Shown here one piece after another: positions 1 through 64,000 of a stretch of DNA of 64,000 nucleotides (positions within the stretch are counted from its first letter, which is position 1; each line of letters begins with the position of its first letter). Source of the stretch: an uncultured Caulobacterales bacterium (lineage in GTDB: Bacteria > Pseudomonadota > Alphaproteobacteria > Caulobacterales > Caulobacteraceae); assembly GCA_903884425.1 (NCBI GenBank), contig CAISEP010000017.1, positions 1 through 64,000 of the forward strand. The letters are read 5' to 3'. A model generated the notes under the pieces. The model ran no database searches. It was not told the origin of the DNA and saw nothing but the letters and a program-made list of their open reading frames with translations. A program made the translations under genes and the position numbers.

Positions 1-273
<273 letters not shown>

Positions 274-545
274 AGTTGACCACTAACCTAAGCATCAACA
301 GTCCGAAGACTGTCTGGCATTAGTTTGCGTATATCTTGACGAGTTCCCATAATTCGCGCGCCAACCGAAGCCGGCGCGTAATTCATGGTGTCTTTCAAGA
401 GACCGCAGTCGTTAGCGTCGAGATGACCCGTGAGGTCATCGCCAGGACGCCGCCGCCTGCGTTTCTCTTTCCGATCAACAATGTCAAAGACCCGACCGCC
501 TCAGCGGCCCCGCCGTTTAACGCCCGGCGGCGGCGAGGAGGGCGG
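274..545 (-). promoter_or_regulatory. 16S rRNA leader with hairpins and boxA-like antitermination element
   Basis: This is the transcribed leader between the promoter-proximal edge and the mature 16S end. On the minus strand it carries a hairpin GATGACC/GGTCATC (422-440). It also carries the element TCTTTGACATTGTTGATCGG (490 down to 471), which resembles the boxA region of alphaproteobacterial rRNA leaders. A UUCG-capped hairpin ACAGTC-UUCG-GACTGT (298-313) lies just before the mature 5' end. The boxA role is inferred from family resemblance; the hairpins are directly visible. No protein gene is supported here. Confidence 0.6.
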
Positions 546-574
546 TGTTTAATCGCCCCGGAATTTCGTGTCAA
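546..574 (-). promoter_or_regulatory. rRNA promoter P3 (proximal)
   Basis: On the minus strand there is a perfect -35 TTGACA (574-569), a 17-nt spacer and a -10 TAAACA (551-546). A GGGCGTTAAAC element follows 20 nt downstream (525-515). The same arrangement recurs in P1 and P2, which supports all three as real promoters of the rrn operon. Confidence 0.7.
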
Positions 575-628
575 CCGCTTTTTTCGAGCCGTTGAACCGT
601 TTAGCGCCCGGCCGGCGAAGGAAGCGTG

Positions 629-656
629 GTTCTAAAGAAGAACTTCAGCTTGTCAA
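629..656 (-). promoter_or_regulatory. rRNA promoter P2 (middle)
   Basis: Minus strand -35 TTGACA (656-651), 16-nt spacer, -10 TAGAAC (634-629). The downstream GGGCGCTAAAC element starts 19 nt after the -10 (609-599). Its -35 is 82 bp upstream of that of P3. Confidence 0.65.
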
Positions 657-716
657 CCGAATAATCCGAAGATTTTCGGTCCGCTTGTTTAGCGCCCTGA
701 GCTTGGCGGAGCGGGT

Positions 717-744
717 GAAATACCTGCTCAAAACTTTAAGTCAA
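717..744 (-). promoter_or_regulatory. rRNA promoter P1 (distal)
   Basis: Minus strand -35 TTGACT (744-739), 16-nt spacer, -10 TATTTC (722-717). A GGGCGCTAAAC element starts 19 nt after the -10 (697-687). Its -35 is 88 bp upstream of that of P2. It has the weakest -10 of the three, but it shares the unit architecture. Confidence 0.6.
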
Positions 745-907
745 CCCGCTTCTTCAAGAAAAAGCGAACCAACCCACTTCCGTATACTGGACCCGAAAGT
801 CCGGATGGAAGCGACGAATGCACCCAGGGCCGCGAGGCGCTTCCCTCATGTCCGTTGGGCGATTCGATTGGAAGCGTGAAACCTAGAACTTTTTGCGAAA
901 AAAGCAA

Positions 908-920
908 GCGGATAATCCGC
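908..920. repeat. 13-bp palindrome in the rrn upstream region
   Basis: GCGGAT-A-ATCCGC is a perfect 6-bp inverted repeat around one base. It lies about 165 bp upstream of the distal rRNA -35. It may be an upstream activator or regulator site, but no family is recognised. The rest of 745-1069 shows only AT-rich patches and no gene. Confidence 0.35.
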
Positions 921-1069
921 TGGCTACCCACAAACTGTCCGCCGGTCTCAAGCGGAGGGAGGCGTATAACGAGACGGATTTGCCGATGCAAGGCGGAAAT
1001 TGTCCGCATGCGTCATGAAAGCCGTTTCCCGCCTCCCCCGCCCCTGACGCGGGCTCGTTTCCCGCCGTC

Positions 1070-1498
1070 TCAACCGGCGGCGATATACGCCTTGAGGTTC
1101 TGGGCCTCCGCCTCGGTCTCGGCGATCTTGGCCTTGACCAGGTCGCCGATGGACACGATGCCCACCAGCCGGCCGTCCACGCAGACGGGCAGGTGGCGGA
1201 TCCGCCGGTCGGTCATCCGCTCCAGCAGGACATCCAGGGATTCCTTCGGCTCCGCGAAGATCACGTCGCGGCTCATGATCTCCGAGATCGGCCGGGCCAG
1301 GGCCGCACCGCCCCGTTCGGACACGGCGCGCACCACGTCCCGTTCGGACAGGATTCCCACGACCTTGTCATTCTCGGTCACCACCATGGCCCCGACGCGC
1401 CGGGCGTGGAGCATGGTTGCCGCCCCCTGCAGGGTTTCGTGCGGCGATGCCGTGAACACCGCCTCCCCCTTGGACTTGAGCAATTGAGATACCAGCAT
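1070..1498 (-). CDS. CBS-domain protein (two CBS repeats)
   Basis: This 142-aa soluble protein is built almost entirely of a CBS pair (about residues 8-62 and 72-128). The typical pattern GVGAMVV/VGILSERDVVRAV is followed by RHLPV and VGIVSIGDLVK. CBS pairs usually bind adenosine nucleotides (AMP, ATP, SAM or c-di-AMP) and act as energy sensors. Stand-alone CBS proteins of this length are common in alphaproteobacteria and their partners are usually unknown. The start is supported by a GGGAGG ribosome site five bases upstream of the ATG. It stands alone between the rrn promoters and the rhomboid gene, so context adds no specific function. Confidence 0.88.
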   Translation of the reverse strand: MLVSQLLKSKGEAVFTASPHETLQGAATMLHARRVGAMVVTENDKVVGILSERDVVRAVSERGGAALARPISEIMSRDVIFAEPKESLDVLLERMTDRRIRHLPVCVDGRLVGIVSIGDLVKAKIAETEAEAQNLKAYIAAG

Positions 1499-1617
1499 GT
1501 TGACCTCCCTTCCCTGGCGGCTCTGAGGCGGCTGCCATGGGACAGGGAAAGCGTCCTCCCAAAGAGGCGTTTCGGCAACACATTCTGTCGTGAGCGCGGA
1601 CGGACGGTCCCGGGATG

Positions 1618-2307
1618 TCAGACGGAGATGTCCGATCGGGGCAGCAGCCCGAACACCCGCGTCACCGGGCCGATCAGCAGCAGCCCCGCCACATAGCCCG
1701 CAATATGCGCCTGCCAGGCAATCGGCGCCCCGCCGCTGAACACGGTGACCCCGAACAGGCCGATCAGCAGGTTGGAGGTGAACCAGGCCGCGGTCATGCT
1801 CACCACCGCCGGGCCGAAGAAGGGGGCGAGGCGATCCGGATCCCGACGCCCCATCAGTCGCGCGGCCGCTCCGGCCAGGCCCGAGACCGCGCCGGAGGCC
1901 CCGACCAGCACGTCATCCACCCGGTGCGGCAGGGCGGCAAAGCCGAGATTGGCGAGCCCCCCGCTCACCAGATAGAACAGGAAGAAGCCTGCCGCCCCCC
2001 TTGGACCCAGGCCGAACAGCCGGGCCACCGGTGCCCCGAAGGCCAGGGCAAATCCCGCATTGACCAGGGCGTGGGCCCAGCTGCCATGCAGGAACAATGA
2101 GGTGACAAGCCCTGCATACCGACCCTCCGCCAGGTCCCGGGGGGCGAACCAGTAGGGTTGCAGGGCATCCGGCGCGGTCAGGATCGTGCTCTGCAGGGCG
2201 TAGCTGAGGACGATCAGGGCGGCGAGCAGGAGACTGGGCCACGGCGCATGAAACAGGGGTTCGGACCGTCGCCCCTCCCCGCCCGCCATCTGCTGGTCCT
2301 GACTCAT
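1618..2307 (-). CDS. rhomboid family intramembrane serine protease
   Basis: This is a 229-aa polytopic membrane protein. The rhomboid hallmarks are visible: an H(74)...H(79)...N(83) cluster in the second membrane helix, the catalytic serine in GASG (Ser138) and the catalytic histidine in a late helix (His201 in HIAGY). These form the Ser-His dyad that cleaves transmembrane helices within the inner membrane. The ATG at 2307 is preferred over an in-frame start at 2376 because GAGG lies just upstream and the added residues would be low-complexity. Substrates cannot be inferred. A TTAC-N7-TTAA motif lies about 85 bp upstream of the start. Confidence 0.88.
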   Translation of the reverse strand: MSQDQQMAGGEGRRSEPLFHAPWPSLLLAALIVLSYALQSTILTAPDALQPYWFAPRDLAEGRYAGLVTSLFLHGSWAHALVNAGFALAFGAPVARLFGLGPRGAAGFFLFYLVSGGLANLGFAALPHRVDDVLVGASGAVSGLAGAAARLMGRRDPDRLAPFFGPAVVSMTAAWFTSNLLIGLFGVTVFSGGAPIAWQAHIAGYVAGLLLIGPVTRVFGLLPRSDISV

Positions 2308-2391
2308 CGACCTCGACCCGACTCTCACGCACGCCTGTCCGGACGGCCCCGCCGACGGGATCCCGCGCCTACCCACCGTGACCTCGAGGCT

Positions 2392-2406
2392 TTACAGGTT
2401 CGTTAA
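2392..2406. promoter_or_regulatory. CtrA-like motif TTAC-N7-TTAA
   Basis: TTAC (2392-2395), seven bases, then TTAA (2403-2406) followed by CC. The Caulobacter CtrA consensus is TTAA-N7-TTAA, so this is one mismatch away. It sits between the divergent rhomboid and M16 peptidase genes. TTAA is very rare in this GC-rich window outside intergenic DNA. Regulation by CtrA is inference. Confidence 0.35.
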
Positions 2407-2640
2407 CCGTAGCGCACCCCGAAACGTCATCGCCGGAGGGGATTCCAGGCCTGTCGTCGAGGGCACGGCGGCCGGATCGCAGCGCGGCGGCCCGCAGCGA
2501 CGTTTCGCCATCGCGGCAGGACCTTGAAACATGCCATCCTGTGCCGCGGAATCGACGGCGCGGCGCAACCCGCCGGGTCGCGGGACCGTAGCTTGCCAGT
2601 TACCCGACCCCTTGCCTGTCACCCGACCAGAGGACTCCCC

Positions 2641-5526
2641 ATGCCGCGTTTCAAGCCCGCCCTGCCGCTGGCGATCTTCCTGCTGTCGACGGTCAGTCTT
2701 TCGGCGACGGCCACGGGGGCCCTTGCGCCGAGCCCGGCGGTCGCTTCGCCTGGCACCGCGACGGCGACGACGGCCCTGCCGGCCGATCCGGCGGTCCGCA
2801 GCGGTGTGCTGGCCAACGGCATGCACTACCAGATCCTGCGCAACACCACGCCCAAGGGCCAGGCGGCGCTGCGCCTGCGCATCGGATCGGGCTCCCTGGA
2901 GGAATCGGAGGCGCAGCAGGGCCTCGCCCACTTCCTGGAGCACATGGCCTTCAAGGGGTCCACCCACGTCCCTGCCAACGAGATGGTCAAGATCCTGCAG
3001 CGCAAGGGCCTGGCCTTCGGTCCGGACACCAATGCGTTCACGGCCTGGACCCAGACCGTCTACATGCTCGACCTGCCGGAGACGGACAAGGACACCCTCG
3101 ACACCGGCCTGATGCTGATGCGCGAGACCGCGGGCGAGCTGACCCTGGACCCGGCGGCGGTGGAGCCGGAGCGCGGCGTGGTGCTGTCGGAGGAACGGGT
3201 GCGCGACACCCCCGGCTACCGGGCCGCCAAGGCCAAGCTGAAGGCGCAGCTCGACGGGCAGCTGGCCGCAGCGCGGTTTCCCATCGGTCAGGTGGAGGTG
3301 ATCAAGACCGCCCCGGCCAGCGAGATCGCCCGCTTCTACCAGGCCAATTATCGCCCGGAGCGCGCCACCCTCATCGTCGTCGGCGACGTGGACCCCGCGG
3401 CCATCGAGGCGGAGATCGTCGCCCGCTTCTCCGACTGGAAGGGCAAGGGCCCGGCCACGGCGGAGCCTGATCTCGGCACGTTGGCTCAGCGCCCGGCCCG
3501 GACCCAGCTGCTGATCATCCCCGGGGCGGCCAACACCATCGAGATGAGCTGGCTGAAGCCCTTCGACGCCACCCCTGACGGCCCCGACCGGCGGGCCCGG
3601 GAGACCGCGGACGGTCTTGCGCTGGCCGTCCTCAACCGGCGCCTCGAAAAGCTGTCCCGCAGCGACCACCCGCCGTTCCTCGGGGCCGGTTCGGGGGCGG
3701 AGCCGCTGTTCCGCTCCGCCGAGGTGACCAGCGTCCAGGCCTCCACCAGTCCGGACAAGTGGCGCGACGGCGTGACGGCCCTGGTGACGGAGGTCCGGCG
3801 GCTGACGGACTACGGTATCCTGCCGGACGAACTGAAGCGCGAACTGGTCGACACCCGCACGGGCCTGGTCAACGAGGTGGCGGGGGCCGATACCCGCCGG
3901 ACGCCGGACCTGGCCAGTGAACTGGTCAGCACGGTGGACGAGGGGCACATCTTCACCACCCCGCAGACGGACCTGGCCCTGTTCGACCGCGTTGCCGCCA
4001 CACTGACGCTGGAGGACGTGAACCGTGCGGCGCGCCGCCTGTTCTCCGGCTCCGGCCCGTTGCTGCAGATGAACGCCCCCGCCCCCATCGAAGGTGGGGA
4101 GCCGGCGCTGGCCAAGGCCTTTGCCGAGGCCTCCGCGGCCCGGGTGGATGCGCCGGTGCGACAGGCAGAGGTGACATGGCCCTATGGGACCTTCGGGGCC
4201 GCGCCGGGGAAGGTGGTCCGTTCCACGCCCCAGGCCGACCTCGGCATCACCCAGGTGCTGTTCGCCAACGGCGTGGCCCTGACGGTCAAGCCGACCCGGT
4301 TCAAGACCGACGAGGTGCAGGTCTCCGTCAAGATCGGCCACGGCCGCTCGGCCTTCCCGTCGGATCGCCCCAATGTCGCCTGGGCCTCCCAGGCCCTGCC
4401 CCTGGGCGGGCTTCGGCTGATCTCGCAGGAGGACATGGAACGCATCCTCAATGGCCGGACCTATGACGCGCGATTCGAGATCGCCGACGGCGGTCTGTTC
4501 CTGCGGGGCTCCACCAAGCCCGCCGACCTCGACGTGCAGATGCAGGTGCTGGCGGCCTATGCCACCGATGCCGGCTGGCGGCCCGAGGCGTTCGAGCGGC
4601 TGAAGGTGGCCATGGGCAACGCCCTGCCCCAGTTCGAGGCCACGGCGCTGGGGGTCCTGGCCCGGGACAGCATGTGGCTGGCGACGGATCACGACGGCCG
4701 CTACCGGTATCCCGACGCGGCCGGCCTGCCGGGGCTGAAGATGGACGACCTTCGCCAGCTTCTGTCGCCGCAGCTGTCCGGCGGTCCGATCGAGGTGACG
4801 ATGGTCGGGGACCTGACCGAGGCCCAGGCCATCGCCGCCGTCGCCCGGACCTTCGGTGCCCTGCCGTCCCGGCCGGTGCCCAGTCTGGACTCCGCCCGTG
4901 CCGATCTCCGCCCCGTCCATTTCCCGAAGGGCGATGCCGGTGCGCCGCCGACGGTGCTGCACCACAAGGGCCGGGCCGATCAGGCCGCCGCCCTGGCCGC
5001 CTGGTCGATTCCGGATGTCTTCGCCTCGTCCCGGATGTCCCGGACCCTGACCGTGACCCAGGACATACTGGCCAACCGCCTGCTGGATGAGGTCCGGGTC
5101 CACCAGGGGGCGACCTACAGTCCCCAGGGCGATGCGCGGCCGTCCGAGGTCTATCCCGGCTTCGGCTACATCCTCGACTATGTGGAGACCCCGCCGGACA
5201 AGCTGGACAGCTTCTACAAGGCGGTCAGCGCCATCACCGCCGATCTGCGGAGCAAGCCGCCGACGGCAGACGAGCTGACCCGGGCCACCAAGCCGCTGCT
5301 GGAGCAGGTGATGAAGGCGCAGCAGACCAACGACTACTGGCTGCGCCACCTCTCCTCGTCCTATGGCGATCCGCGGATGCTGGACCTGATCCGGACGGTG
5401 CTCGACGACCTGCGTGCGGTGAAGCCACAGGACGTGCAGGCCGCTGCCGCGACCTATCTCACCGACGAGAAGGAATACCGGATCGAGATCACCGCCGCGG
5501 CGGGTGCCGTTCCGCCCAGGCCCTGA
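2641..5526 (+). CDS. M16 family zinc metallopeptidase (insulinase/PqqL-like), exported
   Basis: A 961-aa protein with an N-terminal signal peptide (hydrophobic stretch near residues 6-25 ending in Ala-rich sequence). The inverted zinc motif HxxEH is present as HFLEH (His97, His101), followed by MAFKGS as in M16 peptidases. The C-terminal half contains the second, inactive-type M16 domains, giving the full double-clam length of the PqqL/insulinase subfamily. It is predicted to degrade peptides in the periplasm. The ATG at 2641 is chosen because AGAGGA precedes it and it gives a clean signal sequence; an in-frame start at 2524 would add a charged, unlikely leader. It is transcribed alone. Confidence 0.9.
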   Translation: MPRFKPALPLAIFLLSTVSLSATATGALAPSPAVASPGTATATTALPADPAVRSGVLANGMHYQILRNTTPKGQAALRLRIGSGSLEESEAQQGLAHFLEHMAFKGSTHVPANEMVKILQRKGLAFGPDTNAFTAWTQTVYMLDLPETDKDTLDTGLMLMRETAGELTLDPAAVEPERGVVLSEERVRDTPGYRAAKAKLKAQLDGQLAAARFPIGQVEVIKTAPASEIARFYQANYRPERATLIVVGDVDPAAIEAEIVARFSDWKGKGPATAEPDLGTLAQRPARTQLLIIPGAANTIEMSWLKPFDATPDGPDRRARETADGLALAVLNRRLEKLSRSDHPPFLGAGSGAEPLFRSAEVTSVQASTSPDKWRDGVTALVTEVRRLTDYGILPDELKRELVDTRTGLVNEVAGADTRRTPDLASELVSTVDEGHIFTTPQTDLALFDRVAATLTLEDVNRAARRLFSGSGPLLQMNAPAPIEGGEPALAKAFAEASAARVDAPVRQAEVTWPYGTFGAAPGKVVRSTPQADLGITQVLFANGVALTVKPTRFKTDEVQVSVKIGHGRSAFPSDRPNVAWASQALPLGGLRLISQEDMERILNGRTYDARFEIADGGLFLRGSTKPADLDVQMQVLAAYATDAGWRPEAFERLKVAMGNALPQFEATALGVLARDSMWLATDHDGRYRYPDAAGLPGLKMDDLRQLLSPQLSGGPIEVTMVGDLTEAQAIAAVARTFGALPSRPVPSLDSARADLRPVHFPKGDAGAPPTVLHHKGRADQAAALAAWSIPDVFASSRMSRTLTVTQDILANRLLDEVRVHQGATYSPQGDARPSEVYPGFGYILDYVETPPDKLDSFYKAVSAITADLRSKPPTADELTRATKPLLEQVMKAQQTNDYWLRHLSSSYGDPRMLDLIRTVLDDLRAVKPQDVQAAAATYLTDEKEYRIEITAAAGAVPPRP

Positions 5527-5620
5527 CCTCCGCCCCCTGCGCCAATTCGGCACAGGGGGGAATGGTACGGAACTTGCCACCTCCCCGCGTGAACCTTGAT
5601 GAGTCGCGCGGGGGCGCCGG

Positions 5621-6187
5621 ATGCTGCACGAGAATTCCCAACGCCTGATCGACGAATGGCAGCGGCAGACGCCCGACGGCGCGCGCCTGCCGCAGCGGAC
5701 CGCCATGTCGCCCATGGGATTCGGTCCCCTGCTGTCGCAGCTCTTCATCCTGGGATGCGACCGCTCCGGGCGGGCCCGGTTCCGGCTGGCCGGCGGCATG
5801 GTCAGCGATCTGCACGGCCGCGACCTGCGGGATGCCGAGTTCGGGCCCCTGTGGCAGCGGGATCAGCGGCACCGGCTGCAGGTCCGGCTGGACGAGGCCC
5901 GGGCCACGGCCCGTCCCCTGGCGCTGCACGCGACCAGCGAGAGCCTGCACGGCACCCGCCTGGATCTGGAGATCACCCTGGCCCCGCTGGAGGGGCCGGG
6001 CGGCGAGGCCGACCGGTTCATCGGGCTCTACCAGCTGCGCGCGCCGACGCCGTTCCTTACCGGGCGGCCGGTGTCGCAGCTGTCCCTCGTCTCGACCCGC
6101 TGGATCGAGACACAGGCCCGCCACGGCGCATCCGGGTCCGCGCCACACCTGCGTCTGGTGGTGAACAACGGCCGCCGGGTCGCCTAG
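5621..6187 (+). CDS. PAS_5-type PAS domain protein
   Basis: This 188-aa protein has the layout of the PAS_5 (PF07310) family, which is abundant in Caulobacterales. It begins with an N-terminal helix (NSQRLIDEWQRQ), then the conserved stretch FILGCDRSG...FRLAGG and DLHGRDLRD, and a C-terminal segment ending in ADRFIGLYQL. Some family members act as small soluble signalling adaptors, but the ligand and partner of this one cannot be read from sequence. The ATG begins about 95 bp after the M16 peptidase. It converges with the GMC oxidoreductase, leaving only 27 bp between the genes and no clear terminator. Confidence 0.8.
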   Translation: MLHENSQRLIDEWQRQTPDGARLPQRTAMSPMGFGPLLSQLFILGCDRSGRARFRLAGGMVSDLHGRDLRDAEFGPLWQRDQRHRLQVRLDEARATARPLALHATSESLHGTRLDLEITLAPLEGPGGEADRFIGLYQLRAPTPFLTGRPVSQLSLVSTRWIETQARHGASGSAPHLRLVVNNGRRVA

Positions 6188-6214
6188 ACCCGGGCAGGGC
6201 CGCGCCGGAAACGG

Positions 6215-7873
6215 TCAGGCCGCCGACATCACTCCGGGATCCTCCGGTGCCAGAGGCGCACGGCCTCGAAGCTGGTCGGCGATCTTCTCCGCGATCATGA
6301 TGGTCGGGGCATTGGTGTTGCCGCCGATCAGGGTGGGCATGACCGAGGCATCGACCACCCTCAGCCCCTCGAGCCCGAACACCTTGAGGGACGGGTCGAC
6401 CACCGCCATGGGATCGGTCTCCAGCCCCATCTTGCAGGTCCCCACCGGGTGATAGATCGTCTCCCCATGGGCGCGGATCCAGGCGTCGAGGTCCGCATCC
6501 GACTGGACGGCATCGCCCGGTGCCAGCTCCGCCCCGCGAAAGGCCTGCATGGACGACTGGGCCACCACGTCCCGGGCGATCCGCACCCCCTCCCGCACCG
6601 CGCGGCGATCCTCGTCGGTGGCCAGATAGTTGGCCAGGATCGTCGGGTCGGCGAAGGGATCGGCGGAGCGCACCCCCACCCGGCCCCGGCTTTCCGGCCG
6701 AAGCTGGCAGACATGCATGGTGAAGCCGTCCTGTTCGGCCAGGGCCTTGCCGTGGTCCTGCATGATGGCCAGCACGAAATGCAGCTGCAGGTCGGGGCGA
6801 TCGAGGTCGGGTCGGGACTTCAGGAAGGCCCCGGTCTCCAGGCCGTTCTGCCGTCCGGTGCCCTTGCCCGTCAGCATGTACTGCACGCCCAGCGCCAGGC
6901 GCTTGAGGCCCTTCGTCTCGTTGTAGAGGGTCACCGGCTGGGTACAGGCCCAGTTCACCGCCACGTCCAGGTGATCCTGCAGGTTCTCCCCGACGCCGGG
7001 CAGGGCATGGACCGGGGCGATCCCCGCCGCCTTCAGCCGCTCCGGGTCGCCCACGCCGGACAGGTTCAGGATCTGCGGCGACTGGACGGCCCCGGCGCAC
7101 AGCAGGACCTCGCGGTCGGCCAGGGCCGTCTGCACCTCGCCCCCCTTGCCGAGCACGTAGTCCACGCCGACTGCGCGCCCCTTCTCGATGCGGATGCGGG
7201 TGGTGCGGGCCCCGGTCTGGACGGTCAGGTTCGGCCGCTGGCCCATCACCGGCGCGAGATAGGCCTGGGCCGCGCTCCACCGACGACCGTCGCGGATGGT
7301 CATCTGGTAGCGGCCGAAGCCCTCCTGCTCGGCCCCGTTGAAGTCGTCGGTCAGGCGATGGCCCGCCTCGGCACCGGCCTGGACGATGCTGCGGTAGAGG
7401 GGATGGCGCTCCGCCCGCTCGCCCCAGCTGACATGCAGCGGGCCCTTGCCCCCATGGAACGGGGTGTCCCCGTCCTGGTAGCCTTCGGACTTGCGGAAAT
7501 AGGGCAGCACGTCCGCATAGGACCAGCCCGCCAGCCCCATCTGCCGCCACTGGTCATAGTCCCTGGCATGGCCGCGGATATAGATCATGCCGTTGATGGC
7601 CGAGGAGCCGCCCAGCCCCTTGCCCCGGGGCCACCACAGCCTGCGGTCGTCCATGTGCGGCTCCGGCTCGGTCCAGAAGCCCCAGTTGAAATCGTTCTTG
7701 TCCTTGATCAGCTGCCCCACGCCCAGCGGCATGCGCACCAGGATGGAGGTGTTCGCCCCCCCGGCCTCCAGCAGCAGGACCTTGGTGTCGGGGTCTTCGG
7801 TGAGTCGGGCCGCGAGCACGCTGCCGGCGCTTCCGCCGCCGATGATCACATAGTCGAAATGGCCGGCCGGCAT
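6215..7873 (-). CDS. GMC family FAD-dependent oxidoreductase (choline dehydrogenase-like)
   Basis: A 552-aa flavoenzyme that oxidises an alcohol group. The N-terminal dinucleotide-binding motif GGGSAG (residues 12-17) is followed by the GMC signature region PRGKGLGGSSAINGMIYIRG. The C-terminal catalytic pair is His475 (HPVGTCKMG) and Asn519 in the segment IGGNTNAPTIMIAEK. It has no signal peptide, so it is cytoplasmic. Length and motifs fit the BetA/AlkJ branch, but the substrate (choline, aliphatic alcohol or polyethylene glycol type) cannot be decided. GGAG seven bases upstream supports the ATG at 7873. No betaine aldehyde dehydrogenase or betI lies nearby, so a choline role is not supported by context. 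Confidence 0.87.
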   Translation of the reverse strand: MPAGHFDYVIIGGGSAGSVLAARLTEDPDTKVLLLEAGGANTSILVRMPLGVGQLIKDKNDFNWGFWTEPEPHMDDRRLWWPRGKGLGGSSAINGMIYIRGHARDYDQWRQMGLAGWSYADVLPYFRKSEGYQDGDTPFHGGKGPLHVSWGERAERHPLYRSIVQAGAEAGHRLTDDFNGAEQEGFGRYQMTIRDGRRWSAAQAYLAPVMGQRPNLTVQTGARTTRIRIEKGRAVGVDYVLGKGGEVQTALADREVLLCAGAVQSPQILNLSGVGDPERLKAAGIAPVHALPGVGENLQDHLDVAVNWACTQPVTLYNETKGLKRLALGVQYMLTGKGTGRQNGLETGAFLKSRPDLDRPDLQLHFVLAIMQDHGKALAEQDGFTMHVCQLRPESRGRVGVRSADPFADPTILANYLATDEDRRAVREGVRIARDVVAQSSMQAFRGAELAPGDAVQSDADLDAWIRAHGETIYHPVGTCKMGLETDPMAVVDPSLKVFGLEGLRVVDASVMPTLIGGNTNAPTIMIAEKIADQLRGRAPLAPEDPGVMSAA

Positions 7874-7889
7874 GGTCGTCTCCGCGCAA

Positions 7890-7904
7890 CTTATCACTGT
7901 TAAG
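7890..7904. promoter_or_regulatory. small inverted repeat upstream of the GMC gene
   Basis: CTTA-N7-TAAG lies 17-31 bp upstream of the GMC oxidoreductase start, in an AT-richer pocket that probably holds its promoter. It is too short to assign to a regulator family. Confidence 0.25.
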
Positions 7905-8000
7905 GCGCATGCTTGCCAGAGTTTCCGCCGGAGGCAAGGGACAAGCGCCGCGAACGGCAGGTGACCGCACGGCCCAATCCCGATAAGAGGTCGCACCGAC

Positions 8001-8086
8001 GCGGACGTGGCGGAATTGGTAGACGCACCGGACTTAAAATCCGTTGGGCACTGCTCGTGAGGGTTCGAGTCCCTCCGTCCGCACCA
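8001..8086 (+). tRNA. tRNA-Leu (anticodon UAA)
   Basis: The acceptor stem GCGGACG pairs with CGTCCGC, and the D-arm GGCGGAATTGGTAGAC is followed by the anticodon loop CTTAAAA (anticodon TAA). A long variable arm is typical of class II tRNAs. The T-arm GGGTTCGAGTCCC is intact and the 3' CCA is encoded. It reads the rare leucine codons UUA and UUG in this GC-rich genome. Confidence 0.97.
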
Positions 8087-8172
8087 GCACCGGCCGCCGC
8101 GCGGGAGGCGACAGGCGCGCCCGCCGGGGCTAGGCTGGTCGGCGACTGCCGCTCAAGCCCTGCCGGACCGCC

Positions 8173-8964
8173 ATGCCCCCTCAGCCACTGCACACGACCC
8201 ATGCCGACGGGGCGCTTTGGCTGGAGGTCGACGGGTCCGTGGCCACCCTGGTGCTGAACCGGCCCGATCAGCGCAATGCCCTGAACCTGGCCATGTGGCG
8301 CGACCTGCCGAAGGTGCTGGCCGCGGTGGAGGCGGATCCGCAGGTCCGGGTGCTGGTGATCCGCGGGGCCGGCGGACACTTTGCCTCCGGCGCGGACATC
8401 ACGGAGTTTCCGGAGGTGTTCGAAGGCAGGGACTCGGCGCTGGCCTTCACGCATCTGATGGATGAGGCGACGGCGGCCATCGCGGCCCTGGGCGTGCCCG
8501 TGATCGCCTGCATCGACGGCTACTGCATCGGGGCCGGGCTGGCGGTGGCCCTGGCCTGCGACCTGAGGCTCTGCGGCGAGACCGCCCGGTTCAGCGCACC
8601 GCCTTCCCGGCTAGGCCTCGTCTACAGCCTGGCGGACACCCGGCGGCTGGTGCAGGTGGTGGGACAGGCCCGGGCCGCGGACATGCTGCTGACCGCCGAC
8701 ATGATCTCCGCCCCCCATGCCCTGAGCTTCGGACTGGTGACGGAGGTGCATCCCGCCGACGCCTTGCACGGGGCCGTGGCGGCCAAGGCCCGGGCGATGA
8801 CCGGGCTTTCCGGCTGGTCGCAGCGTCACGCCAAGGCGACCCTGGCCCGCATCGCGGCCGGTCAGACCGAGGGCTGCGAGACCACCCGGGGCTGGTTCGC
8901 GGCGGCGGGCGAGACCGACCACTTCAAGGCCGCGCTCGCCGCCTTCCTCGGACGCCGGGACTGA
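8173..8964 (+). CDS. enoyl-CoA hydratase/isomerase (crotonase) family protein without the catalytic glutamates
   Basis: A 263-aa crotonase-fold protein: TLVLNRPDQRNALN near the N-terminus, the oxyanion-hole segment HFASGADI, and the second oxyanion loop GYCIGAGLAVALACD. When aligned by eye to rat enoyl-CoA hydratase, both catalytic glutamates are replaced (equivalents Ala124 and Pro144). It is therefore unlikely to be a hydratase; another acyl-CoA reaction or hydrolysis is more plausible. It starts 87 bp after tRNA-Leu and is followed 80 bp later by the S9 peptidase on the same strand. The start ATG at 8173 lacks a strong ribosome site but fits the family length. Confidence 0.82.
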   Translation: MPPQPLHTTHADGALWLEVDGSVATLVLNRPDQRNALNLAMWRDLPKVLAAVEADPQVRVLVIRGAGGHFASGADITEFPEVFEGRDSALAFTHLMDEATAAIAALGVPVIACIDGYCIGAGLAVALACDLRLCGETARFSAPPSRLGLVYSLADTRRLVQVVGQARAADMLLTADMISAPHALSFGLVTEVHPADALHGAVAAKARAMTGLSGWSQRHAKATLARIAAGQTEGCETTRGWFAAAGETDHFKAALAAFLGRRD

Positions 8965-9044
8965 CGACGAAGGACCAGATTCCGCGGGCAAGTTCGTCCG
9001 GTCCCGCTATAGTCCGGCGCGTTCGACCGATGACGGAGTCCCCC

Positions 9045-11114
9045 ATGTCCCGCCGCCTGCCGCTTCTTGCGGCCACCCTCGCCCTTGCCGCCTGGCCGAG
9101 CCTTGGCCGTGCGGATGCCCCCGCCGGGCGGGCCTTCACCGCCCAGGACCTGGTGACGCTGGAGCGGGTGGCCGACCCCCACCTGTCCCCGGACGGGCGG
9201 ACCGTGGTCTACAGCCAACGCTCCACCGACCTCGACGCCAACAAGGGCGTGCAGAGCCTGTGGGAGGTTGCCGCCGACGGGGCGACGCCAGCGGTGAAGC
9301 TGGCCGTGTCCGCAGGCGGGGCCAGCCATCCCCGCTGGTCGCCGGACGGCAAGGCCATCTATTTCCTCTCGAACCGATCGGGGTCGAGCCAGGTCTGGCG
9401 GACCGATGCGGCCGGACAGACCGCCACCCAGGTCACCCGCCTGCCCCTGGACGTGGGCGAGTTCCGCCTGACCCCGGACGGCCGCGGCCTGGTCGTGGCC
9501 CTGAGCGTCTTCCCCGACTGCCCGACGCTGGCCTGCACGGTGGAGCGCAAGGCAGCAAAGGCGGCGGGCAAGGCCCACGGCGTCACCTATGACCGGCTGT
9601 TCATCCGCCACTGGGACAGCTGGGCCGACGGCACCCGCAACCACCTCTTCGCGGTGTCGATGGAGGCCGCGGACCGGGCCAGGGACCTGATGCCGGGCTT
9701 CGACGGGGATTCGCCCGGCCAGCCCTTCGGCGACGACGACGACTTCGCCCTCTCCCCCGATGGTCGGGAAGTGACTTTCTCCGCCCGGGTGGCGGGCAAG
9801 ACCGAGCCCTGGAGCACGAATTTCGACCTGTGGGCGGTGCCGCTGGACGCCTCCCGCCCGCCGGTGAACCTCACGCCGGACAACAAGGCCGAGGATGTGG
9901 GCCCCACCTATTCGCCAGACGGCACGAAGCTGGCCTGGCGGGCGATGAAGCGCCCGGGCTTCGAGGCCGACCGATTCGGCGTGATGGTCCGTGACCTGAA
10001 GACCGGCCAGACCCGGGAGGTGGATGCCGCCTTCGACCGCTCCGCCGACAGGATCGCCTGGACGGCCGACGGCAAGGCCCTCCTCCTGACCGCCGGCGAC
10101 ACGGGGACGGAGCGCCTGTTCCGCCTCGACCCCGCCACGGGCGCGGTGCGCCCCCTGACCACCGGCGGGCATGTGGAGGCCTTCGACCAGGCGGGCAAGA
10201 CCCTGGTCATCGCCCGCAACAGCCTGGCCGCGCCCACGGACCTCTATCGCCTGGCGGACAAGGGCGGCCTCGTGCCCCTCACCCACGCCAACGACGCGGC
10301 CCTGTCCGGCGTGGCCATGAGCCCGTTCGAGCCCTTCACCTTTGCCGGATGGAACGGCGAGACGGTCCACGGCTATGTCATGCGCCCCCATGGCTGGCAG
10401 CCGGGCAAGGCCTATCCCACGGCCTTCATCATCCACGGAGGGCCGCAGGGCTCCTTCGGGGACGGGTGGAGCTACCGCTGGAACCCGCAGACCTATGCCG
10501 GGCGCGGCTATGCGGTGGTGTTCATCGATTTCCACGGCTCCACCGGCTACGGCCAGGCCTTCACCGACACCATTTCCGGCCACTGGGGCGACCGGCCGCT
10601 GGAAGACCTGCAGAAGGGCTGGGCGGCGGCCCAGGCGAAATACAGCTGGATCGACGGCGACCGGGCCTGTGCGCTGGGGGCCTCCTACGGCGGCTACATG
10701 ATCTACTGGATCGCAGGAAACTGGTCCAAGCCGTGGAAATGCCTCGTGGATCACGACGGCGTCTATGACACCCGCTTCAACGGCACGGCCACCGAGGAGC
10801 TGTGGTTCTCCGAGTGGGAGAACGACCACGCCACGCCCTATGGGGACCCGGCGGCCTATGAGCGGTTCAATCCCGCCGACCATGTGGCGGACTGGCAGGT
10901 GCCCATGCTGGTGGTCCATTCGGCCCGGGACTACCGCGTGACCCTGGACCAGGGGGTGGCGGCCTTCACCATGCTGCAGCGCAAGGGGATCGAGAGCCGG
11001 TTCCTGTTCTTCCCGGACGAGAACCACTGGGTGCTGAAACCCGCCAACTCCCTCCAGTGGCACGCCACGGTGGAGGACTGGCTGAAGGCGCACATCGGCA
11101 CGGAGCCGCGCTGA
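9045..11114 (+). CDS. S9 family prolyl oligopeptidase-type peptidase, exported
   Basis: A 689-aa serine peptidase with a signal peptide (residues 1 to about 20). A seven-bladed beta-propeller precedes the C-terminal alpha/beta-hydrolase domain, with WD40-like PD40 repeats such as [22 protein letters not shown] and [11 protein letters not shown]. The catalytic triad is visible: Ser547 in GASYGGYM, Asp629 in HSARDYRV and His661 in DENHWV. The arrangement matches bacterial dipeptidyl/acylaminoacyl peptidases that trim peptides in the periplasm. The ATG at 9045 is preferred because GGAG lies six bases upstream and it directly begins the signal peptide; another in-frame ATG is 15 bases earlier. 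It converges with the Nudix gene. Confidence 0.92.
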
Positions 11115-11142
11115 GAGCGATACCGGCGGCGGCGGGGTCGTC

Positions 11143-11793
11143 TCAGACCCCGTCGCCGAACAGCCGCTCGTACAGGGCCCGCAGCATGCCGGCCGTGGCC
11201 CCCCAGATGAACCGCCCCTCGTGGGGCATGGCGTAATAGTGCCGGTCCGGCAGGCCTGGCTGCGACCAGACCCGCCGTTCGTGATTGTCCGGATTCATCA
11301 GGAAATCGAAGGGCGTCTCGAAGATCTCCGCCACTTCCGACGGATCGGCGCGCAAGTCGAAGCCCGGGGTCAGGATCGCCACCACCGGCGTCACCGAATA
11401 GCCGGTTCCGGTCTGGTAGCGGTCGCCCAGCCCCAGCAGCCGGACATGCTGCGGGGCCAGACCGATCTCCTCCTCCGCCTCGCGCAGGGCCGTCTGCCAG
11501 GGTGTCTCCCCCGGCTCCGCCCGACCGCCGGGGAAGGCCACCTGGCCGGAATGGCGGCGCAGGGCGTCCGACCGGCGGGTGAGCAGCACGCTCAGCCCCT
11601 CCGGCCGCGGGATCAGCCCGGCCAGCACCGCCGCCGCCGTCAGCTCCCCGGCAGGCCGCACGGCATCGCCGGGGTTGAGATCCTGGTCGGAGCGGGGACG
11701 GTGCGTGGCCAGATCATGCCCGTCCAGCGGATGCAGACGGGCCCGCAGATGGGGCTCCAGCACCTCGAGGGGGGCGTCGGGACCGATCCTCAA
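11143..11793 (-). CDS. Nudix hydrolase, coenzyme A pyrophosphatase type
   Basis: About 216 aa if translation begins at the TTG at 11793, which overlaps the stop of the upstream DUF1285 gene (TTGA). The Nudix box is complete: GGRAEPGETPWQTALREAEE followed by EIGL. The preceding SVLLTRRSDALRRHSGQVAFPGG matches the CoA-diphosphatase (NudL/YeaB) subfamily, which hydrolyses CoA or acyl-CoA to phosphopantetheine and 3',5'-ADP. A GTG at 11763 is an alternative start. The strict overlap with DUF1285 argues for translational coupling. The pairing of DUF1285 with a Nudix CoA pyrophosphatase is recurrent in alphaproteobacteria. Confidence 0.88.
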   Translation of the reverse strand: MRIGPDAPLEVLEPHLRARLHPLDGHDLATHRPRSDQDLNPGDAVRPAGELTAAAVLAGLIPRPEGLSVLLTRRSDALRRHSGQVAFPGGRAEPGETPWQTALREAEEEIGLAPQHVRLLGLGDRYQTGTGYSVTPVVAILTPGFDLRADPSEVAEIFETPFDFLMNPDNHERRVWSQPGLPDRHYYAMPHEGRFIWGATAGMLRALYERLFGDGV

Positions 11794-12380
11794 GACTCGC
11801 CCCCGACCGGGCCGATGGGGAACCAGGCCCCGTGGGAAGTGACGCCGTACTGCGGCCCCTGCGGGGTATCCTGCACCGTGGCCATCTCCGCCAGCTCGTA
11901 GAAGACCGGCCGGGACAGGCGGGCCTCCAGCCCCCGGCGCACATGCAGGTAAGGGCGCGGCTCGCCCGTGGCCGGCTGCATTTCCACCCGCAGGGCGTGG
12001 TCGGGCCCGGCCTCCACCACATCGCCGACATTGGTCTCGAACCGCAGGACCTCGCCCACCCGGTCGACCCGCGTGGCGATGAAGGGCACGTCCTCCACCC
12101 GGATGCGCATCTTCTCCACCGGCGTGACCAGCCAGTAGCCGTCGGGATCGCGGCGCAGGATGGTGGAGAACAGCCGCACCAGCGGGGCCCGGCCGATGGG
12201 GGTGCCCTCGTGGAACCACAGGCCGTCCCGGGCGATGCGGATGTCGATGTCGCCGCAGTTCGGCGGGTTCCACAGATGGACGGGGGGTAGCCCGCGCCCC
12301 TCCCCGGTCACGGCGGCGGCGGCGGCCAGGCCGTCAAGGCCGGTTCGCAGGTCGGGGGATCGGTCGGAAGGGCTGCCCAT
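11790..12380 (-). CDS. DUF1285 domain protein
   Basis: A 196-aa cytoplasmic protein. It contains the DUF1285 core: PPVHLWNPPNCGDIDIRIARDG, then WFHEGTPIGR, LVRLFSTILRRDPDG and VEKMRIRVEDVPF. The family has structures but no established reaction. Conserved placement directly upstream of the CoA pyrophosphatase, here overlapping by 4 nt, suggests a role in the same nucleotide or CoA housekeeping. CAGGGAG lies immediately before the ATG, closer than usual but consistent. It is in the same orientation as the GNAT gene 72 bp upstream. Confidence 0.85.
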   Translation of the reverse strand: MGSPSDRSPDLRTGLDGLAAAAAVTGEGRGLPPVHLWNPPNCGDIDIRIARDGLWFHEGTPIGRAPLVRLFSTILRRDPDGYWLVTPVEKMRIRVEDVPFIATRVDRVGEVLRFETNVGDVVEAGPDHALRVEMQPATGEPRPYLHVRRGLEARLSRPVFYELAEMATVQDTPQGPQYGVTSHGAWFPIGPVGGES

Positions 12381-12452
12381 CTCCCTGAGGTAGGACAGGG
12401 CGGGCGGCGATGGAAGGCCTGCCCCGCCGTTCCCTGGGCGAGAGCGTTCCTC

Positions 12453-12992
12453 TCAGCCCGGGATCACCGGGCCGCGGAGGGCTGCACCGGCACCGGGAGT
12501 GAGCTCCCGCCACAGGATCCGGGCCGGATCGGCGGTGCCGGGCAGGGTCAGCTGGCCCCGCGGCACCTCGGCAAATCCCAGGGGCTCGAAGAAGGAGCGG
12601 TCGCCCACCAGCAGCACGACCCCGTGCCCGGCCGCCGTCGCTGCCGCGCAGGCCCGCAGGATCAGCTCCGCGCCCAGCCCCTGGCTGCGCAGGTCCGGGC
12701 TGACGGCCACGGGACCGAGAAAGGTGGCGGGCTGCCCGCCCACATGGATCGGCCACACGCGGACACCGCCCACCACCTGAGCCCCGTCCAGCGCCATGAA
12801 GCACAGGTCGGCCAGGGCCTGGTTGTCCTCGCGGATGCGCTGGGAGACCTTGGCAAAGCGTCCCGGGCCGAACACCCGGTCGACCAGGGCGTCGAAGGCC
12901 GCCCCATGCTCCGGTGCCTCGACCACGATCCGCACGGACGGGTGAGCATCGGTCGGAACGGCGGATCCGGCAGGGGCGGGGCGCGTGTTCAA
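12453..12992 (-). CDS. GNAT family N-acetyltransferase
   Basis: About 179 aa. The acetyl-CoA binding core reads LGPVAVSPDLRSQGLGAELI (motif A, R/Q-x-x-G-x-G/A type). FFEPLGFAEVPRG follows, as in the YhbS-like subfamily that acetylates small molecules or proteins. The substrate is unknown. The start is uncertain: the longest frame begins with TTG at 12992 without a good ribosome site, and a GTG about 19 codons later (VRIVVEAPEHG) would still leave a complete domain. It is divergent from the MFS transporter gene. Confidence 0.82.
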   Translation of the reverse strand: MNTRPAPAGSAVPTDAHPSVRIVVEAPEHGAAFDALVDRVFGPGRFAKVSQRIREDNQALADLCFMALDGAQVVGGVRVWPIHVGGQPATFLGPVAVSPDLRSQGLGAELILRACAAATAAGHGVVLLVGDRSFFEPLGFAEVPRGQLTLPGTADPARILWRELTPGAGAALRGPVIPG

Positions 12993-13122
12993 GGTCAGGT
13001 TCGTCCCAGGTCCGGTCCCATTGCCGGAGCGGGCGCTTTAGGGCCGGGATCGGGGCGCGTCAAAGAAAAAGGTGCCCCCGACGGATTGCCAAGGGGCTGT
13101 GCGGCGGCCAAGCTCGCGGGGC

Positions 13123-14391
13123 ATGGCACCTCCCCTCCCCGCTGCTCGCCCCGACCGGGTGTTCGCCCATCCCGACTATGCCCTGTTCTGGGCCTCGCGC
13201 TTCGCCTCGACGCTGGGCGTCATGGTCGAGGGGGTGACACTGGGCTGGCAGGTCTATGACGTGGCCCGCCACACCCAGACGGTGGCCGAAAGCGCCTTCA
13301 TGGTGGGCATGATCGGGCTGGCCCAGTTCCTGCCCCTGTTCGCCCTGACCCTGGTGGCAGGCGCGGTGGCCGACCATTTCGACCGCAAGAAGATCTACAT
13401 GGCCTGCCTCGCCAGCGAGGTGGTGTGCGTCGGCGTGCTGATCTGGATCTCGCACATGGCCCAGCCGCCCCTCTGGGGCATCTTCGCCATTGCCGTGCTG
13501 TTCGGCGCGATCCGGTCCTTCCAGTCGCCCGCCATGTCCGCCCTGGCCCCCATGCTGGTGCCGCGGGCCCTGCTGCCCCGGGCCATCGCCCTTGGTTCCC
13601 TGGCCTGGCAGACGGGGGCCATTCTCGGCCCCTGGCTGGGTGGGGTGCTGGTGGCCACCTCGTCGGCCACGGCCTATGCCGCCGCCGGCGGGCTCTATGT
13701 GATCTCGGCGCTCGCCATGAGCCAGATCCGCGCCTCCACCCAGCCCCAGCGGCAGGGGGGCGGACGGGTGGCCATGGTACGGGAGGGCCTCGACTATGTC
13801 TGGGCCAACAAGATTGTGCTGGGCGCCATCTCCCTCGACCTCGTGGCCGTGCTGCTGGGCGGGGCCACGGCCCTCTTGCCGGTCTATGCCCGGGACATCC
13901 TGCACGTGGGGGCCGGAGGGTTCGGGGTCCTGCGGAGCGGCCCGGCCATCGGCGCCTGTGTCTGCGCCTTCGTACTGGGTCGCCGCCCCCTGACCCGCCG
14001 GGCGGGGCTCTGGATGTTCGGAGCGGTGGCCCTGTTCGGGCTGGCCACCATCGTCTTTGCCCTGTCCCGGGTCATGGCCCTGTCGGTGCTGGCCCTGGCC
14101 GTGCTGGGGGGCGCGGACATGATCAGCGTGTTCGTGCGCCAGACCCTGGTGCAGATCACCACCCCCGATGCCATGCGCGGACGGGTGGCGGCGGTCTCCA
14201 ACGTCTTCATTGGCGCCTCCAACGAGCTGGGGGAGTTCGAGAGCGGCGTGGTGGCGCGGCTTCTCGGCCCGGTGGGCGCGGCCCTGTTCGGCGGAGTCGG
14301 ATCGGTGATCGCCACGGCGCTCTGGGCCAAACTCTTTCCGACGCTGCGGAAGGCGGATCAACTGCTGGCCCCGCACCCTGCCGACGATTGA
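13123..14391 (+). CDS. MFS transporter (EntS/MFS_3-like)
   Basis: About 422 aa with roughly 12 hydrophobic helices. The motif between helices 2 and 3 is VAGAVADHFDRKKIY. The N-terminal helix DYALFWASRFASTLGVMVEGVTLGWQVYD is typical of the MFS_3 group of exporters, which includes the enterobactin exporter EntS. It probably effluxes a small molecule. No siderophore genes are nearby, so the substrate is open. The ATG at 13123 is chosen because the preceding 17 codons from a GTG at 13072 are not family-like; neither start has a convincing ribosome site. It is followed 61 bp later by the SDR operon, which could be co-transcribed. Confidence 0.84.
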   Translation: MAPPLPAARPDRVFAHPDYALFWASRFASTLGVMVEGVTLGWQVYDVARHTQTVAESAFMVGMIGLAQFLPLFALTLVAGAVADHFDRKKIYMACLASEVVCVGVLIWISHMAQPPLWGIFAIAVLFGAIRSFQSPAMSALAPMLVPRALLPRAIALGSLAWQTGAILGPWLGGVLVATSSATAYAAAGGLYVISALAMSQIRASTQPQRQGGGRVAMVREGLDYVWANKIVLGAISLDLVAVLLGGATALLPVYARDILHVGAGGFGVLRSGPAIGACVCAFVLGRRPLTRRAGLWMFGAVALFGLATIVFALSRVMALSVLALAVLGGADMISVFVRQTLVQITTPDAMRGRVAAVSNVFIGASNELGEFESGVVARLLGPVGAALFGGVGSVIATALWAKLFPTLRKADQLLAPHPADD

Positions 14392-14452
14392 CGCGTCTTC
14401 CCGTTCACCCTTAGGTCTTCGCGAAACAAGCCTTCTTGAGATGGAGATCCCC

Positions 14453-15367
14453 ATGGGCGTGCTGGATGGAAAGGTCGTTCTGGTCACCGGCGGAGGCCGC
14501 GGCATCGGTCGCGAATGCGCCCTCCTGGCGGCGAAGGCCGGGGCCAGGGTGCTGGTCAACGACCTGGGGGCCGGCGTGTCCGGCGCCGACGAGGGCTCCG
14601 AGGGCCCGGCGGCCGAAACCGCCGCCGAGATCCGCGCCGCGGGCGGCGAGGCCATCTCCAACTCCGAGAGCGTGTCGTCCATGGCGGCGGTGAAGGGCAT
14701 GGTCGAGCAGGCCATGGACAGCTTCGGCGGCCTGCATGCCATCATCAATCCGGCGGGCATCCTGCGGGACGGCATGTTCCACAAGATGTCCGACGAGGAC
14801 TGGGACGCGGTAATCGAGGTGCACCTGCGCGGGGCCTACAACGTCACCCGGGCCAGCATCGAGCATTTCCGCAAGCAGGAGGACGGGGCCTATGTGCTGT
14901 TCACCTCCACCTCCGGCCTGATCGGCAACATCGGCCAGGCCAACTATGCCGCCGCCAAGCTTGGCGTCATGGGCCTGTCCCGGATCATCGCCATGGAGGG
15001 GGCGGCGAAGAACATCCGCTCCAACATCATCGCGCCGTTCGCCTGGACCCGCATGATCGCCACCATCCCTGTGAAGGACGAGGCCTCCGCCGCCCGGGTG
15101 GAGCGGATGAAGAACGGCATGCGCGCCGACCAGGTGGCCCAGCTGGCCGTGGCCCTCGCAGCCCCGGCGGCAGCGACCAGCGGCCAGATCTTCGCCGTGC
15201 GCGGCAACGAGGTGGTTCTGTTCAACCAGCCCCGCCCCGTGCGGTCCGTGGCCCGGATCGAGGGCTGGACGCCGGAGACCCTGATCGAACAGGCCCTTCC
15301 CTCCATGAAGGCGAGCTATACCGACGTCGGCGCATCCGCGAGCGTCTTCCCCTACGATCCCATTTGA
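14453..15367 (+). CDS. short-chain dehydrogenase, MFE-2/3-hydroxyacyl-CoA dehydrogenase-like
   Basis: A 304-aa SDR. The NAD(P) motif is TGGGRGIG, the catalytic Ser lies in FTSTSGLIG, and Tyr/Lys occur as YAAAK. The extra insertion after the first beta strand (LVNDLGAGVSGADEGS) and the long C-terminus resemble the dehydrogenase domain of peroxisomal multifunctional enzyme type 2 and its bacterial homologues. These act on 3-hydroxyacyl-CoA or steroid substrates. GGAG six bases before the ATG at 14453 defines the start. It leads a tight plus-strand run with a cytochrome P450 13 bp downstream, which suggests joint oxidation of a lipid-like or terpenoid substrate. Confidence 0.86.
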   Translation: MGVLDGKVVLVTGGGRGIGRECALLAAKAGARVLVNDLGAGVSGADEGSEGPAAETAAEIRAAGGEAISNSESVSSMAAVKGMVEQAMDSFGGLHAIINPAGILRDGMFHKMSDEDWDAVIEVHLRGAYNVTRASIEHFRKQEDGAYVLFTSTSGLIGNIGQANYAAAKLGVMGLSRIIAMEGAAKNIRSNIIAPFAWTRMIATIPVKDEASAARVERMKNGMRADQVAQLAVALAAPAAATSGQIFAVRGNEVVLFNQPRPVRSVARIEGWTPETLIEQALPSMKASYTDVGASASVFPYDPI

Positions 15368-15380
15368 GGCCCAGGACCCC

Positions 15381-16724
15381 ATGCAACTCATCAGCCAGAC
15401 CGCGGTCACCAGCGGGCCTGCGACCCCGCGCCATGCGCCGGTCTATCCCGTGCCCACGGACATCGCCCTCGAGAATCCCCTCACCTTCCAGGACGGGCCG
15501 CCCTACGGTGCCTTTGCCCGGCTGAGGCAGAGCGCCCCGGTGGCGTGGCTGCACACCCCGTCGGACAATTCCGGCTTCTGGGCCCTGACCCGGTTCGACG
15601 ATGTCTCGAGGGTCAATGCAGACCCGGAGACCTTCTCCTCCCAGCGGGGGGGCATCCTGTTGTCCTCCGGCGCGCCGGAGACCCGTCACCCGTTGCTGTT
15701 CCGCGCCTCGCTGGACGCCATGATCAACATGGACCAGCCCTGGCACCTGAACCTGCGGCGGGAGCACATGCCCTTCTTCACGCCCGCCTATGTGAACCGG
15801 CTGAAGGAGCGTGTCGGCCATGAGATCACTGCCCTGATCGATGCCATGGCCCCCATGGGGGCTTGCGATCTGGTGGAGCAGGTCTCCTCCCGCCTGCCGC
15901 TGTTCACCCTGTGCGAGATCCTCGGCGTGCCCGTAGAAGATCGGCCCAAGTTCCTGAAATGGATGCATTATCTGGAGCTGGCCGGAAACCTGGCGGCGGA
16001 CCGCAGCAAGGGCGAGCTGGCGCTGACGCCCGAGCTGATGATGTTCATCCAGGAGTTCAACGAGAACGTCGAGGCCATGTTCGAATATGGCCGCGACATC
16101 CTGCACAAGCGCCGTCAGGACCCGCAGCCGGACCTGCTGTCCGCCATCGCCCGGGCCCAGCTGGACGGGGAATTCCTGGCCGACGAGTATCTGGACGGCT
16201 CGTGGCTGCTGATCGTGTTCGCGGGCAATGACACCACCCGCAACACCATCTCCGGCTCGGTGAAGCTGATGACGGAGTTCCCGGACCAGAAGGCCCGACT
16301 GGCGGCGGACCGCGCGCTGCTGCCCAATGCCGTGAACGAGTTCATCCGCATGGTCAGCCCGGTGATCTACATGCGCCGCACGGCGACGAAGGACGTGGAG
16401 ATCGGCGGGCAGTTGATCTCCGAGGGGGAGAAGGTCGCCATGTACTACGGGGCCGCCAACCGCGACCCGTCGGTGTTCGCCGATCCGGACCGCCTGGACA
16501 TCACCCGGGAGAATGCCGACAAGCACCTGGCCTTCGGCTTCGGTCCGCACGTGTGCATCGGCAAGCGGGTGGCCCAGATGCAGCTGGAGGCGGTGTGGGA
16601 GCAGTTCCTGACCCGCCTGCCGGACCTGAAATATGCCGGCGGCATCGACGTGGCCCCCAACAACTTCGTCTTTGCCATCCGCAAGCTGCCGGTGACCTTC
16701 ACCCCTGCGGCAAAGGTCGGCTGA
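15381..16724 (+). CDS. cytochrome P450
   Basis: A 447-aa soluble bacterial P450. The heme loop FGFGPHVCIG carries the cysteine ligand Cys392. The I-helix oxygen-activation motif is AGNDTTRN, and the K-helix ExxR lies in NEFIRMVSP. The sequence INMDQPWHLNLRR (equivalent to the DPPEHTRLR element) is also visible. It resembles the CYP108/CYP125/CYP142-like alphaproteobacterial enzymes that hydroxylate terpenoids, alkanes or sterol side chains. It would need ferredoxin and reductase partners, which are not in the window. It is sandwiched between the SDR and threonine aldolase genes, and its stop overlaps the next start by one base (TGATG). Confidence 0.92.
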   Translation: MQLISQTAVTSGPATPRHAPVYPVPTDIALENPLTFQDGPPYGAFARLRQSAPVAWLHTPSDNSGFWALTRFDDVSRVNADPETFSSQRGGILLSSGAPETRHPLLFRASLDAMINMDQPWHLNLRREHMPFFTPAYVNRLKERVGHEITALIDAMAPMGACDLVEQVSSRLPLFTLCEILGVPVEDRPKFLKWMHYLELAGNLAADRSKGELALTPELMMFIQEFNENVEAMFEYGRDILHKRRQDPQPDLLSAIARAQLDGEFLADEYLDGSWLLIVFAGNDTTRNTISGSVKLMTEFPDQKARLAADRALLPNAVNEFIRMVSPVIYMRRTATKDVEIGGQLISEGEKVAMYYGAANRDPSVFADPDRLDITRENADKHLAFGFGPHVCIGKRVAQMQLEAVWEQFLTRLPDLKYAGGIDVAPNNFVFAIRKLPVTFTPAAKVG

Positions 16725-17737
16725 TGGGCGAGGGTCGCTACCAGTTCGCGTCGGACAACACGTCCGGCGCGGCCCCGGAGGCACTGGAGGCCCTGGTCGC
16801 GTTCAATGGCGGCGCAGCCTCCGGCTACGGCACCGACCATGTCACCCGGCAGGCGGCCGACGCCGTGCGGGGCCTGCTGGATGCGGATGTGGATGTCCGC
16901 TTCCTGGGCTCGGGCACCGCAGCCAATGCCATCTGCCTGGCGACGCTCTGTCGCCCGTTCGAGGCGGTCCTGGCCCACCGGGACGCCCATGTCTGCACCG
17001 ACGAGACCGGCGCGCCCGGCCTGTTCGGCCATGGCCTGGGCCTGATCCATCTGGACGGGGCGTCCGGGCGGATCGATCCGGCCTCCCTCGCCTCCGCCCT
17101 CGCCCTGCCCGACGCCAGCTATCGCCAGTCACCGGCCGCCCTGTCCCTGACCAACGCCACCGAGTACGGCACCGTCTACACCCCCGATTCGCTCAAGGCC
17201 CTGACCGCGCTTGCGCGGGAAAAGGGCCTGCCGGTGCATCTGGACGGGGCGCGGCTGGCCAATGCGCTGGCCGCGGGCTTTCCGCCCACCGCGCTCAAGG
17301 ATCTCGGCCTCGACATGCTGGTGATCGGCGGGACCAAGAACGGCATGACCCCCACCGAGGCGCTGGTGCTGTTCAACCCCGACCTGTCCCGGCGATTCGA
17401 CGCCCGGCTGAAGCAGATGGGCCAGCTGCCGTCGAAGGGGCGGTTCTATTCCGCCCCCTGGATCGGCATGCTGCAGGACGGGGCCTTCCTGCGCCACGCC
17501 GCCCACGCCAATGCCATGGCCCAGCGGCTGGCGGCGGGCATGCCCTTCCTTCTGCGCCACCCGGTGGAGGCCAACGGCCTGTTCGTGGAGATGGATGAGG
17601 CCGCCCACCAGCGCCTGATCGCGGAGGGCTGGTTCGTCTATCGCTTCACCGACGGCTCGATCCGATTCATGTGCAGCTGGGCCACCACCGAGGCGGATGT
17701 GGACGCCCTGCTCGACAGCCTGCGGCGGATCGCCTAA
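16724..17737 (+). CDS. ltaE: low-specificity L-threonine aldolase
   Basis: A 337-aa PLP enzyme of fold type I. The cofactor lysine is Lys205 in GGTKNGMTP, preceded by the Asp that contacts the pyridine ring (VHLDGARLANA). N-terminal FASDNTSGAAPEALEAL and YGTDHVT are typical of the beta-eliminating lyase/threonine aldolase family. It cleaves L-threonine or L-allo-threonine to glycine and acetaldehyde. The ATG overlaps the P450 stop by one base, so translation is coupled, which is an unexpected partner for a P450. It may also act on other beta-hydroxy amino acids. Confidence 0.9.
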   Translation: MGEGRYQFASDNTSGAAPEALEALVAFNGGAASGYGTDHVTRQAADAVRGLLDADVDVRFLGSGTAANAICLATLCRPFEAVLAHRDAHVCTDETGAPGLFGHGLGLIHLDGASGRIDPASLASALALPDASYRQSPAALSLTNATEYGTVYTPDSLKALTALAREKGLPVHLDGARLANALAAGFPPTALKDLGLDMLVIGGTKNGMTPTEALVLFNPDLSRRFDARLKQMGQLPSKGRFYSAPWIGMLQDGAFLRHAAHANAMAQRLAAGMPFLLRHPVEANGLFVEMDEAAHQRLIAEGWFVYRFTDGSIRFMCSWATTEADVDALLDSLRRIA

Positions 17738-17748
17738 CCCTGCCGGAC

Positions 17749-18582
17749 ATGAACCCCGTTTCCCCCACGACGCTCTCGCACGCGGCCCTGACCCAGGTGG
17801 CCGCGACCCGCGCGGACTGGACGGACGGGGCGGCGCTGGCCGTGTTCCTCGTCGTGTGGATCGGCTACCCGTGGGTCGTCCACCGGCTGGGGCTTCGCCG
17901 GGGCGCGGTCAATCTCGACATGACCGTGATCCGCACCTTCTGGATGCGGGAAATGGTGCGGCGGCCGGACCGGCGGCTGCTGGACGGCCAGTTGCTGGGC
18001 CACACCCTGAACACGGCGACCTTCTTCTCCTCCACCAACCTGATCCTGATCGCCGCGGTGGCGGGGGCCCTGTTCGGGGGCGAGCGGATCTATCGCGCCG
18101 TGCTGGACGTGCCGCTCCTGTCCCACGGCCCGCGGATCCTGTTCGAGTTCAAGATGATCCTGGTGCTCGCGACCCTCGCCGGCGGCCTGCTGGACTTCGT
18201 CTGGGCGATTCGCCAGCTGGGCTATTGCCTGGCCCTCACCGGGGCGGCACCGACCAGCGGCCCGGCGCAGGCCATGGCCGCCTATGCCGACGCCGCCTCC
18301 CGCATCTTCGACCGGACGCTGCGGGCCTACAATTCCGGGGTCCGGGCCTATTACTTCGCCCTGGCGGCATCCGCCTGGCTGGTCAGCCCGCTGGCCTTCG
18401 TGGCCGGCACCCTGGGCGCGGCGGGCCTGTTGATGGCGCGGCAGCTGGCCTCCCCCACCGCCCGGGCGATCCAGACCGCCCGGCTGGCCATCGAGCAGGT
18501 GGAGGCCGCCGCCGATCAGGCCCCGGCGGAGACGCCGACCCCGATCGGGCAGGTCACGCCGGTGCCGCCGATCCCGCAATAG
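17749..18582 (+). CDS. DUF599 family membrane protein
   Basis: A 277-aa integral membrane protein with about four hydrophobic segments. The DUF599 pattern is visible: [10 protein letters not shown] near the N-terminus, then [40 protein letters not shown], and the helix [16 protein letters not shown]. The family function is unknown. It starts 11 bp after ltaE, which makes it the last gene of the SDR-P450-ltaE run. Its last 67 bp overlap the 3' end of msrA on the opposite strand, so the two messages are complementary at their ends. Confidence 0.85.
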
Positions 18583-19172
18583 CCGTCCGGGTTCTTGGCC
18601 AGGTACTGCTGGTGATAGGCCTCCGCGTAGAAGAAGGGCGCGGCGGGCACGATCTCGGTGGTGATGGCACCCAGCCCCCGGGCCGACAGCGCCCCCTGGA
18701 AGGCGTCCCGCGACGCCGTGGCAGCCGCCGCCTGGGCCTCGCTCAGGGTGTAGATGCCGGACCGGTACTGGGTGCCGATGTCGTTGCCCTGGCGCATGCC
18801 CTGGGTCGGGTCGTGATTTTCCCAGAAGGTCTTCAGCAGCGCCGCATAGGTGATCTCCCGCGGGTCGAACACCACCAGCACCGCCTCCGTATGGCCCGTT
18901 CGGCCGGTGCAGACCTCCTCGTAGGTCGGGTTTGGGGTCAGGCCGTTGATATAGCCCACCGCCGTCGACCAGACGCCGGGCAGCTTCCAGAACACCCGCT
19001 CCACCCCCCAGAAGCAGCCCATGGCGAAGATCGCGCTCTCCAGACCCTCCGGCCAGGGACCGTGCAGGGGACGGCCGTTGACGAAGTGGGTGGTCGCCGT
19101 CGGGATCGCGGCGGCGCGCCCGGGCAGGGCCTCACCGGGACCGGGCAGACTGAGGGACTTGCGGAACCACAT
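18516..19172 (-). CDS. msrA: peptide-methionine (S)-S-oxide reductase MsrA
   Basis: A 218-aa enzyme that repairs the S-epimer of methionine sulfoxide in proteins. The catalytic motif GCFWG contains Cys53. The supporting motifs [18 protein letters not shown] and TGHTEAV are canonical, and the C-terminus carries the resolving-cysteine region [16 protein letters not shown]. The N-terminal extension of about 40 residues is of the longer E. coli-like form. GGAGG seven bases upstream supports the ATG at 19172. The gene converges with DUF599 and overlaps its end by 67 bp. Confidence 0.95.
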
Positions 19173-19372
19173 GCGACGACCTCCGAACGGGCGCTGACGA
19201 CAGGCCCTTAGATAGGGTGTATCGGCCGCCGTGCAAAAAGGGATACGCCAAAGCTTGCCCGCGGGCGCGACATCAGTATATTCCCCGCTCCTCCGGCGGC
19301 ACAGTCAACCTCGCCGGGTCCAGTGGTCCGCCCCTCCCCCCGTTTCCGGGTCCGGGCGGACACGCAAGTGCT

Positions 19373-19462
19373 GGTGCGGTGGCCGAGTGGTTGAAGGCGC
19401 ACGCTTGGAAAGCGTGTTTAGGTGAAAGCCTAACGTGGGTTCGAATCCCACTCGCACCGCCA
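19373..19462 (+). tRNA. tRNA-Ser (anticodon GGA)
   Basis: The acceptor stem GGTGCGG pairs with TCGCACC (one G-U). The anticodon stem-loop CACGC-TTGGAAA-GCGTG gives anticodon GGA. A long variable arm (TTTAGGTGAAAGCCTAA), the T-arm GTGGGTTCGAATCCCAC and an encoded CCA are all present. The roughly 200 bp that follow (19463-19664) hold no recognisable gene and are less GC-rich than the flanks. Confidence 0.97.
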
Positions 19463-19664
19463 CACTGTCTGGCCGACATTTCCCCTAAAACCAAACGTCT
19501 GGAACTACATGTTGTTCCAATGGGTTACGCCCGCAGGGAGATATGTGCGGCGGCTCCGAATGTCCCGGAAGTTACCAAATCGGCCGATTTCGGTGCGCCC
19601 GTCTCCTGGAGGCTGGGCCAGGATTCAGTTTCGGCAAATCGTGGGCTCCCCCGCTGGGCGACGG

Positions 19665-20039
19665 TCAGACGGCGATCACGTTCTGGCGCAGCCAAGCCAC
19701 CAATCGACCGAGCTCGAAGGCTCCCTCATCGTGCAGGCCGTTGATGAATTCGAATGTCGGCTCGGCGCGCGCCGAGATCCGCACGCCGTTCACCAGAAGA
19801 AATGTGAACGTCGCCGCAAACGCCACGCGCTTGTTGCCATCGATGAACGGGTGGTTCTGCGCGAGGCTTTCCCACAGCGCAGCCGCCTCCTCGATCACGT
19901 CGCTGTAGTAGCCCGTCTGAGGACGAAAAAGTGCGGCCTCGAGCAAACCGGGATCACGCACACCTGGCGCTCCGCCGTAGCGGGCAATCTGGTCATCATG
20001 AATGGCAAGGACTTCTATGACGGTCAGATAGACCGTCAC
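19665..20039 (-). CDS. doc: Doc-type toxin (death-on-curing, Fic/Doc fold)
   Basis: A 124-aa protein with the Fic/Doc active-site motif HPFIDGNKR (His63 to Arg71). An N-terminal segment YLTVIEVLAIHDDQIARYGG is shared by the Doc family. Doc toxins are kinases that phosphorylate EF-Tu and stop translation. The second residue after the conserved GNKR positions fits Doc rather than AMPylating Fic. The start is GTG at 20039, overlapping the antitoxin stop by 4 nt (GTGA), the classic arrangement of a toxin-antitoxin operon. Base composition is lower in GC than that of neighbouring genes, consistent with horizontal acquisition beside a tRNA gene. Confidence 0.9.
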   Translation of the reverse strand: MTVYLTVIEVLAIHDDQIARYGGAPGVRDPGLLEAALFRPQTGYYSDVIEEAAALWESLAQNHPFIDGNKRVAFAATFTFLLVNGVRISARAEPTFEFINGLHDEGAFELGRLVAWLRQNVIAV

Positions 20040-20266
20040 TTCGCAAGCTTGTCGTAGAGCGTGCCGAACGGTTCGAGGCTCGCATTGTACGCAGCCATGA
20101 CGCTGGCCCGCGGCCGCCCCTGGCGTCGCTTTTCGATGAGATCCGCCAGTGCCTCGTCGACCAGCGCCTGGATCTGGCGACCCTCGCTCTGCGCCAGATC
20201 GCGCACGGACGCGAGGATCTCGGAATTCACCTGCGTCGCAAACTTTTCTCTGGCGCTGGTTGCCAT
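20036..20266 (-). CDS. antitoxin partner of Doc (ribbon-helix-helix-like)
   Basis: A 76-aa protein translated just ahead of the Doc toxin. Residues 7-45 (KFATQVNSEILASVRDLAQ, then a helix QIQALVDEALADLIEKR) look like a ribbon-helix-helix DNA-binding domain. The C-terminal tail AYNASLEPFGTLYDKLAK probably covers the toxin. This differs from the Phd fold of the phage P1 pair. The ATG at 20266 is chosen because it begins the recognisable domain; the frame is open about 58 codons further upstream but without family-like sequence. It is probably self-repressing through the direct repeat upstream. Confidence 0.8.
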   Translation of the reverse strand: MATSAREKFATQVNSEILASVRDLAQSEGRQIQALVDEALADLIEKRRQGRPRASVMAAYNASLEPFGTLYDKLAK

Positions 20267-20296
20267 GTGCTCGCCCACTGGAAGGAGACCATACCT

Positions 20297-20314
20297 ATCA
20301 TGAAACATCATGAA
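20297..20314. promoter_or_regulatory. candidate operator of the Doc toxin-antitoxin operon
   Basis: ATCATGAA occurs twice (20297-20304 and 20307-20314) with a 10-bp period, and each copy contains the palindrome TCATGA. It lies 31-48 bp upstream of the antitoxin start, where an autoregulatory site is expected. Two half-sites on the same DNA face suit cooperative ribbon-helix-helix dimers. Confidence 0.5.
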
Positions 20315-20388
20315 GTGCGAGCCAGCGCGCAAGCCACTCGCTGCCGACAATGCCCGTCCCACGGATGGATAGGATCCGATCCATTTCG

Positions 20389-20403
20389 TTAGCTTTCTAT
20401 TAA
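20389..20403. promoter_or_regulatory. CtrA-like motif overlapping the dabA stop
   Basis: On the minus strand GGTTAATAG-N4-CTAACG is read, that is TTAA-N7-CTAA. The same GGTTAATAG-N4-CTAACG string occurs upstream of the carboxylesterase gene near 47.9 kb. It overlaps the dabA stop codon and lies about 120 bp upstream of the antitoxin start. Confidence 0.35.
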
Positions 20404-22853
20404 CCTTCTGCGAGGGCCGGGACAAGCGCAGGCGGGGCACCGGTTTCTCCCTCCACGTTTATCTCCTCCCAGGTCAGGTTCCCGGCATAGCGCCAGGCCA
20501 TGCAGCCGGTGTCGTCCAGGGTGAACAGGTGCAGCCAGCGGTGATCGAACAGGGCCCGGACGCCGTCATGCCGCGCCAGAATCTGGGTCATGGCCTCCCG
20601 CGGGGCCTCGATGCAGACCGACAGCCGCAGCGGCGCGTGGGCGTGGGTCTCCCCGTCGTGCACGGACTGCCATGGGAGCCCGGCCCGCAGCAGGCCGCCA
20701 TTGCCCTCCACCACGCCGATACCGCCGGTGACGTTGTGCAGCAGCTTGTTGCCGCCGCCGAACACCTCCGGCGACACGGTCGAGCCGTAATATTGCAGGC
20801 TGATCCAGCTGGCCACGACCACCGGCGCGGTGAGGATGCCCTCCAGCACCCGGAACCCCTCGTCGGTCGACGGGTCGTAGTCGTGGAGGAACACCTGCCC
20901 GGCAAGGTCCCGGCCGCTTGTGCGGTGCCGGGGCGCGGCGATGAAGGCCCGGCACCCGGCCAGCGCCCATTCCGGCCGGACTTCCGCCCAGTCGCGGCTG
21001 CGGCGCGACAGGCTGTCGGCCCCGGCCGCCCGCGGCAGCCGCAGGGCCCGTTCGCCCCGGGCCCGGAGACCGGCTGCGGCCAGCCAGTCCCTGGCCCGGC
21101 GCAGGTCCTCCCCGTGGGCCGGGCTCGGCGCGTCCTCGGCATGGAGGGTGACCTCGTCCGTGGTGGTGTCGTGCAGCGCCGCGACGAACAGCGTGTCGTC
21201 GGGAATCCGGATCCCCCGGGGGGCCAGCCCGGCCCGGACCTCCGGCGCGTTCAGCATCCCGGCCAGCAGGCGCGCATTCACCTCCCCCGAATAGCCGCCG
21301 CAGGCCCCGCACTGCAGGCCGCTGGCATGGGGATTGTTGACCACCGAGGCCCCGTGTCCGGCGAGCAGCACCAGACGGGCATAGCCGGAGGTCAGGGACA
21401 TGGCGCGAAGCACCGCTTCCGCCGTCCCCACCTGCGCGGCCAGGTCCAGGGCGGGATCGGGACGCGGCGGCGGCTCCGGCGCGGCAGGCTTGCCGGGCCA
21501 TCCCAGGGCGTCGTGCAGCAGCTTGCCCACATAGACCGGCCCCGTGGCCTCGACAAAGGCGAAGGACGAGACCGCGGCGGACTTGAACCGCCCCCAGGCC
21601 CGCTTCGCCCGGGCCTTGATCCGCGCCGACCGCGCCTCCTGCCCCTCCGGCGCGTCACCGGCCCGGGAGGTGAGCCCCGGGTTCAACAGCACCGGCAGGC
21701 GATGCTCCGCCACGTCGGAGGCATGGCGGCGGTGGGACGTCGCCACACCGAAGAAGCCCGCGAACCCCAGGGTCTGGATGTCCGGGCTTGTGCCTTCCAG
21801 CGCCCGGCGGAACACTTCCGATCGCACGTCGATGCAGAAGGCCGCCTGCAGGACCGGCCGTGCAGGGACCGGGGCCCGGCCCGGCGCGCCCAGGCGGGCA
21901 GCCAGGCCCCGCTGCGCCGCCCGCTCCGCCGCCTCCTGCAGGAGGCTGTCGATCACCAGGTCCGGCGAGGGGGTGACGGGCCGGGCGTGCGCCGCCACGA
22001 CCTCGGCCCAGCGCTCGCCGATCCGGTCCGCATAGCGCGCGTGCAGCGCCGCCTCCCAGACCAGGCGAAGGGTCAGGAGGTCGGTGAGGGTCTCGTCACC
22101 GCCCCCCGCCAGCTCCGCCTGCCACAGCTGGTAGCGGGCAAACTGCGCCCAGCCCCCCGGGGTCATGAGCAGCCGGTGGAAACAGGTCTCCAGCGCCGAT
22201 TCGGTCAGGCCGAGCCCCGCGACGATCTGCGCCCGGGCCTCCCAGGCATGCTCCGGTGCCTCCGAGACAAAGGCGGCAAAGCCCGGCAGGCCGATGATCT
22301 CGGGGGTCAGGTCATGGGTGGCCACGGCGCGCCAGGCGGCATAGGCCCCTCGCCCCCGCGGCGCGGCCCAGAGCGCCTGTCCCGCATCGAAATAGCCCGC
22401 GGCCCAGGCCCCGATTCGGTCCGCGATCAGGCCGGGCCAGTCGACGCCAGACACCTCTGCCGCCAGGTCTGCGACAGTGGGCAGGGCCCGGGGATGCCCG
22501 GACGGCCTGCGTGCCGCCGCCTTCAACGCCTCCACGTCCGTCAGGTCGAAGTCCGCGGGCGCGCCAGCCAGGGCCGCGGCCAGGTCCCCGTCGGTGATCT
22601 CCCCCCGGGCAATCTGGTCCAGATAGGCCTGGCGCGGCAGGGTCACCGGTGCCCCCGCCACCCGGGCAAGCCGGGCCCCGGCGACCGCCAGGCCTTCCCC
22701 GGCCTGCCCCAGATAGGGATTGACGGCCACGTGGCTGGCCAGCGGCCAGAGCGGCGGGATGGCCCGGGCCGCCCGGTCGGCGGCGGCGGCCAGGGTCTCG
22801 AGGTCGATCGGGGAGGAAAGGTCGAAGTGGGTCATGGAACTGTGCGCCTTCAT
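20400..22853 (-). CDS. dabA: DabA, probable inorganic carbon transporter subunit (DUF2309)
   Basis: An 817-aa protein matching the DUF2309/DabA family. Together with DabB it forms the energy-coupled CO2-hydrating, bicarbonate-accumulating complex at the inner membrane. The beta-carbonic-anhydrase-like zinc site is complete: Cys340 and Asp342 in CIDVRSE, and His500 and Cys515 in the segment [20 protein letters not shown]. The start ATG at 22853 overlaps the dabB stop by one base (TGATG); a second ATG lies six codons later. The gene ends at a TAA close to the toxin-antitoxin region. No Rubisco or carboxysome genes are nearby, so a role in supplying bicarbonate to anaplerotic carboxylases is more likely. 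Confidence 0.9.
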
Positions 22854-24412
22854 CAGGAGACCGGCCGCCGACGCCAGCCACCCAGCAGCCGGTCGGACAC
22901 CGCATTGGCGTAGAAACCGTTGGAGAGATGCACCCGCAGTCCGGCGGCGGCCGGGTGGTAGGCCCAGAGGGGGAACATGGCCTGCACCACTGCCACCAGG
23001 CCGAAGCTCAGCACCGCCAGCACGATCAGGGCCCATTGCAGGGGACCGGGCGCGGGGACCGGGGGCAGCACGCCTGCCGTCAGGTCCTGGGCCACCACCT
23101 GAAGGGCGAAATAGCTCACCGAGGTGGCCAGGGCGTAGACGAAGGTGCGGCGGGTCAGGGCCCTTGGGGCGGCATCCGCCAGCCCCTGCGCCAGCATGTA
23201 GGCCACGCCGAAGATCAGTATGGCTCCCAGCGCGATGGCGGGCGGCGACTTGTGCTGGAAGCCGAAGCCGAAGCCGACACAGGCATAGATGGCCAGGGCC
23301 ACGAGGAAGGCGCGGGCCACGGCTCCGGCCTTGGGAATGGCGACCGGACCGGGTCGCCGGTTCGCGGCCACCGCCTCCACCGCGCCGCCCGACGACAGGA
23401 AGGCATGGGCCTTGTAGAGGGAGTGGGCGACCACGTGCAGCAGGGCCAGGGGAAACAGCCCCAGGCCGCACTCCAGCATCATGAATCCCATCTGGGCGAT
23501 GGTGGACCAGGCCAGCGCGGTCTTCACCGCCGGCTGGGTCAGCATCACCAGCCCGCCGAACAGGGCGGTGAAGCCCCCGACCACCACCAGCACTGCCAGC
23601 ACGCCGGGGGCCAGCAGCATCACATCGGCCAGCCGGATCAGCAGGAAGCCGCCGGCATTGATCACCCCGGCATGGAGCAGGGCCGAGACCGGGGTCGGGG
23701 CCTCCATCACCTCGGTCAGCCAGCCATGGGTGGGGAACTGGGCCGACTTCAGCAGGGCCGCCACCGCCAGCAGGGCTGCCGCCGCCACAGCCAGCCCGCC
23801 CCCCTGCCCGGCCCGCGCCGCCGCCAGGATCGTCGCGATCTGGTCCGTGCCATAGGCCAGCGCCAGCAGCACCGCCGCGGCGATCAGGGCCGCATCCCCC
23901 AGCCGGGCGGTGACGAACTTCTTGGCCGCCGCGCGCCGGGCCGCGACCCGATCCGGGTAGAACAGCAGGAGCCGATGCAGGAACAGGCTGGTCGCCACCC
24001 AGGCCGCAGCCAGCTGGACCAGGTGCGCGGACAGGACCAGCAGCATCACCGACGCCAGCGTCAGGCAAAGCCAGCCGGTGAAGGCCCCCTGCCGGGCCTC
24101 TCCGTCCAGATAGGTGGCGGAATAGCGCACCACGACCCAGCCGATGAACGCCACCAGCAGGAACATGGTCGCGCTGACCGCATCCACCCGGACGGACAGG
24201 CCCACACCGGCCATCCCGATCAGCGGGCTGTCGAAGGGACCGGCAAGCGCCAGCAGCACTGCGGTTCCCAGCGCGATCAGCACCCCAAGCCCTGCCGCCG
24301 CCTCGGCCAGCCACAGGACCTGACGCGGCCGACGACCGGGGACGGCAAGGCCCGGCAGCGCGCTGGCCAGCACGGCCCCGGGAGCGATCAGCGGGACAAG
24401 TTGAAACGGCAA
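22853..24412 (-). CDS. dabB: DabB, NuoL/Mrp-like membrane subunit of the DAB complex
   Basis: A 519-aa protein with about 13-14 membrane helices of the proton-conducting antiporter family (NADH-quinone oxidoreductase subunit 5-like). Recognisable family segments include [40 protein letters not shown] and [14 protein letters not shown]. These keep the conserved lysine and histidine of the proton channel. It is thought to couple proton flow to DabA. A TTG start at 24412 is chosen because AGGAGGTGACC sits directly before it; an in-frame ATG at 24484 has no such site and would run into the regulatory region. It is translationally coupled to dabA. Confidence 0.9.
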
Positions 24413-24495
24413 GGTCACCTCCTCCGACACGGCCCATCGGCCAGGCCAAGGGGTAGCAGCCTGCAATTCCCGCGAAAATTTCATTGTTTGCGCGG

Positions 24496-24520
24496 TATCG
24501 TTCTGTTTTATTGAACGATA
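24496..24520. promoter_or_regulatory. LysR-type box: perfect inverted repeat in the dab/lysR intergenic region
   Basis: TATCGTTC-N9-GAACGATA is an 8-bp perfect inverted repeat. It contains the LysR core T-N11-A (T502 and A514). It ends on the first base of the lysR start codon and lies about 85 bp upstream of the dabB start. Binding here would repress lysR and position the regulator to act on the divergent dabB promoter. Confidence 0.65.
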
Positions 24521-25428
24521 TGAAGGCCCTGAATTTCAACCACCTGCGCTATTTCTGGGCCGTCGCCCATGCGGGCAACCTGACCCGGGCGGCGGAGACC
24601 CTGAACCTTTCGCCCTCGGCCCTGTCGGTCCAGATCCAGAAGCTGGAGCACCAGATGGGCCACCCCCTGTTCGAGCGGGCGGGCAAGCGCCTGATGCTGA
24701 CTGAGGCCGGCCGCATCGCGCTGGACTATGCCGACAGCGTCTTCGAGGCCGGGGACGAGCTGATGAGCACCCTGGCCGGTCGCCCCCAGGCCAGCCGCCA
24801 GGTCCTGCGGGTGGGGGCGCTCACCACCCTGTCGCGCAACTTCCAGCTGGAGTTCCTGCGCCCCCTGGTGGGCCGGGGGGATGTGGAGCTGATCGTGCGG
24901 TCGGGCACCATGCGGGAGCTTCTGGCCCAGCTGGAAGCCCATGCCCTCGACGTGGTCCTGTCCAACAGCGCCGCCCCGCGGGACGCCCGGGCTCCGTTCC
25001 GCAACCATCTGCTGGATGCCCAGCCGGTCAGCCTGGTGGGCCGCCCGCGGGTGGCCGGGCACCCGCCGTTCCGGTTTCCGGACGACCTGCGCCACGAGCC
25101 GATCCTGCTGCCCAGCCTCGACAGCGACATCCGGATCGGGTTCGACCAGTTGCTGGAGCTCGCCGGCATCCGTCCCGTCATCCTGGCGGAGGTGGACGAC
25201 ATGGCCATGCTGCGCCTGCTCGCCCGGGAGCGGGAGGGGGTGACCCTGGTGCCGCCCATCGTCGTGCGGGACGAGCTGGCGAGCGGCGTGCTGGTGGAGC
25301 ACTGCCGCATCCCGCAGCTGACCGAGCGGTTTCACGCCATCGTGCAGAACCGACGCTTTCCCAATCAGTTGCTGGGAGATCTTCTGGCCCGGTATGAGCG
25401 TCCGGACCCCGCGTCGCTGGAGGATTGA
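24520..25428 (+). CDS. LysR family transcriptional regulator (NhaR-like), divergent from dabBA
   Basis: A 302-aa regulator. The N-terminal winged HTH covers residues 4-63 ([22 protein letters not shown], then [14 protein letters not shown]). It is followed by a substrate-binding domain with [18 protein letters not shown]. The opening resembles NhaR, the regulator of the sodium-proton antiporter. Its divergent position with a shared inverted repeat points to control of the dab operon, perhaps in response to CO2, bicarbonate, pH or ion stress. The ATG has no visible ribosome site and lies at the end of the palindrome, so the message may be leaderless or tightly controlled. Confidence 0.88.
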
Positions 25429-25437
25429 GCCCCGCCC

Positions 25438-26148
25438 TCAGGCCGCGCCGAAGCGGGCCACCAGTTCGAAGCTGCCGGCCACGAAGCTCTGCCGCACCAG
25501 GGTGATCCGGGCCTCGCCCCGCCAGGTCTTGCGCTCGATGGACAGGCAGGCCGCGCCGGGTTCCAGGTTCAGCAGCGGGGCCCAGGCCGCGTCGGCCCCC
25601 ACGGCACCGATGCGGTTTTCCGCCTCGGTCCAGGGAATGTGGCGCAGCAGCCAGGAACCGGGGGACTCCCGGGTGAAGTCCGCCTCCACGATCTCCGGCA
25701 CGGCGGCGAGGCTGATATAGCGTGCCTCGTGGGCGATGGGCACGTCGTCGGCGCAATGCACGCCGCGGACGAAGAGCAGCGGCCCTGCCCGGGCCAGTCC
25801 ATCGTCCAGCGCATCCTCCGGCCGGGCCTTGCGGACCTCCCGGGCGATCAGGCGGAACCGGTAGGCCTGGCCGCGGCGGGCGATCTCCACCGCCAGGTCG
25901 GGGACGTCGAGCACCATCGTCTCCGTCGGCCGCGGGGCCACCACTGTCCCGGCCCGCTTGCGCCGCTGCAGCAGGCCTGCGCCGCTGAGCGCCGTCAGGG
26001 CCTTGCTCACCGTCATCCGGGAACAGCCGTAATGGGCCATCAGCTCGTGTTCGGAGGGAACCTTGTCCCCCGGCTTCAGGGCCCCGGAGAGGATCTGGCC
26101 CTCGATCTCCGTGCGGATCCGGTCATGCAGGGCCATGGCGCGGCTCAC
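25438..26148 (-). CDS. hutC: histidine utilization repressor HutC (GntR family)
   Basis: A 236-aa regulator with an N-terminal GntR winged helix (residues 8-70: GQILSGALKPGDKVPSEHEL, then YGCSRMTVSKALTAL) and a C-terminal UTRA ligand domain. It is expected to bind urocanate or formimidoylglutamate and release the hut promoters. The start is GTG at 26148 overlapping the hutF stop (GTGA); an ATG four codons later is an alternative. Co-transcription with hutF makes it autoregulated through the palindrome at 27527-27546. It converges with the LysR gene, leaving 9 bp between stops. Confidence 0.92.
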   Translation of the reverse strand: MSRAMALHDRIRTEIEGQILSGALKPGDKVPSEHELMAHYGCSRMTVSKALTALSGAGLLQRRKRAGTVVAPRPTETMVLDVPDLAVEIARRGQAYRFRLIAREVRKARPEDALDDGLARAGPLLFVRGVHCADDVPIAHEARYISLAAVPEIVEADFTRESPGSWLLRHIPWTEAENRIGAVGADAAWAPLLNLEPGAACLSIERKTWRGEARITLVRQSFVAGSFELVARFGAA

Positions 26149-27506
26149 AGCAGGCGCTGCAGGACGGCGGCATAGTCCGCTTCAGCCTGCGCCCGGTGGA
26201 CGTGCCGGCCGTCCGCGACCACCCGCCGTCCCCGCCGCCACACGGAGTCAATGGCCGTCCGGCCCGCGGCGAAGACGAGGCTGTCCAGCAGGGCGTCCGG
26301 GGCCTTGCCCGCCAGGGACGGATGCCGGTCGTCGAGGGCGACGAGGTCCGCCGACGCGCCGAGGCTCAGTCCGGCCGATCCGCCCAGGGCCTGGGCACCG
26401 CCGGCCAGGGCCCCGTCGAACAGCACCTGCCCGGTGCTGCCCCCCTCGGCCTGCGGGAACAGGTTGCGGCCCCGGTGGCCCAGGCGCTGGCCGTATTCCA
26501 GCAGGCGCAGCTCCTCGGTGGCATCGATCAGCACATTGGAATCGCTGCCGATGCCGAATCGCCCGCCCGCCGCGAGATAGGTGGGCGCATTGAACAGGCC
26601 ATCCCCCAGATTGGCCTCGGTGATGGGGCAGAGCCCGGCCACGGCACCGGTCTTCGCCATCTGAACCGCCTCGGTGTCCAGCATGTGGGTCGCGTGGACC
26701 AGGCACCAGCGGCCGTCGACCTCCGCATGGTCCAGCAGCCACGCCACCGGACGAGCACCGGACCAGGCGAGGCAGTCCTCCACCTCCCGGACCTGCTCGG
26801 CGATGTGGATGTGCACCGGCCCGCCGGGCACCATCTGCGGCAGGAGGGCCAGCTCCTGCGGCGTCACCGCGCGCAGGCTGTGGGGGGCCACGCCCAGGAC
26901 CGCATCCGGCAGGGGGGAGAGCGCGCGACCGCTGGCCTCCAGCAGGCGGGCGAACCTGTCCGGATCACAGATGAAGCGTCGCTGGCCGGGCCCCGGGGCC
27001 GCGCCGCCGAAGCCGGAATGGGCGTAGAAGACCGGCAGAAGGGTGAGGCCGATGCCCGTCTCGTCCGCCGCCGCGGCGATCGCCGCCGCCATCTCCGCGG
27101 GATCGTCATAGGGCTGACCGTCCAGGGCGTGGTGGACATAGTGGAACTCCCCGACCCGGGTGAAGCCCGTCTCCAGCATCTCCACATAGGCCAGCGCAGC
27201 AATGGCCTTCAGTTCCGCAGGCCCGATCCGGTCGACGAAGCGGTACATGATCTCCCGCCAGGTCCAGAAACTGTCGTCGGAGGGCCCCCGACGCTCCGCC
27301 AGCCCGGCCATGCCCCGCTGGAAGGCATGGCTGTGGAGGTTGGGCAGCCCCGGCAGGGCCACCCCGTGGCGCGAATCGGTCGGCGCGGGCGCAACACCGG
27401 TCTCGAGGCCGCTCACCCGGCCCTGCCGGACGGACAGCCGCACGTCCCTGGCCCAGCCGTCCGCGAGGCGCGCCCTTCGGAAATGCAGGACTTCAACCGG
27501 TTCCAT
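26145..27506 (-). CDS. hutF: formimidoylglutamate deiminase HutF
   Basis: A 453-aa amidohydrolase that converts N-formimidoyl-L-glutamate to N-formyl-L-glutamate and ammonia. Metal-binding motifs are in place: LHSHAFQRG near the N-terminus, then HIHIAEQ, VHATHM and the aspartate in GIGSDSNV. The sequence NLHSHAFQRGMAGLAERRG, then FWTWREIMYRF, is diagnostic for HutF among amidohydrolases. Its presence together with HutG defines the two-step branch of histidine degradation rather than direct formimidoylglutamase. It is divergent from hutI and shares the operator region. Confidence 0.94.
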   Translation of the reverse strand: MEPVEVLHFRRARLADGWARDVRLSVRQGRVSGLETGVAPAPTDSRHGVALPGLPNLHSHAFQRGMAGLAERRGPSDDSFWTWREIMYRFVDRIGPAELKAIAALAYVEMLETGFTRVGEFHYVHHALDGQPYDDPAEMAAAIAAAADETGIGLTLLPVFYAHSGFGGAAPGPGQRRFICDPDRFARLLEASGRALSPLPDAVLGVAPHSLRAVTPQELALLPQMVPGGPVHIHIAEQVREVEDCLAWSGARPVAWLLDHAEVDGRWCLVHATHMLDTEAVQMAKTGAVAGLCPITEANLGDGLFNAPTYLAAGGRFGIGSDSNVLIDATEELRLLEYGQRLGHRGRNLFPQAEGGSTGQVLFDGALAGGAQALGGSAGLSLGASADLVALDDRHPSLAGKAPDALLDSLVFAAGRTAIDSVWRRGRRVVADGRHVHRAQAEADYAAVLQRLL

Positions 27507-27526
27507 CGTCGAGCTCTCCGTGACGC

Positions 27527-27546
27527 ATAATATGTCTATACATTAT
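27527..27546. promoter_or_regulatory. HutC operator (20-bp palindrome) between hutF and hutI
   Basis: ATAATATGTCTATACATTAT is nearly symmetrical, with a TGT-N4-ACA core as in GntR/HutC sites. It is AT-rich within a GC-rich region. It contains -10-like sequences for both directions (CATTAT toward hutI, TATTAT toward hutF). One dimer could therefore shut both promoters. Confidence 0.7.
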
Positions 27547-27587
27547 TTCGAAGCGGTGCAATGATCCTCCACCGACGGAGGCGGCCC

Positions 27588-28787
27588 ATGCACTGCGACA
27601 CAGTCTGGACGGAGGCGAGGCTTCTGACGATGGCCGGCGGCGATGTCGGCGTCGTCGAGGACGGGGTCGTGGCCGCGACGGATGGTCGCATCACCTATGT
27701 CGGCCCGCGGGACGGGGCGCCGGGCTTCCAGGCGCGGGAGACCGTGGCCTGTGGCGGCCGCTGGATCACCCCCGGACTGATCGACTGCCACACCCATCTG
27801 ATCCATGGCGGCGACCGGGCGCACGAGTTCGAGCTGCGCCTGGCCGGGGCCTCCTACGAGGAGATCGCCCGGGCCGGCGGCGGCATTGTCTCCACCGTCA
27901 AGGCCACCCGGGCGGCGAGCGAGGCGCAGCTGGTGGCCTCCGCCCTGCCCCGGCTGGACGCGCTGATGGCCGAGGGCGTGACCACGGTGGAGATCAAGTC
28001 CGGCTACGGCCTGTCCCTGGAGGCCGAGGGGCGGATGCTGCGCGCCGCCGGGCAGCTGGGACGGATCCGCCCCGTGCGGGTCGCCCGGACCTTTCTGGGG
28101 GCCCATGCCCTGCCGCCGGAACATGCCGGTGACGCCGACGGCTACATCACCCGCGTGGTCGAGGAGATGATCCCGACCCTGGCCGCTGAGGGCCTGATGG
28201 ACGCCGTGGACGCCTTCTGCGAAGGCATCGGCTTCACCCCGTCCCAGGTCCGCCGGGTGTTCGAGGCGGCCACTGCTGTGGGCCTGCCCGTGAAACTGCA
28301 CGCCGAACAGCTGTCGAACCTCCACGGCGCGGAGCTGGCGGCGGGCTTCAAGGCCCTGTCTGCCGATCATCTGGAGCATCTGGACGCCGCCGGGATCGCT
28401 GCCATGGCAAGGGCCGGGACCGTGGCGACCCTGCTGCCCGGGGCCTATTACTTCGTGCGCGAGACGGTGCTGCCGCCGGTCGAGGGCCTCAGGGCCGCGG
28501 GCGTGCCCATGGCCATCGCCACGGACTGCAATCCCGGCACCTCGCCCCTCACCTCGATCCTGCTGACCCTGAACATGGCGGCCACCCTGTTCCGCATGAC
28601 GGTGTCGGAGTGCCTGCTGGGCGTGACCGCCCATGCGGCGCAGGCGCTGGGGCTCGGCCACGAGACCGGCACGCTGGAAGTCGGCAAGAGCTGCGACCTG
28701 GCCATCTGGGACGTCGAGCGTCCCGCCGAACTTGTCTACCGCATGGGTTTCAACCCGCTGTACCGCCGCGTCTGGAGGGGAAAGTGA
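27588..28787 (+). CDS. hutI: imidazolonepropionase HutI
   Basis: A 399-aa metal-dependent amidohydrolase that opens the imidazolone ring to give N-formimidoyl-L-glutamate. Motifs: [11 protein letters not shown] (His68, His70), [12 protein letters not shown], the later metal/catalytic histidines in KLHAEQLSN and DHLEHL, and [10 protein letters not shown]. The ATG at 27588 is preferred because GGAGG lies six bases upstream; an ATG 27 bases earlier lacks one. It is the first gene of the plus-strand hut operon and overlaps hutH by 4 nt (GTGA). Confidence 0.95.
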
Positions 28788-30313
28788 CGATCATCACACT
28801 GCAACCGGGTTCCGTGCCCCTCTGCGACTGGCGGGCCATCTATTTCGGCGCGTCGGCGAAGCTCCACCCCTCCGCCCGGCCGGTGATCGCTGCCAGCGCG
28901 GCCGCGGTCTCGCGCATTCTGGCCACCGGCGCGCCGGTCTATGGAATCAATACCGGCTTCGGCAAGCTCGCCAATGTGCGGATCGGGGACGCGGACCTCG
29001 CTCGGCTGCAGCGCAACATCGTGCTGAGCCATGCGGCGGGAACCGGGGCCCCCTCCCCCCGCAATGTCATCCGGCTGATGATGGCCCTGAAGCTGGCCAG
29101 CCTCGCCCAGGGCGCGTCCGGCGTGCGGACGGAGACCACCGACCTGCTGGAGGCCATGCTGGAGCGCCAGCTGATCCCCGTGGTCCCCTGTCAGGGCTCC
29201 GTCGGGGCCAGCGGCGACCTGGCCCCCCTGTCGCACATGACCGCCACCCTGATCGGCGAGGGCGAGATCTTCGTCGGGGACGAGCGGCACCCGGCGACGG
29301 AGGCCCTGCACGCCGCCGGGCTGAAGCCGGTGGAGCTGGGCCCCAAGGAGGGGCTGGCCCTCTTGAACGGCACCCAGTTCTCCACCGCCAATGCCCTGGC
29401 CGGGCTGTTCGAGGCGGAGCGGCTTTACCAGGCGGCCCTGGTCACCGGGGCGCTCGCCACCGAGGCGGCCAAGGGCTCCGACACCCCCTTCGATCCGCGC
29501 ATCCACACCCTGCGCCGTCATGTGGGACAGATCGAGACCGCCGATGCCCTGCGCCGCCTGATGGCCGGCTCCCCCATCCGCGCCAGCCATCTGGTGGACG
29601 ATGTCCGGGTTCAGGATCCCTACTGCCTGCGCTGCCAGCCCCAGGTGATGGGTGCGGCCCTGGACATATTGCGCCAGGCCGCCACGACCCTGGAGACCGA
29701 GGCCAACGGCGTCACCGACAACCCGCTGATCTTCCCGGAGACCGACGAAGCCCTGTCCGGGGGCAACTTCCACGCCGAGCCCGTGGCCTTTGCCGCAGAC
29801 ATCATCGCGCTGGCCGTCTGCGAGATCGGGTCCCTGGCGGAACGGCGCATCGCCATGCTGGTGGACCCGGCCCTGTCCGGCCTTCCGGCCTTCCTGACCC
29901 CGACGCCGGGCCTCAATTCCGGCTTCATGATCCCCCAGGTCACCGCCGCGGCCCTGGTGTCGGAGAACAAGCAGCGGGCCTATCCCGCCAGCGTCGATTC
30001 CATCCCCACCTCCGCCAATCAGGAGGATCACGTCTCCATGGCTGCCCACGGGGCCCGGCGGCTGATGGACATGGTCGCCAATGCCACCGCCGTGATCGGG
30101 ATCGAGCTGCTGGCCGCGGCCCAGGGGGTGGATTTCCACGCGCCCCTGACCTCCAGCCCCGCCCTGGACCGGGTCCGACGCCGCCTGCGGGACGTGGTGC
30201 CGCCCCTGGGCGACGACCGCTACATCCATCCGGACCTGGAGGCGGCCAATGTCCTGGTGCGCTCCGGCGCGCTGACGGCCGCCGCGGGCCTCGTGCTACC
30301 GGGGGTGTCATGA
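28784..30313 (+). CDS. hutH: histidine ammonia-lyase HutH
   Basis: A 509-aa enzyme that deaminates L-histidine to urocanate. The self-made MIO cofactor comes from Ala142-Ser143-Gly144 in [12 protein letters not shown], and Ser143 coincides in number with the Pseudomonas putida enzyme. [10 protein letters not shown] and [10 protein letters not shown] are further family hallmarks, together with QEDHVSM. The start is GTG at 28784, overlapping the hutI stop, with GGAGGGG upstream. Its stop overlaps the hutG start (ATGA). Confidence 0.96.
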
Positions 30314-31119
30314 CCGACTGGCTGGACATCCACCGGGGCGAGGGCCCCGTCATCATCGCCATGCCGCACACCGGGTCCGAGATCCCGGCGGAGCTGGCGG
30401 GTGCCTTCGTCTCCCCCTGGCTGGCGCGCAAGGACACCGACTGGTGGATCGAGCAGGTCTACGGCTTTGCCCGGGACCTGGGGGTGACGATGGTGCGGAC
30501 CCGCATCTCCCGCTCGGTCATCGACTGCAACCGCGACCCGTCGGGGGCGTCCCTCTATCCCGGCATGGCGACGACGGAGCTGTGTCCCACCTCCACCTTC
30601 GAGGGCGAGCCCCTCTATCGCGGCGCGGCACCGGATGCGGCGGAGATCGCCCGCCGCACCGACCGGTGGTTCGCGCCCTATCACGCCGCCGTCGCCGCCG
30701 AGATCGACCGCCTGAAGGCGAAGCACGGCCGGGTGGTGCTGTACGACGCCCACTCCATCCGCAGCCGGGTCGGCCGCCTGTTCGAGGGGGAGCTGCCCCA
30801 GTTCAACATCGGCAGCAATTCCGGCCGGGCCTGCGATCCGGCGCTGGCCGCCCGGATCAGCGACATCTGTGCCGCCAGCGGCCGCACCCACGTGCTGGAC
30901 GGCCGCTTCAAGGGCGGCTGGACCACCCGGCACTACGGCCGTCCGGACGCGAACGTCCACGCCATCCAGATGGAACTGGCCTTCCGCGGCTACCTCGAGG
31001 AGCCGGACCCCATGACGCCGGAGACCTGGCCCGGCCCCTACGACCCTGCCTATGCCGCGCCCCTCGTGGCGACCCTGACCGACATCGTGAAGGCGTGCAT
31101 CGCCTTTGCCCGCACCTGA
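30310..31119 (+). CDS. hutG: N-formylglutamate deformylase HutG
   Basis: A 269-aa N-formylglutamate amidohydrolase (FGase family) that releases formate and L-glutamate, the final step of this hut branch. Family signatures: [44 protein letters not shown] and [14 protein letters not shown]. These supply the zinc ligands and catalytic residues. The ATG overlaps the hutH stop by 4 nt. There is an 11-bp gap to the hutU start, consistent with one transcript. Confidence 0.94.
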
Positions 31120-31129
31120 AGGAGCCCCC

Positions 31130-32797
31130 ATGAGCCGCATCGACAACAGCCGCATCATCAAGGCCGCCACCGGCACGGAGTTGTCCGCCAGGAGCTGGCT
31201 GACCGAAGCGCCCCTGCGCATGCTGATGAACAACCTGCACCCGGACGTGGCCGAGCGGCCGGAGGAGCTGGTGGTCTATGGCGGCATCGGCCGCGCCGCC
31301 CGGGACTGGCAGAGCTTCGACGCCATCGTCGCCACCCTCCAGCGCCTGGGACCGGACGAGACCCTGCTGGTGCAGTCGGGCAAGCCGGTGGGCGTGTTCA
31401 AGACCCACCCGGACGCCCCGCGGGTGCTGATCGCCAACTCCAACCTGGTGCCCAAATGGGCGAACTGGGAGCACTTCAACGAGCTCGACCGCAAGGGGCT
31501 GGCCATGTACGGCCAGATGACCGCGGGCTCCTGGATCTATATCGGCACCCAGGGGATCGTGCAGGGCACCTACGAGACCTTCGTGGAGATGGGCCGCCAG
31601 CACTACAATGGCGACCTGAGCGGTCGGTGGCTGCTGACCGGGGGGCTCGGCGGCATGGGCGGGGCCCAGCCCCTGGCGGCGGTGATGGCCGGGGCCTCGT
31701 GCCTGGCCATCGAGTGCCAGCCCAGCCGCATCGACATGCGCCTGCGCACCGGCTACCTGGACAAGTCCGCCACCACCCTGGACGAGGCCCTGGCCATGAT
31801 CGCGCAGGCAAAGGCGGACGGAAAGCCCGTGTCCGTCGGCCTGCTGGGCAATGCCGCGGAGATTCTGCCGGAGATGGTGCGCCGGGGCATCCGTCCCGAC
31901 CTGCTCACCGACCAGACCTCCGCCCATGACCCGGTGAACGGCTATCTGCCCATCGGCTGGACCGTGGCCGAATGGATCGAGCGGCGGGAGCGGGAGCCGG
32001 AGGCCGTGGCCAAGGCAGCCAAGGCCTCCATGGCCATCCACGTCCAGGCCATGCTGGACATGCAGGCGGCGGGCGTGCCCACCACCGACTATGGCAACAA
32101 CATCCGCCAGGTGGCCTTCGACGAGGGCGTCACCAAGGCCTTCGCCTTCCCCGGATTCGTGCCCGCCTACATCCGCCCCCTGTTCTGCCGCGGGATCGGC
32201 CCCTTCCGCTGGGTGGCCCTGTCCGGCGATCCGGAGGACATCTACAAGACCGACGCCAAGGTGAAGGAGCTGCTGCCGGACAATGCGGCCCTGCACCGCT
32301 GGCTGGACATGGCCCGGGAGCGCATCCACTTCCAGGGCCTGCCCGCCCGCATCTGCTGGGTGGGCCTGGGGGATCGCCACCGGCTGGGCCTGGCCTTCAA
32401 CGAGATGGTGGCCTCGGGCGAGCTGAAGGCCCCGATCGTCATCGGCCGGGACCACCTCGACTCCGGCTCCGTCGCCAGCCCCAACCGGGAGACCGAGGCC
32501 ATGCAGGACGGCTCCGACGCCGTGTCAGACTGGCCGCTGCTGAACGCCCTGCTCAACACGGCCTCCGGGGCCACCTGGGTGTCCCTGCACCACGGGGGCG
32601 GGGTCGGCATGGGCTATTCCCAACATTCCGGCATGGTCATCGTCGCCGACGGCACTCCGGAAGCAGCCAAGCGGCTGGAGCGGGTCCTGTGGAACGACCC
32701 GGCCACCGGCGTCATGCGGCATGCGGATGCGGGCTATGACATCGCCCTCGACTGCGCCCGGGAGAAGGGTCTCGACCTGCCGGGCATCCTGAAGTGA
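31130..32797 (+). CDS. hutU: urocanate hydratase HutU
   Basis: A 555-aa NAD-dependent urocanase converting urocanate to imidazolone propionate. The coverage is full length. Highly conserved stretches include [16 protein letters not shown], the NAD-binding region [32 protein letters not shown], and [18 protein letters not shown] near the C-terminus. The ATG at 31130 follows AAGGAG by seven bases. Order in the operon (I-H-G-U-D) is unlike that of enteric bacteria, but all steps are represented. The hutU stop overlaps the GTG of hutD. Confidence 0.96.
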
Positions 32798-33375
32798 CGC
32801 TGAACGTCCTGCGCGCCGCCGACCGGGCGGTCCAGCCCTGGAAGAACGGCGGCGGCAAGACGCGGGAGGTGCTGGCCGCCCCCGCCTCCGGCAGCGCCGG
32901 GGACTTCGACTGGCGGGTCAGCATGGCCGAGGTCGCGGTCCCTGGCCCGTTCTCGTCCTTTCCCGGTATCGACCGCACGCTGAAGGTTCTGGAAGGCCGC
33001 CTGGAACTGGGCTTCGCCGATCCGGAGGCGGTGCATGTCCTGACGCCGGAGGCGGAGGCGCTGGACTTTCCGGGGGACGTGGCCGTCACCGGCCGCCCGG
33101 TGGACGGACCGGTCCTCGACCTCAACCTGATGGTGCGGCGCGAGGCCTTCGTCGGCCATATCCGGTCCCTGCCCGCGGGGGCGCTGCCCGCACCGGAGGG
33201 CTCGCCGGTGCTGCGGCTGCTGATCGCCCTGCAGCCCACCACCGTGCGGGTCGCCGACGCCGTCCACGGGCTGGCGCGCTTCGACGCCCTGCGTCTGGAC
33301 GGACCGGACGCTGCGGACGGCCTGACCCTCGACCAACCCGCCCTGCTGCTGCTGGTCCTGCCCCGGACCGCCTGA
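32794..33375 (+). CDS. hutD: HutD family cupin-like protein
   Basis: A 193-aa protein of the HutD/Ves family, a bicupin-like fold. Typical N-terminal signature [14 protein letters not shown] and [11 protein letters not shown], with [14 protein letters not shown] following. HutD in pseudomonads is proposed to limit accumulation of hut intermediates; its biochemical activity is not settled. The GTG start at 32794 overlaps the hutU stop. It ends the hut operon. The 93 bp to the convergent LOV regulator contain no clear terminator. Confidence 0.9.
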
Positions 33376-33468
33376 GCGGGACCGCTGTTCGGCAGGCGCA
33401 CGAAGTAGAAGCTGCCGCCGTTGAGTCCCCGCTGATTCCCACCCCCGGGGTGCGGACGCAGCCCCGGA

Positions 33469-34119
33469 TCAGAAACCTGCCTCCACCGCCAGCCGGATGG
33501 CATCGGCCCCGGAGCGGACGTCCAGGGCCTTGAGCAGTGCCGCCCGGTGCATCTTCACCGTCCGCTCGGTCAGACCCAGCTCATGGGCGATCTGCTTGTT
33601 CAGCTTGCCGCTGGACATGCCCAGCAGCACTTCCCGCTGGCGCGGGCTGAGCCCGTCGACCCGGCCCCGGGCCACCGACGCCCGCGACGGCGCACCCTCC
33701 CCCTCCGGCGCGAGGGCCTGGGAGCCGAGGAAGAAGTCCAGCTCGCCCTCGGCGTCGAAGATCGGGGCGACCAGGACCGCGTTGCGGAACGGGGTGCCGT
33801 CCTTGCGGTAGTTGCGGATCTCCACCAGCACCGGGGTCCTCGCGCGGACCCCCTGGCGGATCTGCTCGGACAGTTCGGGCTCGGTGCTGGGCCCGGCCAG
33901 GAAGCGGCAGTTGCGGCCCACCACCTCGTCCCGGTCGTAGCCGGTGAGCGCCAGGAACGCGGCATTGCAGTGGACGATGGGATTGTCCGGCTGGCGCGGG
34001 TCGCTGAGCACCGCCGCGATCGGACTGGCATCGATCATCTTCGCCAGTGCGGGATTTGCCCGCAGTGCCCTGGCGACCGGAGCGGCTTCCCTTTTGGACA
34101 TGTTGGCGAGGATGCGCAT
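33469..34119 (-). CDS. LOV-HTH blue-light-type transcriptional regulator
   Basis: A 216-aa protein: a LOV/PAS domain (residues 25-140) followed by a LuxR-type helix-turn-helix (about 155-212: DGLSPRQREVLLGMSSGKLN and TERTVKMHRAALL). The flavin-adduct cysteine is Cys71 in GRNCRFLAG. Flavin-ring contacts are also present: Asn103 (RNYRKDGT), Asn113 (PFRNAV) and Gln134 (FFLGSQ). The Gln that usually follows FL in the GxNCRFLQ motif is Ala. The architecture equals EL222, a photoreceptor that dimerises and binds DNA in blue light. The start is uncertain: ATG at 34119 is used, with a TTG at 34137 and an ATG at 34101 as alternatives. It is divergent from folE. Confidence 0.88.
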   Translation of the reverse strand: MRILANMSKREAAPVARALRANPALAKMIDASPIAAVLSDPRQPDNPIVHCNAAFLALTGYDRDEVVGRNCRFLAGPSTEPELSEQIRQGVRARTPVLVEIRNYRKDGTPFRNAVLVAPIFDAEGELDFFLGSQALAPEGEGAPSRASVARGRVDGLSPRQREVLLGMSSGKLNKQIAHELGLTERTVKMHRAALLKALDVRSGADAIRLAVEAGF

Positions 34120-34175
34120 CGGGCCCAGCTTTGACAAGGGCCAGCAGAACCCGGCGACGACCAGGAAAGACGGAC

Positions 34176-34787
34176 ATGAACTACTTCTCCCCCGATGCGC
34201 GCCTTTCGGGCCCCGACGGCAAGGTCATGGTGCCGGAGGACGTGCAGGACGCCGTGCGGACCCTGCTGCGCTGGGCCGGTGAGGATCCCTCCCGCGAAGG
34301 CCTGCGCGACACGCCGGGCCGGGTGGCCCGGGCCTGGCTGGAATATTGCGACGGCTACGAGGAGGATCCCGGCCTCCACCTGGCGCGGACCTTCGAGGAG
34401 GTGGGAGGCTATGACGAGATCGTGCTCCTGCGCGACATCCCCTTCCAGTCCCATTGCGAGCATCACCTGGCCCCGATCACGGGGGTAGCCTCCATCGCCT
34501 ATCTGCCAAAGGACCGGGTGGTGGGCATCTCCAAGCTGGCGCGGGTGCTGCAGGGCTATGCCCACCGGCTGCAGGTGCAGGAGCGCCTGACGGCGGAGGT
34601 GGCCGACTGCATCTGGGAACACCTCCAGCCCCGGGGCGTCGCCGTGGTGATCGAGGCCCAGCACGGCTGCATGACCGGCCGCGGGGTCCGCACCCCGGGT
34701 GTGAACATGCTGACCCGCCGGGTGCTGGGCTGCTTTGCCGAGGACGCGGACCAGCGCAAGGACGTGTTCGCGCTGATGGGCCGCTGA
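34176..34787 (+). CDS. folE: GTP cyclohydrolase I FolE
   Basis: A 203-aa enzyme converting GTP to dihydroneopterin triphosphate, the first step to folates and pterins. Zinc ligands are present: Cys94 and His97 in HCEHHLAPITG and Cys165 in QHGCMTGRG. The GGYDEIVLLRDIPFQSHCEH region is canonical. The ATG at 34176 follows AGGAAAG. Divergence from a LOV regulator and coupling to a COG3380 flavoprotein suggest a light-induced copy supplying pterin, for example the antenna of photolyase, rather than the only housekeeping folE. Whether another folE exists elsewhere cannot be seen. Confidence 0.95.
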   Translation: MNYFSPDARLSGPDGKVMVPEDVQDAVRTLLRWAGEDPSREGLRDTPGRVARAWLEYCDGYEEDPGLHLARTFEEVGGYDEIVLLRDIPFQSHCEHHLAPITGVASIAYLPKDRVVGISKLARVLQGYAHRLQVQERLTAEVADCIWEHLQPRGVAVVIEAQHGCMTGRGVRTPGVNMLTRRVLGCFAEDADQRKDVFALMGR

Positions 34788-34791
34788 GGCC

Positions 34792-35799
34792 ATGCGCATC
34801 GCCGTGATCGGGGCCGGAATGGCCGGCCTGTCCTGCGCCACGGCGCTGTCGAGGGCGGACAGGACCGGGGCGGACCTGGAAATCCGGGTCTTCGACAAGG
34901 GCCGCGGCCCCGGCGGCCGGATGGCGACCCGGCGGATCGCTACGCCCCTGGGCGAGGCCTGTTTCGACATGGGGGCCCAGTACTTCACCGTGCGCAGCCC
35001 GGACTTTGCAGAGGAGGTGAGCCGCTGGGTGAGCGCCGGACAGGTGGCCCCCTGGCCGGCGGCGGGACCGGAGGCGTGGGTCGGGACCCCCTCCATGACC
35101 GCCCCGCTGAAGGACATGGCGGCGCCGCTGGACATTGCCTGGAACAGCTTCGTGGCCGGGCTCAGCCGGGACGCCGAGGGCTGGCGGCTGCACCTGAAGG
35201 ACGGGGACGTGCCCGGGTTCGACGCGGTGGTCATCGCCCTGCCCGCGGAGCAGGCCACGCCCTTCCTGGCCCTGACCGACCCTGCCTTCTTCCAGCGCAA
35301 TGTCCTGTCCCAGACCTCGCCCTGCTGGACGGGCCTCTATGCCTTCGCCGCGCCCCTGTCGGTGTCGGCGGACGTGTTCCGCAAGCAGGGGATCATCAGC
35401 TGGGCTGCGCGAAACAGTGCCAAGCCCGGTCGCGCGCCCCTCGAGACCTGGGTGGTGCAGGCCGATCACGACTGGTCCCGCGCCCATCTGGAGGAGCCCC
35501 CCGAATCGGTGGCCGCCGCCCTGCTTTCGTCCCTGCTCGCCCTGACCGGCGACCCGGGGCGCGAGGCCCTCGTCCAGTCGGCCCATCGCTGGCGGTTTGC
35601 CCTGTCCACGCCCCTGGGTCTCGACGGCCTGTGGAACCCGGAGATCGGGCTCGGGGTCTGCGGCGACTGGCTCCTTGCCCCCCGGGTGGAGAGTGCCTGG
35701 TTGTCCGGGGCGGCCCTGGCCCGTCGCATGGGTGCCCAGCCGTTCACCCGCCCGGCCCGCGGCGGGGAGGCCCTTTCCCCTGCCCTGACCAGCCGCTAA
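34792..35799 (+). CDS. NAD(P)/FAD-dependent oxidoreductase, COG3380 (renalase-like)
   Basis: A 335-aa flavoprotein. The N-terminal FAD motif is VIGAGMAGLSCATAL. It is followed by the COG3380 signature FDKGRGPGGRMATRR and FDMGAQYFTVR, and a C-terminal FAD contact VCGDWLLAPRVESAWLSG. The family resembles renalase and amine oxidases, but its substrate in bacteria is unknown. It is often encoded beside photolyase and folE in light- or oxidative-stress clusters. It begins 4 bp after the folE stop, with GAGG as ribosome site, so the pair is co-transcribed. Confidence 0.86.
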   Translation: MRIAVIGAGMAGLSCATALSRADRTGADLEIRVFDKGRGPGGRMATRRIATPLGEACFDMGAQYFTVRSPDFAEEVSRWVSAGQVAPWPAAGPEAWVGTPSMTAPLKDMAAPLDIAWNSFVAGLSRDAEGWRLHLKDGDVPGFDAVVIALPAEQATPFLALTDPAFFQRNVLSQTSPCWTGLYAFAAPLSVSADVFRKQGIISWAARNSAKPGRAPLETWVVQADHDWSRAHLEEPPESVAAALLSSLLALTGDPGREALVQSAHRWRFALSTPLGLDGLWNPEIGLGVCGDWLLAPRVESAWLSGAALARRMGAQPFTRPARGGEALSPALTSR

Positions 35800-35839
35800 G
35801 AGGCAGACGCCCCCCATCGCCCCGCAGCGGAGCGCGCCC

Positions 35840-36571
35840 ATGTCGTCTGCCGAAACCGAGACCGATGCGGTCCTCGCGGCCCTGGCCACCCGCCTCGTGG
35901 GCAAGGCCCGGGACACGCGGCCCCTGCTGGTGGGCCTGACCGGCTCCGTGGCCGCGGGCAAGAGCACCCTGTGCACCCAGCTCGTCCCCCGTCTGGAGCC
36001 GAACCTGCGCGTGGAGGTGATCTCCACCGACGGCTTCCTTTTGCCCAACGACACGCTGAATGCCCGGGGTCTCGGCCTGCGCAAGGGCTTTCCTGAGTCC
36101 TATGACGCGGACGGACTGTTCGCAGCCCTGGCGGCGCTGCGGGCCGGGCCGACCCGGATTCCCGGCTATTCCCACGTCACCTACGACATCGACCCGGCCC
36201 TGACCCGGACCCTCGAGGGGGCGGACATCGTCATCCTGGAGGGCCTGGGCTTTGCCCCCTTCCCCGATGGCCGGAGCCTGACCGACAGCCTGGACCTGCT
36301 GATCTATCTGGATGCGTCCGAGGCCGACCTGGAAGACTGGTTCGCCGCGCGGTTCATGGGACTGTGGCGGGCGGCGGAGACCGATCCCGCCTCGTTCTAC
36401 GCCCAGTTCCGGCACATGGACGAGGTCCAGGCCGAGCAGTTCGGACGCATGGTCTGGTCGCAGATCAATCTGCCGAACCTGCGGGACCACATCGTTCACG
36501 CCCGGGACCGGGCCGACATCCTCCTGCGCAAGGATGCCGACCACCGGCTGGAACTGGTCCGCGGCCGCTAG
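35840..36571 (+). CDS. P-loop kinase related to type I pantothenate kinase (CoaA-like, short)
   Basis: A 243-aa kinase. The Walker A motif GSVAAGKST covers residues 35-43. The stretch ISTDGFLLPNDTLNARGLGL, then RKGFPESYDADGL, is almost the CoaA signature that binds ATP and pantothenate. Later YSHVTYDI and VILEGL follow the CoaA order. It is about 70 residues shorter than typical CoaA, mainly at the N-terminus. It may be the pantothenate kinase of this organism or a related uridine/nucleoside-type kinase. GGAG eight bases upstream supports the ATG. The gene follows the COG3380 gene by 40 bp in the same direction. Confidence 0.8.
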   Translation: MSSAETETDAVLAALATRLVGKARDTRPLLVGLTGSVAAGKSTLCTQLVPRLEPNLRVEVISTDGFLLPNDTLNARGLGLRKGFPESYDADGLFAALAALRAGPTRIPGYSHVTYDIDPALTRTLEGADIVILEGLGFAPFPDGRSLTDSLDLLIYLDASEADLEDWFAARFMGLWRAAETDPASFYAQFRHMDEVQAEQFGRMVWSQINLPNLRDHIVHARDRADILLRKDADHRLELVRGR

Positions 36572-36627
36572 GTCGCCGGACCGCCCGGCCCGGATGATTG
36601 CCGCAGAACCCGTGATATAAGCCCGCC

Positions 36628-38247
36628 ATGCTTCGCCTGACCGAACTCCGCCTTCCCCTGGGCCACGCCCCGGATGACCTGACCGCGGCCATCTGCGAGC
36701 GCCTCGGCGTGACCCCGGCCGACCTGCTGCAGGTCGAGGTGGCCCGCCGTGCCCACGATGCCCGCCGCAAGTCGGCGATCCTGATGGTTTATTCCGTGGA
36801 CGTGGAGGTGGCGGACGAGGCCGCGGTCCTGGCCCGCTGCGCCGGGGACATCCGGGTCCGGCCGGCACCGGACACCGCCTACCGATTCGTCACCCGGGCC
36901 CCGGAGGGGGACTTTTCGCGCCCCATCGTCATCGGCGTCGGCCCCTGCGGCCTGTTTGCGGGACTAATCCTGGCCCAGATGGGGTTCCGGCCGATCCTGC
37001 TGGACCGGGGCAAGGTGGTCCGGGAGCGGACCAGGGACACCTGGGGCCTGTGGCGGCGCAGCGAGCTGAACCCGGAATCCAACGTCCAGTTCGGCGAGGG
37101 CGGGGCTGGGACCTTCTCTGACGGCAAGCTCTACAGCCAGATCAAGGACCCACGGCACCTGGGCCGCAAGGTGCTGACCGAATTCGTCACCGCAGGCGCT
37201 CCGCCGGAGATCCTGACCGAGGCCCACCCGCACATCGGCACCTTCCGCCTGGTCACCATGGTGGAGAGCCTGCGGCGGACCATCGAGGCCCTGGGCGGCG
37301 AATACCGGTTCCAGCAGCGGGTGAGCGACCTGGTGATCGAGACCGACCCCGCAGGCCACCGCCGACTGCGCGGCGTGGTGCTGGAGTCCGGCGAGGTGCT
37401 GCACTCGGACCACGTTGTGCTGGCCGTCGGTCACAGCGCCCGGGACACCTTTGCCATGCTGCACGGGCGCGGCGTGCGGGTCGATGCCAAGCCCTTCTCG
37501 CTGGGAGTGCGGATCGAGCATCCCCAGTCCCTGATCGACCGGGCCCGGTTCGGCCCGTCCGCCGGGCATCCGGACCTGGGGGCGGCGGACTACAAGCTGT
37601 CCCACGCCTGCAGCAATGGCCGCACGGCCTACAGCTTCTGCATGTGCCCGGGGGGCACGGTGGTGGCCGCCGCCTCCGAGCCCGGACGCCTCGTCACCAA
37701 CGGCATGAGCCAGTATTCCCGCAACGAGCGCAACGCCAATGCGGGCATCGTCGTCGACATCACGCCGGAGCGGGACTATCCGGGCGACCCGCTGGCCGGC
37801 ATCGCCCTGCAGCGCCGGTGGGAGGAAGCCGCCTTCCAGGCCGGCGGCGGGGACTATTTCGCCCCGGCCCAGCGGGTGGGCGACTTCCTGGCCGGGCAGC
37901 CCTCGACCTCACTCGGGGCGGTGATCCCGTCCTATCGCCCCGGCGTCCGGCCGACGGACCTTTCTGCCTGCCTGCCGGAGTTCGTGGTCGAGGCCATCCG
38001 CGAGGCCCTGCCGGTCTTCGGGCGCCAGATCCCCGGCTTCGATGATCCCGACGCGGTGATGACGGGGGTGGAGACCCGCACCTCCTCGCCGGTCCGTATC
38101 CCGAGGGGCCAGGATTTCCAGAGCCTGAACACGGCCGGCCTCTATCCCGCCGGCGAAGGGGCGGGCTATGCCGGCGGGATCCTGTCGGCGGCGGTGGACG
38201 GCATCAAGGTGGCCGAGGCCGTCGCCCTGGCCCTGACCTCACCCTAG
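36628..38247 (+). CDS. FAD-dependent dehydrogenase, COG2509 type
   Basis: A 539-aa flavoprotein with a distinctive N-terminal domain (residues 1-95, containing RRAHDARRKSAILMVYSVDV) before the FAD motif VIGVGPCGLFAGLILAQMGF (101-120). It then carries NVQFGEGGAGTFSDGKLYSQ, TFRLVTMVESLRRTIEALGG and a C-terminal GLYPAGEGAGYAGGI. These match the uncharacterised COG2509 family, conserved in many bacteria. The enzyme reaction is not known. TATAAG eight bases upstream of the ATG could be a -10 with a leaderless message, but this is speculative. It is transcribed independently of the MFS gene 80 bp downstream or loosely with it. Confidence 0.84.
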   Translation: MLRLTELRLPLGHAPDDLTAAICERLGVTPADLLQVEVARRAHDARRKSAILMVYSVDVEVADEAAVLARCAGDIRVRPAPDTAYRFVTRAPEGDFSRPIVIGVGPCGLFAGLILAQMGFRPILLDRGKVVRERTRDTWGLWRRSELNPESNVQFGEGGAGTFSDGKLYSQIKDPRHLGRKVLTEFVTAGAPPEILTEAHPHIGTFRLVTMVESLRRTIEALGGEYRFQQRVSDLVIETDPAGHRRLRGVVLESGEVLHSDHVVLAVGHSARDTFAMLHGRGVRVDAKPFSLGVRIEHPQSLIDRARFGPSAGHPDLGAADYKLSHACSNGRTAYSFCMCPGGTVVAAASEPGRLVTNGMSQYSRNERNANAGIVVDITPERDYPGDPLAGIALQRRWEEAAFQAGGGDYFAPAQRVGDFLAGQPSTSLGAVIPSYRPGVRPTDLSACLPEFVVEAIREALPVFGRQIPGFDDPDAVMTGVETRTSSPVRIPRGQDFQSLNTAGLYPAGEGAGYAGGILSAAVDGIKVAEAVALALTSP

Positions 38248-38327
38248 GCATTGCATCCCGGGCCACGGCTCGCGATAGTCCGTGTCCGGAGGCTCCGCAG
38301 AAGGGCCCGTGGCAGGAAGCAGTCGGG

Positions 38328-39860
38328 ATGGCCTCACAGCAGGACCTGGACAATCGGGTACCGATCACCGGCGCGCTGATGCTGGCGACACTGATGAATA
38401 CCCTGGACGGGACCATCGCCAATGTCGCCCTGCCCCACATCCAGGGCAGCGTCTCGGCGGCGCAGGACCAGGTCACCTGGGTGCTGACCTCCTACATCAT
38501 CGCCACGGCGATCATGATGCCCCTGTCCGGCTGGATTTCGGAGAAGATCGGCCGCAAGCGGATGCTGATGCTGTCCATCGGCGGCTTCACCGTGGCCTCG
38601 ATGCTGTGCGGGCTGGCCACCAACCTGCCGGAAATCGTGCTGTTCCGCATCCTGCAGGGGCTGGCGGGCGCGTCCCTCATGCCCATGTCCCAGACGGTGA
38701 TGCTGGACCTGTTCCCCCTCAAGATGCTGCCCCGGGTCATGAGCATCTGGAGCGCGGCCATCATGCTGGGCCCCATTGCCGGTCCGACCCTGGGGGGCTG
38801 GCTGACGGAGAACCTGTCCTGGCGCTGGGTCTTCTTCATCAACCTGCCGATCGGGGTGGCGGCCCTGTTCGTCCTGCAGATGTTCATGGCCGACGACCCC
38901 GGCGGTCGACAGCGGCCCTTCGACTTCATCGGCTTCATCACCCTCACCCTGTTCGTCGGCGCCTTCCAGCTGATGCTGGACCGTGGTCCGGGGCAGGACT
39001 GGTTCGGATCGACGGAGCTGTGGTTCGAGGCGGGCCTCGCGCTGCTGGGCCTCTACCTGTTCATCCTCCAGACCCTGTCGGCGCAGCATCCGTTCTTTCC
39101 CCGGGACCTGGCCCGGGACGGGAACTTCGTGGGCGGGCTGACGGTGAACATCTTCGTCGGCGCGCTTCTGTTCTCCACCGGCGCGATCCTGCCGTCCTTC
39201 ATGCAGAACCTGCTGGGCTATTCGGCCCTGCAGAGCGGCTACGCCAGCGTCACCCGGGGGCTGGGCTCGGTGATCTCCTTCATCGCCGTCCCGTTCATGG
39301 TGGCGCGACTGGGGGCCAAGCCCACCCTGCTGATCGGGGTCGCCTTCAGTGCCCTGTCCCTGTGGCAGATGTCGCACTTCAATCTCGGCATGTCCGCCGA
39401 CCTGATCCTGCTGTCGGGCTTCGTCCAGGGGGTGGGGGTCGGGCTGATGTTCGCCCCGATCAGCACCCTCAGCTACGCCACCCTGGCCCCGCGCCTGCGA
39501 CCGGAGGGGACCATCCTGGCCAGCATGCTCCGCAGCCTGGGCTCCAGCATCGGCATCTCCCTGGTGCAGGCCAACCTGGTGAGCCAGAGCGCCGTCGGCT
39601 TTTCCCGCCTGGCGGAGCACGTGACGACGGAGACCCAGGCCCTGGCCACCGGCAGCGCGGCCGTCGGCGGCGCGCAGGGCACGCTGAGCCTCGCCCTGCT
39701 CCGCGCCCAGATCGCGCGGCAGGGGGCGATGCTCGCCTATGACACCATCTTTGCGTGGATGGCGCTGGCCGTGTGCCTGCTGGTCCCCCTGGTCCTGATG
39801 CTCAAGCGACCCCCGGCCCCGGCCGCGTCCGCCCCGTCCGTGGAGGCGGTGAGCGAATAG
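38328..39860 (+). CDS. DHA2 family multidrug MFS transporter (EmrB/QacA subfamily)
   Basis: A 510-aa protein with 14 predicted membrane helices. Hallmarks of the DHA2 (drug:H+ antiporter 2) group: MNTLDGTIANVALPHIQG in helix 1, SYIIATAIMMPLSGWISEKI with the motif A loop, RILQGLAGASLMPMSQTV, and motif C GPIAGPTLGGWLTEN. It belongs to the EmrB type that often pairs with a membrane-fusion EmrA, but no emrA or tolC-like gene is adjacent. Thus it may act alone as an inner-membrane pump. The substrate is unknown. Confidence 0.9.
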   Translation: MASQQDLDNRVPITGALMLATLMNTLDGTIANVALPHIQGSVSAAQDQVTWVLTSYIIATAIMMPLSGWISEKIGRKRMLMLSIGGFTVASMLCGLATNLPEIVLFRILQGLAGASLMPMSQTVMLDLFPLKMLPRVMSIWSAAIMLGPIAGPTLGGWLTENLSWRWVFFINLPIGVAALFVLQMFMADDPGGRQRPFDFIGFITLTLFVGAFQLMLDRGPGQDWFGSTELWFEAGLALLGLYLFILQTLSAQHPFFPRDLARDGNFVGGLTVNIFVGALLFSTGAILPSFMQNLLGYSALQSGYASVTRGLGSVISFIAVPFMVARLGAKPTLLIGVAFSALSLWQMSHFNLGMSADLILLSGFVQGVGVGLMFAPISTLSYATLAPRLRPEGTILASMLRSLGSSIGISLVQANLVSQSAVGFSRLAEHVTTETQALATGSAAVGGAQGTLSLALLRAQIARQGAMLAYDTIFAWMALAVCLLVPLVLMLKRPPAPAASAPSVEAVSE

Positions 39861-39882
39861 CCGTCCTGGCCCCCGAAATCCC

Positions 39883-39895
39883 GGAAACGGTTTCC
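39883..39895. repeat. 13-bp palindrome upstream of the hybrid kinase gene
   Basis: GGAAAC-G-GTTTCC is a perfect 6-bp inverted repeat around one base, 23 bp after the DHA2 stop and 112 bp before the kinase start. There is no T-run, so an operator is as likely as a terminator stem. Confidence 0.35.
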
Positions 39896-40006
39896 TCATG
39901 ATTTACGGCTGTACTGGCGTCAGTGATTCAACAGGATTCGTCCATCGGAGACATTTCGGGGCCGGAACGCTCCGAATTCGGAACACAGAGGCCGGCGGGG
40001 ATTCTG

Positions 40007-41413
40007 ATGATCAGCCGAAAAGTGCTTTGGACCCTGTGCCTCGATGTCTTCTACGTCACGGCGGCCCTGGCCAGCGACTATACGTTCAATGTTCTGATCG
40101 GCCATAATCCGCGGGGGTTCACCCCGTTGGGAACGGTCCTGATCACCCTGATGGTGGGCACGCCGGTGACCTACTATCTGATCAGCCAGCGTTTCGACCT
40201 GAGCCGCGTCATCGCCGAGCGCAAGCGGCTTGAGACGGAGCTGATCGGCGCCCTCGCCGAGGCGGAAACGGCGACCCGGGCCAAGTCGGAATTCCTGGCC
40301 AACATGACCCACGAACTCCGCACGCCGCTGAACGCCATCATCGGCTTTTCCGGCATCCTGGGGCGGTCCGCAGGCCTGTCACCCGCCGATGCGCGCTATG
40401 TGGCCCTCGTCAATGATGCGAGCCACACCCTGCTGCACATCATCAACGACGTGCTGGACTATTCCAAGCTCGAGGCCGGGCAGATCGGCTTCGAACGCAC
40501 CGCGGTCGACCCGGCGGACCTGGCCGCATCCACCGCCGCCCTGCTGGCGGACGAGGCGACCCGCAAGGGCCTGGACCTGGCGGTCAGCGTCACCGCGCCT
40601 CCGGTGCCGCTGCTGACCGACGGGGGGCGGCTGCGCCAGGTCATCGTCAACTTCCTGTCCAACGCGATCAAGTTCACCGCGGAGGGACGGATCGAGCTCG
40701 CCATCGACGTGGGTCCCACGAACGGCGGGGCCCGGATGCGGGTGGAGGTCCGCGACACCGGGATCGGCGTTCCGCCGGACCAGATCGACCGCATCTTCCG
40801 CCGCTTCGTCCAGGCCGACGCCTCCGTCTCCCGCCAGTTCGGCGGCACGGGGCTGGGGCTGGCCATCTCCAAGCGCATCATCGACGGACTGGACGGCACC
40901 ATCGGCGTGTTCAACAACCAGTCCGGCGGTGCGACCTTCTGGTTCGAAATCATCGCCCCCCTCGCCGATCCCGCCCGATCCACGCCGATCCTGCCGGTCC
41001 CGCCCCTGGACCTGACCCGACAGGCCCGGGTCCTGCTGGTGGACGACAATCCCAACAATCGCGAGCTGGTCAGTGCCCTTCTCGGCGCGTTCGACCTGGT
41101 GATCGTGACGGCCGAGGACGGCGCCGAGGCCGTGGCCGCCGTGGAGCAGGCCGCCCGGGACGGATCGCCCTTCGACATCGTCCTGATGGACATCCACATG
41201 CCCAATCTCGACGGCCTGACCGCCACGCGCCGCATCCGGGCGCTGGAGGCCGACCGGCAGTGCCGGACGCCGATCATTGCCATGACCGCCAATGTCCTCC
41301 CCGACCAGGTGGCCACCTGCCTCGAGGCCGGCATGGACGGGCACGTGGGCAAGCCCATCGTGCCGGAGGGGCTGATGAGCACCCTCGCTTGCTGGCTGCC
41401 CACCGCGGCCTGA
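40007..41413 (+). CDS. membrane hybrid histidine kinase with C-terminal receiver domain
   Basis: A 468-aa protein with two N-terminal membrane helices (about 8-28 and 40-60) and a very short periplasmic loop. Then come a HisKA domain with the phospho-accepting His102 (FLANMTHELRTPLNAI), a HATPase domain (N box NFLSNAIKFT, G1 DTGIGV, G2 GGTGLGLAIS) and a receiver domain with phospho-acceptor Asp395 (VLMDIHMPN). The lack of a large sensor domain suggests sensing within the membrane or through partners. The GTG at 39923 would add 28 non-conserved residues; the ATG at 40007 is preferred. No cognate response regulator or HPt gene is adjacent. Confidence 0.9.
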   Translation: MISRKVLWTLCLDVFYVTAALASDYTFNVLIGHNPRGFTPLGTVLITLMVGTPVTYYLISQRFDLSRVIAERKRLETELIGALAEAETATRAKSEFLANMTHELRTPLNAIIGFSGILGRSAGLSPADARYVALVNDASHTLLHIINDVLDYSKLEAGQIGFERTAVDPADLAASTAALLADEATRKGLDLAVSVTAPPVPLLTDGGRLRQVIVNFLSNAIKFTAEGRIELAIDVGPTNGGARMRVEVRDTGIGVPPDQIDRIFRRFVQADASVSRQFGGTGLGLAISKRIIDGLDGTIGVFNNQSGGATFWFEIIAPLADPARSTPILPVPPLDLTRQARVLLVDDNPNNRELVSALLGAFDLVIVTAEDGAEAVAAVEQAARDGSPFDIVLMDIHMPNLDGLTATRRIRALEADRQCRTPIIAMTANVLPDQVATCLEAGMDGHVGKPIVPEGLMSTLACWLPTAA

Positions 41414-41418
41414 TCTCC

Positions 41419-41442
41419 GGCGGCACCGGTGCATGTGCCGCC
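41419..41442 (+). terminator. hairpin after the hybrid kinase gene
   Basis: GGCGGCAC-N8-GTGCCGCC is a perfect 8-bp stem starting 6 bp after the stop codon. It has no clear U-tract, so it may be a weak or Rho-assisted terminator or a stabilising 3' hairpin. Confidence 0.45.
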
Positions 41443-41576
41443 AAGACGGCGCGACGGCGACTCAAAGCATTCCGCGGCCTGCGCTTCGCCTCACAGCCCC
41501 GTTTCATTATCGCAACATTCGAAACACTCATGAAACAAGGCCGAGTATTTTACGGTTTTATCTGCGATCACGCCCG

Positions 41577-41608
41577 TTAACCATGATCGAACACCTCCGT
41601 TTAACCAG
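41577..41608. promoter_or_regulatory. two CtrA-like half-sites TTAACCAT and TTAACCAG
   Basis: TTAACCAT (41577-41584) and TTAACCAG (41601-41608) are direct repeats 24 bp apart, within the AT-rich intergenic DNA 68-99 bp upstream of the His-rich protein gene. TTAACCAT is the half-site described for CtrA in Caulobacter. Control by CtrA is inferred only from this match. Confidence 0.4.
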
Positions 41609-41675
41609 TTCGGCGGAGATCGGATGAGATAGCGGTGATCTCCCCCTCACCGCCCCTCTCGAAAGGATCAGGACC

Positions 41676-42458
41676 ATGTCCATCGAGTCCAGCGGTACCA
41701 GCTCCGGCGGATCGATCACCTGGGACCTTCTCCAGGCCCTGCGCCTGGCGGCCAATTCTTCCACCGCCCAGACGGCATCGACGGGTACGGCGGCTTCCGG
41801 CACGACGCCGTCGACGGCGGACGCCCCGCCGACCGGGTCCGCCCCCCCGCCTCCGCCGCCCGGCCCTCCGCCGGAATCGCCGTCCGCGGCGTCCGGTGTC
41901 TCGAAGCTCGCCGATGACTTGCAGAGCCTGTTGCTGGCGCTCCAGACCGCCGACAGCAGCTCCAGCACCTCGAGCTCCTCCAGCACGAGCGGGACCAACG
42001 GGACCACCGGGACCTCCACGGCCTCGACCGATTCGACGACTTCGGGCACCACGGGCAGCACCACGGGCAGCACCACGGGCACGACCGGCACCTCGGTCGC
42101 CGACGCCGCCTCGGCCCTGGCGACGGACCTCCAGACCCTGGCCAGCCAGTCTTCCGGCGTGCAGGGCCACCACCACGGTCACCACCATCACCACAGCGAG
42201 GACGGGGACAGCGCCTCGGCCTCATCCTCCTCCGGCACCTCCGGCAGCGACAGCCAGACGACCGGGACCACGGGGACCGGATCGGGAACGGATACGGGGT
42301 CCAGCGCGAGCACGGGCACCAGCACCGATCCCTCGCCCATCGCGACCTTCCTGACCGAGTTCGCCAACGCCCTGAAGCAGTATGCCGCGGCCACCGCCCC
42401 GCCCGTGCCCGCCACCACCTCCTCCACGACCCAGCCGACCACCAACGTCACCGCCTGA
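41676..42458 (+). CDS. Ser/Thr-rich low-complexity protein with a histidine cluster, function unknown
   Basis: 260 aa, not recognised. It opens with a short amphipathic segment (WDLLQALRLAA, residues 16-26), then a Pro run (57-67). A helix LADDLQSLLLALQ (78-90) and a degenerate copy ALATDLQTLASQ (147-158) flank a Ser/Thr/Gly tract (93-140). Histidine-rich HHHGHHHHH lies at 165-173, followed by another Ser/Thr/Gly tract and a final helix FLTEFANALKQYAAAT (225-240). There is no signal peptide or membrane helix. Metal binding by the His cluster and an extended linker-rich shape are inferences. AGGA precedes the ATG. Codon third positions are strongly GC, as expected for a real gene, and the frame avoids stops. 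Confidence 0.7.
   Translation: MSIESSGTSSGGSITWDLLQALRLAANSSTAQTASTGTAASGTTPSTADAPPTGSAPPPPPPGPPPESPSAASGVSKLADDLQSLLLALQTADSSSSTSSSSSTSGTNGTTGTSTASTDSTTSGTTGSTTGSTTGTTGTSVADAASALATDLQTLASQSSGVQGHHHGHHHHHSEDGDSASASSSSGTSGSDSQTTGTTGTGSGTDTGSSASTGTSTDPSPIATFLTEFANALKQYAAATAPPVPATTSSTTQPTTNVTA
42043..42085 (+). repeat. 12-bp tandem repeat inside the low-complexity gene
   Basis: The unit GGGCAGCACCAC recurs about 3.5 times and encodes the TTGS repeats. In-frame 12-bp units allow length variation by slippage without a frameshift. Confidence 0.65.
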
Positions 42459-42554
42459 TCCGCGGAGGATTGTCCCGGATCAAGGCACCTGCCGCGTCCG
42501 CATGGTCCGTGATCCGCCAGATGCCATGGGGGCATCAGCGCGGAGTCCGACACC

Positions 42555-42815
42555 ATGTGGGGCCACAGACTATTGGGCGTTCTCCTGACCGCTGTCGGGG
42601 CAGGCCTAGGCTACTGGATCATCTGGGTGGTCTATGATCCCCGGTATTCGTCGCAGAGCCTGGCCATTGCCATCGGCATCCCGGGCACGCTGATCATCAG
42701 CCTTCTGGCCGTATTGCTGACCCTGGCGGGTCTCGGCTTGGTGTTCGCCCCCAGCGGCACCCGGGCCGCGGGTCGACGGCTCAGCCAGGGCCTGCGCCCC
42801 AACCGCCCGTACTGA
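42555..42815 (+). CDS. small membrane protein of unknown function (two helices)
   Basis: An 86-aa protein. Hydrophobic helices lie at about residues 5-27 (LLGVLLTAVGAGLGYWIIWVV) and 36-64 (LAIAIGIPGTLIISLLAVLL onward). A basic tail GTRAAGRRLSQGLRPNRPY probably faces the cytoplasm. No family is recognised. GGAG lies about nine bases before the ATG. It stands between the His-rich gene and the convergent HupE gene, with 15 bp to the latter's stop. The short loop YDPRYSSQS joins the helices. Confidence 0.6.
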   Translation: MWGHRLLGVLLTAVGAGLGYWIIWVVYDPRYSSQSLAIAIGIPGTLIISLLAVLLTLAGLGLVFAPSGTRAAGRRLSQGLRPNRPY

Positions 42816-42830
42816 CGGCAATGCCGCAGC

Positions 42831-43835
42831 TCAGGCCGTCAGGATGGCGCTGACGCGGTCGAGGAACCAGAACGCGGCCAGTCCGCCTATGGCATAGCCC
42901 GCCACCCGCAGGGCCAGCGCCCGGGGCGTGCGGATCACCCGCTGGATCAGGAATGCCCCGAGGCTGAGGGTCAGGATGAAGCCGATCTGGCCGGCCTCCA
43001 CCCCCAGGTTGAAGGCCAGCAGGGACACCGGAATCTCCTGGGCGGGAAGGCCCGCCTCGCGCAGGGCTGCGGCAAATCCCAGGCCGTGCAGCAGGCCGAA
43101 GGTGAAGGCGATCCGGGCCGGATGCCGGGCGATCGGACCGGGGGTGCCCCGGGACAGGGCCACGACCTCGACGGCGACGAGCAGGATGGAAAGCGCGATC
43201 AGCGCCTCCACCGGGGCCTGGGGCACGTGGATGAGGCCCAGGGTCGCCGCCGACAGGGTCAGGCTGTGCGCCAGGGTAAAGGCGGTGACCGTCGCCAGCA
43301 GCCGCCGCATCGACCCCACCAGCAGCAGCAGTCCCGCCACGAAGGCGAGGTGGTCGAAGCCCGTAAGGATATGCTCCACCCCCAGCGCGCCATAGGTCCG
43401 GAACACATCCAGCCGACTGGTGGGCCGGGGCACGGGGAAGTCCGGGCTGTCCGGGGTGAGCCGAAGGGTCGCCACCTCTCCGGAGGGCTGGACCACCCGC
43501 ACCAGGGCGTCGGTGAGGGTGTTCTGCAGCCCCGACAGCCGCGCCGTGCGGCCATAGGGGGCCTGGGCGCAGGTCACGCGCCCGATCACCACCACAGCGC
43601 CGGGGACATCCTGGGCACCGGTCTGCTCCACCTCGCAGCTCTCCGGCATGTCCAGCCGCACGGCCAGCGGCCGCCCGCCCAGGGCCGGCAGCTTCAGCAT
43701 CATGTCGAAGCGGGTGTCGCTGCGGGCGCGGAGCTCGAGATAGGCGGGCCGGACCTCGTGCGCCATGGCCCCGCCGACGGCTGCGAACCACAGGACCGCC
43801 AGCAGCAGCACTCCGAGGCCCCGGGAAGACCTCAC
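42831..43835 (-). CDS. HupE/UreJ family membrane protein
   Basis: A 334-aa protein with a signal peptide (AVLWFAAVGGAMAHEVRPAY) whose cleavage would expose an N-terminal histidine. A soluble periplasmic domain of about 130 residues follows, then six or seven membrane helices. The helices bear HupE-like histidine motifs: GVEHILTGFDHLAFVAGL, FTLAHSLTL, GLLHGLGFA and FNLGVEAGQ. HupE/UreJ proteins are nickel or metal permeases next to hydrogenase or urease; neither is present here. The GTG start at 43835 overlaps the stop of the PpiC gene (GTGA) with GGGGGG upstream. It is the last gene of a coupled triad with PpiC and DUF3604. Confidence 0.87.
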   Translation of the reverse strand: MRSSRGLGVLLLAVLWFAAVGGAMAHEVRPAYLELRARSDTRFDMMLKLPALGGRPLAVRLDMPESCEVEQTGAQDVPGAVVVIGRVTCAQAPYGRTARLSGLQNTLTDALVRVVQPSGEVATLRLTPDSPDFPVPRPTSRLDVFRTYGALGVEHILTGFDHLAFVAGLLLLVGSMRRLLATVTAFTLAHSLTLSAATLGLIHVPQAPVEALIALSILLVAVEVVALSRGTPGPIARHPARIAFTFGLLHGLGFAAALREAGLPAQEIPVSLLAFNLGVEAGQIGFILTLSLGAFLIQRVIRTPRALALRVAGYAIGGLAAFWFLDRVSAILTA

Positions 43836-44704
43836 GGGTGCCCCCCGGCCACGGCCGCCACGGCCTTGGCATCGAGGCTCACGTGATAGCGCTTTTCCAG
43901 GTCCGCGCTCGCCCGGACGGCGGCGGCCTGTGCGGCATCGACCATCCAGTCGGCCAGCACCTGACCGCGCACCGCGGCGAAGTCCGGCGGGGCCAGGGCC
44001 CGGCGGGCCGTGATCTTCACCAGGTGGAAGCCGAAACCTGACCCCACCGGCCCGTCCCACACACCCGGGCGCAACCGCGGCAGGGCCTCGGCGAAGTTGG
44101 ACCCGAAGTCCTGGCGGATCTCCTGTTCGGTGGCGTTGCGCTCCACCGGATTGCCCGGAAACGCATCCCCCTTCGCCGTCGCGGGATGGGCGAGCGCCGC
44201 CTGCGCCGCCGCCAGCGCCTTGTCCCGGCCCCGGTCCGCGGAAAAATAGAGCTGGACGAAGCTGTAGCGGGACGGCCCGGCGTAGCGGTCGGCGTGCTCG
44301 GACAGATAGGTCCGCAAGGTCGCATCCGACGGGGGGGCAAGGCTCGCCGGATTGTTGATCAGGAAGTCGTATTTCTGCGCCAGCCTGCGGCGGATCACGC
44401 TGTCGTCCTGGTCGAGGCCGAGGCGACGGGCCTCCCGCACCCGCATCTCCTCCAGGGTCCAGGCCCTGGCGACGGTGGTCAGCTCCGCCTCCGTCGGGCG
44501 GCGGCCGAACTGGGCCCGCCAGATGCCGGCCAGCGCCTCCAGCCGCGGCCGATCCACGGTGATCGCCGCCTCATCCGCGGGCACCCGTCCGGCACCATGC
44601 CAGGCATTGAGGCCGAACAGCACCGCCCCGATCAGCAGGAAATGGACCACCGGATGGGTCCAGATCCTGCGGAGCCCCGTCAGCGGGACAGGGGGCTCGG
44701 TCAT
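43832..44704 (-). CDS. membrane-anchored parvulin-type peptidyl-prolyl isomerase (PpiC)
   Basis: A 290-aa protein with one N-terminal membrane anchor (PVVHFLLIGAVLFGLNAW, residues 18-35). A helical SurA-like chaperone region follows (RPRLEALAGIWRAQFGRRPT, then LDQDDSVIRRRLAQKYDF). The parvulin rotamase domain is C-terminal (about 145-250, ending FGFHLVKITARR). It probably assists folding of periplasmic or membrane partners. Its start overlaps the DUF3604 stop (ATGA) and its stop overlaps the HupE start (GTGA). Such tight coupling suggests it serves one or both neighbours. Confidence 0.87.
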   Translation of the reverse strand: MTEPPVPLTGLRRIWTHPVVHFLLIGAVLFGLNAWHGAGRVPADEAAITVDRPRLEALAGIWRAQFGRRPTEAELTTVARAWTLEEMRVREARRLGLDQDDSVIRRRLAQKYDFLINNPASLAPPSDATLRTYLSEHADRYAGPSRYSFVQLYFSADRGRDKALAAAQAALAHPATAKGDAFPGNPVERNATEQEIRQDFGSNFAEALPRLRPGVWDGPVGSGFGFHLVKITARRALAPPDFAAVRGQVLADWMVDAAQAAAVRASADLEKRYHVSLDAKAVAAVAGGHP

Positions 44705-46569
44705 TGCTCGGGAACGTCGTACCAGATGGGCGAGGTGTAGGCGCGCTGCTGCACGGCCGCGGGCAGGCCCTCAGGGATCGGCTTGCCAGTGGTCTTGGCG
44801 TCATAGGTCGACCAGCGGGGAGTCGGAATCTCCAGAACCCGAACGTAGTAGGCGGCCGGGGCCTTGGGATCGAAGTCCGGGTCCCGCCACTTGCCCTTCA
44901 ACTCCACCGCGCCGATGGTGTTGGAATAGCTGGCGGCCTTCACGTCCACCGTATTGCCCACGGACGGCACCTTGCCGGTCTTCGGGTCCCGCTTGCGGGT
45001 GCCGGACCAGGCCACGTCGATGACCTTCTCGTCGTTCTTGCCGCCCTTCGACCAGACCTTGACGATCTGCACCCGGTCGAGATTGGCCCCGTCCGGGTCC
45101 TTCACCGCCCAGACCACGAACTGCGGGCCGCGGTGCCCCGACAGCTTCGGCAGGTCCGAGCCCATGGGCACGCCCCTGGTGTAGCTCGCCTCGACCCAGT
45201 CAGCCTGGCCCGGCGTGACGCTGGCCAGGTTCCAGCCGCCGAAGAAGCGGACCTTCATCCGCGGGCCGGAGGTGGCGTAGGTCTCCTTGCGGGCCAGGCC
45301 GTCCCAGATGTCCTCCCGGGTGTTCTGCCGGGCCCAGACCGCGGTCAGGCCCATGGCACCGAAGCGGCGCAGATCATTGGCTCCCTTGCAGAAGCCGCAG
45401 GCCAGCCGGATCGCGGCCGAGGCGTCGGCCATTCCGTGCGCGCCGTTGTAGCGATCGGCCCGGGTCGGGGTCAGGCCGGCATGGCTGTCCGAGGCCCCGA
45501 CCACGCCGAACTTGTAGGGGTCGAAGCCCTGGCTCTCCTGCATGGTCAGGCCCGTGCGATAGGCGTCGCGGACATAGCCCCCGTGGAACTGGGTCACCTT
45601 GATGCCGGAGCCGACCCGCTCGTCCACCACCTCGAAATCGGCGAACTCGTCATTGGGGGACAGGATCGGATTGGTCTCCGACTGCCCCTTGAGCTGGGTG
45701 ATCTCCACCACCGGCTCATTGCGGCGGCGGCGCTTGGCATACTCGGCGGTCAGGGGCTTTCCGTCGCTGTCCACGGTGGCGAACATGGTGCCGTCGCTCA
45801 TGTTCGAATTGTGCGGAATGGCCAGCACCTGATAGCCGTCCTGCCGTTGCCGCTCCAGCCAGCTCCACAGGTCCTCGGGCCGGACGCTGTCGAGGGAACT
45901 GAACGGCAGAGGCGCCGTTCCCCCGCGGAAGATCACGTTGCGGTGCAGGTTCTTGGTCTCCGGTGCCGAGGACCATTCATAGGCGATGAAGGTGGTGAAC
46001 TTGCCGGGATGATAGTTGCGGTTGGCCGCCTCGACCTCACGCGCCCAGGCGTCCTCCACGGTCTTGCGGGTCAGGGCCGGTTCGAACATGTCGCCCATCT
46101 TGCCGTTCTTGGCCGCCGCGATGATCGACTTGAACGCCCCGCCGGACACGGTGGGGTCGGGATCGCGGGCCGCCTTGGCCAGGGGCGTGTCATAGAGGGG
46201 GCTGGCCGGATCGCCGGACGCCCGCATGACGCCCATGTTCTCCGAGTGGTCGGTGACCGCCAGGAAGTCCAGGGGCCGGTCGATGGTGCTGACACCGCCA
46301 TTGGGGCCCTTCAGGGGCTTGCCCTGGGCGAAGCCGTAGGCGTCCTCCGGCGTGGCCGTGGTCTTGAACAGGTAGGCATCGAAGGAGAACGCCGTGTGCA
46401 GGTGCAGGTCACCGAAATAGACCCGCTCCTGCGCCCGTTCCGCGGGCGAGCCCGTGGCGACTGTCGGGCCGCCGGAGCGGTCGCTGTCCGCCGCCGCGGC
46501 GGCACCGGCCAGTCCGGCGACCAGCACCATCGTCGAGGCCATGGTCAGTATGGCGGACTTGAAGCGCAT
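44701..46569 (-). CDS. DUF3604 protein, exported PHP-like metal enzyme candidate
   Basis: A 622-aa protein with a clear signal peptide (residues 1 to about 27). The mature part matches DUF3604: YFGDLHLHTAFSFDAY at the start, FLAVTDHSENMG, IAYEWSSAP, LAIPHNSN, and VGASDSHAGL. These histidine/aspartate motifs resemble PHP-type phosphoesterases, so a metal-dependent hydrolase is likely, but no substrate is known. It has a GGGGAG ribosome site. It heads the operon with a PpiC chaperone and a HupE-type metal permease. The three may form a periplasmic metalloenzyme with its metal supply and folding factor. Confidence 0.86.
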   Translation of the reverse strand: MRFKSAILTMASTMVLVAGLAGAAAAADSDRSGGPTVATGSPAERAQERVYFGDLHLHTAFSFDAYLFKTTATPEDAYGFAQGKPLKGPNGGVSTIDRPLDFLAVTDHSENMGVMRASGDPASPLYDTPLAKAARDPDPTVSGGAFKSIIAAAKNGKMGDMFEPALTRKTVEDAWAREVEAANRNYHPGKFTTFIAYEWSSAPETKNLHRNVIFRGGTAPLPFSSLDSVRPEDLWSWLERQRQDGYQVLAIPHNSNMSDGTMFATVDSDGKPLTAEYAKRRRRNEPVVEITQLKGQSETNPILSPNDEFADFEVVDERVGSGIKVTQFHGGYVRDAYRTGLTMQESQGFDPYKFGVVGASDSHAGLTPTRADRYNGAHGMADASAAIRLACGFCKGANDLRRFGAMGLTAVWARQNTREDIWDGLARKETYATSGPRMKVRFFGGWNLASVTPGQADWVEASYTRGVPMGSDLPKLSGHRGPQFVVWAVKDPDGANLDRVQIVKVWSKGGKNDEKVIDVAWSGTRKRDPKTGKVPSVGNTVDVKAASYSNTIGAVELKGKWRDPDFDPKAPAAYYVRVLEIPTPRWSTYDAKTTGKPIPEGLPAAVQQRAYTSPIWYDVPEQ

Positions 46570-46614
46570 GACGTTCTCCCCTGCAGGTACCCTGCAAACC
46601 GTGTTTTTCCGGAT

Positions 46615-46635
46615 TTTGGCGCGCGTCGCGCCAAA
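46615..46635. promoter_or_regulatory. 9-bp inverted repeat upstream of the DUF3604 operon
   Basis: TTTGGCGCG-CGT-CGCGCCAAA is a perfect inverted repeat centred about 56 bp upstream of the DUF3604 start and just after the terminator of the preceding gene. It is a candidate operator for the triad. Confidence 0.5.
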
Positions 46636-46643
46636 TGTCAAAG

Positions 46644-46682
46644 CGGGATCCGGCCCCGGTGGAGACCGGAGGCCGGATCCCG
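46644..46682 (-). terminator. strong hairpin terminator after the nitronate monooxygenase-like gene
   Basis: CGGGATCCGGCC pairs perfectly with GGCCGGATCCCG, and an inner stem CCGGT/ACCGG closes on a GGAG loop (CTCC on the minus strand). This gives about 17 base pairs with one bulge. On the minus strand it begins 13 bp after the stop codon and is followed by GCTTTGACATTT. It separates two same-strand units. Confidence 0.75.
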
Positions 46683-46694
46683 TTCCGATCACGC

Positions 46695-47669
46695 CTAGCC
46701 GCGGACGCGGGCCAGGCGCTGGTCCAGGATCGCGTCGGCCTGGGTCATGATGTTGCGCACCAGTTCCGCGCAGGTGGGGATGTCGTGGATCAGCGCCTGG
46801 CTCTGGCCCGTGGTCCAGATGCCGCCGTTTAGGTCACCGTCCCGCAGCACGTTTTCCCGTCCGCGGACCCCGGCCATCAGTTCCTTCACGTCGGCAAAGG
46901 TCTTGGTGGGGTCCTTCTGGATCTCCGCCACCTTTTCCGAGATGGCATTGCGGGCCACCCGGGCGGTGTTCCTCAGGGAGCGGCCGACCAGCACCGTATC
47001 CCGCTCGGTGAAGTCGACGATCTGCTGCTTCACGGCGGGGTGGATCTGGGCCTCCACCGTGGCGCAGAAGCGGGTGCCCATGTTCACCCCCTCGGCACCC
47101 AGCGCGAGCGCCGCCACCAGGCTGCGCCCGTCGGCCATGCCGCCCGAGGCGATCACCGGCACATCCACGGCGTCCACCGTCGCGGGCAGCAGCACGACGA
47201 GGCCGATGTCGTCCTCCCCCGGATGCCCGGCGCATTCGAAGCCGTCGATGCTGATCACGTCCACCCCGTGGCGGACGGCGGAGACCGAGTGCCGGACGGA
47301 GGTGCACTTGTGGATCACCTTCACGCCCGCCTCCTTGAAGCGGGGCAGATGGTCCACCGGCGCGCGGCCGGCGGTCTCCACGATCTTGATGCCGGACGCG
47401 ATGATGGCCTCGCGATAGTCGTCATAGGGGATGGGATTGATCGACGGCAGCAGGGTCAGGTTCACGCCGAAGGGCTTGGAGGTCAGGGCCTTGGTCTTCT
47501 CGATCTCCGCCAGCAGGGCCTCCCCCGACGGGAACATGTGGGCGGTGATGAAGCCCAGCGCCCCGGCATTGGCCACGGCGGCCACCAGTTCGCCATAGCC
47601 GACCCCGGTCATGCCCCCCATGACGATCGGCGTCTCGACCCCGAACATTTCCGTAATGCGCGTCTTCAT
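46695..47669 (-). CDS. NAD(P)H-dependent flavin oxidoreductase / nitronate monooxygenase family
   Basis: A 324-aa TIM-barrel FMN enzyme of the NPD (2-nitropropane dioxygenase-like) family. Signatures include VETPIVMGGMTGVGYGELVAA, the phosphate-binding loop VIASGGMADGRSLVAALALG, and GAEGVNMGTRF. The catalytic-region pair VISIDGFECAGHPGEDD carries the conserved histidine. Many members with this DGFECAGHPGE element are NADH:quinone reductases or act in acyl-CoA metabolism, so nitronate oxidation is not certain. The gene is monocistronic, ending at the strong hairpin downstream. Confidence 0.87.
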   Translation of the reverse strand: MKTRITEMFGVETPIVMGGMTGVGYGELVAAVANAGALGFITAHMFPSGEALLAEIEKTKALTSKPFGVNLTLLPSINPIPYDDYREAIIASGIKIVETAGRAPVDHLPRFKEAGVKVIHKCTSVRHSVSAVRHGVDVISIDGFECAGHPGEDDIGLVVLLPATVDAVDVPVIASGGMADGRSLVAALALGAEGVNMGTRFCATVEAQIHPAVKQQIVDFTERDTVLVGRSLRNTARVARNAISEKVAEIQKDPTKTFADVKELMAGVRGRENVLRDGDLNGGIWTTGQSQALIHDIPTCAELVRNIMTQADAILDQRLARVRG

Positions 47670-48024
47670 TCCCCGTGTCCTCTTATGGATGTTGGCTGAT
47701 CACGCAGAATAGGGACCGGCGCGGCAAGGTCTACGGAATCTCGCAGGTCCGGCGTGATTTCCAGCCTCTGCCGTAGCGTCACCAGGCGGTGTTTGCGGGT
47801 TTTCCACAGCCGGGTCCGCCGGAGTCCGGAGGAACACGGGACGGGAGCCCGGCCCGTCGGAATGGTTAATAGTTTCCTAACGGTTTCGTTTGCGTCCTAT
47901 CGAGCTGCGCCCGGGCCCTTTTGCCGCGGCTATCGGCACGGGGGACGTCAGAACAGCCATGGCGCCGGGGCGCGCGATGTCCTAGCCTTGGCGCGAAAAA
48001 CCGGGACGGGGGAGCGAGAACGAC
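47670..48024. other. intergenic region between divergent flavoenzyme and carboxylesterase genes
   Basis: 355 bp without a supported gene. The central part is GC-rich with several short inverted repeats of little specificity. A CtrA-like site, GGTTAATAG-N4-CTAACG, lies at 47864-47882. The last 40 bp before the carboxylesterase contain GGGGGAGCGAGAACGAC as ribosome-binding region. Confidence 0.6.
47866..47880. promoter_or_regulatory. CtrA-like motif TTAA-N7-CTAA
   Basis: TTAA (47866-47869), seven bases, CTAA (47877-47880). It shares the longer string GGTTAATAG-N4-CTAACG with the site at 20389-20403. It lies 145 bp upstream of the carboxylesterase start. Confidence 0.4.
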
Positions 48025-49713
48025 ATGAAGGCGATGGTGCAACGGGGACTGATCGGTGCCCTCAGCCTGCTGGCCATGGGGTCGGCGGCCTTGGCAGCGG
48101 ACGCGACCCCGGACGTGGTGCAGACCCGCACCGGGCCGGTCCAGGCCGTGGCGCGGGGCGGGATGCAGTCCTGGTTCGCCATTCCCTATGCGGCCCCGCC
48201 GGTGGGCGACCTGCGCTGGCGTCCGCCGCAGCCCGCCGCCGCCTGGACCGCGCCCCTGGCCAATCCGAAGTCGGGTGCGGCCTGCATCCAGACCTCCGGG
48301 TCCGTCTTCCGTTCCACGGCGGAGAGCGAGGACTGCCTGTTCCTCGACGTCCATCGTCCCGTCGGGCCGGGGCCGTTCCCGGTGATGGTCTGGATTCACG
48401 GGGGGGCCTTCGTCACCGGCAGCGCGGCGACCTATGCCGACCCCTCCTCCCTGGTCAGCCGCGGTGTGATCGTGGTGGCGATCAACTACCGCCTGGGGGC
48501 GCTGGGCTTCCTCGCCCATCCGGCCCTGCGGGATTCCGACGGGGCGTCGGGAGACTACGGCATCATGGACCAGCAGGCGGCCCTGCGCTGGGTCCGGGAC
48601 AATATCTCGGCCTTCGGCGGTGATCCGAAGAACGTGACCATCTTCGGCGAATCCGCGGGCGGGTTCAGCGTGATGAGCCACCTCGCCTCCCCCGGCTCGG
48701 CGGGCCTGTTCCAGAAGGCGATCATCGAGAGCGGCGCCTATGGCGTCTCCGGTCAGCTGACCCAGGCGGAGATGGAAGCCCGCAGCCGCGAGGCCGTGGA
48801 CAAGGTGCTGGCGGCCGCAGGTGCGGACGCCCCCGCCGCCTGCCGGGACGGGACGCAGTCCGCTGCCTGCCTGCGGGCCATGCCCCTGCCCCTTGTCCAG
48901 GCCCACCTGATGAAGGCCTTCAACGGGGCGGTGCCCAACATCATCCCCTCCGTCGACGGCAAGGTCCTGCCCCGCACCATCAAGGCGACCTTCCAGGCGG
49001 GGGCCAACAACAAGGTCCCCGTCATCAACGGGTCCAACGAGAACGAGAACCTGCTGTTCCTGGCCCTGAACGAGCTGGGCCAGCGGCTGTCGGCCAAGCC
49101 CCCGGTTCTGGATGCCGCCAACCGGTCGTTCCTGCTGTCGGCGGACGGCTATGGCAAGGCGGCCGAGACCCTGTCCCGGGAGTCCGGCATTCCCGTGGCC
49201 CAGCTGACGGAGCGGGCCTATCCCCTCTCCGCCTACGGCACCGACGCGGCCCTGCAGCCGAGCCTCGCCGCCGCCGCGGCGGGCACGGACAGCACCTTCT
49301 CCTGCAACGGGGCCAATGTCTCGGCCCGGATCGCCGCCCAGGGCACGCCGGTGTGGATGTACGAGTTCCGGGACCAGACCTCCCCGCCCCTGGTCGGTCG
49401 GTTCGGCGGCAAATACGTGCTGAGCCTGCCCCAGGGCGCGGCCCACGCGTCGGAGCTGCCCTATGTGTTCAACATGGTGGAGCTGGGCTCGGCGGACCGG
49501 CAGGCCCTGAAGGACACCATGGCGGGCTACTGGGCGAGCTTTGCCCGCACCGGCGATCCGAACGGCCCGGGACGTCCGGCCTGGCCCGGCTTCCGCACCG
49601 GCCACATCCAGGCGCTGGACGTGACCGCCCGGGGCGGGGTCGCGCCCATGGCCGCATCGGCGTTCCGCACGGAGCACAAGTGCGATACGGTCTGGACGCG
49701 ACTGACCTTCTGA
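48025..49713 (+). CDS. type B carboxylesterase/lipase, exported
   Basis: A 562-aa alpha/beta hydrolase with a signal peptide (residues 1 to about 24). The oxyanion and nucleophile motifs are VWIHGGAFVTGS and FGESAGGFS (Ser210). SEDCLFLDVHRP is the type B cholinesterase-like signature 2. The catalytic histidine is probably in GAAHASELPYVF near residue 475. It hydrolyses carboxylic esters in the periplasm or outside the cell. GGGGGAG upstream supports the ATG. It is followed 52 bp later by an MFS pump on the same strand. Confidence 0.92.
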   Translation: MKAMVQRGLIGALSLLAMGSAALAADATPDVVQTRTGPVQAVARGGMQSWFAIPYAAPPVGDLRWRPPQPAAAWTAPLANPKSGAACIQTSGSVFRSTAESEDCLFLDVHRPVGPGPFPVMVWIHGGAFVTGSAATYADPSSLVSRGVIVVAINYRLGALGFLAHPALRDSDGASGDYGIMDQQAALRWVRDNISAFGGDPKNVTIFGESAGGFSVMSHLASPGSAGLFQKAIIESGAYGVSGQLTQAEMEARSREAVDKVLAAAGADAPAACRDGTQSAACLRAMPLPLVQAHLMKAFNGAVPNIIPSVDGKVLPRTIKATFQAGANNKVPVINGSNENENLLFLALNELGQRLSAKPPVLDAANRSFLLSADGYGKAAETLSRESGIPVAQLTERAYPLSAYGTDAALQPSLAAAAAGTDSTFSCNGANVSARIAAQGTPVWMYEFRDQTSPPLVGRFGGKYVLSLPQGAAHASELPYVFNMVELGSADRQALKDTMAGYWASFARTGDPNGPGRPAWPGFRTGHIQALDVTARGGVAPMAASAFRTEHKCDTVWTRLTF

Positions 49714-49765
49714 TCCGTCGCGGCTCCGGCCCTTCTTCGACCGCCTGACAAGGAACGATCTCCGC

Positions 49766-51415
49766 GTGGCACAGCCGCAACCTGCCGCACGCCCTCAGCC
49801 GCCCGTGGGTGGGCCGATGGCCCTGCCCCCGGTCCAGCCCCTGACCCCCACGGAACGCCGGGTGACCCTGGCGGGGCTGATGATCGTCTTCCTGCTGTCG
49901 GCGCTGGACCAGACCATCGTCTCCACCGCCATGCCGCGGATCGCTACGGAGCTGCACGGCCTGTCCCTCTATGCCTGGGTGACCACGGCCTATCTGCTGT
50001 CCTCCACGGTGATGGTGCCGATCTACGGCAAGCTGTCGGACCTCTATGGCCGCAAGCCGGTGCTGCTGACCGGGGTGGTGATCTTCACCCTGGGTTCGGC
50101 GCTGTGCGGCCTGTCGGGGCAGTTCGGGGTCGATCCGGCGTCGAACGGCGGCATGATCCAGCTGATCGTGTTCCGGGGCCTGCAGGGGCTGGGCGGCGGG
50201 GCGTTGATGATCTCCGCCTTCTCCATCATTGCCGACATCTTCCCGCCCCGGGAGCGGGGACGCTTTGCCGGTCTGTTCGGGGCGGTGTTCGGGCTTGCGT
50301 CCATCTTCGGCCCGCTGCTGGGGGGCTTCTTCACCCAGATCGGCACGGCACGGCTGGGCCCGCTGGCCGTCGAGGGCTGGCGGCTGATCTTCTACATCAA
50401 CCTGCCCCTGTCGGTGCTGGCCCTGTTCATGATCATCGTGAAGATGCCCGCCCTGACCCGTCGCTCCCCCGGACGGGTGGACTGGCTGGGCGCGGCCCTG
50501 ATCCTGGTGACCTTCATCCCCTTCCTGCTGGCGCTGAGCTGGGGTGGGCGGGACTATGGCTGGGGCTCGCCGCGGATCGTCGGCCTGCTGGCCCTGTCCG
50601 CCGTGGGCCTGGCCGGCTTCATCGCCGTGGAGGCCCGGGCCAGCCACCCGATCCTGCCGCTGGGCCTGTTCCGCAATCCCACCTTCACCCGGGCCAACTT
50701 CGCCCTGCTGATCGTGTCGGTGGCCTTCATGGGGACGGTGTCGTTCCTGCCCCTGTACATGCAGCTGGGGCTGGGGGCCTCCCCCTCCGCCAGCGGCCTG
50801 TCCATGCTGCCGCTGATGCTGGGCCTGATCGTCGCCTCCACGATTTCCGGGCAGGTCGTCACCCGGACCGGCGTGTTCAAGCCCATCCTGCTGACCGGCG
50901 TGTGCATGCTGCTCGTGGGCGTGTTCCTGCTGCTGCAGACCCGGACCGGCACGCCGCTGTGGGATGTCAGCTGGCGGGTGTTCGTCATGGGAATCGGCCT
51001 TGGCCCCACCCAGAGCCTGTTCAACCTGGCGATCCAGAACTCGGTGGAACCCCACGAGATCGGCGTGGTGACGGCCAGTTCCCAGTTCTTCCGCCAGATC
51101 GGCTCGACCATGGGGGTGGCGATCTTCGGCACCCTGCTGACCTCCGGCCTTGCCACGGCCCGGGTTCCCGGCGGCCGCGGGCTGACGCTGGCGGAGCTGG
51201 AGGGGCTGGCGGCCGTCCGCACCGCCTCGTCCGGACATGGGGGTGCCGCTCACGCGGCCACGGACCCGACAGTGCAGCTGGTGCTGTCCTCGGCCATGCA
51301 CGGCCTGTTCGCGGCCGGGCTCGTGATCGTCGGCCTGGCCCTGGCCCTGACCCTGACCATTCCGGCCGCCCGGCTGAAGGGGCGCGGCCCTCAGGTGCTG
51401 GAGGCCGAGGGCTGA
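49766..51415 (+). CDS. DHA2 family MFS multidrug transporter
   Basis: A 549-aa protein with 14 membrane helices. Signatures: FLLSALDQTIVSTAMPRIA in helix 1, VPIYGKLSDLYGRKPVL (motif A), FRGLQGLGGGALM, and motif C FGLASIFGPLLGGFF. It belongs to the MDR/Tet(V)-like arm of DHA2. A GTG at 49766 with AAGGAACGA upstream is used as start; the segment before helix 1 (PVQPLTPTERR) is cytoplasmic. The last 25 bp overlap the 3' end of the convergent DUF779 gene. Confidence 0.9.
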   Translation: MAQPQPAARPQPPVGGPMALPPVQPLTPTERRVTLAGLMIVFLLSALDQTIVSTAMPRIATELHGLSLYAWVTTAYLLSSTVMVPIYGKLSDLYGRKPVLLTGVVIFTLGSALCGLSGQFGVDPASNGGMIQLIVFRGLQGLGGGALMISAFSIIADIFPPRERGRFAGLFGAVFGLASIFGPLLGGFFTQIGTARLGPLAVEGWRLIFYINLPLSVLALFMIIVKMPALTRRSPGRVDWLGAALILVTFIPFLLALSWGGRDYGWGSPRIVGLLALSAVGLAGFIAVEARASHPILPLGLFRNPTFTRANFALLIVSVAFMGTVSFLPLYMQLGLGASPSASGLSMLPLMLGLIVASTISGQVVTRTGVFKPILLTGVCMLLVGVFLLLQTRTGTPLWDVSWRVFVMGIGLGPTQSLFNLAIQNSVEPHEIGVVTASSQFFRQIGSTMGVAIFGTLLTSGLATARVPGGRGLTLAELEGLAAVRTASSGHGGAAHAATDPTVQLVLSSAMHGLFAAGLVIVGLALALTLTIPAARLKGRGPQVLEAEG

Positions 51416-51774
51416 TCTCCCCCCGGAACGGCACAGACGCGGGACCGGGTGAGAAACCGCTTCTCCCGGCCGTTGTCGAGACTGAACATGCCGCCGCGGC
51501 CGGGCTCCACGTCGATGATCAGTTCCGTCCCCGCCCAGGCCTTCGCCTGTGATCCACTGATGTAGAAGGGCGCGCCGTCGATCTCGCCCAGCTTCACGTC
51601 GCCGTCCCCCAGCAGGAAGTCCCCCACCGGGTAGCACATGGGGGAGGACCCGTCGCAGCAGCCTCCGGACTGGTGGAACATCACCGGCCCATGGTCCGCG
51701 ACGATCTCCCGCAGCAGCGCGACGGCAGCGGGGGTGGCAGAGACCAGGGCGGCCGCGGTTTCGGGCTCGGACAT
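51391..51774 (-). CDS. DUF779 protein, partner of aldehyde dehydrogenase
   Basis: A 127-aa protein of the DUF779 family. The conserved cysteine-rich stretch GPVMFHQSGGCCDGSSPMCY looks like a metal or redox site. ISGSQAKAWAGTELIIDVEPGRGG follows, as in relatives. The reaction is unknown, but the gene regularly sits next to acetaldehyde-type dehydrogenases. Here it lies 72 bp downstream of one in the same direction. Its end overlaps the end of the opposite-strand DHA2 transporter by 25 bp. Confidence 0.86.
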   Translation of the reverse strand: MSEPETAAALVSATPAAVALLREIVADHGPVMFHQSGGCCDGSSPMCYPVGDFLLGDGDVKLGEIDGAPFYISGSQAKAWAGTELIIDVEPGRGGMFSLDNGREKRFLTRSRVCAVPGGDQPSASST

Positions 51775-51846
51775 GCACGTCTCCCATGACGAACGGGCGG
51801 CCCGCTTGCGGACCGCCCGACGCCTGTTGGCGGAGGCCTCAGCCTA

Positions 51847-53364
51847 TCAGAAGAAGCCCAGCTTGTTGGGGCTGTAGCTGACCAGCATGTTCTTGGTCTG
51901 CTGGTAGTGGTCCAGCATCATCTTGTGGTTCTCCCGCCCGATGCCCGACTGCTTGTAGCCGCCGAAGGCCGCATGGGCCGGATAGGCGTGGTAGCAGTTG
52001 GTCCAGACGCGACCGGCCTTGATCCCCCGGCCGAAGCGATAGGCCCGGTTGATGTCCCGGGTCCACACGCCCGCGCCCAGGCCATAGAGGGTGTCGTTGG
52101 CGATCTCCAGCGCCTCCGCCTCGGTCTTGAAGGTCGTCACCGAGACCACCGGCCCGAAGATCTCCTCCTGGAAGACCCGCATCTTGTTATGGCCCTTCAG
52201 CACGGTCGGCTTCACATAGTAGCCCCCCGCCAGGTCGCCGGACAGGTTCGCCCGCTCGCCGCCGGTGAGGACCTCCGCCCCCTCCTGCCGACCGATGTCG
52301 AAATAGGACAGGATCTTCTCCAGCTGCTCGGAGGAAGCCTGGGCCCCGATCATGGTGGTGGGGTCCAGCGGGTCGCCCTGGCTGATCGCCTCCACCCGCT
52401 TGAGGGCCCGTTCCATGAAGGCCTCGTAGATGTCCTCCTGGATCAGGGCGCGGCTGGGACAGGTGCAGACCTCGCCCTGGTTCAGGGCGAACATGGCAAA
52501 GCCTTCCAGCGCCTTGTCGAAGAAGGCGTCGTCCTCGGCCATCACGTCCTTGAAGAAGATGTTGGGGGACTTGCCCCCCAGCTCCAGGGTCACCGGGATC
52601 AGGTTCTGGCTGGCATACTGCATGATCAGCCGGCCCGTGGTGGTCTCGCCGGTGAAGGCGATCTTGGCGATCCGCGGGGAGGAGGCCAGCGGCTTGCCCG
52701 CCTCCAGGCCGAAGCCGTTGACGATGTTCAGCACGCCGGGGGGCAGAAGGTCGCCCACCAGCTCGGCCAGCACCATGATCGAGGCCGGGGTCTGTTCGGC
52801 GGGCTTCAGCACCACGCAGTTGCCCGCCGCCAGGGCCGGGGCGAGCTTCCACACCGCCATCAGCAGGGGGAAGTTCCACGGGATGATCTGGCCGACCACG
52901 CCCAGGGGCTCATGGAAGTGATAGGCCACCGTGTCGTGGTCCACCTCGGAGATGCCGCCCTCCTGCGCCCGGACGCAGCCGGCGAAGTAACGGAAATGGT
53001 CGATGGCCAGCGGCAGGTCCGCGGCCATGGTCTCCCGCAGGGGCTTGCCGTTGTCCCAGGTCTCCGCCTCCGCCAGGGCCGCAAGATTGGCCTCCATTCG
53101 GTCGGCGATCTTGTTCAGGATCACCGCGCGATCGGCGGCGCTGGTGGCGGCCCAGGCGTCCTTGGCAGCATGGGCGGCGTCCAGGGCGCGCTCGATGTCG
53201 GCGGCATCGGACCGGGCGATCTGGCACAGCACCTGGCCGTTCACCGGCGAGGTGTTGTCGAAGTAGCGACCGGCGGCCGGGGCGACCCAGGCCCCGCCGA
53301 TGTAGTTGTCGTACTTCGCCTTGAACTTGGGCGTGGCGGTGCGGATGAAGGCTGGCTTGGTCAT
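51847..53364 (-). CDS. NAD-dependent aldehyde dehydrogenase (acetaldehyde type, AcoD/ExaC-like)
   Basis: A 505-aa ALDH. The cofactor-binding stretch is [20 protein letters not shown] and the Rossmann glycine loop is [11 protein letters not shown]. The general base is Glu261 (LELGGKSPN) and the catalytic cysteine is Cys300 within GEVCTCPSR, a variant typical of the acetaldehyde/chloroacetaldehyde dehydrogenase group. It oxidises short aldehydes to acids. GGGAAG supports the ATG at 53364. Together with DUF779 downstream and an AcoR-like GAF regulator upstream, it resembles ethanol or acetoin catabolic units. Confidence 0.93.
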
Positions 53365-53423
53365 GAGTGGCTTCCCTTCTTGCGTTTCCCTGCGCGCCCC
53401 GCGGTCCGGGGCGTCATGTGGCG

Positions 53424-53438
53424 GCAAGCCTCCTCCCA
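53424..53438 (-). promoter_or_regulatory. sigma-54-like -24/-12 element upstream of the aldehyde dehydrogenase
   Basis: On the minus strand TGGGAG-GAGGC-TTGC has GG and GC separated by ten bases, the spacing of sigma-54 promoters (consensus TGGCAC-N5-TTGC). A 7-bp inverted repeat CGCCCCG/CGGGGCG (53395-53413) lies at the expected start site. The match in the -24 hexamer is partial, so this is tentative. Confidence 0.3.
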
Positions 53439-53484
53439 TCTCCGCCTCCGGACCAGTGGCCGCGGCACAGGGATCACGGGGATG

Positions 53485-53502
53485 TGTCGCAGGAATGCGA
53501 CA
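53485..53502. promoter_or_regulatory. candidate binding site of the GAF/Fis regulator
   Basis: TGTCGCA-GGAA-TGCGACA is a perfect 7-bp inverted repeat with a 4-bp spacer. It lies between the regulator stop and the aldehyde dehydrogenase start, about 75 bp upstream of the predicted transcription start. This is the usual place for an upstream activator site of Fis-type regulators. Confidence 0.6.
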
Positions 53503-53540
53503 GGTCGGACGGCCTGAATCCCGCCCCGGCGAGGCCGGTC

Positions 53541-54506
53541 TCAGTCGTGCCCGGACAGGCCCAGCCGGTTCAGCTTGCGGTGCAGGGTGGCGCGGCTGAT
53601 GCCCAGGGTCCGGGCCGCGGCGGAGACATTGCCTGACGCCCGGGCCAGCGCCCGCAGGATCACCCCCCGCTCCGCCTCCGTCAGGTCCTCCGGTCCGGGG
53701 GCGGACAGGATGTCGGCGGCGGGCAGCCGGGCGGCGATCCGCTCATCGGTGATGCCAAAGGCCAGCCGGGCCTGACGGGTGGCCCCGACCACCAGATCGT
53801 GCCCGTCCACCGCCAGCAGCGCCGCCCCGTGCCGTTCCGCCGCCGGGGCCAGCACGATGCGGGCCTCGGCAAAGGCCTGGCGGAAGGTCAGGGCCTCGAG
53901 GGTGCGGGCGGCATCGGCCACGGCGGTGGCGATCAGGCCGGCGAATCCCTCCGTCAGGTCCTCGCGGAAGGAGGACACGTCCAGCGCCCCGGCCAGCCGG
54001 CCCTGCGGATCATAGACCGGCGCGACGGAGCAGCTGAGACTGGCATAGCGGCTGCGGAAATGCTGCTCGTGGTGGATGGTGAGGGCCCGGCCCTCCGCCA
54101 GGCTGGTGCCGATGCCGTTGGTGCCCTCGCAGGCCTCGCTCCATACCGCGCCGGGCCACAGGCCCAGGCGATGGAACTCCGCATCGTCGGCACAGACACC
54201 GCGCCGGTCCACCGGCACCCCGTCGCGATTGGTCAGCAGCACGCAGCACCCGGCCGCGCCCACGGCCTGGAACAGCCGGTCGAGCGTCCCCTGCCCGGCC
54301 CGGAGCATGGGCTCCATCTCCTCTCGGGCCAGCCGGAGCTGGGTCTCCGTCACGGTTTCCGGGGGGCGGGACTGGGCGGGATCGAGGCCGTACACGGTCA
54401 GGGACCGGCGCCAGGACGCGGCCACCACCGACCGGGCCGGCGCATGGCGGTCCTGCAGCACCGAGAGCACCCGGTCCGAATGGCTGTCTCCGCCCTGTGC
54501 GCTCAC
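53541..54506 (-). CDS. AcoR-like regulator with GAF and Fis-type HTH but no AAA+ domain
   Basis: A 321-aa protein. A GAF-type sensor region (about 75-205) contains the AcoR hallmark [20 protein letters not shown] short linker domain and a C-terminal Fis-family HTH (275-321: [20 protein letters not shown], then [13 protein letters not shown]) follow. Full AcoR proteins have a sigma-54-activating AAA+ ATPase between these, and here there is no Walker A or GAFTGA motif. It would therefore regulate without ATP-driven remodelling. The start is GTG at 54506 with GGAG upstream. It lies directly upstream of the aldehyde dehydrogenase-DUF779 pair and is divergent from a crotonase gene. Confidence 0.86.
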
Positions 54507-54641
54507 TGTCTTCTCCGAGACCCCCAGCGACGGGGCATCAGACGCCTTTGCCGGGCGTTCGGCAAGGGGTGGCGCCCAGCCCCGTTCCGCGGCAACCTGC
54601 CGCACAGGCGACGCAGCAGATGTCGCGAGGGAGACAGAGCC

Positions 54642-55457
54642 ATGACCCGACCCGCCATCGCCCGCGAGGATTTCCAGTGCGTCCTGTTCCGCACGGCAGA
54701 GGGGGTCGCGACCATCACCCTCAACCGGCCGGAGCGGCGCAACGCCCTCAACCGGCGGGCCTATGACGAGCTGGAGGCCGCCTTCCGCCATGCGACCCTG
54801 GACGCGGACGCCCGCTGCGTCGTGGTCACGGGGGCCGATCCCGCCTTCTGCTCCGGCGAGGACGTGAAGGAGATGATGACCGGGGAGAAACCCGCCGCAC
54901 CGGCTACCTCGCCCCCGGTGGAATACCGGGCCACCCCCGCGGCCATGGCAGTGATCGACTGCCCCAAGCCCGTGATCGCGGCGGTGAACGGCTCGGCGGT
55001 AGGCTGGGGCATGGAACTGGCCCTCTATGCCGACATCCGCATCGCCTCGGAAAAGGCGGTGTTCGCCGAACTGTTCGTGAAGCGCGGCCTGATCTGCGAC
55101 GTGGGGGGCTTCTGGAAGCTGCCGGGGCTGGTGGGCTCGGCCAAGGCGGCGGAACTGCTGTTCACCGGAGATGCCATCGACGCTGCGGAGGCCCAGCGGA
55201 TCGGCCTGGTCAGCTACGTCACCCCCCACGCGGACCTGATGCCGAAGACCATGGACCTGGCCGGGCGGATCGCCGCCAATTCGCCCCTGGCACTGGCCTC
55301 CCTGAAGGATGGCCTGCGCCGGGTGACCTTCGGCGACCCGAACGAGGTGGGGGCCTGGGCCATCGCCAACATCCACCGCCTGTTCGCCACGGAGGACCAC
55401 CGGGAGGGGGTTCGCAGCTTCCTGGAAAAGCGCCCGCCGGTGTTCCACGGCCGCTGA
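54642..55457 (+). CDS. enoyl-CoA hydratase/isomerase family protein
   Basis: A 271-aa crotonase-fold protein: ATITLNRPERRNALNRRAYD, oxyanion segment AFCSGEDVKEM, second loop VNGSAVGWGMELALYADIRI. The first catalytic glutamate equivalent is present (Glu125), the second is replaced by Phe145. An Asp occurs at 153 in the isomerase-like position, suggesting isomerase rather than hydratase chemistry. GGGAG lies nine bases before the ATG at 54642. It is divergent from the GAF/Fis regulator, so the 135 bp between them may hold a shared control region. Confidence 0.86.
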   Translation: MTRPAIAREDFQCVLFRTAEGVATITLNRPERRNALNRRAYDELEAAFRHATLDADARCVVVTGADPAFCSGEDVKEMMTGEKPAAPATSPPVEYRATPAAMAVIDCPKPVIAAVNGSAVGWGMELALYADIRIASEKAVFAELFVKRGLICDVGGFWKLPGLVGSAKAAELLFTGDAIDAAEAQRIGLVSYVTPHADLMPKTMDLAGRIAANSPLALASLKDGLRRVTFGDPNEVGAWAIANIHRLFATEDHREGVRSFLEKRPPVFHGR

Positions 55458-55482
55458 CGAATCGGGCATGAGGCACCGGAAA

Positions 55483-55512
55483 TTTACAGAATATTATCCG
55501 TAAACGAATTAT
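55483..55512 (+). promoter_or_regulatory. predicted promoter of the Nudix gene
   Basis: TTTACA (55483-55488), an 18-bp spacer and AATTAT (55507-55512) in an AT-rich island just upstream of the Nudix start. TTTAC and GTAAA also form a small inverted repeat within it. Confidence 0.4.
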
Positions 55513-55575
55513 TTTGACCTCCGGCCCCGTCTGTGGAACAGACGCGTTCCCGTATCGTCGAGACCGGAGTTCGCC

Positions 55576-56028
55576 TTGAACGTCCACCGACTCACCCAAG
55601 ACCTGTCAGCGGCTGCCGGACTGAAGACCCAGTTCGCGGCCCTGCCTTGGCGCGTGGTGGACGGCGATCGGGTGGAAGTGCTGCTGATGACCTCCCGCGA
55701 GACCCGTCGGTGGGTCATCGCCAAGGGCTGGCCGATCAAGGGGCTGGCCCCCAACATGACCGCCAGCCGCGAGGCCTATGAGGAAGCGGGCGTCGAAGGC
55801 TATGTCTCCATGCGCCCGCTGGGGTCGTATGTGTACGACAAGCGCAAGCCCAGCGGCCGCCTGCAACCCGTCCAGGTGGAGGTCTATCCCCTGCAGGTCA
55901 CCGTCCAGCACGACGACTGGCCCGAGCAGTTCGAACGGGACAAGCTGTGGCTGTCCCCGCAGGACGCCGCCGCCCGGGTGGACGAGCCGGGCCTGAAGAC
56001 CCTGCTCGCCGCCTTCCGCCCCGTCTAG
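55576..56028 (+). CDS. Nudix hydrolase, alphaproteobacterial PKGWPMKG-type
   Basis: A 150-aa protein. The Nudix core reads WVIAKGWPIKG, then TASREAYEEAGVEGYV. The REAYEEAG half is canonical; the first half follows the variant seen in the alphaproteobacterial subfamily with a GWPxKG loop. These enzymes resemble diphosphoinositol-polyphosphate or nucleotide pyrophosphatases, but the substrate here is unknown. The start is TTG at 55576 with GGAG six bases upstream. Its last 4 bp overlap the stop of the convergent aldehyde dehydrogenase gene. Confidence 0.85.
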   Translation: MNVHRLTQDLSAAAGLKTQFAALPWRVVDGDRVEVLLMTSRETRRWVIAKGWPIKGLAPNMTASREAYEEAGVEGYVSMRPLGSYVYDKRKPSGRLQPVQVEVYPLQVTVQHDDWPEQFERDKLWLSPQDAAARVDEPGLKTLLAAFRPV

Positions 56029-57470
56029 CGCGTGATCTGACCCGCCAGGAACTTGGCGATGGCCGGACCATAGGGCGGCCGCATCTGCACCAGGGGGCCG
56101 ATGTCCTTCGGAATCTGGCTGTAGATCGCCTTCTTGTGGCTGAACTCCCGGAAGCCGTCGATGCCGTGATAGCTGCCCATGCCCGCCGGTCCGACGCCGC
56201 CGAAGGGCAGGTCCTCCTGCGCCACGTGGAAGACCACGTCATTGACCGTCACGCCCCCTGCGGTGGTGGCGCGCAGCACCGTCTCCCGCTCCGCCGCGTC
56301 GGAGCCGAAATAGTAGAGGCCGAGCGGCCGGTCATGGGCATTCACATATTCGATGGCCTCGCTCACCGCCTTGTAGGTCTTCACCGGCAGGACGGGGCCG
56401 AAGATCTCCTCCTGCATCACCTTCATGTCGTCGGTGGGATTGATGATCAGAGTGGGCGCGATCTTGCGGTGTTCCTGCTGGGACAGGTCCTCCCCCTCCG
56501 GCTTCATCTCGATCACCCGCGCCCCCTTGGCCCGGGCATCGGCCACGTAGGAACTGATCCGGTCGTAATGCCGCTGGGCGACGATGGCGGTGTAGTCGGG
56601 ATTGTCCTTCAGGGTGGGGAACATCTTCCGCACGGCCCCCTCGGCCCCGGCGATGAAGCCGTCCAGGCTCTCCTCCGGGGTCAGGACATAGTCCGGGGCG
56701 AGGCAGATCTGGCCGGCATTCAGGGTCTTGCCGTTCATGATCCGGGCGGTGGCCACGGCCATGTCGGCGGAGCGGCCGACGATCACCGGGCTCTTGCCCC
56801 CCAGTTCCAGGGTCAGGGGCACCAGGTTCTCTGCCGCCGCGCGCATGACATGGCGGGCGACACCCGTGGCCCCGGTGAAGATCAGATGGTCGAAGGCGAG
56901 CCCGGCAAAGGCCTGGCCGATCTCGGGCCCGCCGGTGACCACCGCGATCTCCTCCTCCTTGAAGGCCTTGGCGAACATCCGGGCCATCAGGGCGGAGGTG
57001 GCGGGGGTGAATTCCGACGGCTTGATCATGGCCCGGTTGCCCGCGGCCAGGATCCCGGCCAGGGGGGCGAAGGTCAGGTTGATGGGGAAGTTCCAGGGGC
57101 TGATCACGCCGACCACGCCCTTGGGCTGGTAGCGCACCTCCGCCCGGGCCCCGAACAGGGCGAGGATCGGCGGGGAGGTCTTGCGCTTCTCCGGCCGGGC
57201 CCACCTGGCCAGATTGTCCCGCGCATGCTTCAGGGGACCGATGGAGGCGGCCACGTCGGTGAAGGCGCTGGCCTCCCGGGAGCGGGAACCGAAATCGGTG
57301 TTGAGCGCCTCCTCGATCTCCGCCCGGTGGTCGACCAGCAATCCGATGCAGCGGTTCAGGCGGTCGATGCGCAGGGCAAGGTCCGGCGCGCCGTCGGCCA
57401 GATGGGCGCGCTTCTGCCGCTCGAGCAGCGCCTGCATGGCGGCGGCATCATGGGACGCAGCTTCGGTCAT
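56025..57470 (-). CDS. calB: coniferyl aldehyde dehydrogenase-type ALDH
   Basis: A 481-aa aldehyde dehydrogenase of the short, membrane-tail-like class 3 branch. The order of motifs is [51 protein letters not shown] (catalytic Glu) and NAGQICLAPDYV (catalytic Cys). The N-terminal MQALLERQKRAHLADG and the stretch ALNTDFGSRSREAS match coniferyl aldehyde dehydrogenases of the CalB type. It oxidises aromatic or medium-chain aldehydes. GGAGGAG supports the ATG. No other lignin-derived aromatic genes are adjacent, so the exact substrate is open. Confidence 0.85.
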   Translation of the reverse strand: MTEAASHDAAAMQALLERQKRAHLADGAPDLALRIDRLNRCIGLLVDHRAEIEEALNTDFGSRSREASAFTDVAASIGPLKHARDNLARWARPEKRKTSPPILALFGARAEVRYQPKGVVGVISPWNFPINLTFAPLAGILAAGNRAMIKPSEFTPATSALMARMFAKAFKEEEIAVVTGGPEIGQAFAGLAFDHLIFTGATGVARHVMRAAAENLVPLTLELGGKSPVIVGRSADMAVATARIMNGKTLNAGQICLAPDYVLTPEESLDGFIAGAEGAVRKMFPTLKDNPDYTAIVAQRHYDRISSYVADARAKGARVIEMKPEGEDLSQQEHRKIAPTLIINPTDDMKVMQEEIFGPVLPVKTYKAVSEAIEYVNAHDRPLGLYYFGSDAAERETVLRATTAGGVTVNDVVFHVAQEDLPFGGVGPAGMGSYHGIDGFREFSHKKAIYSQIPKDIGPLVQMRPPYGPAIAKFLAGQITR

Positions 57471-57589
57471 GGTCGTCTCCTCCAGCTAGAGACAGCAAGG
57501 ACCGTCTCGTGCAAAGACGCTACAGGTGTCGGCGGCGGCAGGGCAATGCCCAACCGGCACGGGGACCATCAGGGAGCGAAGGGTCGGAG

Positions 57590-58570
57590 ATGAGCGGACT
57601 GGACGAAGAGATCGTGGCCGTGGACATCGGCGGCACCCATGCCCGCTTTGCCCTGGCGCGGATCGACGGTCACCGGGTCACCGGCCTCAGCCACCAACTG
57701 GTGATCAAGGCCGCCGAACATGCCAGCCTGCAGACCGCGTGGGAGCATTTTGCCGCCACGGTCGCGCGTCCCCTGCCCCGGGCCGCCGCCATCGCCATCG
57801 CCTGCCCGATCAGCGGGGAGGTGCTGAAGATGACCAACAATCCCTGGATCATCCGCCCCGCCCTGATCCCGGAGAAGCTGAAGGTGGACCGCTATGCCCT
57901 GGTCAACGACTTCGGCGCCGTGGGCCATGCGCTGAGCCAGCTGGGGGAAGCGGACTATCGCCACGTGACCGGTCCCGACCGGCCCCTGCCGGACCACGGG
58001 GTGATCAGCATTGTCGGCCCCGGTACCGGACTGGGCGTCGCCCATGTGCTGCGGACCGCCGACGGGGCCCATGTGACGGAGACGGAGGGCGGGCACATCG
58101 ACTTCGCCCCCCTGGACGCCATCGAGGATGCGATTCTCGCGACCCTGCGCCAGTCCCTTCGCCGGGTGTCGGTGGAGCGGGTGGTGGCCGGCCCCGGACT
58201 GTCGGCCATCTATCATGCCCTGGCGGCCCTGGAAGGCCGCAGCGTGGTCAGCCTGGACGATGCCGCCCTGTGGCGCCTGGCCCTGGCTGGAGAGGACAGC
58301 CTCGCCGTGGCGGCGCTGGACCGGTTCTGCCTCAGCCTCGGGGCGATCGTCGGGGACATTGCGCTGGCCCAGGGGGCCAAGGCCGTGGTGCTGGCGGGGG
58401 GCGTGGGTCTGCGGATCGCCGATCACCTGCCCCGCTCCGGCTTTGCCCAGCGGTTCTGCGCCAAGGGCCGGTTCGAGGGGCTGATGGCGGACATGCCGGT
58501 GAAGCTGATCACCCATCCCCAGCCGGGACTTCTGGGCGCTGCCGCGGCCTTCGTCGCCCAGCACCGGTAA
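57590..58570 (+). CDS. glk: glucokinase (Glk family)
   Basis: A 326-aa hexokinase-fold enzyme that phosphorylates glucose with ATP. N-terminal phosphate loop VAVDIGGTHARFALA (residues 8-22). Further motifs are AIACPISGEVLKMTNNPW, LVNDFGAVGHAL with the catalytic Asp, IVGPGTGLG and ETEGGHIDFAP. The ATG at 57590 is preceded by AAGGG and starts directly before the conserved domain. It stands alone; Entner-Doudoroff genes often linked to glk in Caulobacter are not in the window. Confidence 0.92.
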   Translation: MSGLDEEIVAVDIGGTHARFALARIDGHRVTGLSHQLVIKAAEHASLQTAWEHFAATVARPLPRAAAIAIACPISGEVLKMTNNPWIIRPALIPEKLKVDRYALVNDFGAVGHALSQLGEADYRHVTGPDRPLPDHGVISIVGPGTGLGVAHVLRTADGAHVTETEGGHIDFAPLDAIEDAILATLRQSLRRVSVERVVAGPGLSAIYHALAALEGRSVVSLDDAALWRLALAGEDSLAVAALDRFCLSLGAIVGDIALAQGAKAVVLAGGVGLRIADHLPRSGFAQRFCAKGRFEGLMADMPVKLITHPQPGLLGAAAAFVAQHR

Positions 58571-58665
58571 TGCCGCGTCGGCGGGCCAGCTTTCGCTTGA
58601 GAGGTCGCCGGGCGAACGACTAGGGTGGTCTTGCGTCCCCTCGCCAACTCACAAGAGCAGACCCC

Positions 58666-59853
58666 ATGCCCGCCGACACCTCCGCCGCCCCGCCCGCCGC
58701 CGGTCCCCTGCGGGGCCTGCGGATCATCGACCTGACCCAGTTCGTGCTCGGTCCCTATGCCACCCAGACCATGGGCGACCTGGGCGCGGACGTGATCAAG
58801 GTGGAGGAGGCGGCCGGAGATCGCCAGCGGCACAGCGGCAAGGCCCCGAAGTCCAAGGGCACCATGGGCCCCACCTATGTGGCCTTCAACCGCAACAAGC
58901 GCTCCGTGGCGCTGGACCTGAAATCGCCGGAGGGGGCCGACGCCCTGCGCGCCCTGATCAAGACCGGCGACGTCTTCATCCACAACATGCGCCCGTCCGC
59001 CGTGGCCCGGCTGGGCTTTGCCTATGCCGACGTGGCCGCGATCAAGCCCGACATCATCTATGTGGAGGCCATGGGCTATGACGATGCGGGCCCCTATGCC
59101 GGGCTGCAGGCCTTCGACGACCTGATCCAGTCGGCGGCCGGGGCCTGCGGGCTGGAGCAGCTGGTCAACGAGGATGCGCCCTTCCGGCCCCTGCCCTCCC
59201 TGCTGGCGGACAAGACCTGCGGCCTGTTCGCGGTGATCGCCACCCTGGCGGCGGTCCGGCACAAGGAACAGACGGGCGAGGGCCAGTACGTGGCCGTGCC
59301 CATGCTGGAGACCTTCACCGGCTTCCTGATGGCCGAGCACCTCTACGGCCATACCTTCGTGCCCCCGACCTCGGGCTTCGGCCACACCACCACCGTCACC
59401 CCGCACCGCCGTCCGTTCCGCACCAGGGACGGCTGGCTGACCGTGATGCCCGCCAATGCCCAGCAATCCGCCAAGTTCATGGAGCTGGGGGGGCTGCCCG
59501 GCGCCTACGAGCTGGAACGGTTCACCTCCAAGACCTCGGGCAAGGAGAAGGTGGCGGAATATTACGCCATGATGCAGGAGGCGGCGCTGGCCCACACCTG
59601 CGACGAGTGGATGGCGCTCTGCCGCACCCATTCCGTCCCGGCCATGAAGGCCAATGCGCCCCTGGAGATCTTCGACGACCCGCAGCTCAGCCAGACCCTG
59701 TTCGAGACCCGCGACCTGCCGTCGGAGGGGCCCTATGTGGCCATGAAGCCCGGCCTGCGCTTTGCCCGGACCCCCGCCAGCATCCGCCGCGAACCGCCCA
59801 CCATCGGCCAGCACACGGACGAGGTGCTGGAGGAGATCTATCCCACCAACTGA
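58666..59853 (+). CDS. CaiB/BaiF family CoA transferase
   Basis: A 395-aa class III CoA transferase. The N-terminal signature RGLRIIDLTQFVLGPYATQT, then MGDLGADVIKVE, is canonical, with NRNKRSVALDLKSPEG following. The catalytic aspartate is probably Asp152 in FDDLIQSAAG. It moves CoA from a donor thioester to an acceptor acid. It faces a MaoC-like gene (convergent, 10 bp apart) and a crotonase gene, all consistent with breakdown of an unusual carboxylic acid. Substrates are unknown. Confidence 0.9.
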   Translation: MPADTSAAPPAAGPLRGLRIIDLTQFVLGPYATQTMGDLGADVIKVEEAAGDRQRHSGKAPKSKGTMGPTYVAFNRNKRSVALDLKSPEGADALRALIKTGDVFIHNMRPSAVARLGFAYADVAAIKPDIIYVEAMGYDDAGPYAGLQAFDDLIQSAAGACGLEQLVNEDAPFRPLPSLLADKTCGLFAVIATLAAVRHKEQTGEGQYVAVPMLETFTGFLMAEHLYGHTFVPPTSGFGHTTTVTPHRRPFRTRDGWLTVMPANAQQSAKFMELGGLPGAYELERFTSKTSGKEKVAEYYAMMQEAALAHTCDEWMALCRTHSVPAMKANAPLEIFDDPQLSQTLFETRDLPSEGPYVAMKPGLRFARTPASIRREPPTIGQHTDEVLEEIYPTN

Positions 59854-59863
59854 GCCTGCGCGC

Positions 59864-60775
59864 TCAGGCGGTCTGGTAGCCGGCGTAGCTGTCCTTCAGG
59901 GAGGCGTGGTTCAGCAGCATCTCCGCCTTCTGTACCGTACCCGTCGCATCGAAGATCCGTGTACGGACCCAGTAACTCTCCGTACGCCGACTGTCGGACA
60001 GGGCCGCGATCTCCCGGCGGATCAGATAGTCCTCGCCCACGAACAGGGGACCGTCGATCATGCGGATCTCCTGGTCGGCGAACAGGCCGACGGCGGGGCC
60101 CTTCACCGGAAAGCCCGCCGCGTGGCTGGAATATTCCGCGAGCACGCTGACCATCTCCAGCGGGATGATCGCCCGGCCCCAGGGGCTGGACGCCGCATCC
60201 GAATACCAGGGCGAGTTTTCAGTGATCCGCGCCAGCTTCTCGTTCAGGCTGAAGGGATAGAGCTTGCCCATGTTCTGGTCCGGGTCCATGCGCACCCGCT
60301 CCTCCACCTTGCCGGGCATGCCGACCTTCAGGTCCGCCAGGATCAGCAGCGGGCCGTGCGGGCGAAGCGCCGCGAGCCGCCCCTCCAGCAGGGTCTGGCC
60401 GTGGTCGGGGCCGAGGCTGGCGCTCGCCTCCAGCACCGGGGTGCCGTCGGCCTTCTCCGCCCAGGCCCGGGTCCGGGTCGCCCCCTCGGCGGGGATCTCG
60501 ACAAAGGCCCGGACGCTCTCCCCCTCCACCACCATGTTCATGTAGTGGGCGGACAGGCAGCCCCGCTCGTACCACGCCTTGCCCCACAGCTTTTCCAGCA
60601 GCGGCGGGAACAGGCTGAAATGGGTCGGCCCCTCGATGGGACCGGCGCGGAAGCCCAGCTTCTCGGCCATGGCGTCGTCATGGATCGAGGCGTGGCCGCC
60701 ATATTCCTGGTCTGCCAGCATCTGGCGGGGCTGGCGCAGGGGTCCCGAGAGGGCAAGGGGCGTGTCAAAGCTCAT
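59864..60775 (-). CDS. MaoC-like (hot-dog fold) hydratase-family protein
   Basis: 303 aa. The N-terminal part EYGGHASIHDDAMAEKLGF, then RAGPIEGPTHFSLFPPLLEK, follows the MaoC/hot-dog pattern of an H-x-D active-site helix before a glycine-rich turn. A C-terminal half with GPAVGLFADQEIRMIDGPLF and VGEDYLIRREI looks like a second hot-dog unit, so the protein may be a fused double hot-dog. Enoyl-CoA hydration or thioester binding is inferred, not proven. It lies 45 bp downstream of a crotonase gene in the same direction, suggesting one operon. Confidence 0.7.
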   Translation of the reverse strand: MSFDTPLALSGPLRQPRQMLADQEYGGHASIHDDAMAEKLGFRAGPIEGPTHFSLFPPLLEKLWGKAWYERGCLSAHYMNMVVEGESVRAFVEIPAEGATRTRAWAEKADGTPVLEASASLGPDHGQTLLEGRLAALRPHGPLLILADLKVGMPGKVEERVRMDPDQNMGKLYPFSLNEKLARITENSPWYSDAASSPWGRAIIPLEMVSVLAEYSSHAAGFPVKGPAVGLFADQEIRMIDGPLFVGEDYLIRREIAALSDSRRTESYWVRTRIFDATGTVQKAEMLLNHASLKDSYAGYQTA

Positions 60776-60820
60776 GGGAGTCTCTTGGTGATCGCGAAGG
60801 GGAAACGGGCAGACGTGGGA

Positions 60821-61621
60821 TCAGCGACCGCGGAACACCGGCGGTCGCTTTTCCACGAAGGCCAGGGAGGCGGCCTTGTGGTCATCGGTGGCCATGGTGC
60901 GGACCATGTGGATCGCCTCGGCATCCATCACGGTGCTGAGGCTGGCGTGCTCGGCCAGGGTCAGGTTCTTCTTCATGTAGCCGATGGCCACGGTCGGCAG
61001 GTCCGCCAGACGACGGGCGAGCTTGGCCGCCTCAGCGGCCAGGTCCGCGGCGGGGACCGCCCGGTTGACGATGCCGAGGTCCGCCGCCTCCGCCCCGGTG
61101 ATCACATCGGCGGTGAAGTAGAGCTCCCGCGCCTTGGCCGGGCCGACCAGGTGGGTCAGGAAGTAGCTGCCGCCATAGTCCCCCGACGCGCCGATCTTGG
61201 AGAAGGCCGTGGTCAGCTTGGCGTCCGCCGAGGCGATGCGAAGGTCGCAGGCGAGCGCCATGGACAGGCCCGCGCCCGCGGCGGCCCCGGGGATCACGGC
61301 CAGCGTCGGCTTGGGCATTTCGTGCAGCCAGCGGCTGAACTCCATCCCGCTGCGCAGGCTGTGGACCCGCTCGTCGAAGGTGGGCGCGGCGACGCCGGGT
61401 TCCCCCCGGGCGACGAAGCCCTTCACGTCACCTCCGGCGCAGAAGGCCCCGCCGGCCCCGGTCAGCACCACCACCCGGACCGCGGGATCGAGGGCGAGAC
61501 GCGGCCCCGCCGCCGACAGGGCGGCCAGCAGCTCCCCGGTCAGGGCATTGCGCGCCTCGGGCCGGTTGAGGGTCAAGGTGGCCACGCCATCCTCGAAGGT
61601 TTCGATGAGCTGATCGGTCAT
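60821..61621 (-). CDS. enoyl-CoA hydratase/isomerase family protein (PaaG-like)
   Basis: A 266-aa crotonase-fold enzyme: ATLTLNRPEARNALTGEL, oxyanion segment AFCAGGDVKGFV, second loop AAAGAGLSMALACDLRIASA. Neither hydratase glutamate is present. The PaaG/isomerase-type aspartate occurs in SKIGASGDYGGSYFL (Asp148). An acyl-CoA double-bond or ring-epoxide isomerase is therefore more likely than a hydratase. AGGGAA precedes the ATG at 61621. It is the first gene of a two-gene unit with the MaoC-like protein. Confidence 0.87.
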   Translation of the reverse strand: MTDQLIETFEDGVATLTLNRPEARNALTGELLAALSAAGPRLALDPAVRVVVLTGAGGAFCAGGDVKGFVARGEPGVAAPTFDERVHSLRSGMEFSRWLHEMPKPTLAVIPGAAAGAGLSMALACDLRIASADAKLTTAFSKIGASGDYGGSYFLTHLVGPAKARELYFTADVITGAEAADLGIVNRAVPAADLAAEAAKLARRLADLPTVAIGYMKKNLTLAEHASLSTVMDAEAIHMVRTMATDDHKAASLAFVEKRPPVFRGR

Positions 61622-61719
61622 GGTGCGTTCCCTGCAGGCTTTTCCCGAACATAACCGGGCCGTCGCCGTCCGTCCCGGGAAATGCTAGCCTCGTTGAATC
61701 ATCACCGCGGGAACAGGCC

Positions 61720-62757
61720 ATGATCAAGGCAGCAATCGGCATCGGAGCGGCCCTGCTCTTCCTCGGGACGGCGGCACGGGCCACGGACATCGCCGGCGTG
61801 GGGGCCAGCGGGCCGGAGCCCCTCTATCGCAAGTGGACCGCGCTCTACGCCGCCCAGGGCGGGGACACGGTGCGCTACATGGCCATCGGCTCCCGCGGCG
61901 GCCTGAAGCAGATCAAGGCGGGGACCGTGGACTTCGGCACCTCCGACGTGCCCCTGACGCCGGTGGAGCTGGACCGGGCCGGCCTGGTGCAGTTCCCGGT
62001 GGTCATCAGCGGCGTGGTGCCGGTGGTGAACCTGCTGGGTCTGATGCCGGGGGAGCTGAAGCTGAACGGCCCGGTCATGGCCGACATCTATCTCGGCCGG
62101 ATCACCCACTGGGACGATCCCCGGCTGATCGCCCTCAATCCCCATGTGGCCCTGCCCCACGCCCCCATCCAGCTGGTGCACCGGGCGGACGGGGCGGCCA
62201 CGACGCTGGCCTTCACCACCTATCTGGCGGGGAAGAGCGCGGACTGGAAGGCGAAGATCGGCAGCGGGCTTGAGGTCGCCTGGCCCAAGGGCGCGGCGGG
62301 GGTCGGCAATGCCGGGGTGACGGCCCTGGTCAGCAACACGCCGGGGGCCATCGGCTATGTAACCGCCGCCTTCGCCCGGGAGGCGCATCTCTCAACGGCC
62401 CTGCTGCCCGGTGCCAACGGGGCCTTCGTGGCGCCGGACGTCCGCAGCTTTTCCCGCGCCGCCGGATCGGCCGACTTCGCCCGGGCCCCGGCCATGGCGG
62501 TCAATCTGATCGACACGCCCGGCCCGGCCTGGCCGATCGTGGTGACGAGCTACGGGCTGGTCCCCCGGCGTGCGGCCTCCGCCACCACGGAAGCGGCGGT
62601 GCTGAAGTTCTTCGACTGGGCCTATCGGGCCGGAGATGCCGCCGCCGCGCCGCTGGACTATGTGGCCCTGCCCGCCGGGGTGAAGGCGCAGGTCCGCCGC
62701 ACCTGGGCCGGCGAGATCACCGGCCCGGACGGCAAGGCCCTCTATACGCCGAAATAG
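61720..62757 (+). CDS. PstS-like phosphate-binding protein, exported (orphan)
   Basis: A 345-aa periplasmic solute-binding protein with a signal peptide (residues 1-21). The PstS pattern GVGASGPEPLYRKW, IGSRGGLKQIKAGTVDFGTSD, and HRADGAATTLAFTTYL (equivalent to HRSDGSGTT) form the phosphate pocket. GAIGYVTAAF is also PstS-like. No pstC, pstA, pstB or phoU is nearby, so it may be a second binding protein or an accessory sensor. It is divergent from the crotonase gene, with 98 bp between starts. Confidence 0.86.
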   Translation: MIKAAIGIGAALLFLGTAARATDIAGVGASGPEPLYRKWTALYAAQGGDTVRYMAIGSRGGLKQIKAGTVDFGTSDVPLTPVELDRAGLVQFPVVISGVVPVVNLLGLMPGELKLNGPVMADIYLGRITHWDDPRLIALNPHVALPHAPIQLVHRADGAATTLAFTTYLAGKSADWKAKIGSGLEVAWPKGAAGVGNAGVTALVSNTPGAIGYVTAAFAREAHLSTALLPGANGAFVAPDVRSFSRAAGSADFARAPAMAVNLIDTPGPAWPIVVTSYGLVPRRAASATTEAAVLKFFDWAYRAGDAAAAPLDYVALPAGVKAQVRRTWAGEITGPDGKALYTPK

Positions 62758-62781
62758 GACCGGCGCACGGGGGCCGTCGCC

Positions 62782-63591
62782 TCAGCTCGTGCCCACCACG
62801 CCGCCGTCGCAGGCGATCACCTGGCCCACCACGAACTCCCCTGCGCGGGAGCTGAGGAACAGGGCCAGACCCGCAATGTCCTCCGGCGTGCCGACCCGGC
62901 CGCTGGGGTTGCGCTTGCCCACCAGGTCCCAGTCCACATCCTCCGTCGCGCCGCCGAAGCCGACGCCGGTGGACAGCATCCAGGTCGGGAACGGGCCCGG
63001 CGCAATGGCGTTGCACAGGATGTGCTCCCCCGTCAGGTGCGAGGCGAGGAACCGGGTCAGGTGATGCACCGCGGCCTTGGAGGCCCCGTAGGAGAAGGTG
63101 GAGAAGGCGGCGGACTTCAGCCCGTCGATGGAGCCGATATTGATCACCCGCGCCGGATGGTCCTCGCCCGCGGCGGCGCGCAGCTGGGGCAGCAGCTTCT
63201 GGGTCAGGAAGAAGACGCCCTTCACATTGGTGTCCATCACCTTGTCCCAGCCTGCCTCGGGGAACTCCTCCAAGGGCGCGCCCCAGGCGGCCCCGGCATT
63301 GTTGATCAGCACGTCGAGACGGGTTTCCAGGGCCGAGAACTGGGCGGCCAGGGAGGTGCAGCCCTCCACCGTCGAGAGGTCGGCCGGCAGGGCGACGACC
63401 TCGCCGCCATAGGTCTCCATCAGCCGCTTCGCCGTCTGGTCGCAGGCCGCGGCCTTGCGGGAGGAGATGTAGACCTTGGCCCCGTTGGCCAGGAAGCCCG
63501 CCGCCAGCATCTCGCCGATCCCGCGGGACCCGCCGGTGATCAGGACGACCTTGTCCTTGACGGAAAACAGGTTCTGGAAACTCGGTGTCAT
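62782..63591 (-). CDS. short-chain dehydrogenase/reductase
   Basis: A 269-aa classical [11 protein letters not shown] cofactor loop (residues 20-27), NNAG at the end of strand 4, catalytic Ser in NIGSIDG, and Tyr/Lys in YGASK. The C-terminus [16 protein letters not shown] resembles gluconate 5-dehydrogenase or RhlG-type 3-oxoacyl reductases. Substrate not assigned. It converges with the PstS-like gene, 24 bp apart. It is divergent from the sulfatase gene. Confidence 0.87.
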
Positions 63592-63769
63592 GCGGGACGT
63601 TCCTCGGATGTGTCAGCGTTGTCTCCAGCCTAGAGACTGCGCCCCGGGACGAGAAGCAAAACCTGCCGGGGCGACACAGGCGGTTGACGGGGTTCGCCGC
63701 GCCGCGCGATCATGCCGCCAACCCGATGCGGGCTGCACGTCACCGGGACATCAGGGAAGGACCGCCCCC

Positions 63770-64000
63770 ATGGACCGTCGCGCACTGCTCCTCGGCGTCT
63801 CTGCCCTTCTGGCGTCGCCGGCGGTGGCACCGCCCGCCCTCGCCGCCCCGGCCGGCCGCCCGCCGAACTTCATCGTCATCCTGTGCGACGACCTGGGCTA
63901 TGGGGACGTCAGCCTCGACGGCCGCGGGCCCATACCGACCCCGAATCTCGCCCGGATGGCGCGGGAGGGGGTGACGCTCACCGACTATTATGCCCCCGCG
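63770..64000 (+). CDS. sulfatase, N-terminal part (cut by the window edge)
   Basis: The first 77 codons are present. A signal peptide begins [16 protein letters not shown] with a twin-arginine flavour. The mature N-terminus [20 protein letters not shown] has the metal-binding aspartate pair of arylsulfatases and alkaline-phosphatase-superfamily enzymes. [21 protein letters not shown] leads directly to where the formylglycine motif CxPSR would follow, just beyond the window. AAGGA lies upstream of the ATG. The frame stays open to the last base. Confidence 0.88.

Follow-up and report, generated by a model that had tools for sequence, protein, structure and literature searches.

The window (the whole stretch of Caulobacterales DNA that we analysed, 64,000 nucleotides long) carries on the reverse strand, at 33469..34038, a LOV-HTH regulator of the EL222 family, and divergent from it on the forward strand folE and a renalase-family gene. 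In the numbering of a 216-aa frame, the LOV domain of the regulator comprises residues 28-135 (33715..34038, reverse strand), with the codon of the adduct cysteine, Cys71, at 33907-33909; a LuxR/GerE-type helix-turn-helix comprises residues 156-211 (33487..33654, reverse strand; GerE 58.3 bits). In a profile search of the protein only PAS (PAS_9, E 1.2e-18) and GerE (E 5.7e-16) match, and MerR and B12 domains are absent. The closest solved structure is EL222 (E 1.2e-62). A sequence-only reading of this DNA had singled out the adduct cysteine and three flavin-contact residues, and we find Cys71, Asn103, Asn113 and Gln134 kept in 65/65 aligned proteins, the window protein and EL222 among them. 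The AlphaFold model of the regulator (pLDDT 89.8, pTM 0.56) has two EL222 structures as top Foldseek matches, 8a5r (E 3e-23) and 3p7n (E 5e-22), with an rmsd of 18.6; at this pTM, the model matches both EL222 domains singly, not the EL222 dark-state docking of the HTH on the LOV sheet. The source genome (G000; 3.58 Mb, 24 contigs) has no second LOV-LuxR protein that we could find, and its other matches are confined to either the LOV or the HTH part.

The same reading took the regulator to be 216 aa long, in a frame that extends to 34119, and to lie 56 bp from folE. Its LOV and LuxR domains are confirmed, but its start is probably wrong on two grounds. Met1 of the 216-aa frame is a Leu in the two nearest relatives (L014 and L015), and the pattern of substitutions between the window and L014, L015 and L016 changes at codon 28, with 8 synonymous to 20 non-synonymous changes in codons 14-27 and 188 to 71 in codons 28-216 (Fisher 6e-6 for the three comparisons pooled, each of which includes the window sequence; 0.03, 0.07 and 0.001 singly). 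With Met28 (34038) as the likely start, the protein would have 189 aa and the two divergent genes would stand 137 bp apart (34039-34175). Many of the 34 folE-linked relatives have an ATG near the Met28 position; no clear ribosome-binding site is seen upstream of Met28.

The folE gene (34176..34787, forward strand) encodes a GTP cyclohydrolase I of 203 aa that scores over the family cut-offs of both TIGR00063 (192.2 bits, cut-off 181.6) and Pfam (225.8, cut-off 27). Only 4 bp separate it from the gene for a renalase-family FAD protein (COG3380) of 335 aa (34792..35799, forward strand), so the coupling of the two genes was read correctly from the sequence. Residues 3-313 of the COG3380 protein align with a bacterial renalase (4zcc, E 3e-44), and a PHROGs search gives no match. 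By this homology, which it shares with the bacterial renalases of PDB 4zcc, 4zcd and 5krq, the protein appears to belong to the family that oxidises faulty dihydro-NAD(P) isomers, the activity given for human renalase in excerpts of PMC6234383; its possible link to a light sensor here comes from gene order. The source genome holds no second match to the renalase that we could find, one PF03441 photolyase (L013) on a contig other than that of the window, and a second folE (L094), also on another contig and 57% identical to the window folE. In a folE tree from which three short fragments were dropped, the LOV-linked copies, the window folE included, form a clade (100/97) with the copies of two genomes without LOV-HTH (G125 and G081), apart from 14 other Caulobacteraceae folE that include L094. 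Sphingomonad housekeeping folE genes were outside the tree sample, so the clade does not prove that a dedicated paralogue exists outside Caulobacteraceae.

The divergent intergenic control region (34039..34175, 137 bp, no strand assigned) holds a predicted operator and, at 34131-34136, the TTGACA that had been noticed earlier. A sigma-70 promoter search of 33900-34300 gives no match, in line with the first reading, which saw no good -10 after the TTGACA. The TTGACA is kept in 3/6 compared leaders (those of the window, L014 and L017; not those of L015, G019 and G045), and we reject it as a conserved element. The conserved element is at 34089-34106, inside the 216-aa frame; it is not the TTGACA, nor does it lie in 34120-34175, where an operator had been expected. 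We also reject an RNA family at the locus, as no Rfam family reaches its gathering score in 33000-36200.

A conserved site between LOV-HTH and folE

An EM motif search of the upstream regions of 47 non-redundant loci (330 bases each, one of 267) finds an 18-bp motif with the consensus CCCTTTnGGnCATGTTGc. Its score is 312, compared with 67-72 in four shuffled sets (120 starts for the shuffles, 250 for the real set). The motif has a posterior of at least 0.99 in 37/47 upstream regions, always on the strand opposite to LOV-HTH, and residue 30 of the LOV frame follows the site by 45-71 nt in 35/37 of these confident cases. The frame in which it falls differs between loci, and many relatives have it beyond the LOV coding sequence, so we read it as a DNA element and not as coding conservation. 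In the window, the predicted operator CCCTTTTGGACATGTTGG (34089..34106, forward strand) scores 27.2 bits and ranks first in the 64 kb, where the next best site has 14.7 bits; with a profile that leaves out the window clade and L074 it is still first, with 19.7 vs 14.6 bits. It is also the only match without mismatches in the source genome. A large regulon under the motif, either in the source genome or in 17 others, is rejected because there is no excess over the reversed pattern: at up to two mismatches, the source genome has 4 matches vs 8 for the reversed pattern, and at up to one mismatch, 17 genomes have 27 matches, of which 9 are known LOV/folE sites, and 18 for the reversed pattern. A form with one mismatch, CCCATTCGGACAGGTTG, recurs in five genomes.

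The site follows gene order. Out of 303 loci from a contig scan we took the best 80 and counted the 62 that match to the C-terminus (L014-L075); the other 18 (L076-L093), mainly LOV-only, were dropped. Among these 62 loci, which come from Sphingomonadales and Caulobacterales, 31 have folE and renalase, 3 have folE at a contig end, 5 have renalase only and 23 have neither (some of the last with short upstream sequence, as L048 with about 509 bases and L072 with about 259). The synteny therefore extends beyond the source genome, with folE in 34/62 and renalase in 36/62 of the loci, and folE is divergent from LOV-HTH in 34/34 of the folE-bearing ones. A lack of synteny in other genomes, which the first reading had named as a refutation, is thus not what we find. 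A site of at least 13 bits is present in 38/39 loci linked to folE or renalase vs 9/23 unlinked ones (Fisher 3.5e-7, for rows that are related and a profile built from sites of the same loci). L036 is the sole linked locus of the 39 without it, and 14/23 unlinked LOV-HTH loci have no site at this threshold. A later search in another family, with EL222 as query, finds LOV-HTH in 46/199 genomes, and we read 30 of these loci with flanks of 1.5 kb. Four have folE (L221, L223, L226 and L228) and three have renalase (L209, L226 and L228), where L228 is L023 again and so already counted. In L221 and L223, folE lies downstream of LOV-HTH with the same orientation. Of the four newly counted linked loci, L226 has the site (14.5 bits), and no site is found upstream in L209, L221 and L223, which are nearer to EL222.

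Within the window's own family, LOV-HTH (E <= 1e-40) is rare, in 5/149 sampled genomes, namely 4/6 of the window's genus and G019. Each of these five has a renalase as well as a LOV-type folE (79-100% identical). In G020 and G062 (88% complete), the members of the genus that have no LOV-HTH, we find neither a LOV-type folE nor a renalase. A folE of the LOV lineage (73%) occurs in 2/144 genomes without LOV-HTH (G125 and G081), and nothing at these two folE loci (L129 and L130) scores above 7 bits for the motif. Renalase is commoner, in 38/149 genomes at E <= 1e-30, and hence is not tied to LOV-HTH. One member of the window's genus, G045, has regulator and target apart. Its LOV-HTH gene is on contig C82 with the upstream site CCCTTTTGAACATGTCGG (L104), and its folE-renalase pair is on contig C235 with a site of its own, CCCTTTTGGACAGGTTGG, 102 bases before folE (L127, L233). 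With the clade-free profile, these sites score 16.3 bits (LOV-HTH) and 15.1 bits (folE). The genome is a draft in 280 contigs, so that C82 and C235 could in principle be near each other, but not with adjacent genes. Of all our evidence, this split speaks most strongly for a site that pertains to folE and to the regulator alike.

EL222, photolyase and the Pseudomonas parallel

EL222 is widely used in optogenetics. The protein, from Erythrobacter litoralis, has the same domain order as the window protein, 56% identity to it, the same flavin contacts and a nearly identical recognition region (TERTVKMHR in the window, SEKTVKMHR in EL222). Its C120 operator resembles the window motif: C120, an optimised EL222 operator according to excerpts of PMC10521638, scores 15.8 bits over 14 profile columns, a score reached by 1/20,000 shuffles once overhang is allowed, since C120 covers only 14 columns. 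This is the repeat of a test whose first form, in which all 18 columns were required, gave no match. The natural EL222 peak B site fits the motif weakly (0.077). When the EL222 consensus RGNCYWWRGNCY is fitted to the sites, column-permuted controls do as well (0.087), and we reject it as proof of an operator. The 12 close EL222 orthologues (L201-L212) differ from the window clade in having no folE in 1.5-kb flanks and no comparable upstream site (a 13.4-bit match in L208 is far upstream); L209 alone among them has a renalase beside it. In a LOV-HTH tree whose deep branches are weak, EL222 groups with L042, L039 and L048 (99/93), separate from the window protein, which groups with L014-L017 and G019 (100/99, 6 rows).

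Some relatives have further genes in the cluster. A photolyase is present in L030 and G294; in G294, LOV-HTH, photolyase and a short-chain dehydrogenase stand in succession opposite folE-renalase. The G019 cluster includes a PF04244 protein, found by tblastn at 50-55% also in L051, L058, L059, L060 and L067, and in the G344 cluster one protein contains a portion of the photolyase FAD domain. A LytB-polyprenyl-synthase gene (Pfam LYTB, polyprenyl_synt), which we take to be of crtE type, is found in L030, L062, L065 and L073, with a relative in L026, and an Amino_oxidase (Pfam) gene, presumably crtI-like, in L062, L065 and L073.

Photolyase genes elsewhere in the genomes were expected to be under the same motif. 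Their leaders have a site of at least 15 bits in 4/19 sphingomonad genomes, in a scan where L145 is cut off, L169-L173 lie outside and G168 has no photolyase, and with a background of at most 0.023 per leader. The strand and the distance of these sites vary, so we take the signal as a weak one, suggestive at best of a link between motif and photolyase in sphingomonads. The expectation fails for the photolyase of the source genome itself: in Caulobacteraceae, 0/4 usable leaders have the site, that of L013 included, and we reject L013 as a target. Two further photolyase-family genes (L167 and L168) have no site.

A comparable set of light-induced genes is described in Pseudomonas. Excerpts of PMC9758184 report light-induced folE, phrB and cryB in P. 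putida and P. mendocina under class II LitR and a short LOV protein, in clusters that also hold genes for a short-chain dehydrogenase and a FAD-dependent oxidoreductase. There, a separate short LOV protein acts through a LitR/CarH-type regulator, whereas in the window the sensor and the DNA-binding domain are on one LOV-LuxR chain. Our literature search, which mostly left subscription journals outside, returned no report of folE control by an EL222-type LOV-HTH; PMC9758184, the one paper to name EL222 together with GTP cyclohydrolase, treats this other system in the excerpted text. The excerpts we read do not state what the EL222 family does in its native hosts; for EL222, the excerpted table of a 2014 review (PMC4844311) has the single entry "Binding to DNA consensus sequences".

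A candidate blue-light switch

We consider it probable that the LOV-HTH protein is a one-component blue-light switch acting on folE-renalase through 34089-34106. That it controls these genes at all is likely from the shared operator-like site and from the sister genome in which the genes are split. To judge by its conserved residues, the LOV domain would bind flavin and, in blue light, form a cysteinyl adduct. The lit protein would then dimerise as EL222 does and bind 34089-34106, the site that the comparison of relatives points to. Bound at a site that starts 87 nt before folE, it would control the folE-renalase operon, most likely by turning it on, and might also act on its own gene, whose start lies beyond the site as seen from folE. 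In the light, the cell would thereby raise its output of dihydroneopterin triphosphate, from which pterins and folates are made, and of a flavoprotein whose family oxidises faulty NAD(P)H isomers. The outcome would be a small, local photoprotection module, to which some relatives add carotenoid-type genes, photolyase or proteins related to photolyase. The folate antenna of photolyase is supplied through FolE, and a light-induced supply of pterin may serve that antenna; alternatively, the module may renew light-damaged cofactors.

The position of the site relative to the LOV frame in the confident cases and its retention in 9 of the 23 loci with neither folE nor renalase would also fit a site that serves the LOV-HTH gene alone, for autoregulation or as a leader or promoter element, with folE-renalase under a separate, light-independent promoter. 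We hold this to be quite unlikely, since the folE-renalase pair of G045 keeps the site on a contig apart from LOV-HTH and since, among the 62 loci, the site tracks linkage. It is very unlikely, in our view, that another regulator binds the conserved site while LOV-HTH acts elsewhere. The missing motif at EL222 orthologues and at the linked L209, L221 and L223, the 14 site-less unlinked LOV-HTH genes and the lack of a significant enrichment of the published EL222 consensus in the motif would agree with such a regulator; the fit of C120 to the motif, the agreement of the recognition-region residues with EL222 and the absence of the site where the folE lineage occurs without LOV-HTH (L129, L130) speak for LOV-HTH itself. 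The sign of the regulation is a separate matter. EL222 activates or represses depending on the placement of its site (excerpts of PMC9614035), and no promoter match in 33900-34300 places the site relative to a promoter; both points would fit repression of folE-renalase by LOV-HTH in light. We hold such repression to be unlikely, as the photolyase, photolyase-related and carotenoid-type partners in some relatives, and the light-induced folE of Pseudomonas in PMC9758184, suggest induction.

Taken as a blue-light switch on folE-renalase, the locus provides a concrete native operon, an 18-bp sequence as its predicted operator, and a sister genome that keeps regulator and target apart. It offers a testable candidate for the native target of a subfamily of EL222-like regulators, and it puts a bacterial renalase into a context that may be one of light response. 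Tentatively, and with some doubt, we extend the switch to a module that spans orders: an EL222-like subfamily with folE-renalase as native target, in which blue light would lead to renewal of photolabile cofactors, with FolE providing pterins and folates and renalase clearing faulty NAD(P)H isomers, and, in some lineages, also to photolyase and carotenoids. If so, its target set would overlap the LitR/short-LOV regulon of Pseudomonas and be reached by an unrelated regulator.

The Ala that follows NCRFL in the window protein, in place of a Gln, had been taken as a peculiarity. It is none, as EL222 has the same residue (Ala79) and none of 65 aligned rows has Gln: after NCRFL/M we count R 32, A 17, S 10, K 3, H 1, T 1 and G 1. 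At this position the window protein looks EL222-like, and its Ala may give it a fast dark recovery. In excerpts of PMC10300134, Ala79Gln is a designed change in AQTrip, a more light-sensitive EL222 variant. With other residues at this position, Arg in 32/65 rows, the family offers natural light switches for optogenetics.

Sites at carotenoid-type genes and a fasciclin-like ORF

In three LOV-HTH loci (L062, L065 and L073), the regulator gene adjoins a LytB-polyprenyl-synthase gene paired with a crtI-like gene (Pfam Amino_oxidase). Because each pair has a weaker match to the predicted operator at its divergent gene starts or in the stretch separating them (L062:5935-5952, 14.5 bits; L073:7533-7550, 15.1 bits; L065:3684-3701, 10.1 bits), carotenoid genes may be LOV-HTH targets in some relatives. 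Another match, of 16.3 bits, falls within the LytB-polyprenyl-synthase gene itself (L062:5585). The Hyphomicrobiales MAG L017 has a second strong site, CCCTTTTGGACATATTGA (2019-2036, 22.3 bits). It lies 127 bases upstream of the start of a minus-strand ORF (1299-1892), which by its look we take to encode a fasciclin (FAS1) domain protein.

Loci without folE

One LOV-HTH clade, mostly Sphingobium, has no folE (L050, L053-L056, L063, L064, L066, L068, L070). Most members adjoin what we presume, by look, to be a nitroreductase-like gene, and genes that we likewise take to encode membrane proteins also stand beside most of these regulators. The sites in this clade are weak or lost, which suggests a different target.

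Flanks of the module and renalase elsewhere

Downstream of renalase in the window lies a pantothenate-kinase/PRK-like gene (35840-36571), also found after renalase in the nearest relatives, L014 and L015. It is outside the conserved core of the module, since none of the 60 remaining LOV-HTH loci was found to have it. On the other flank, a putative hut-like (histidine use) operon (28610-33375), so named from gene appearance, includes hutD (Pfam HutD match), whose end faces that of the LOV-HTH gene head-on.

Among 15 renalase loci (L109-L123) from Caulobacteraceae genomes without a LOV-HTH match, two (L122 and L123, from two genomes) have renalase adjoining, within 1.5 kb, a gene whose product tblastn relates to the PF04244 photolyase-related protein (59-62%).
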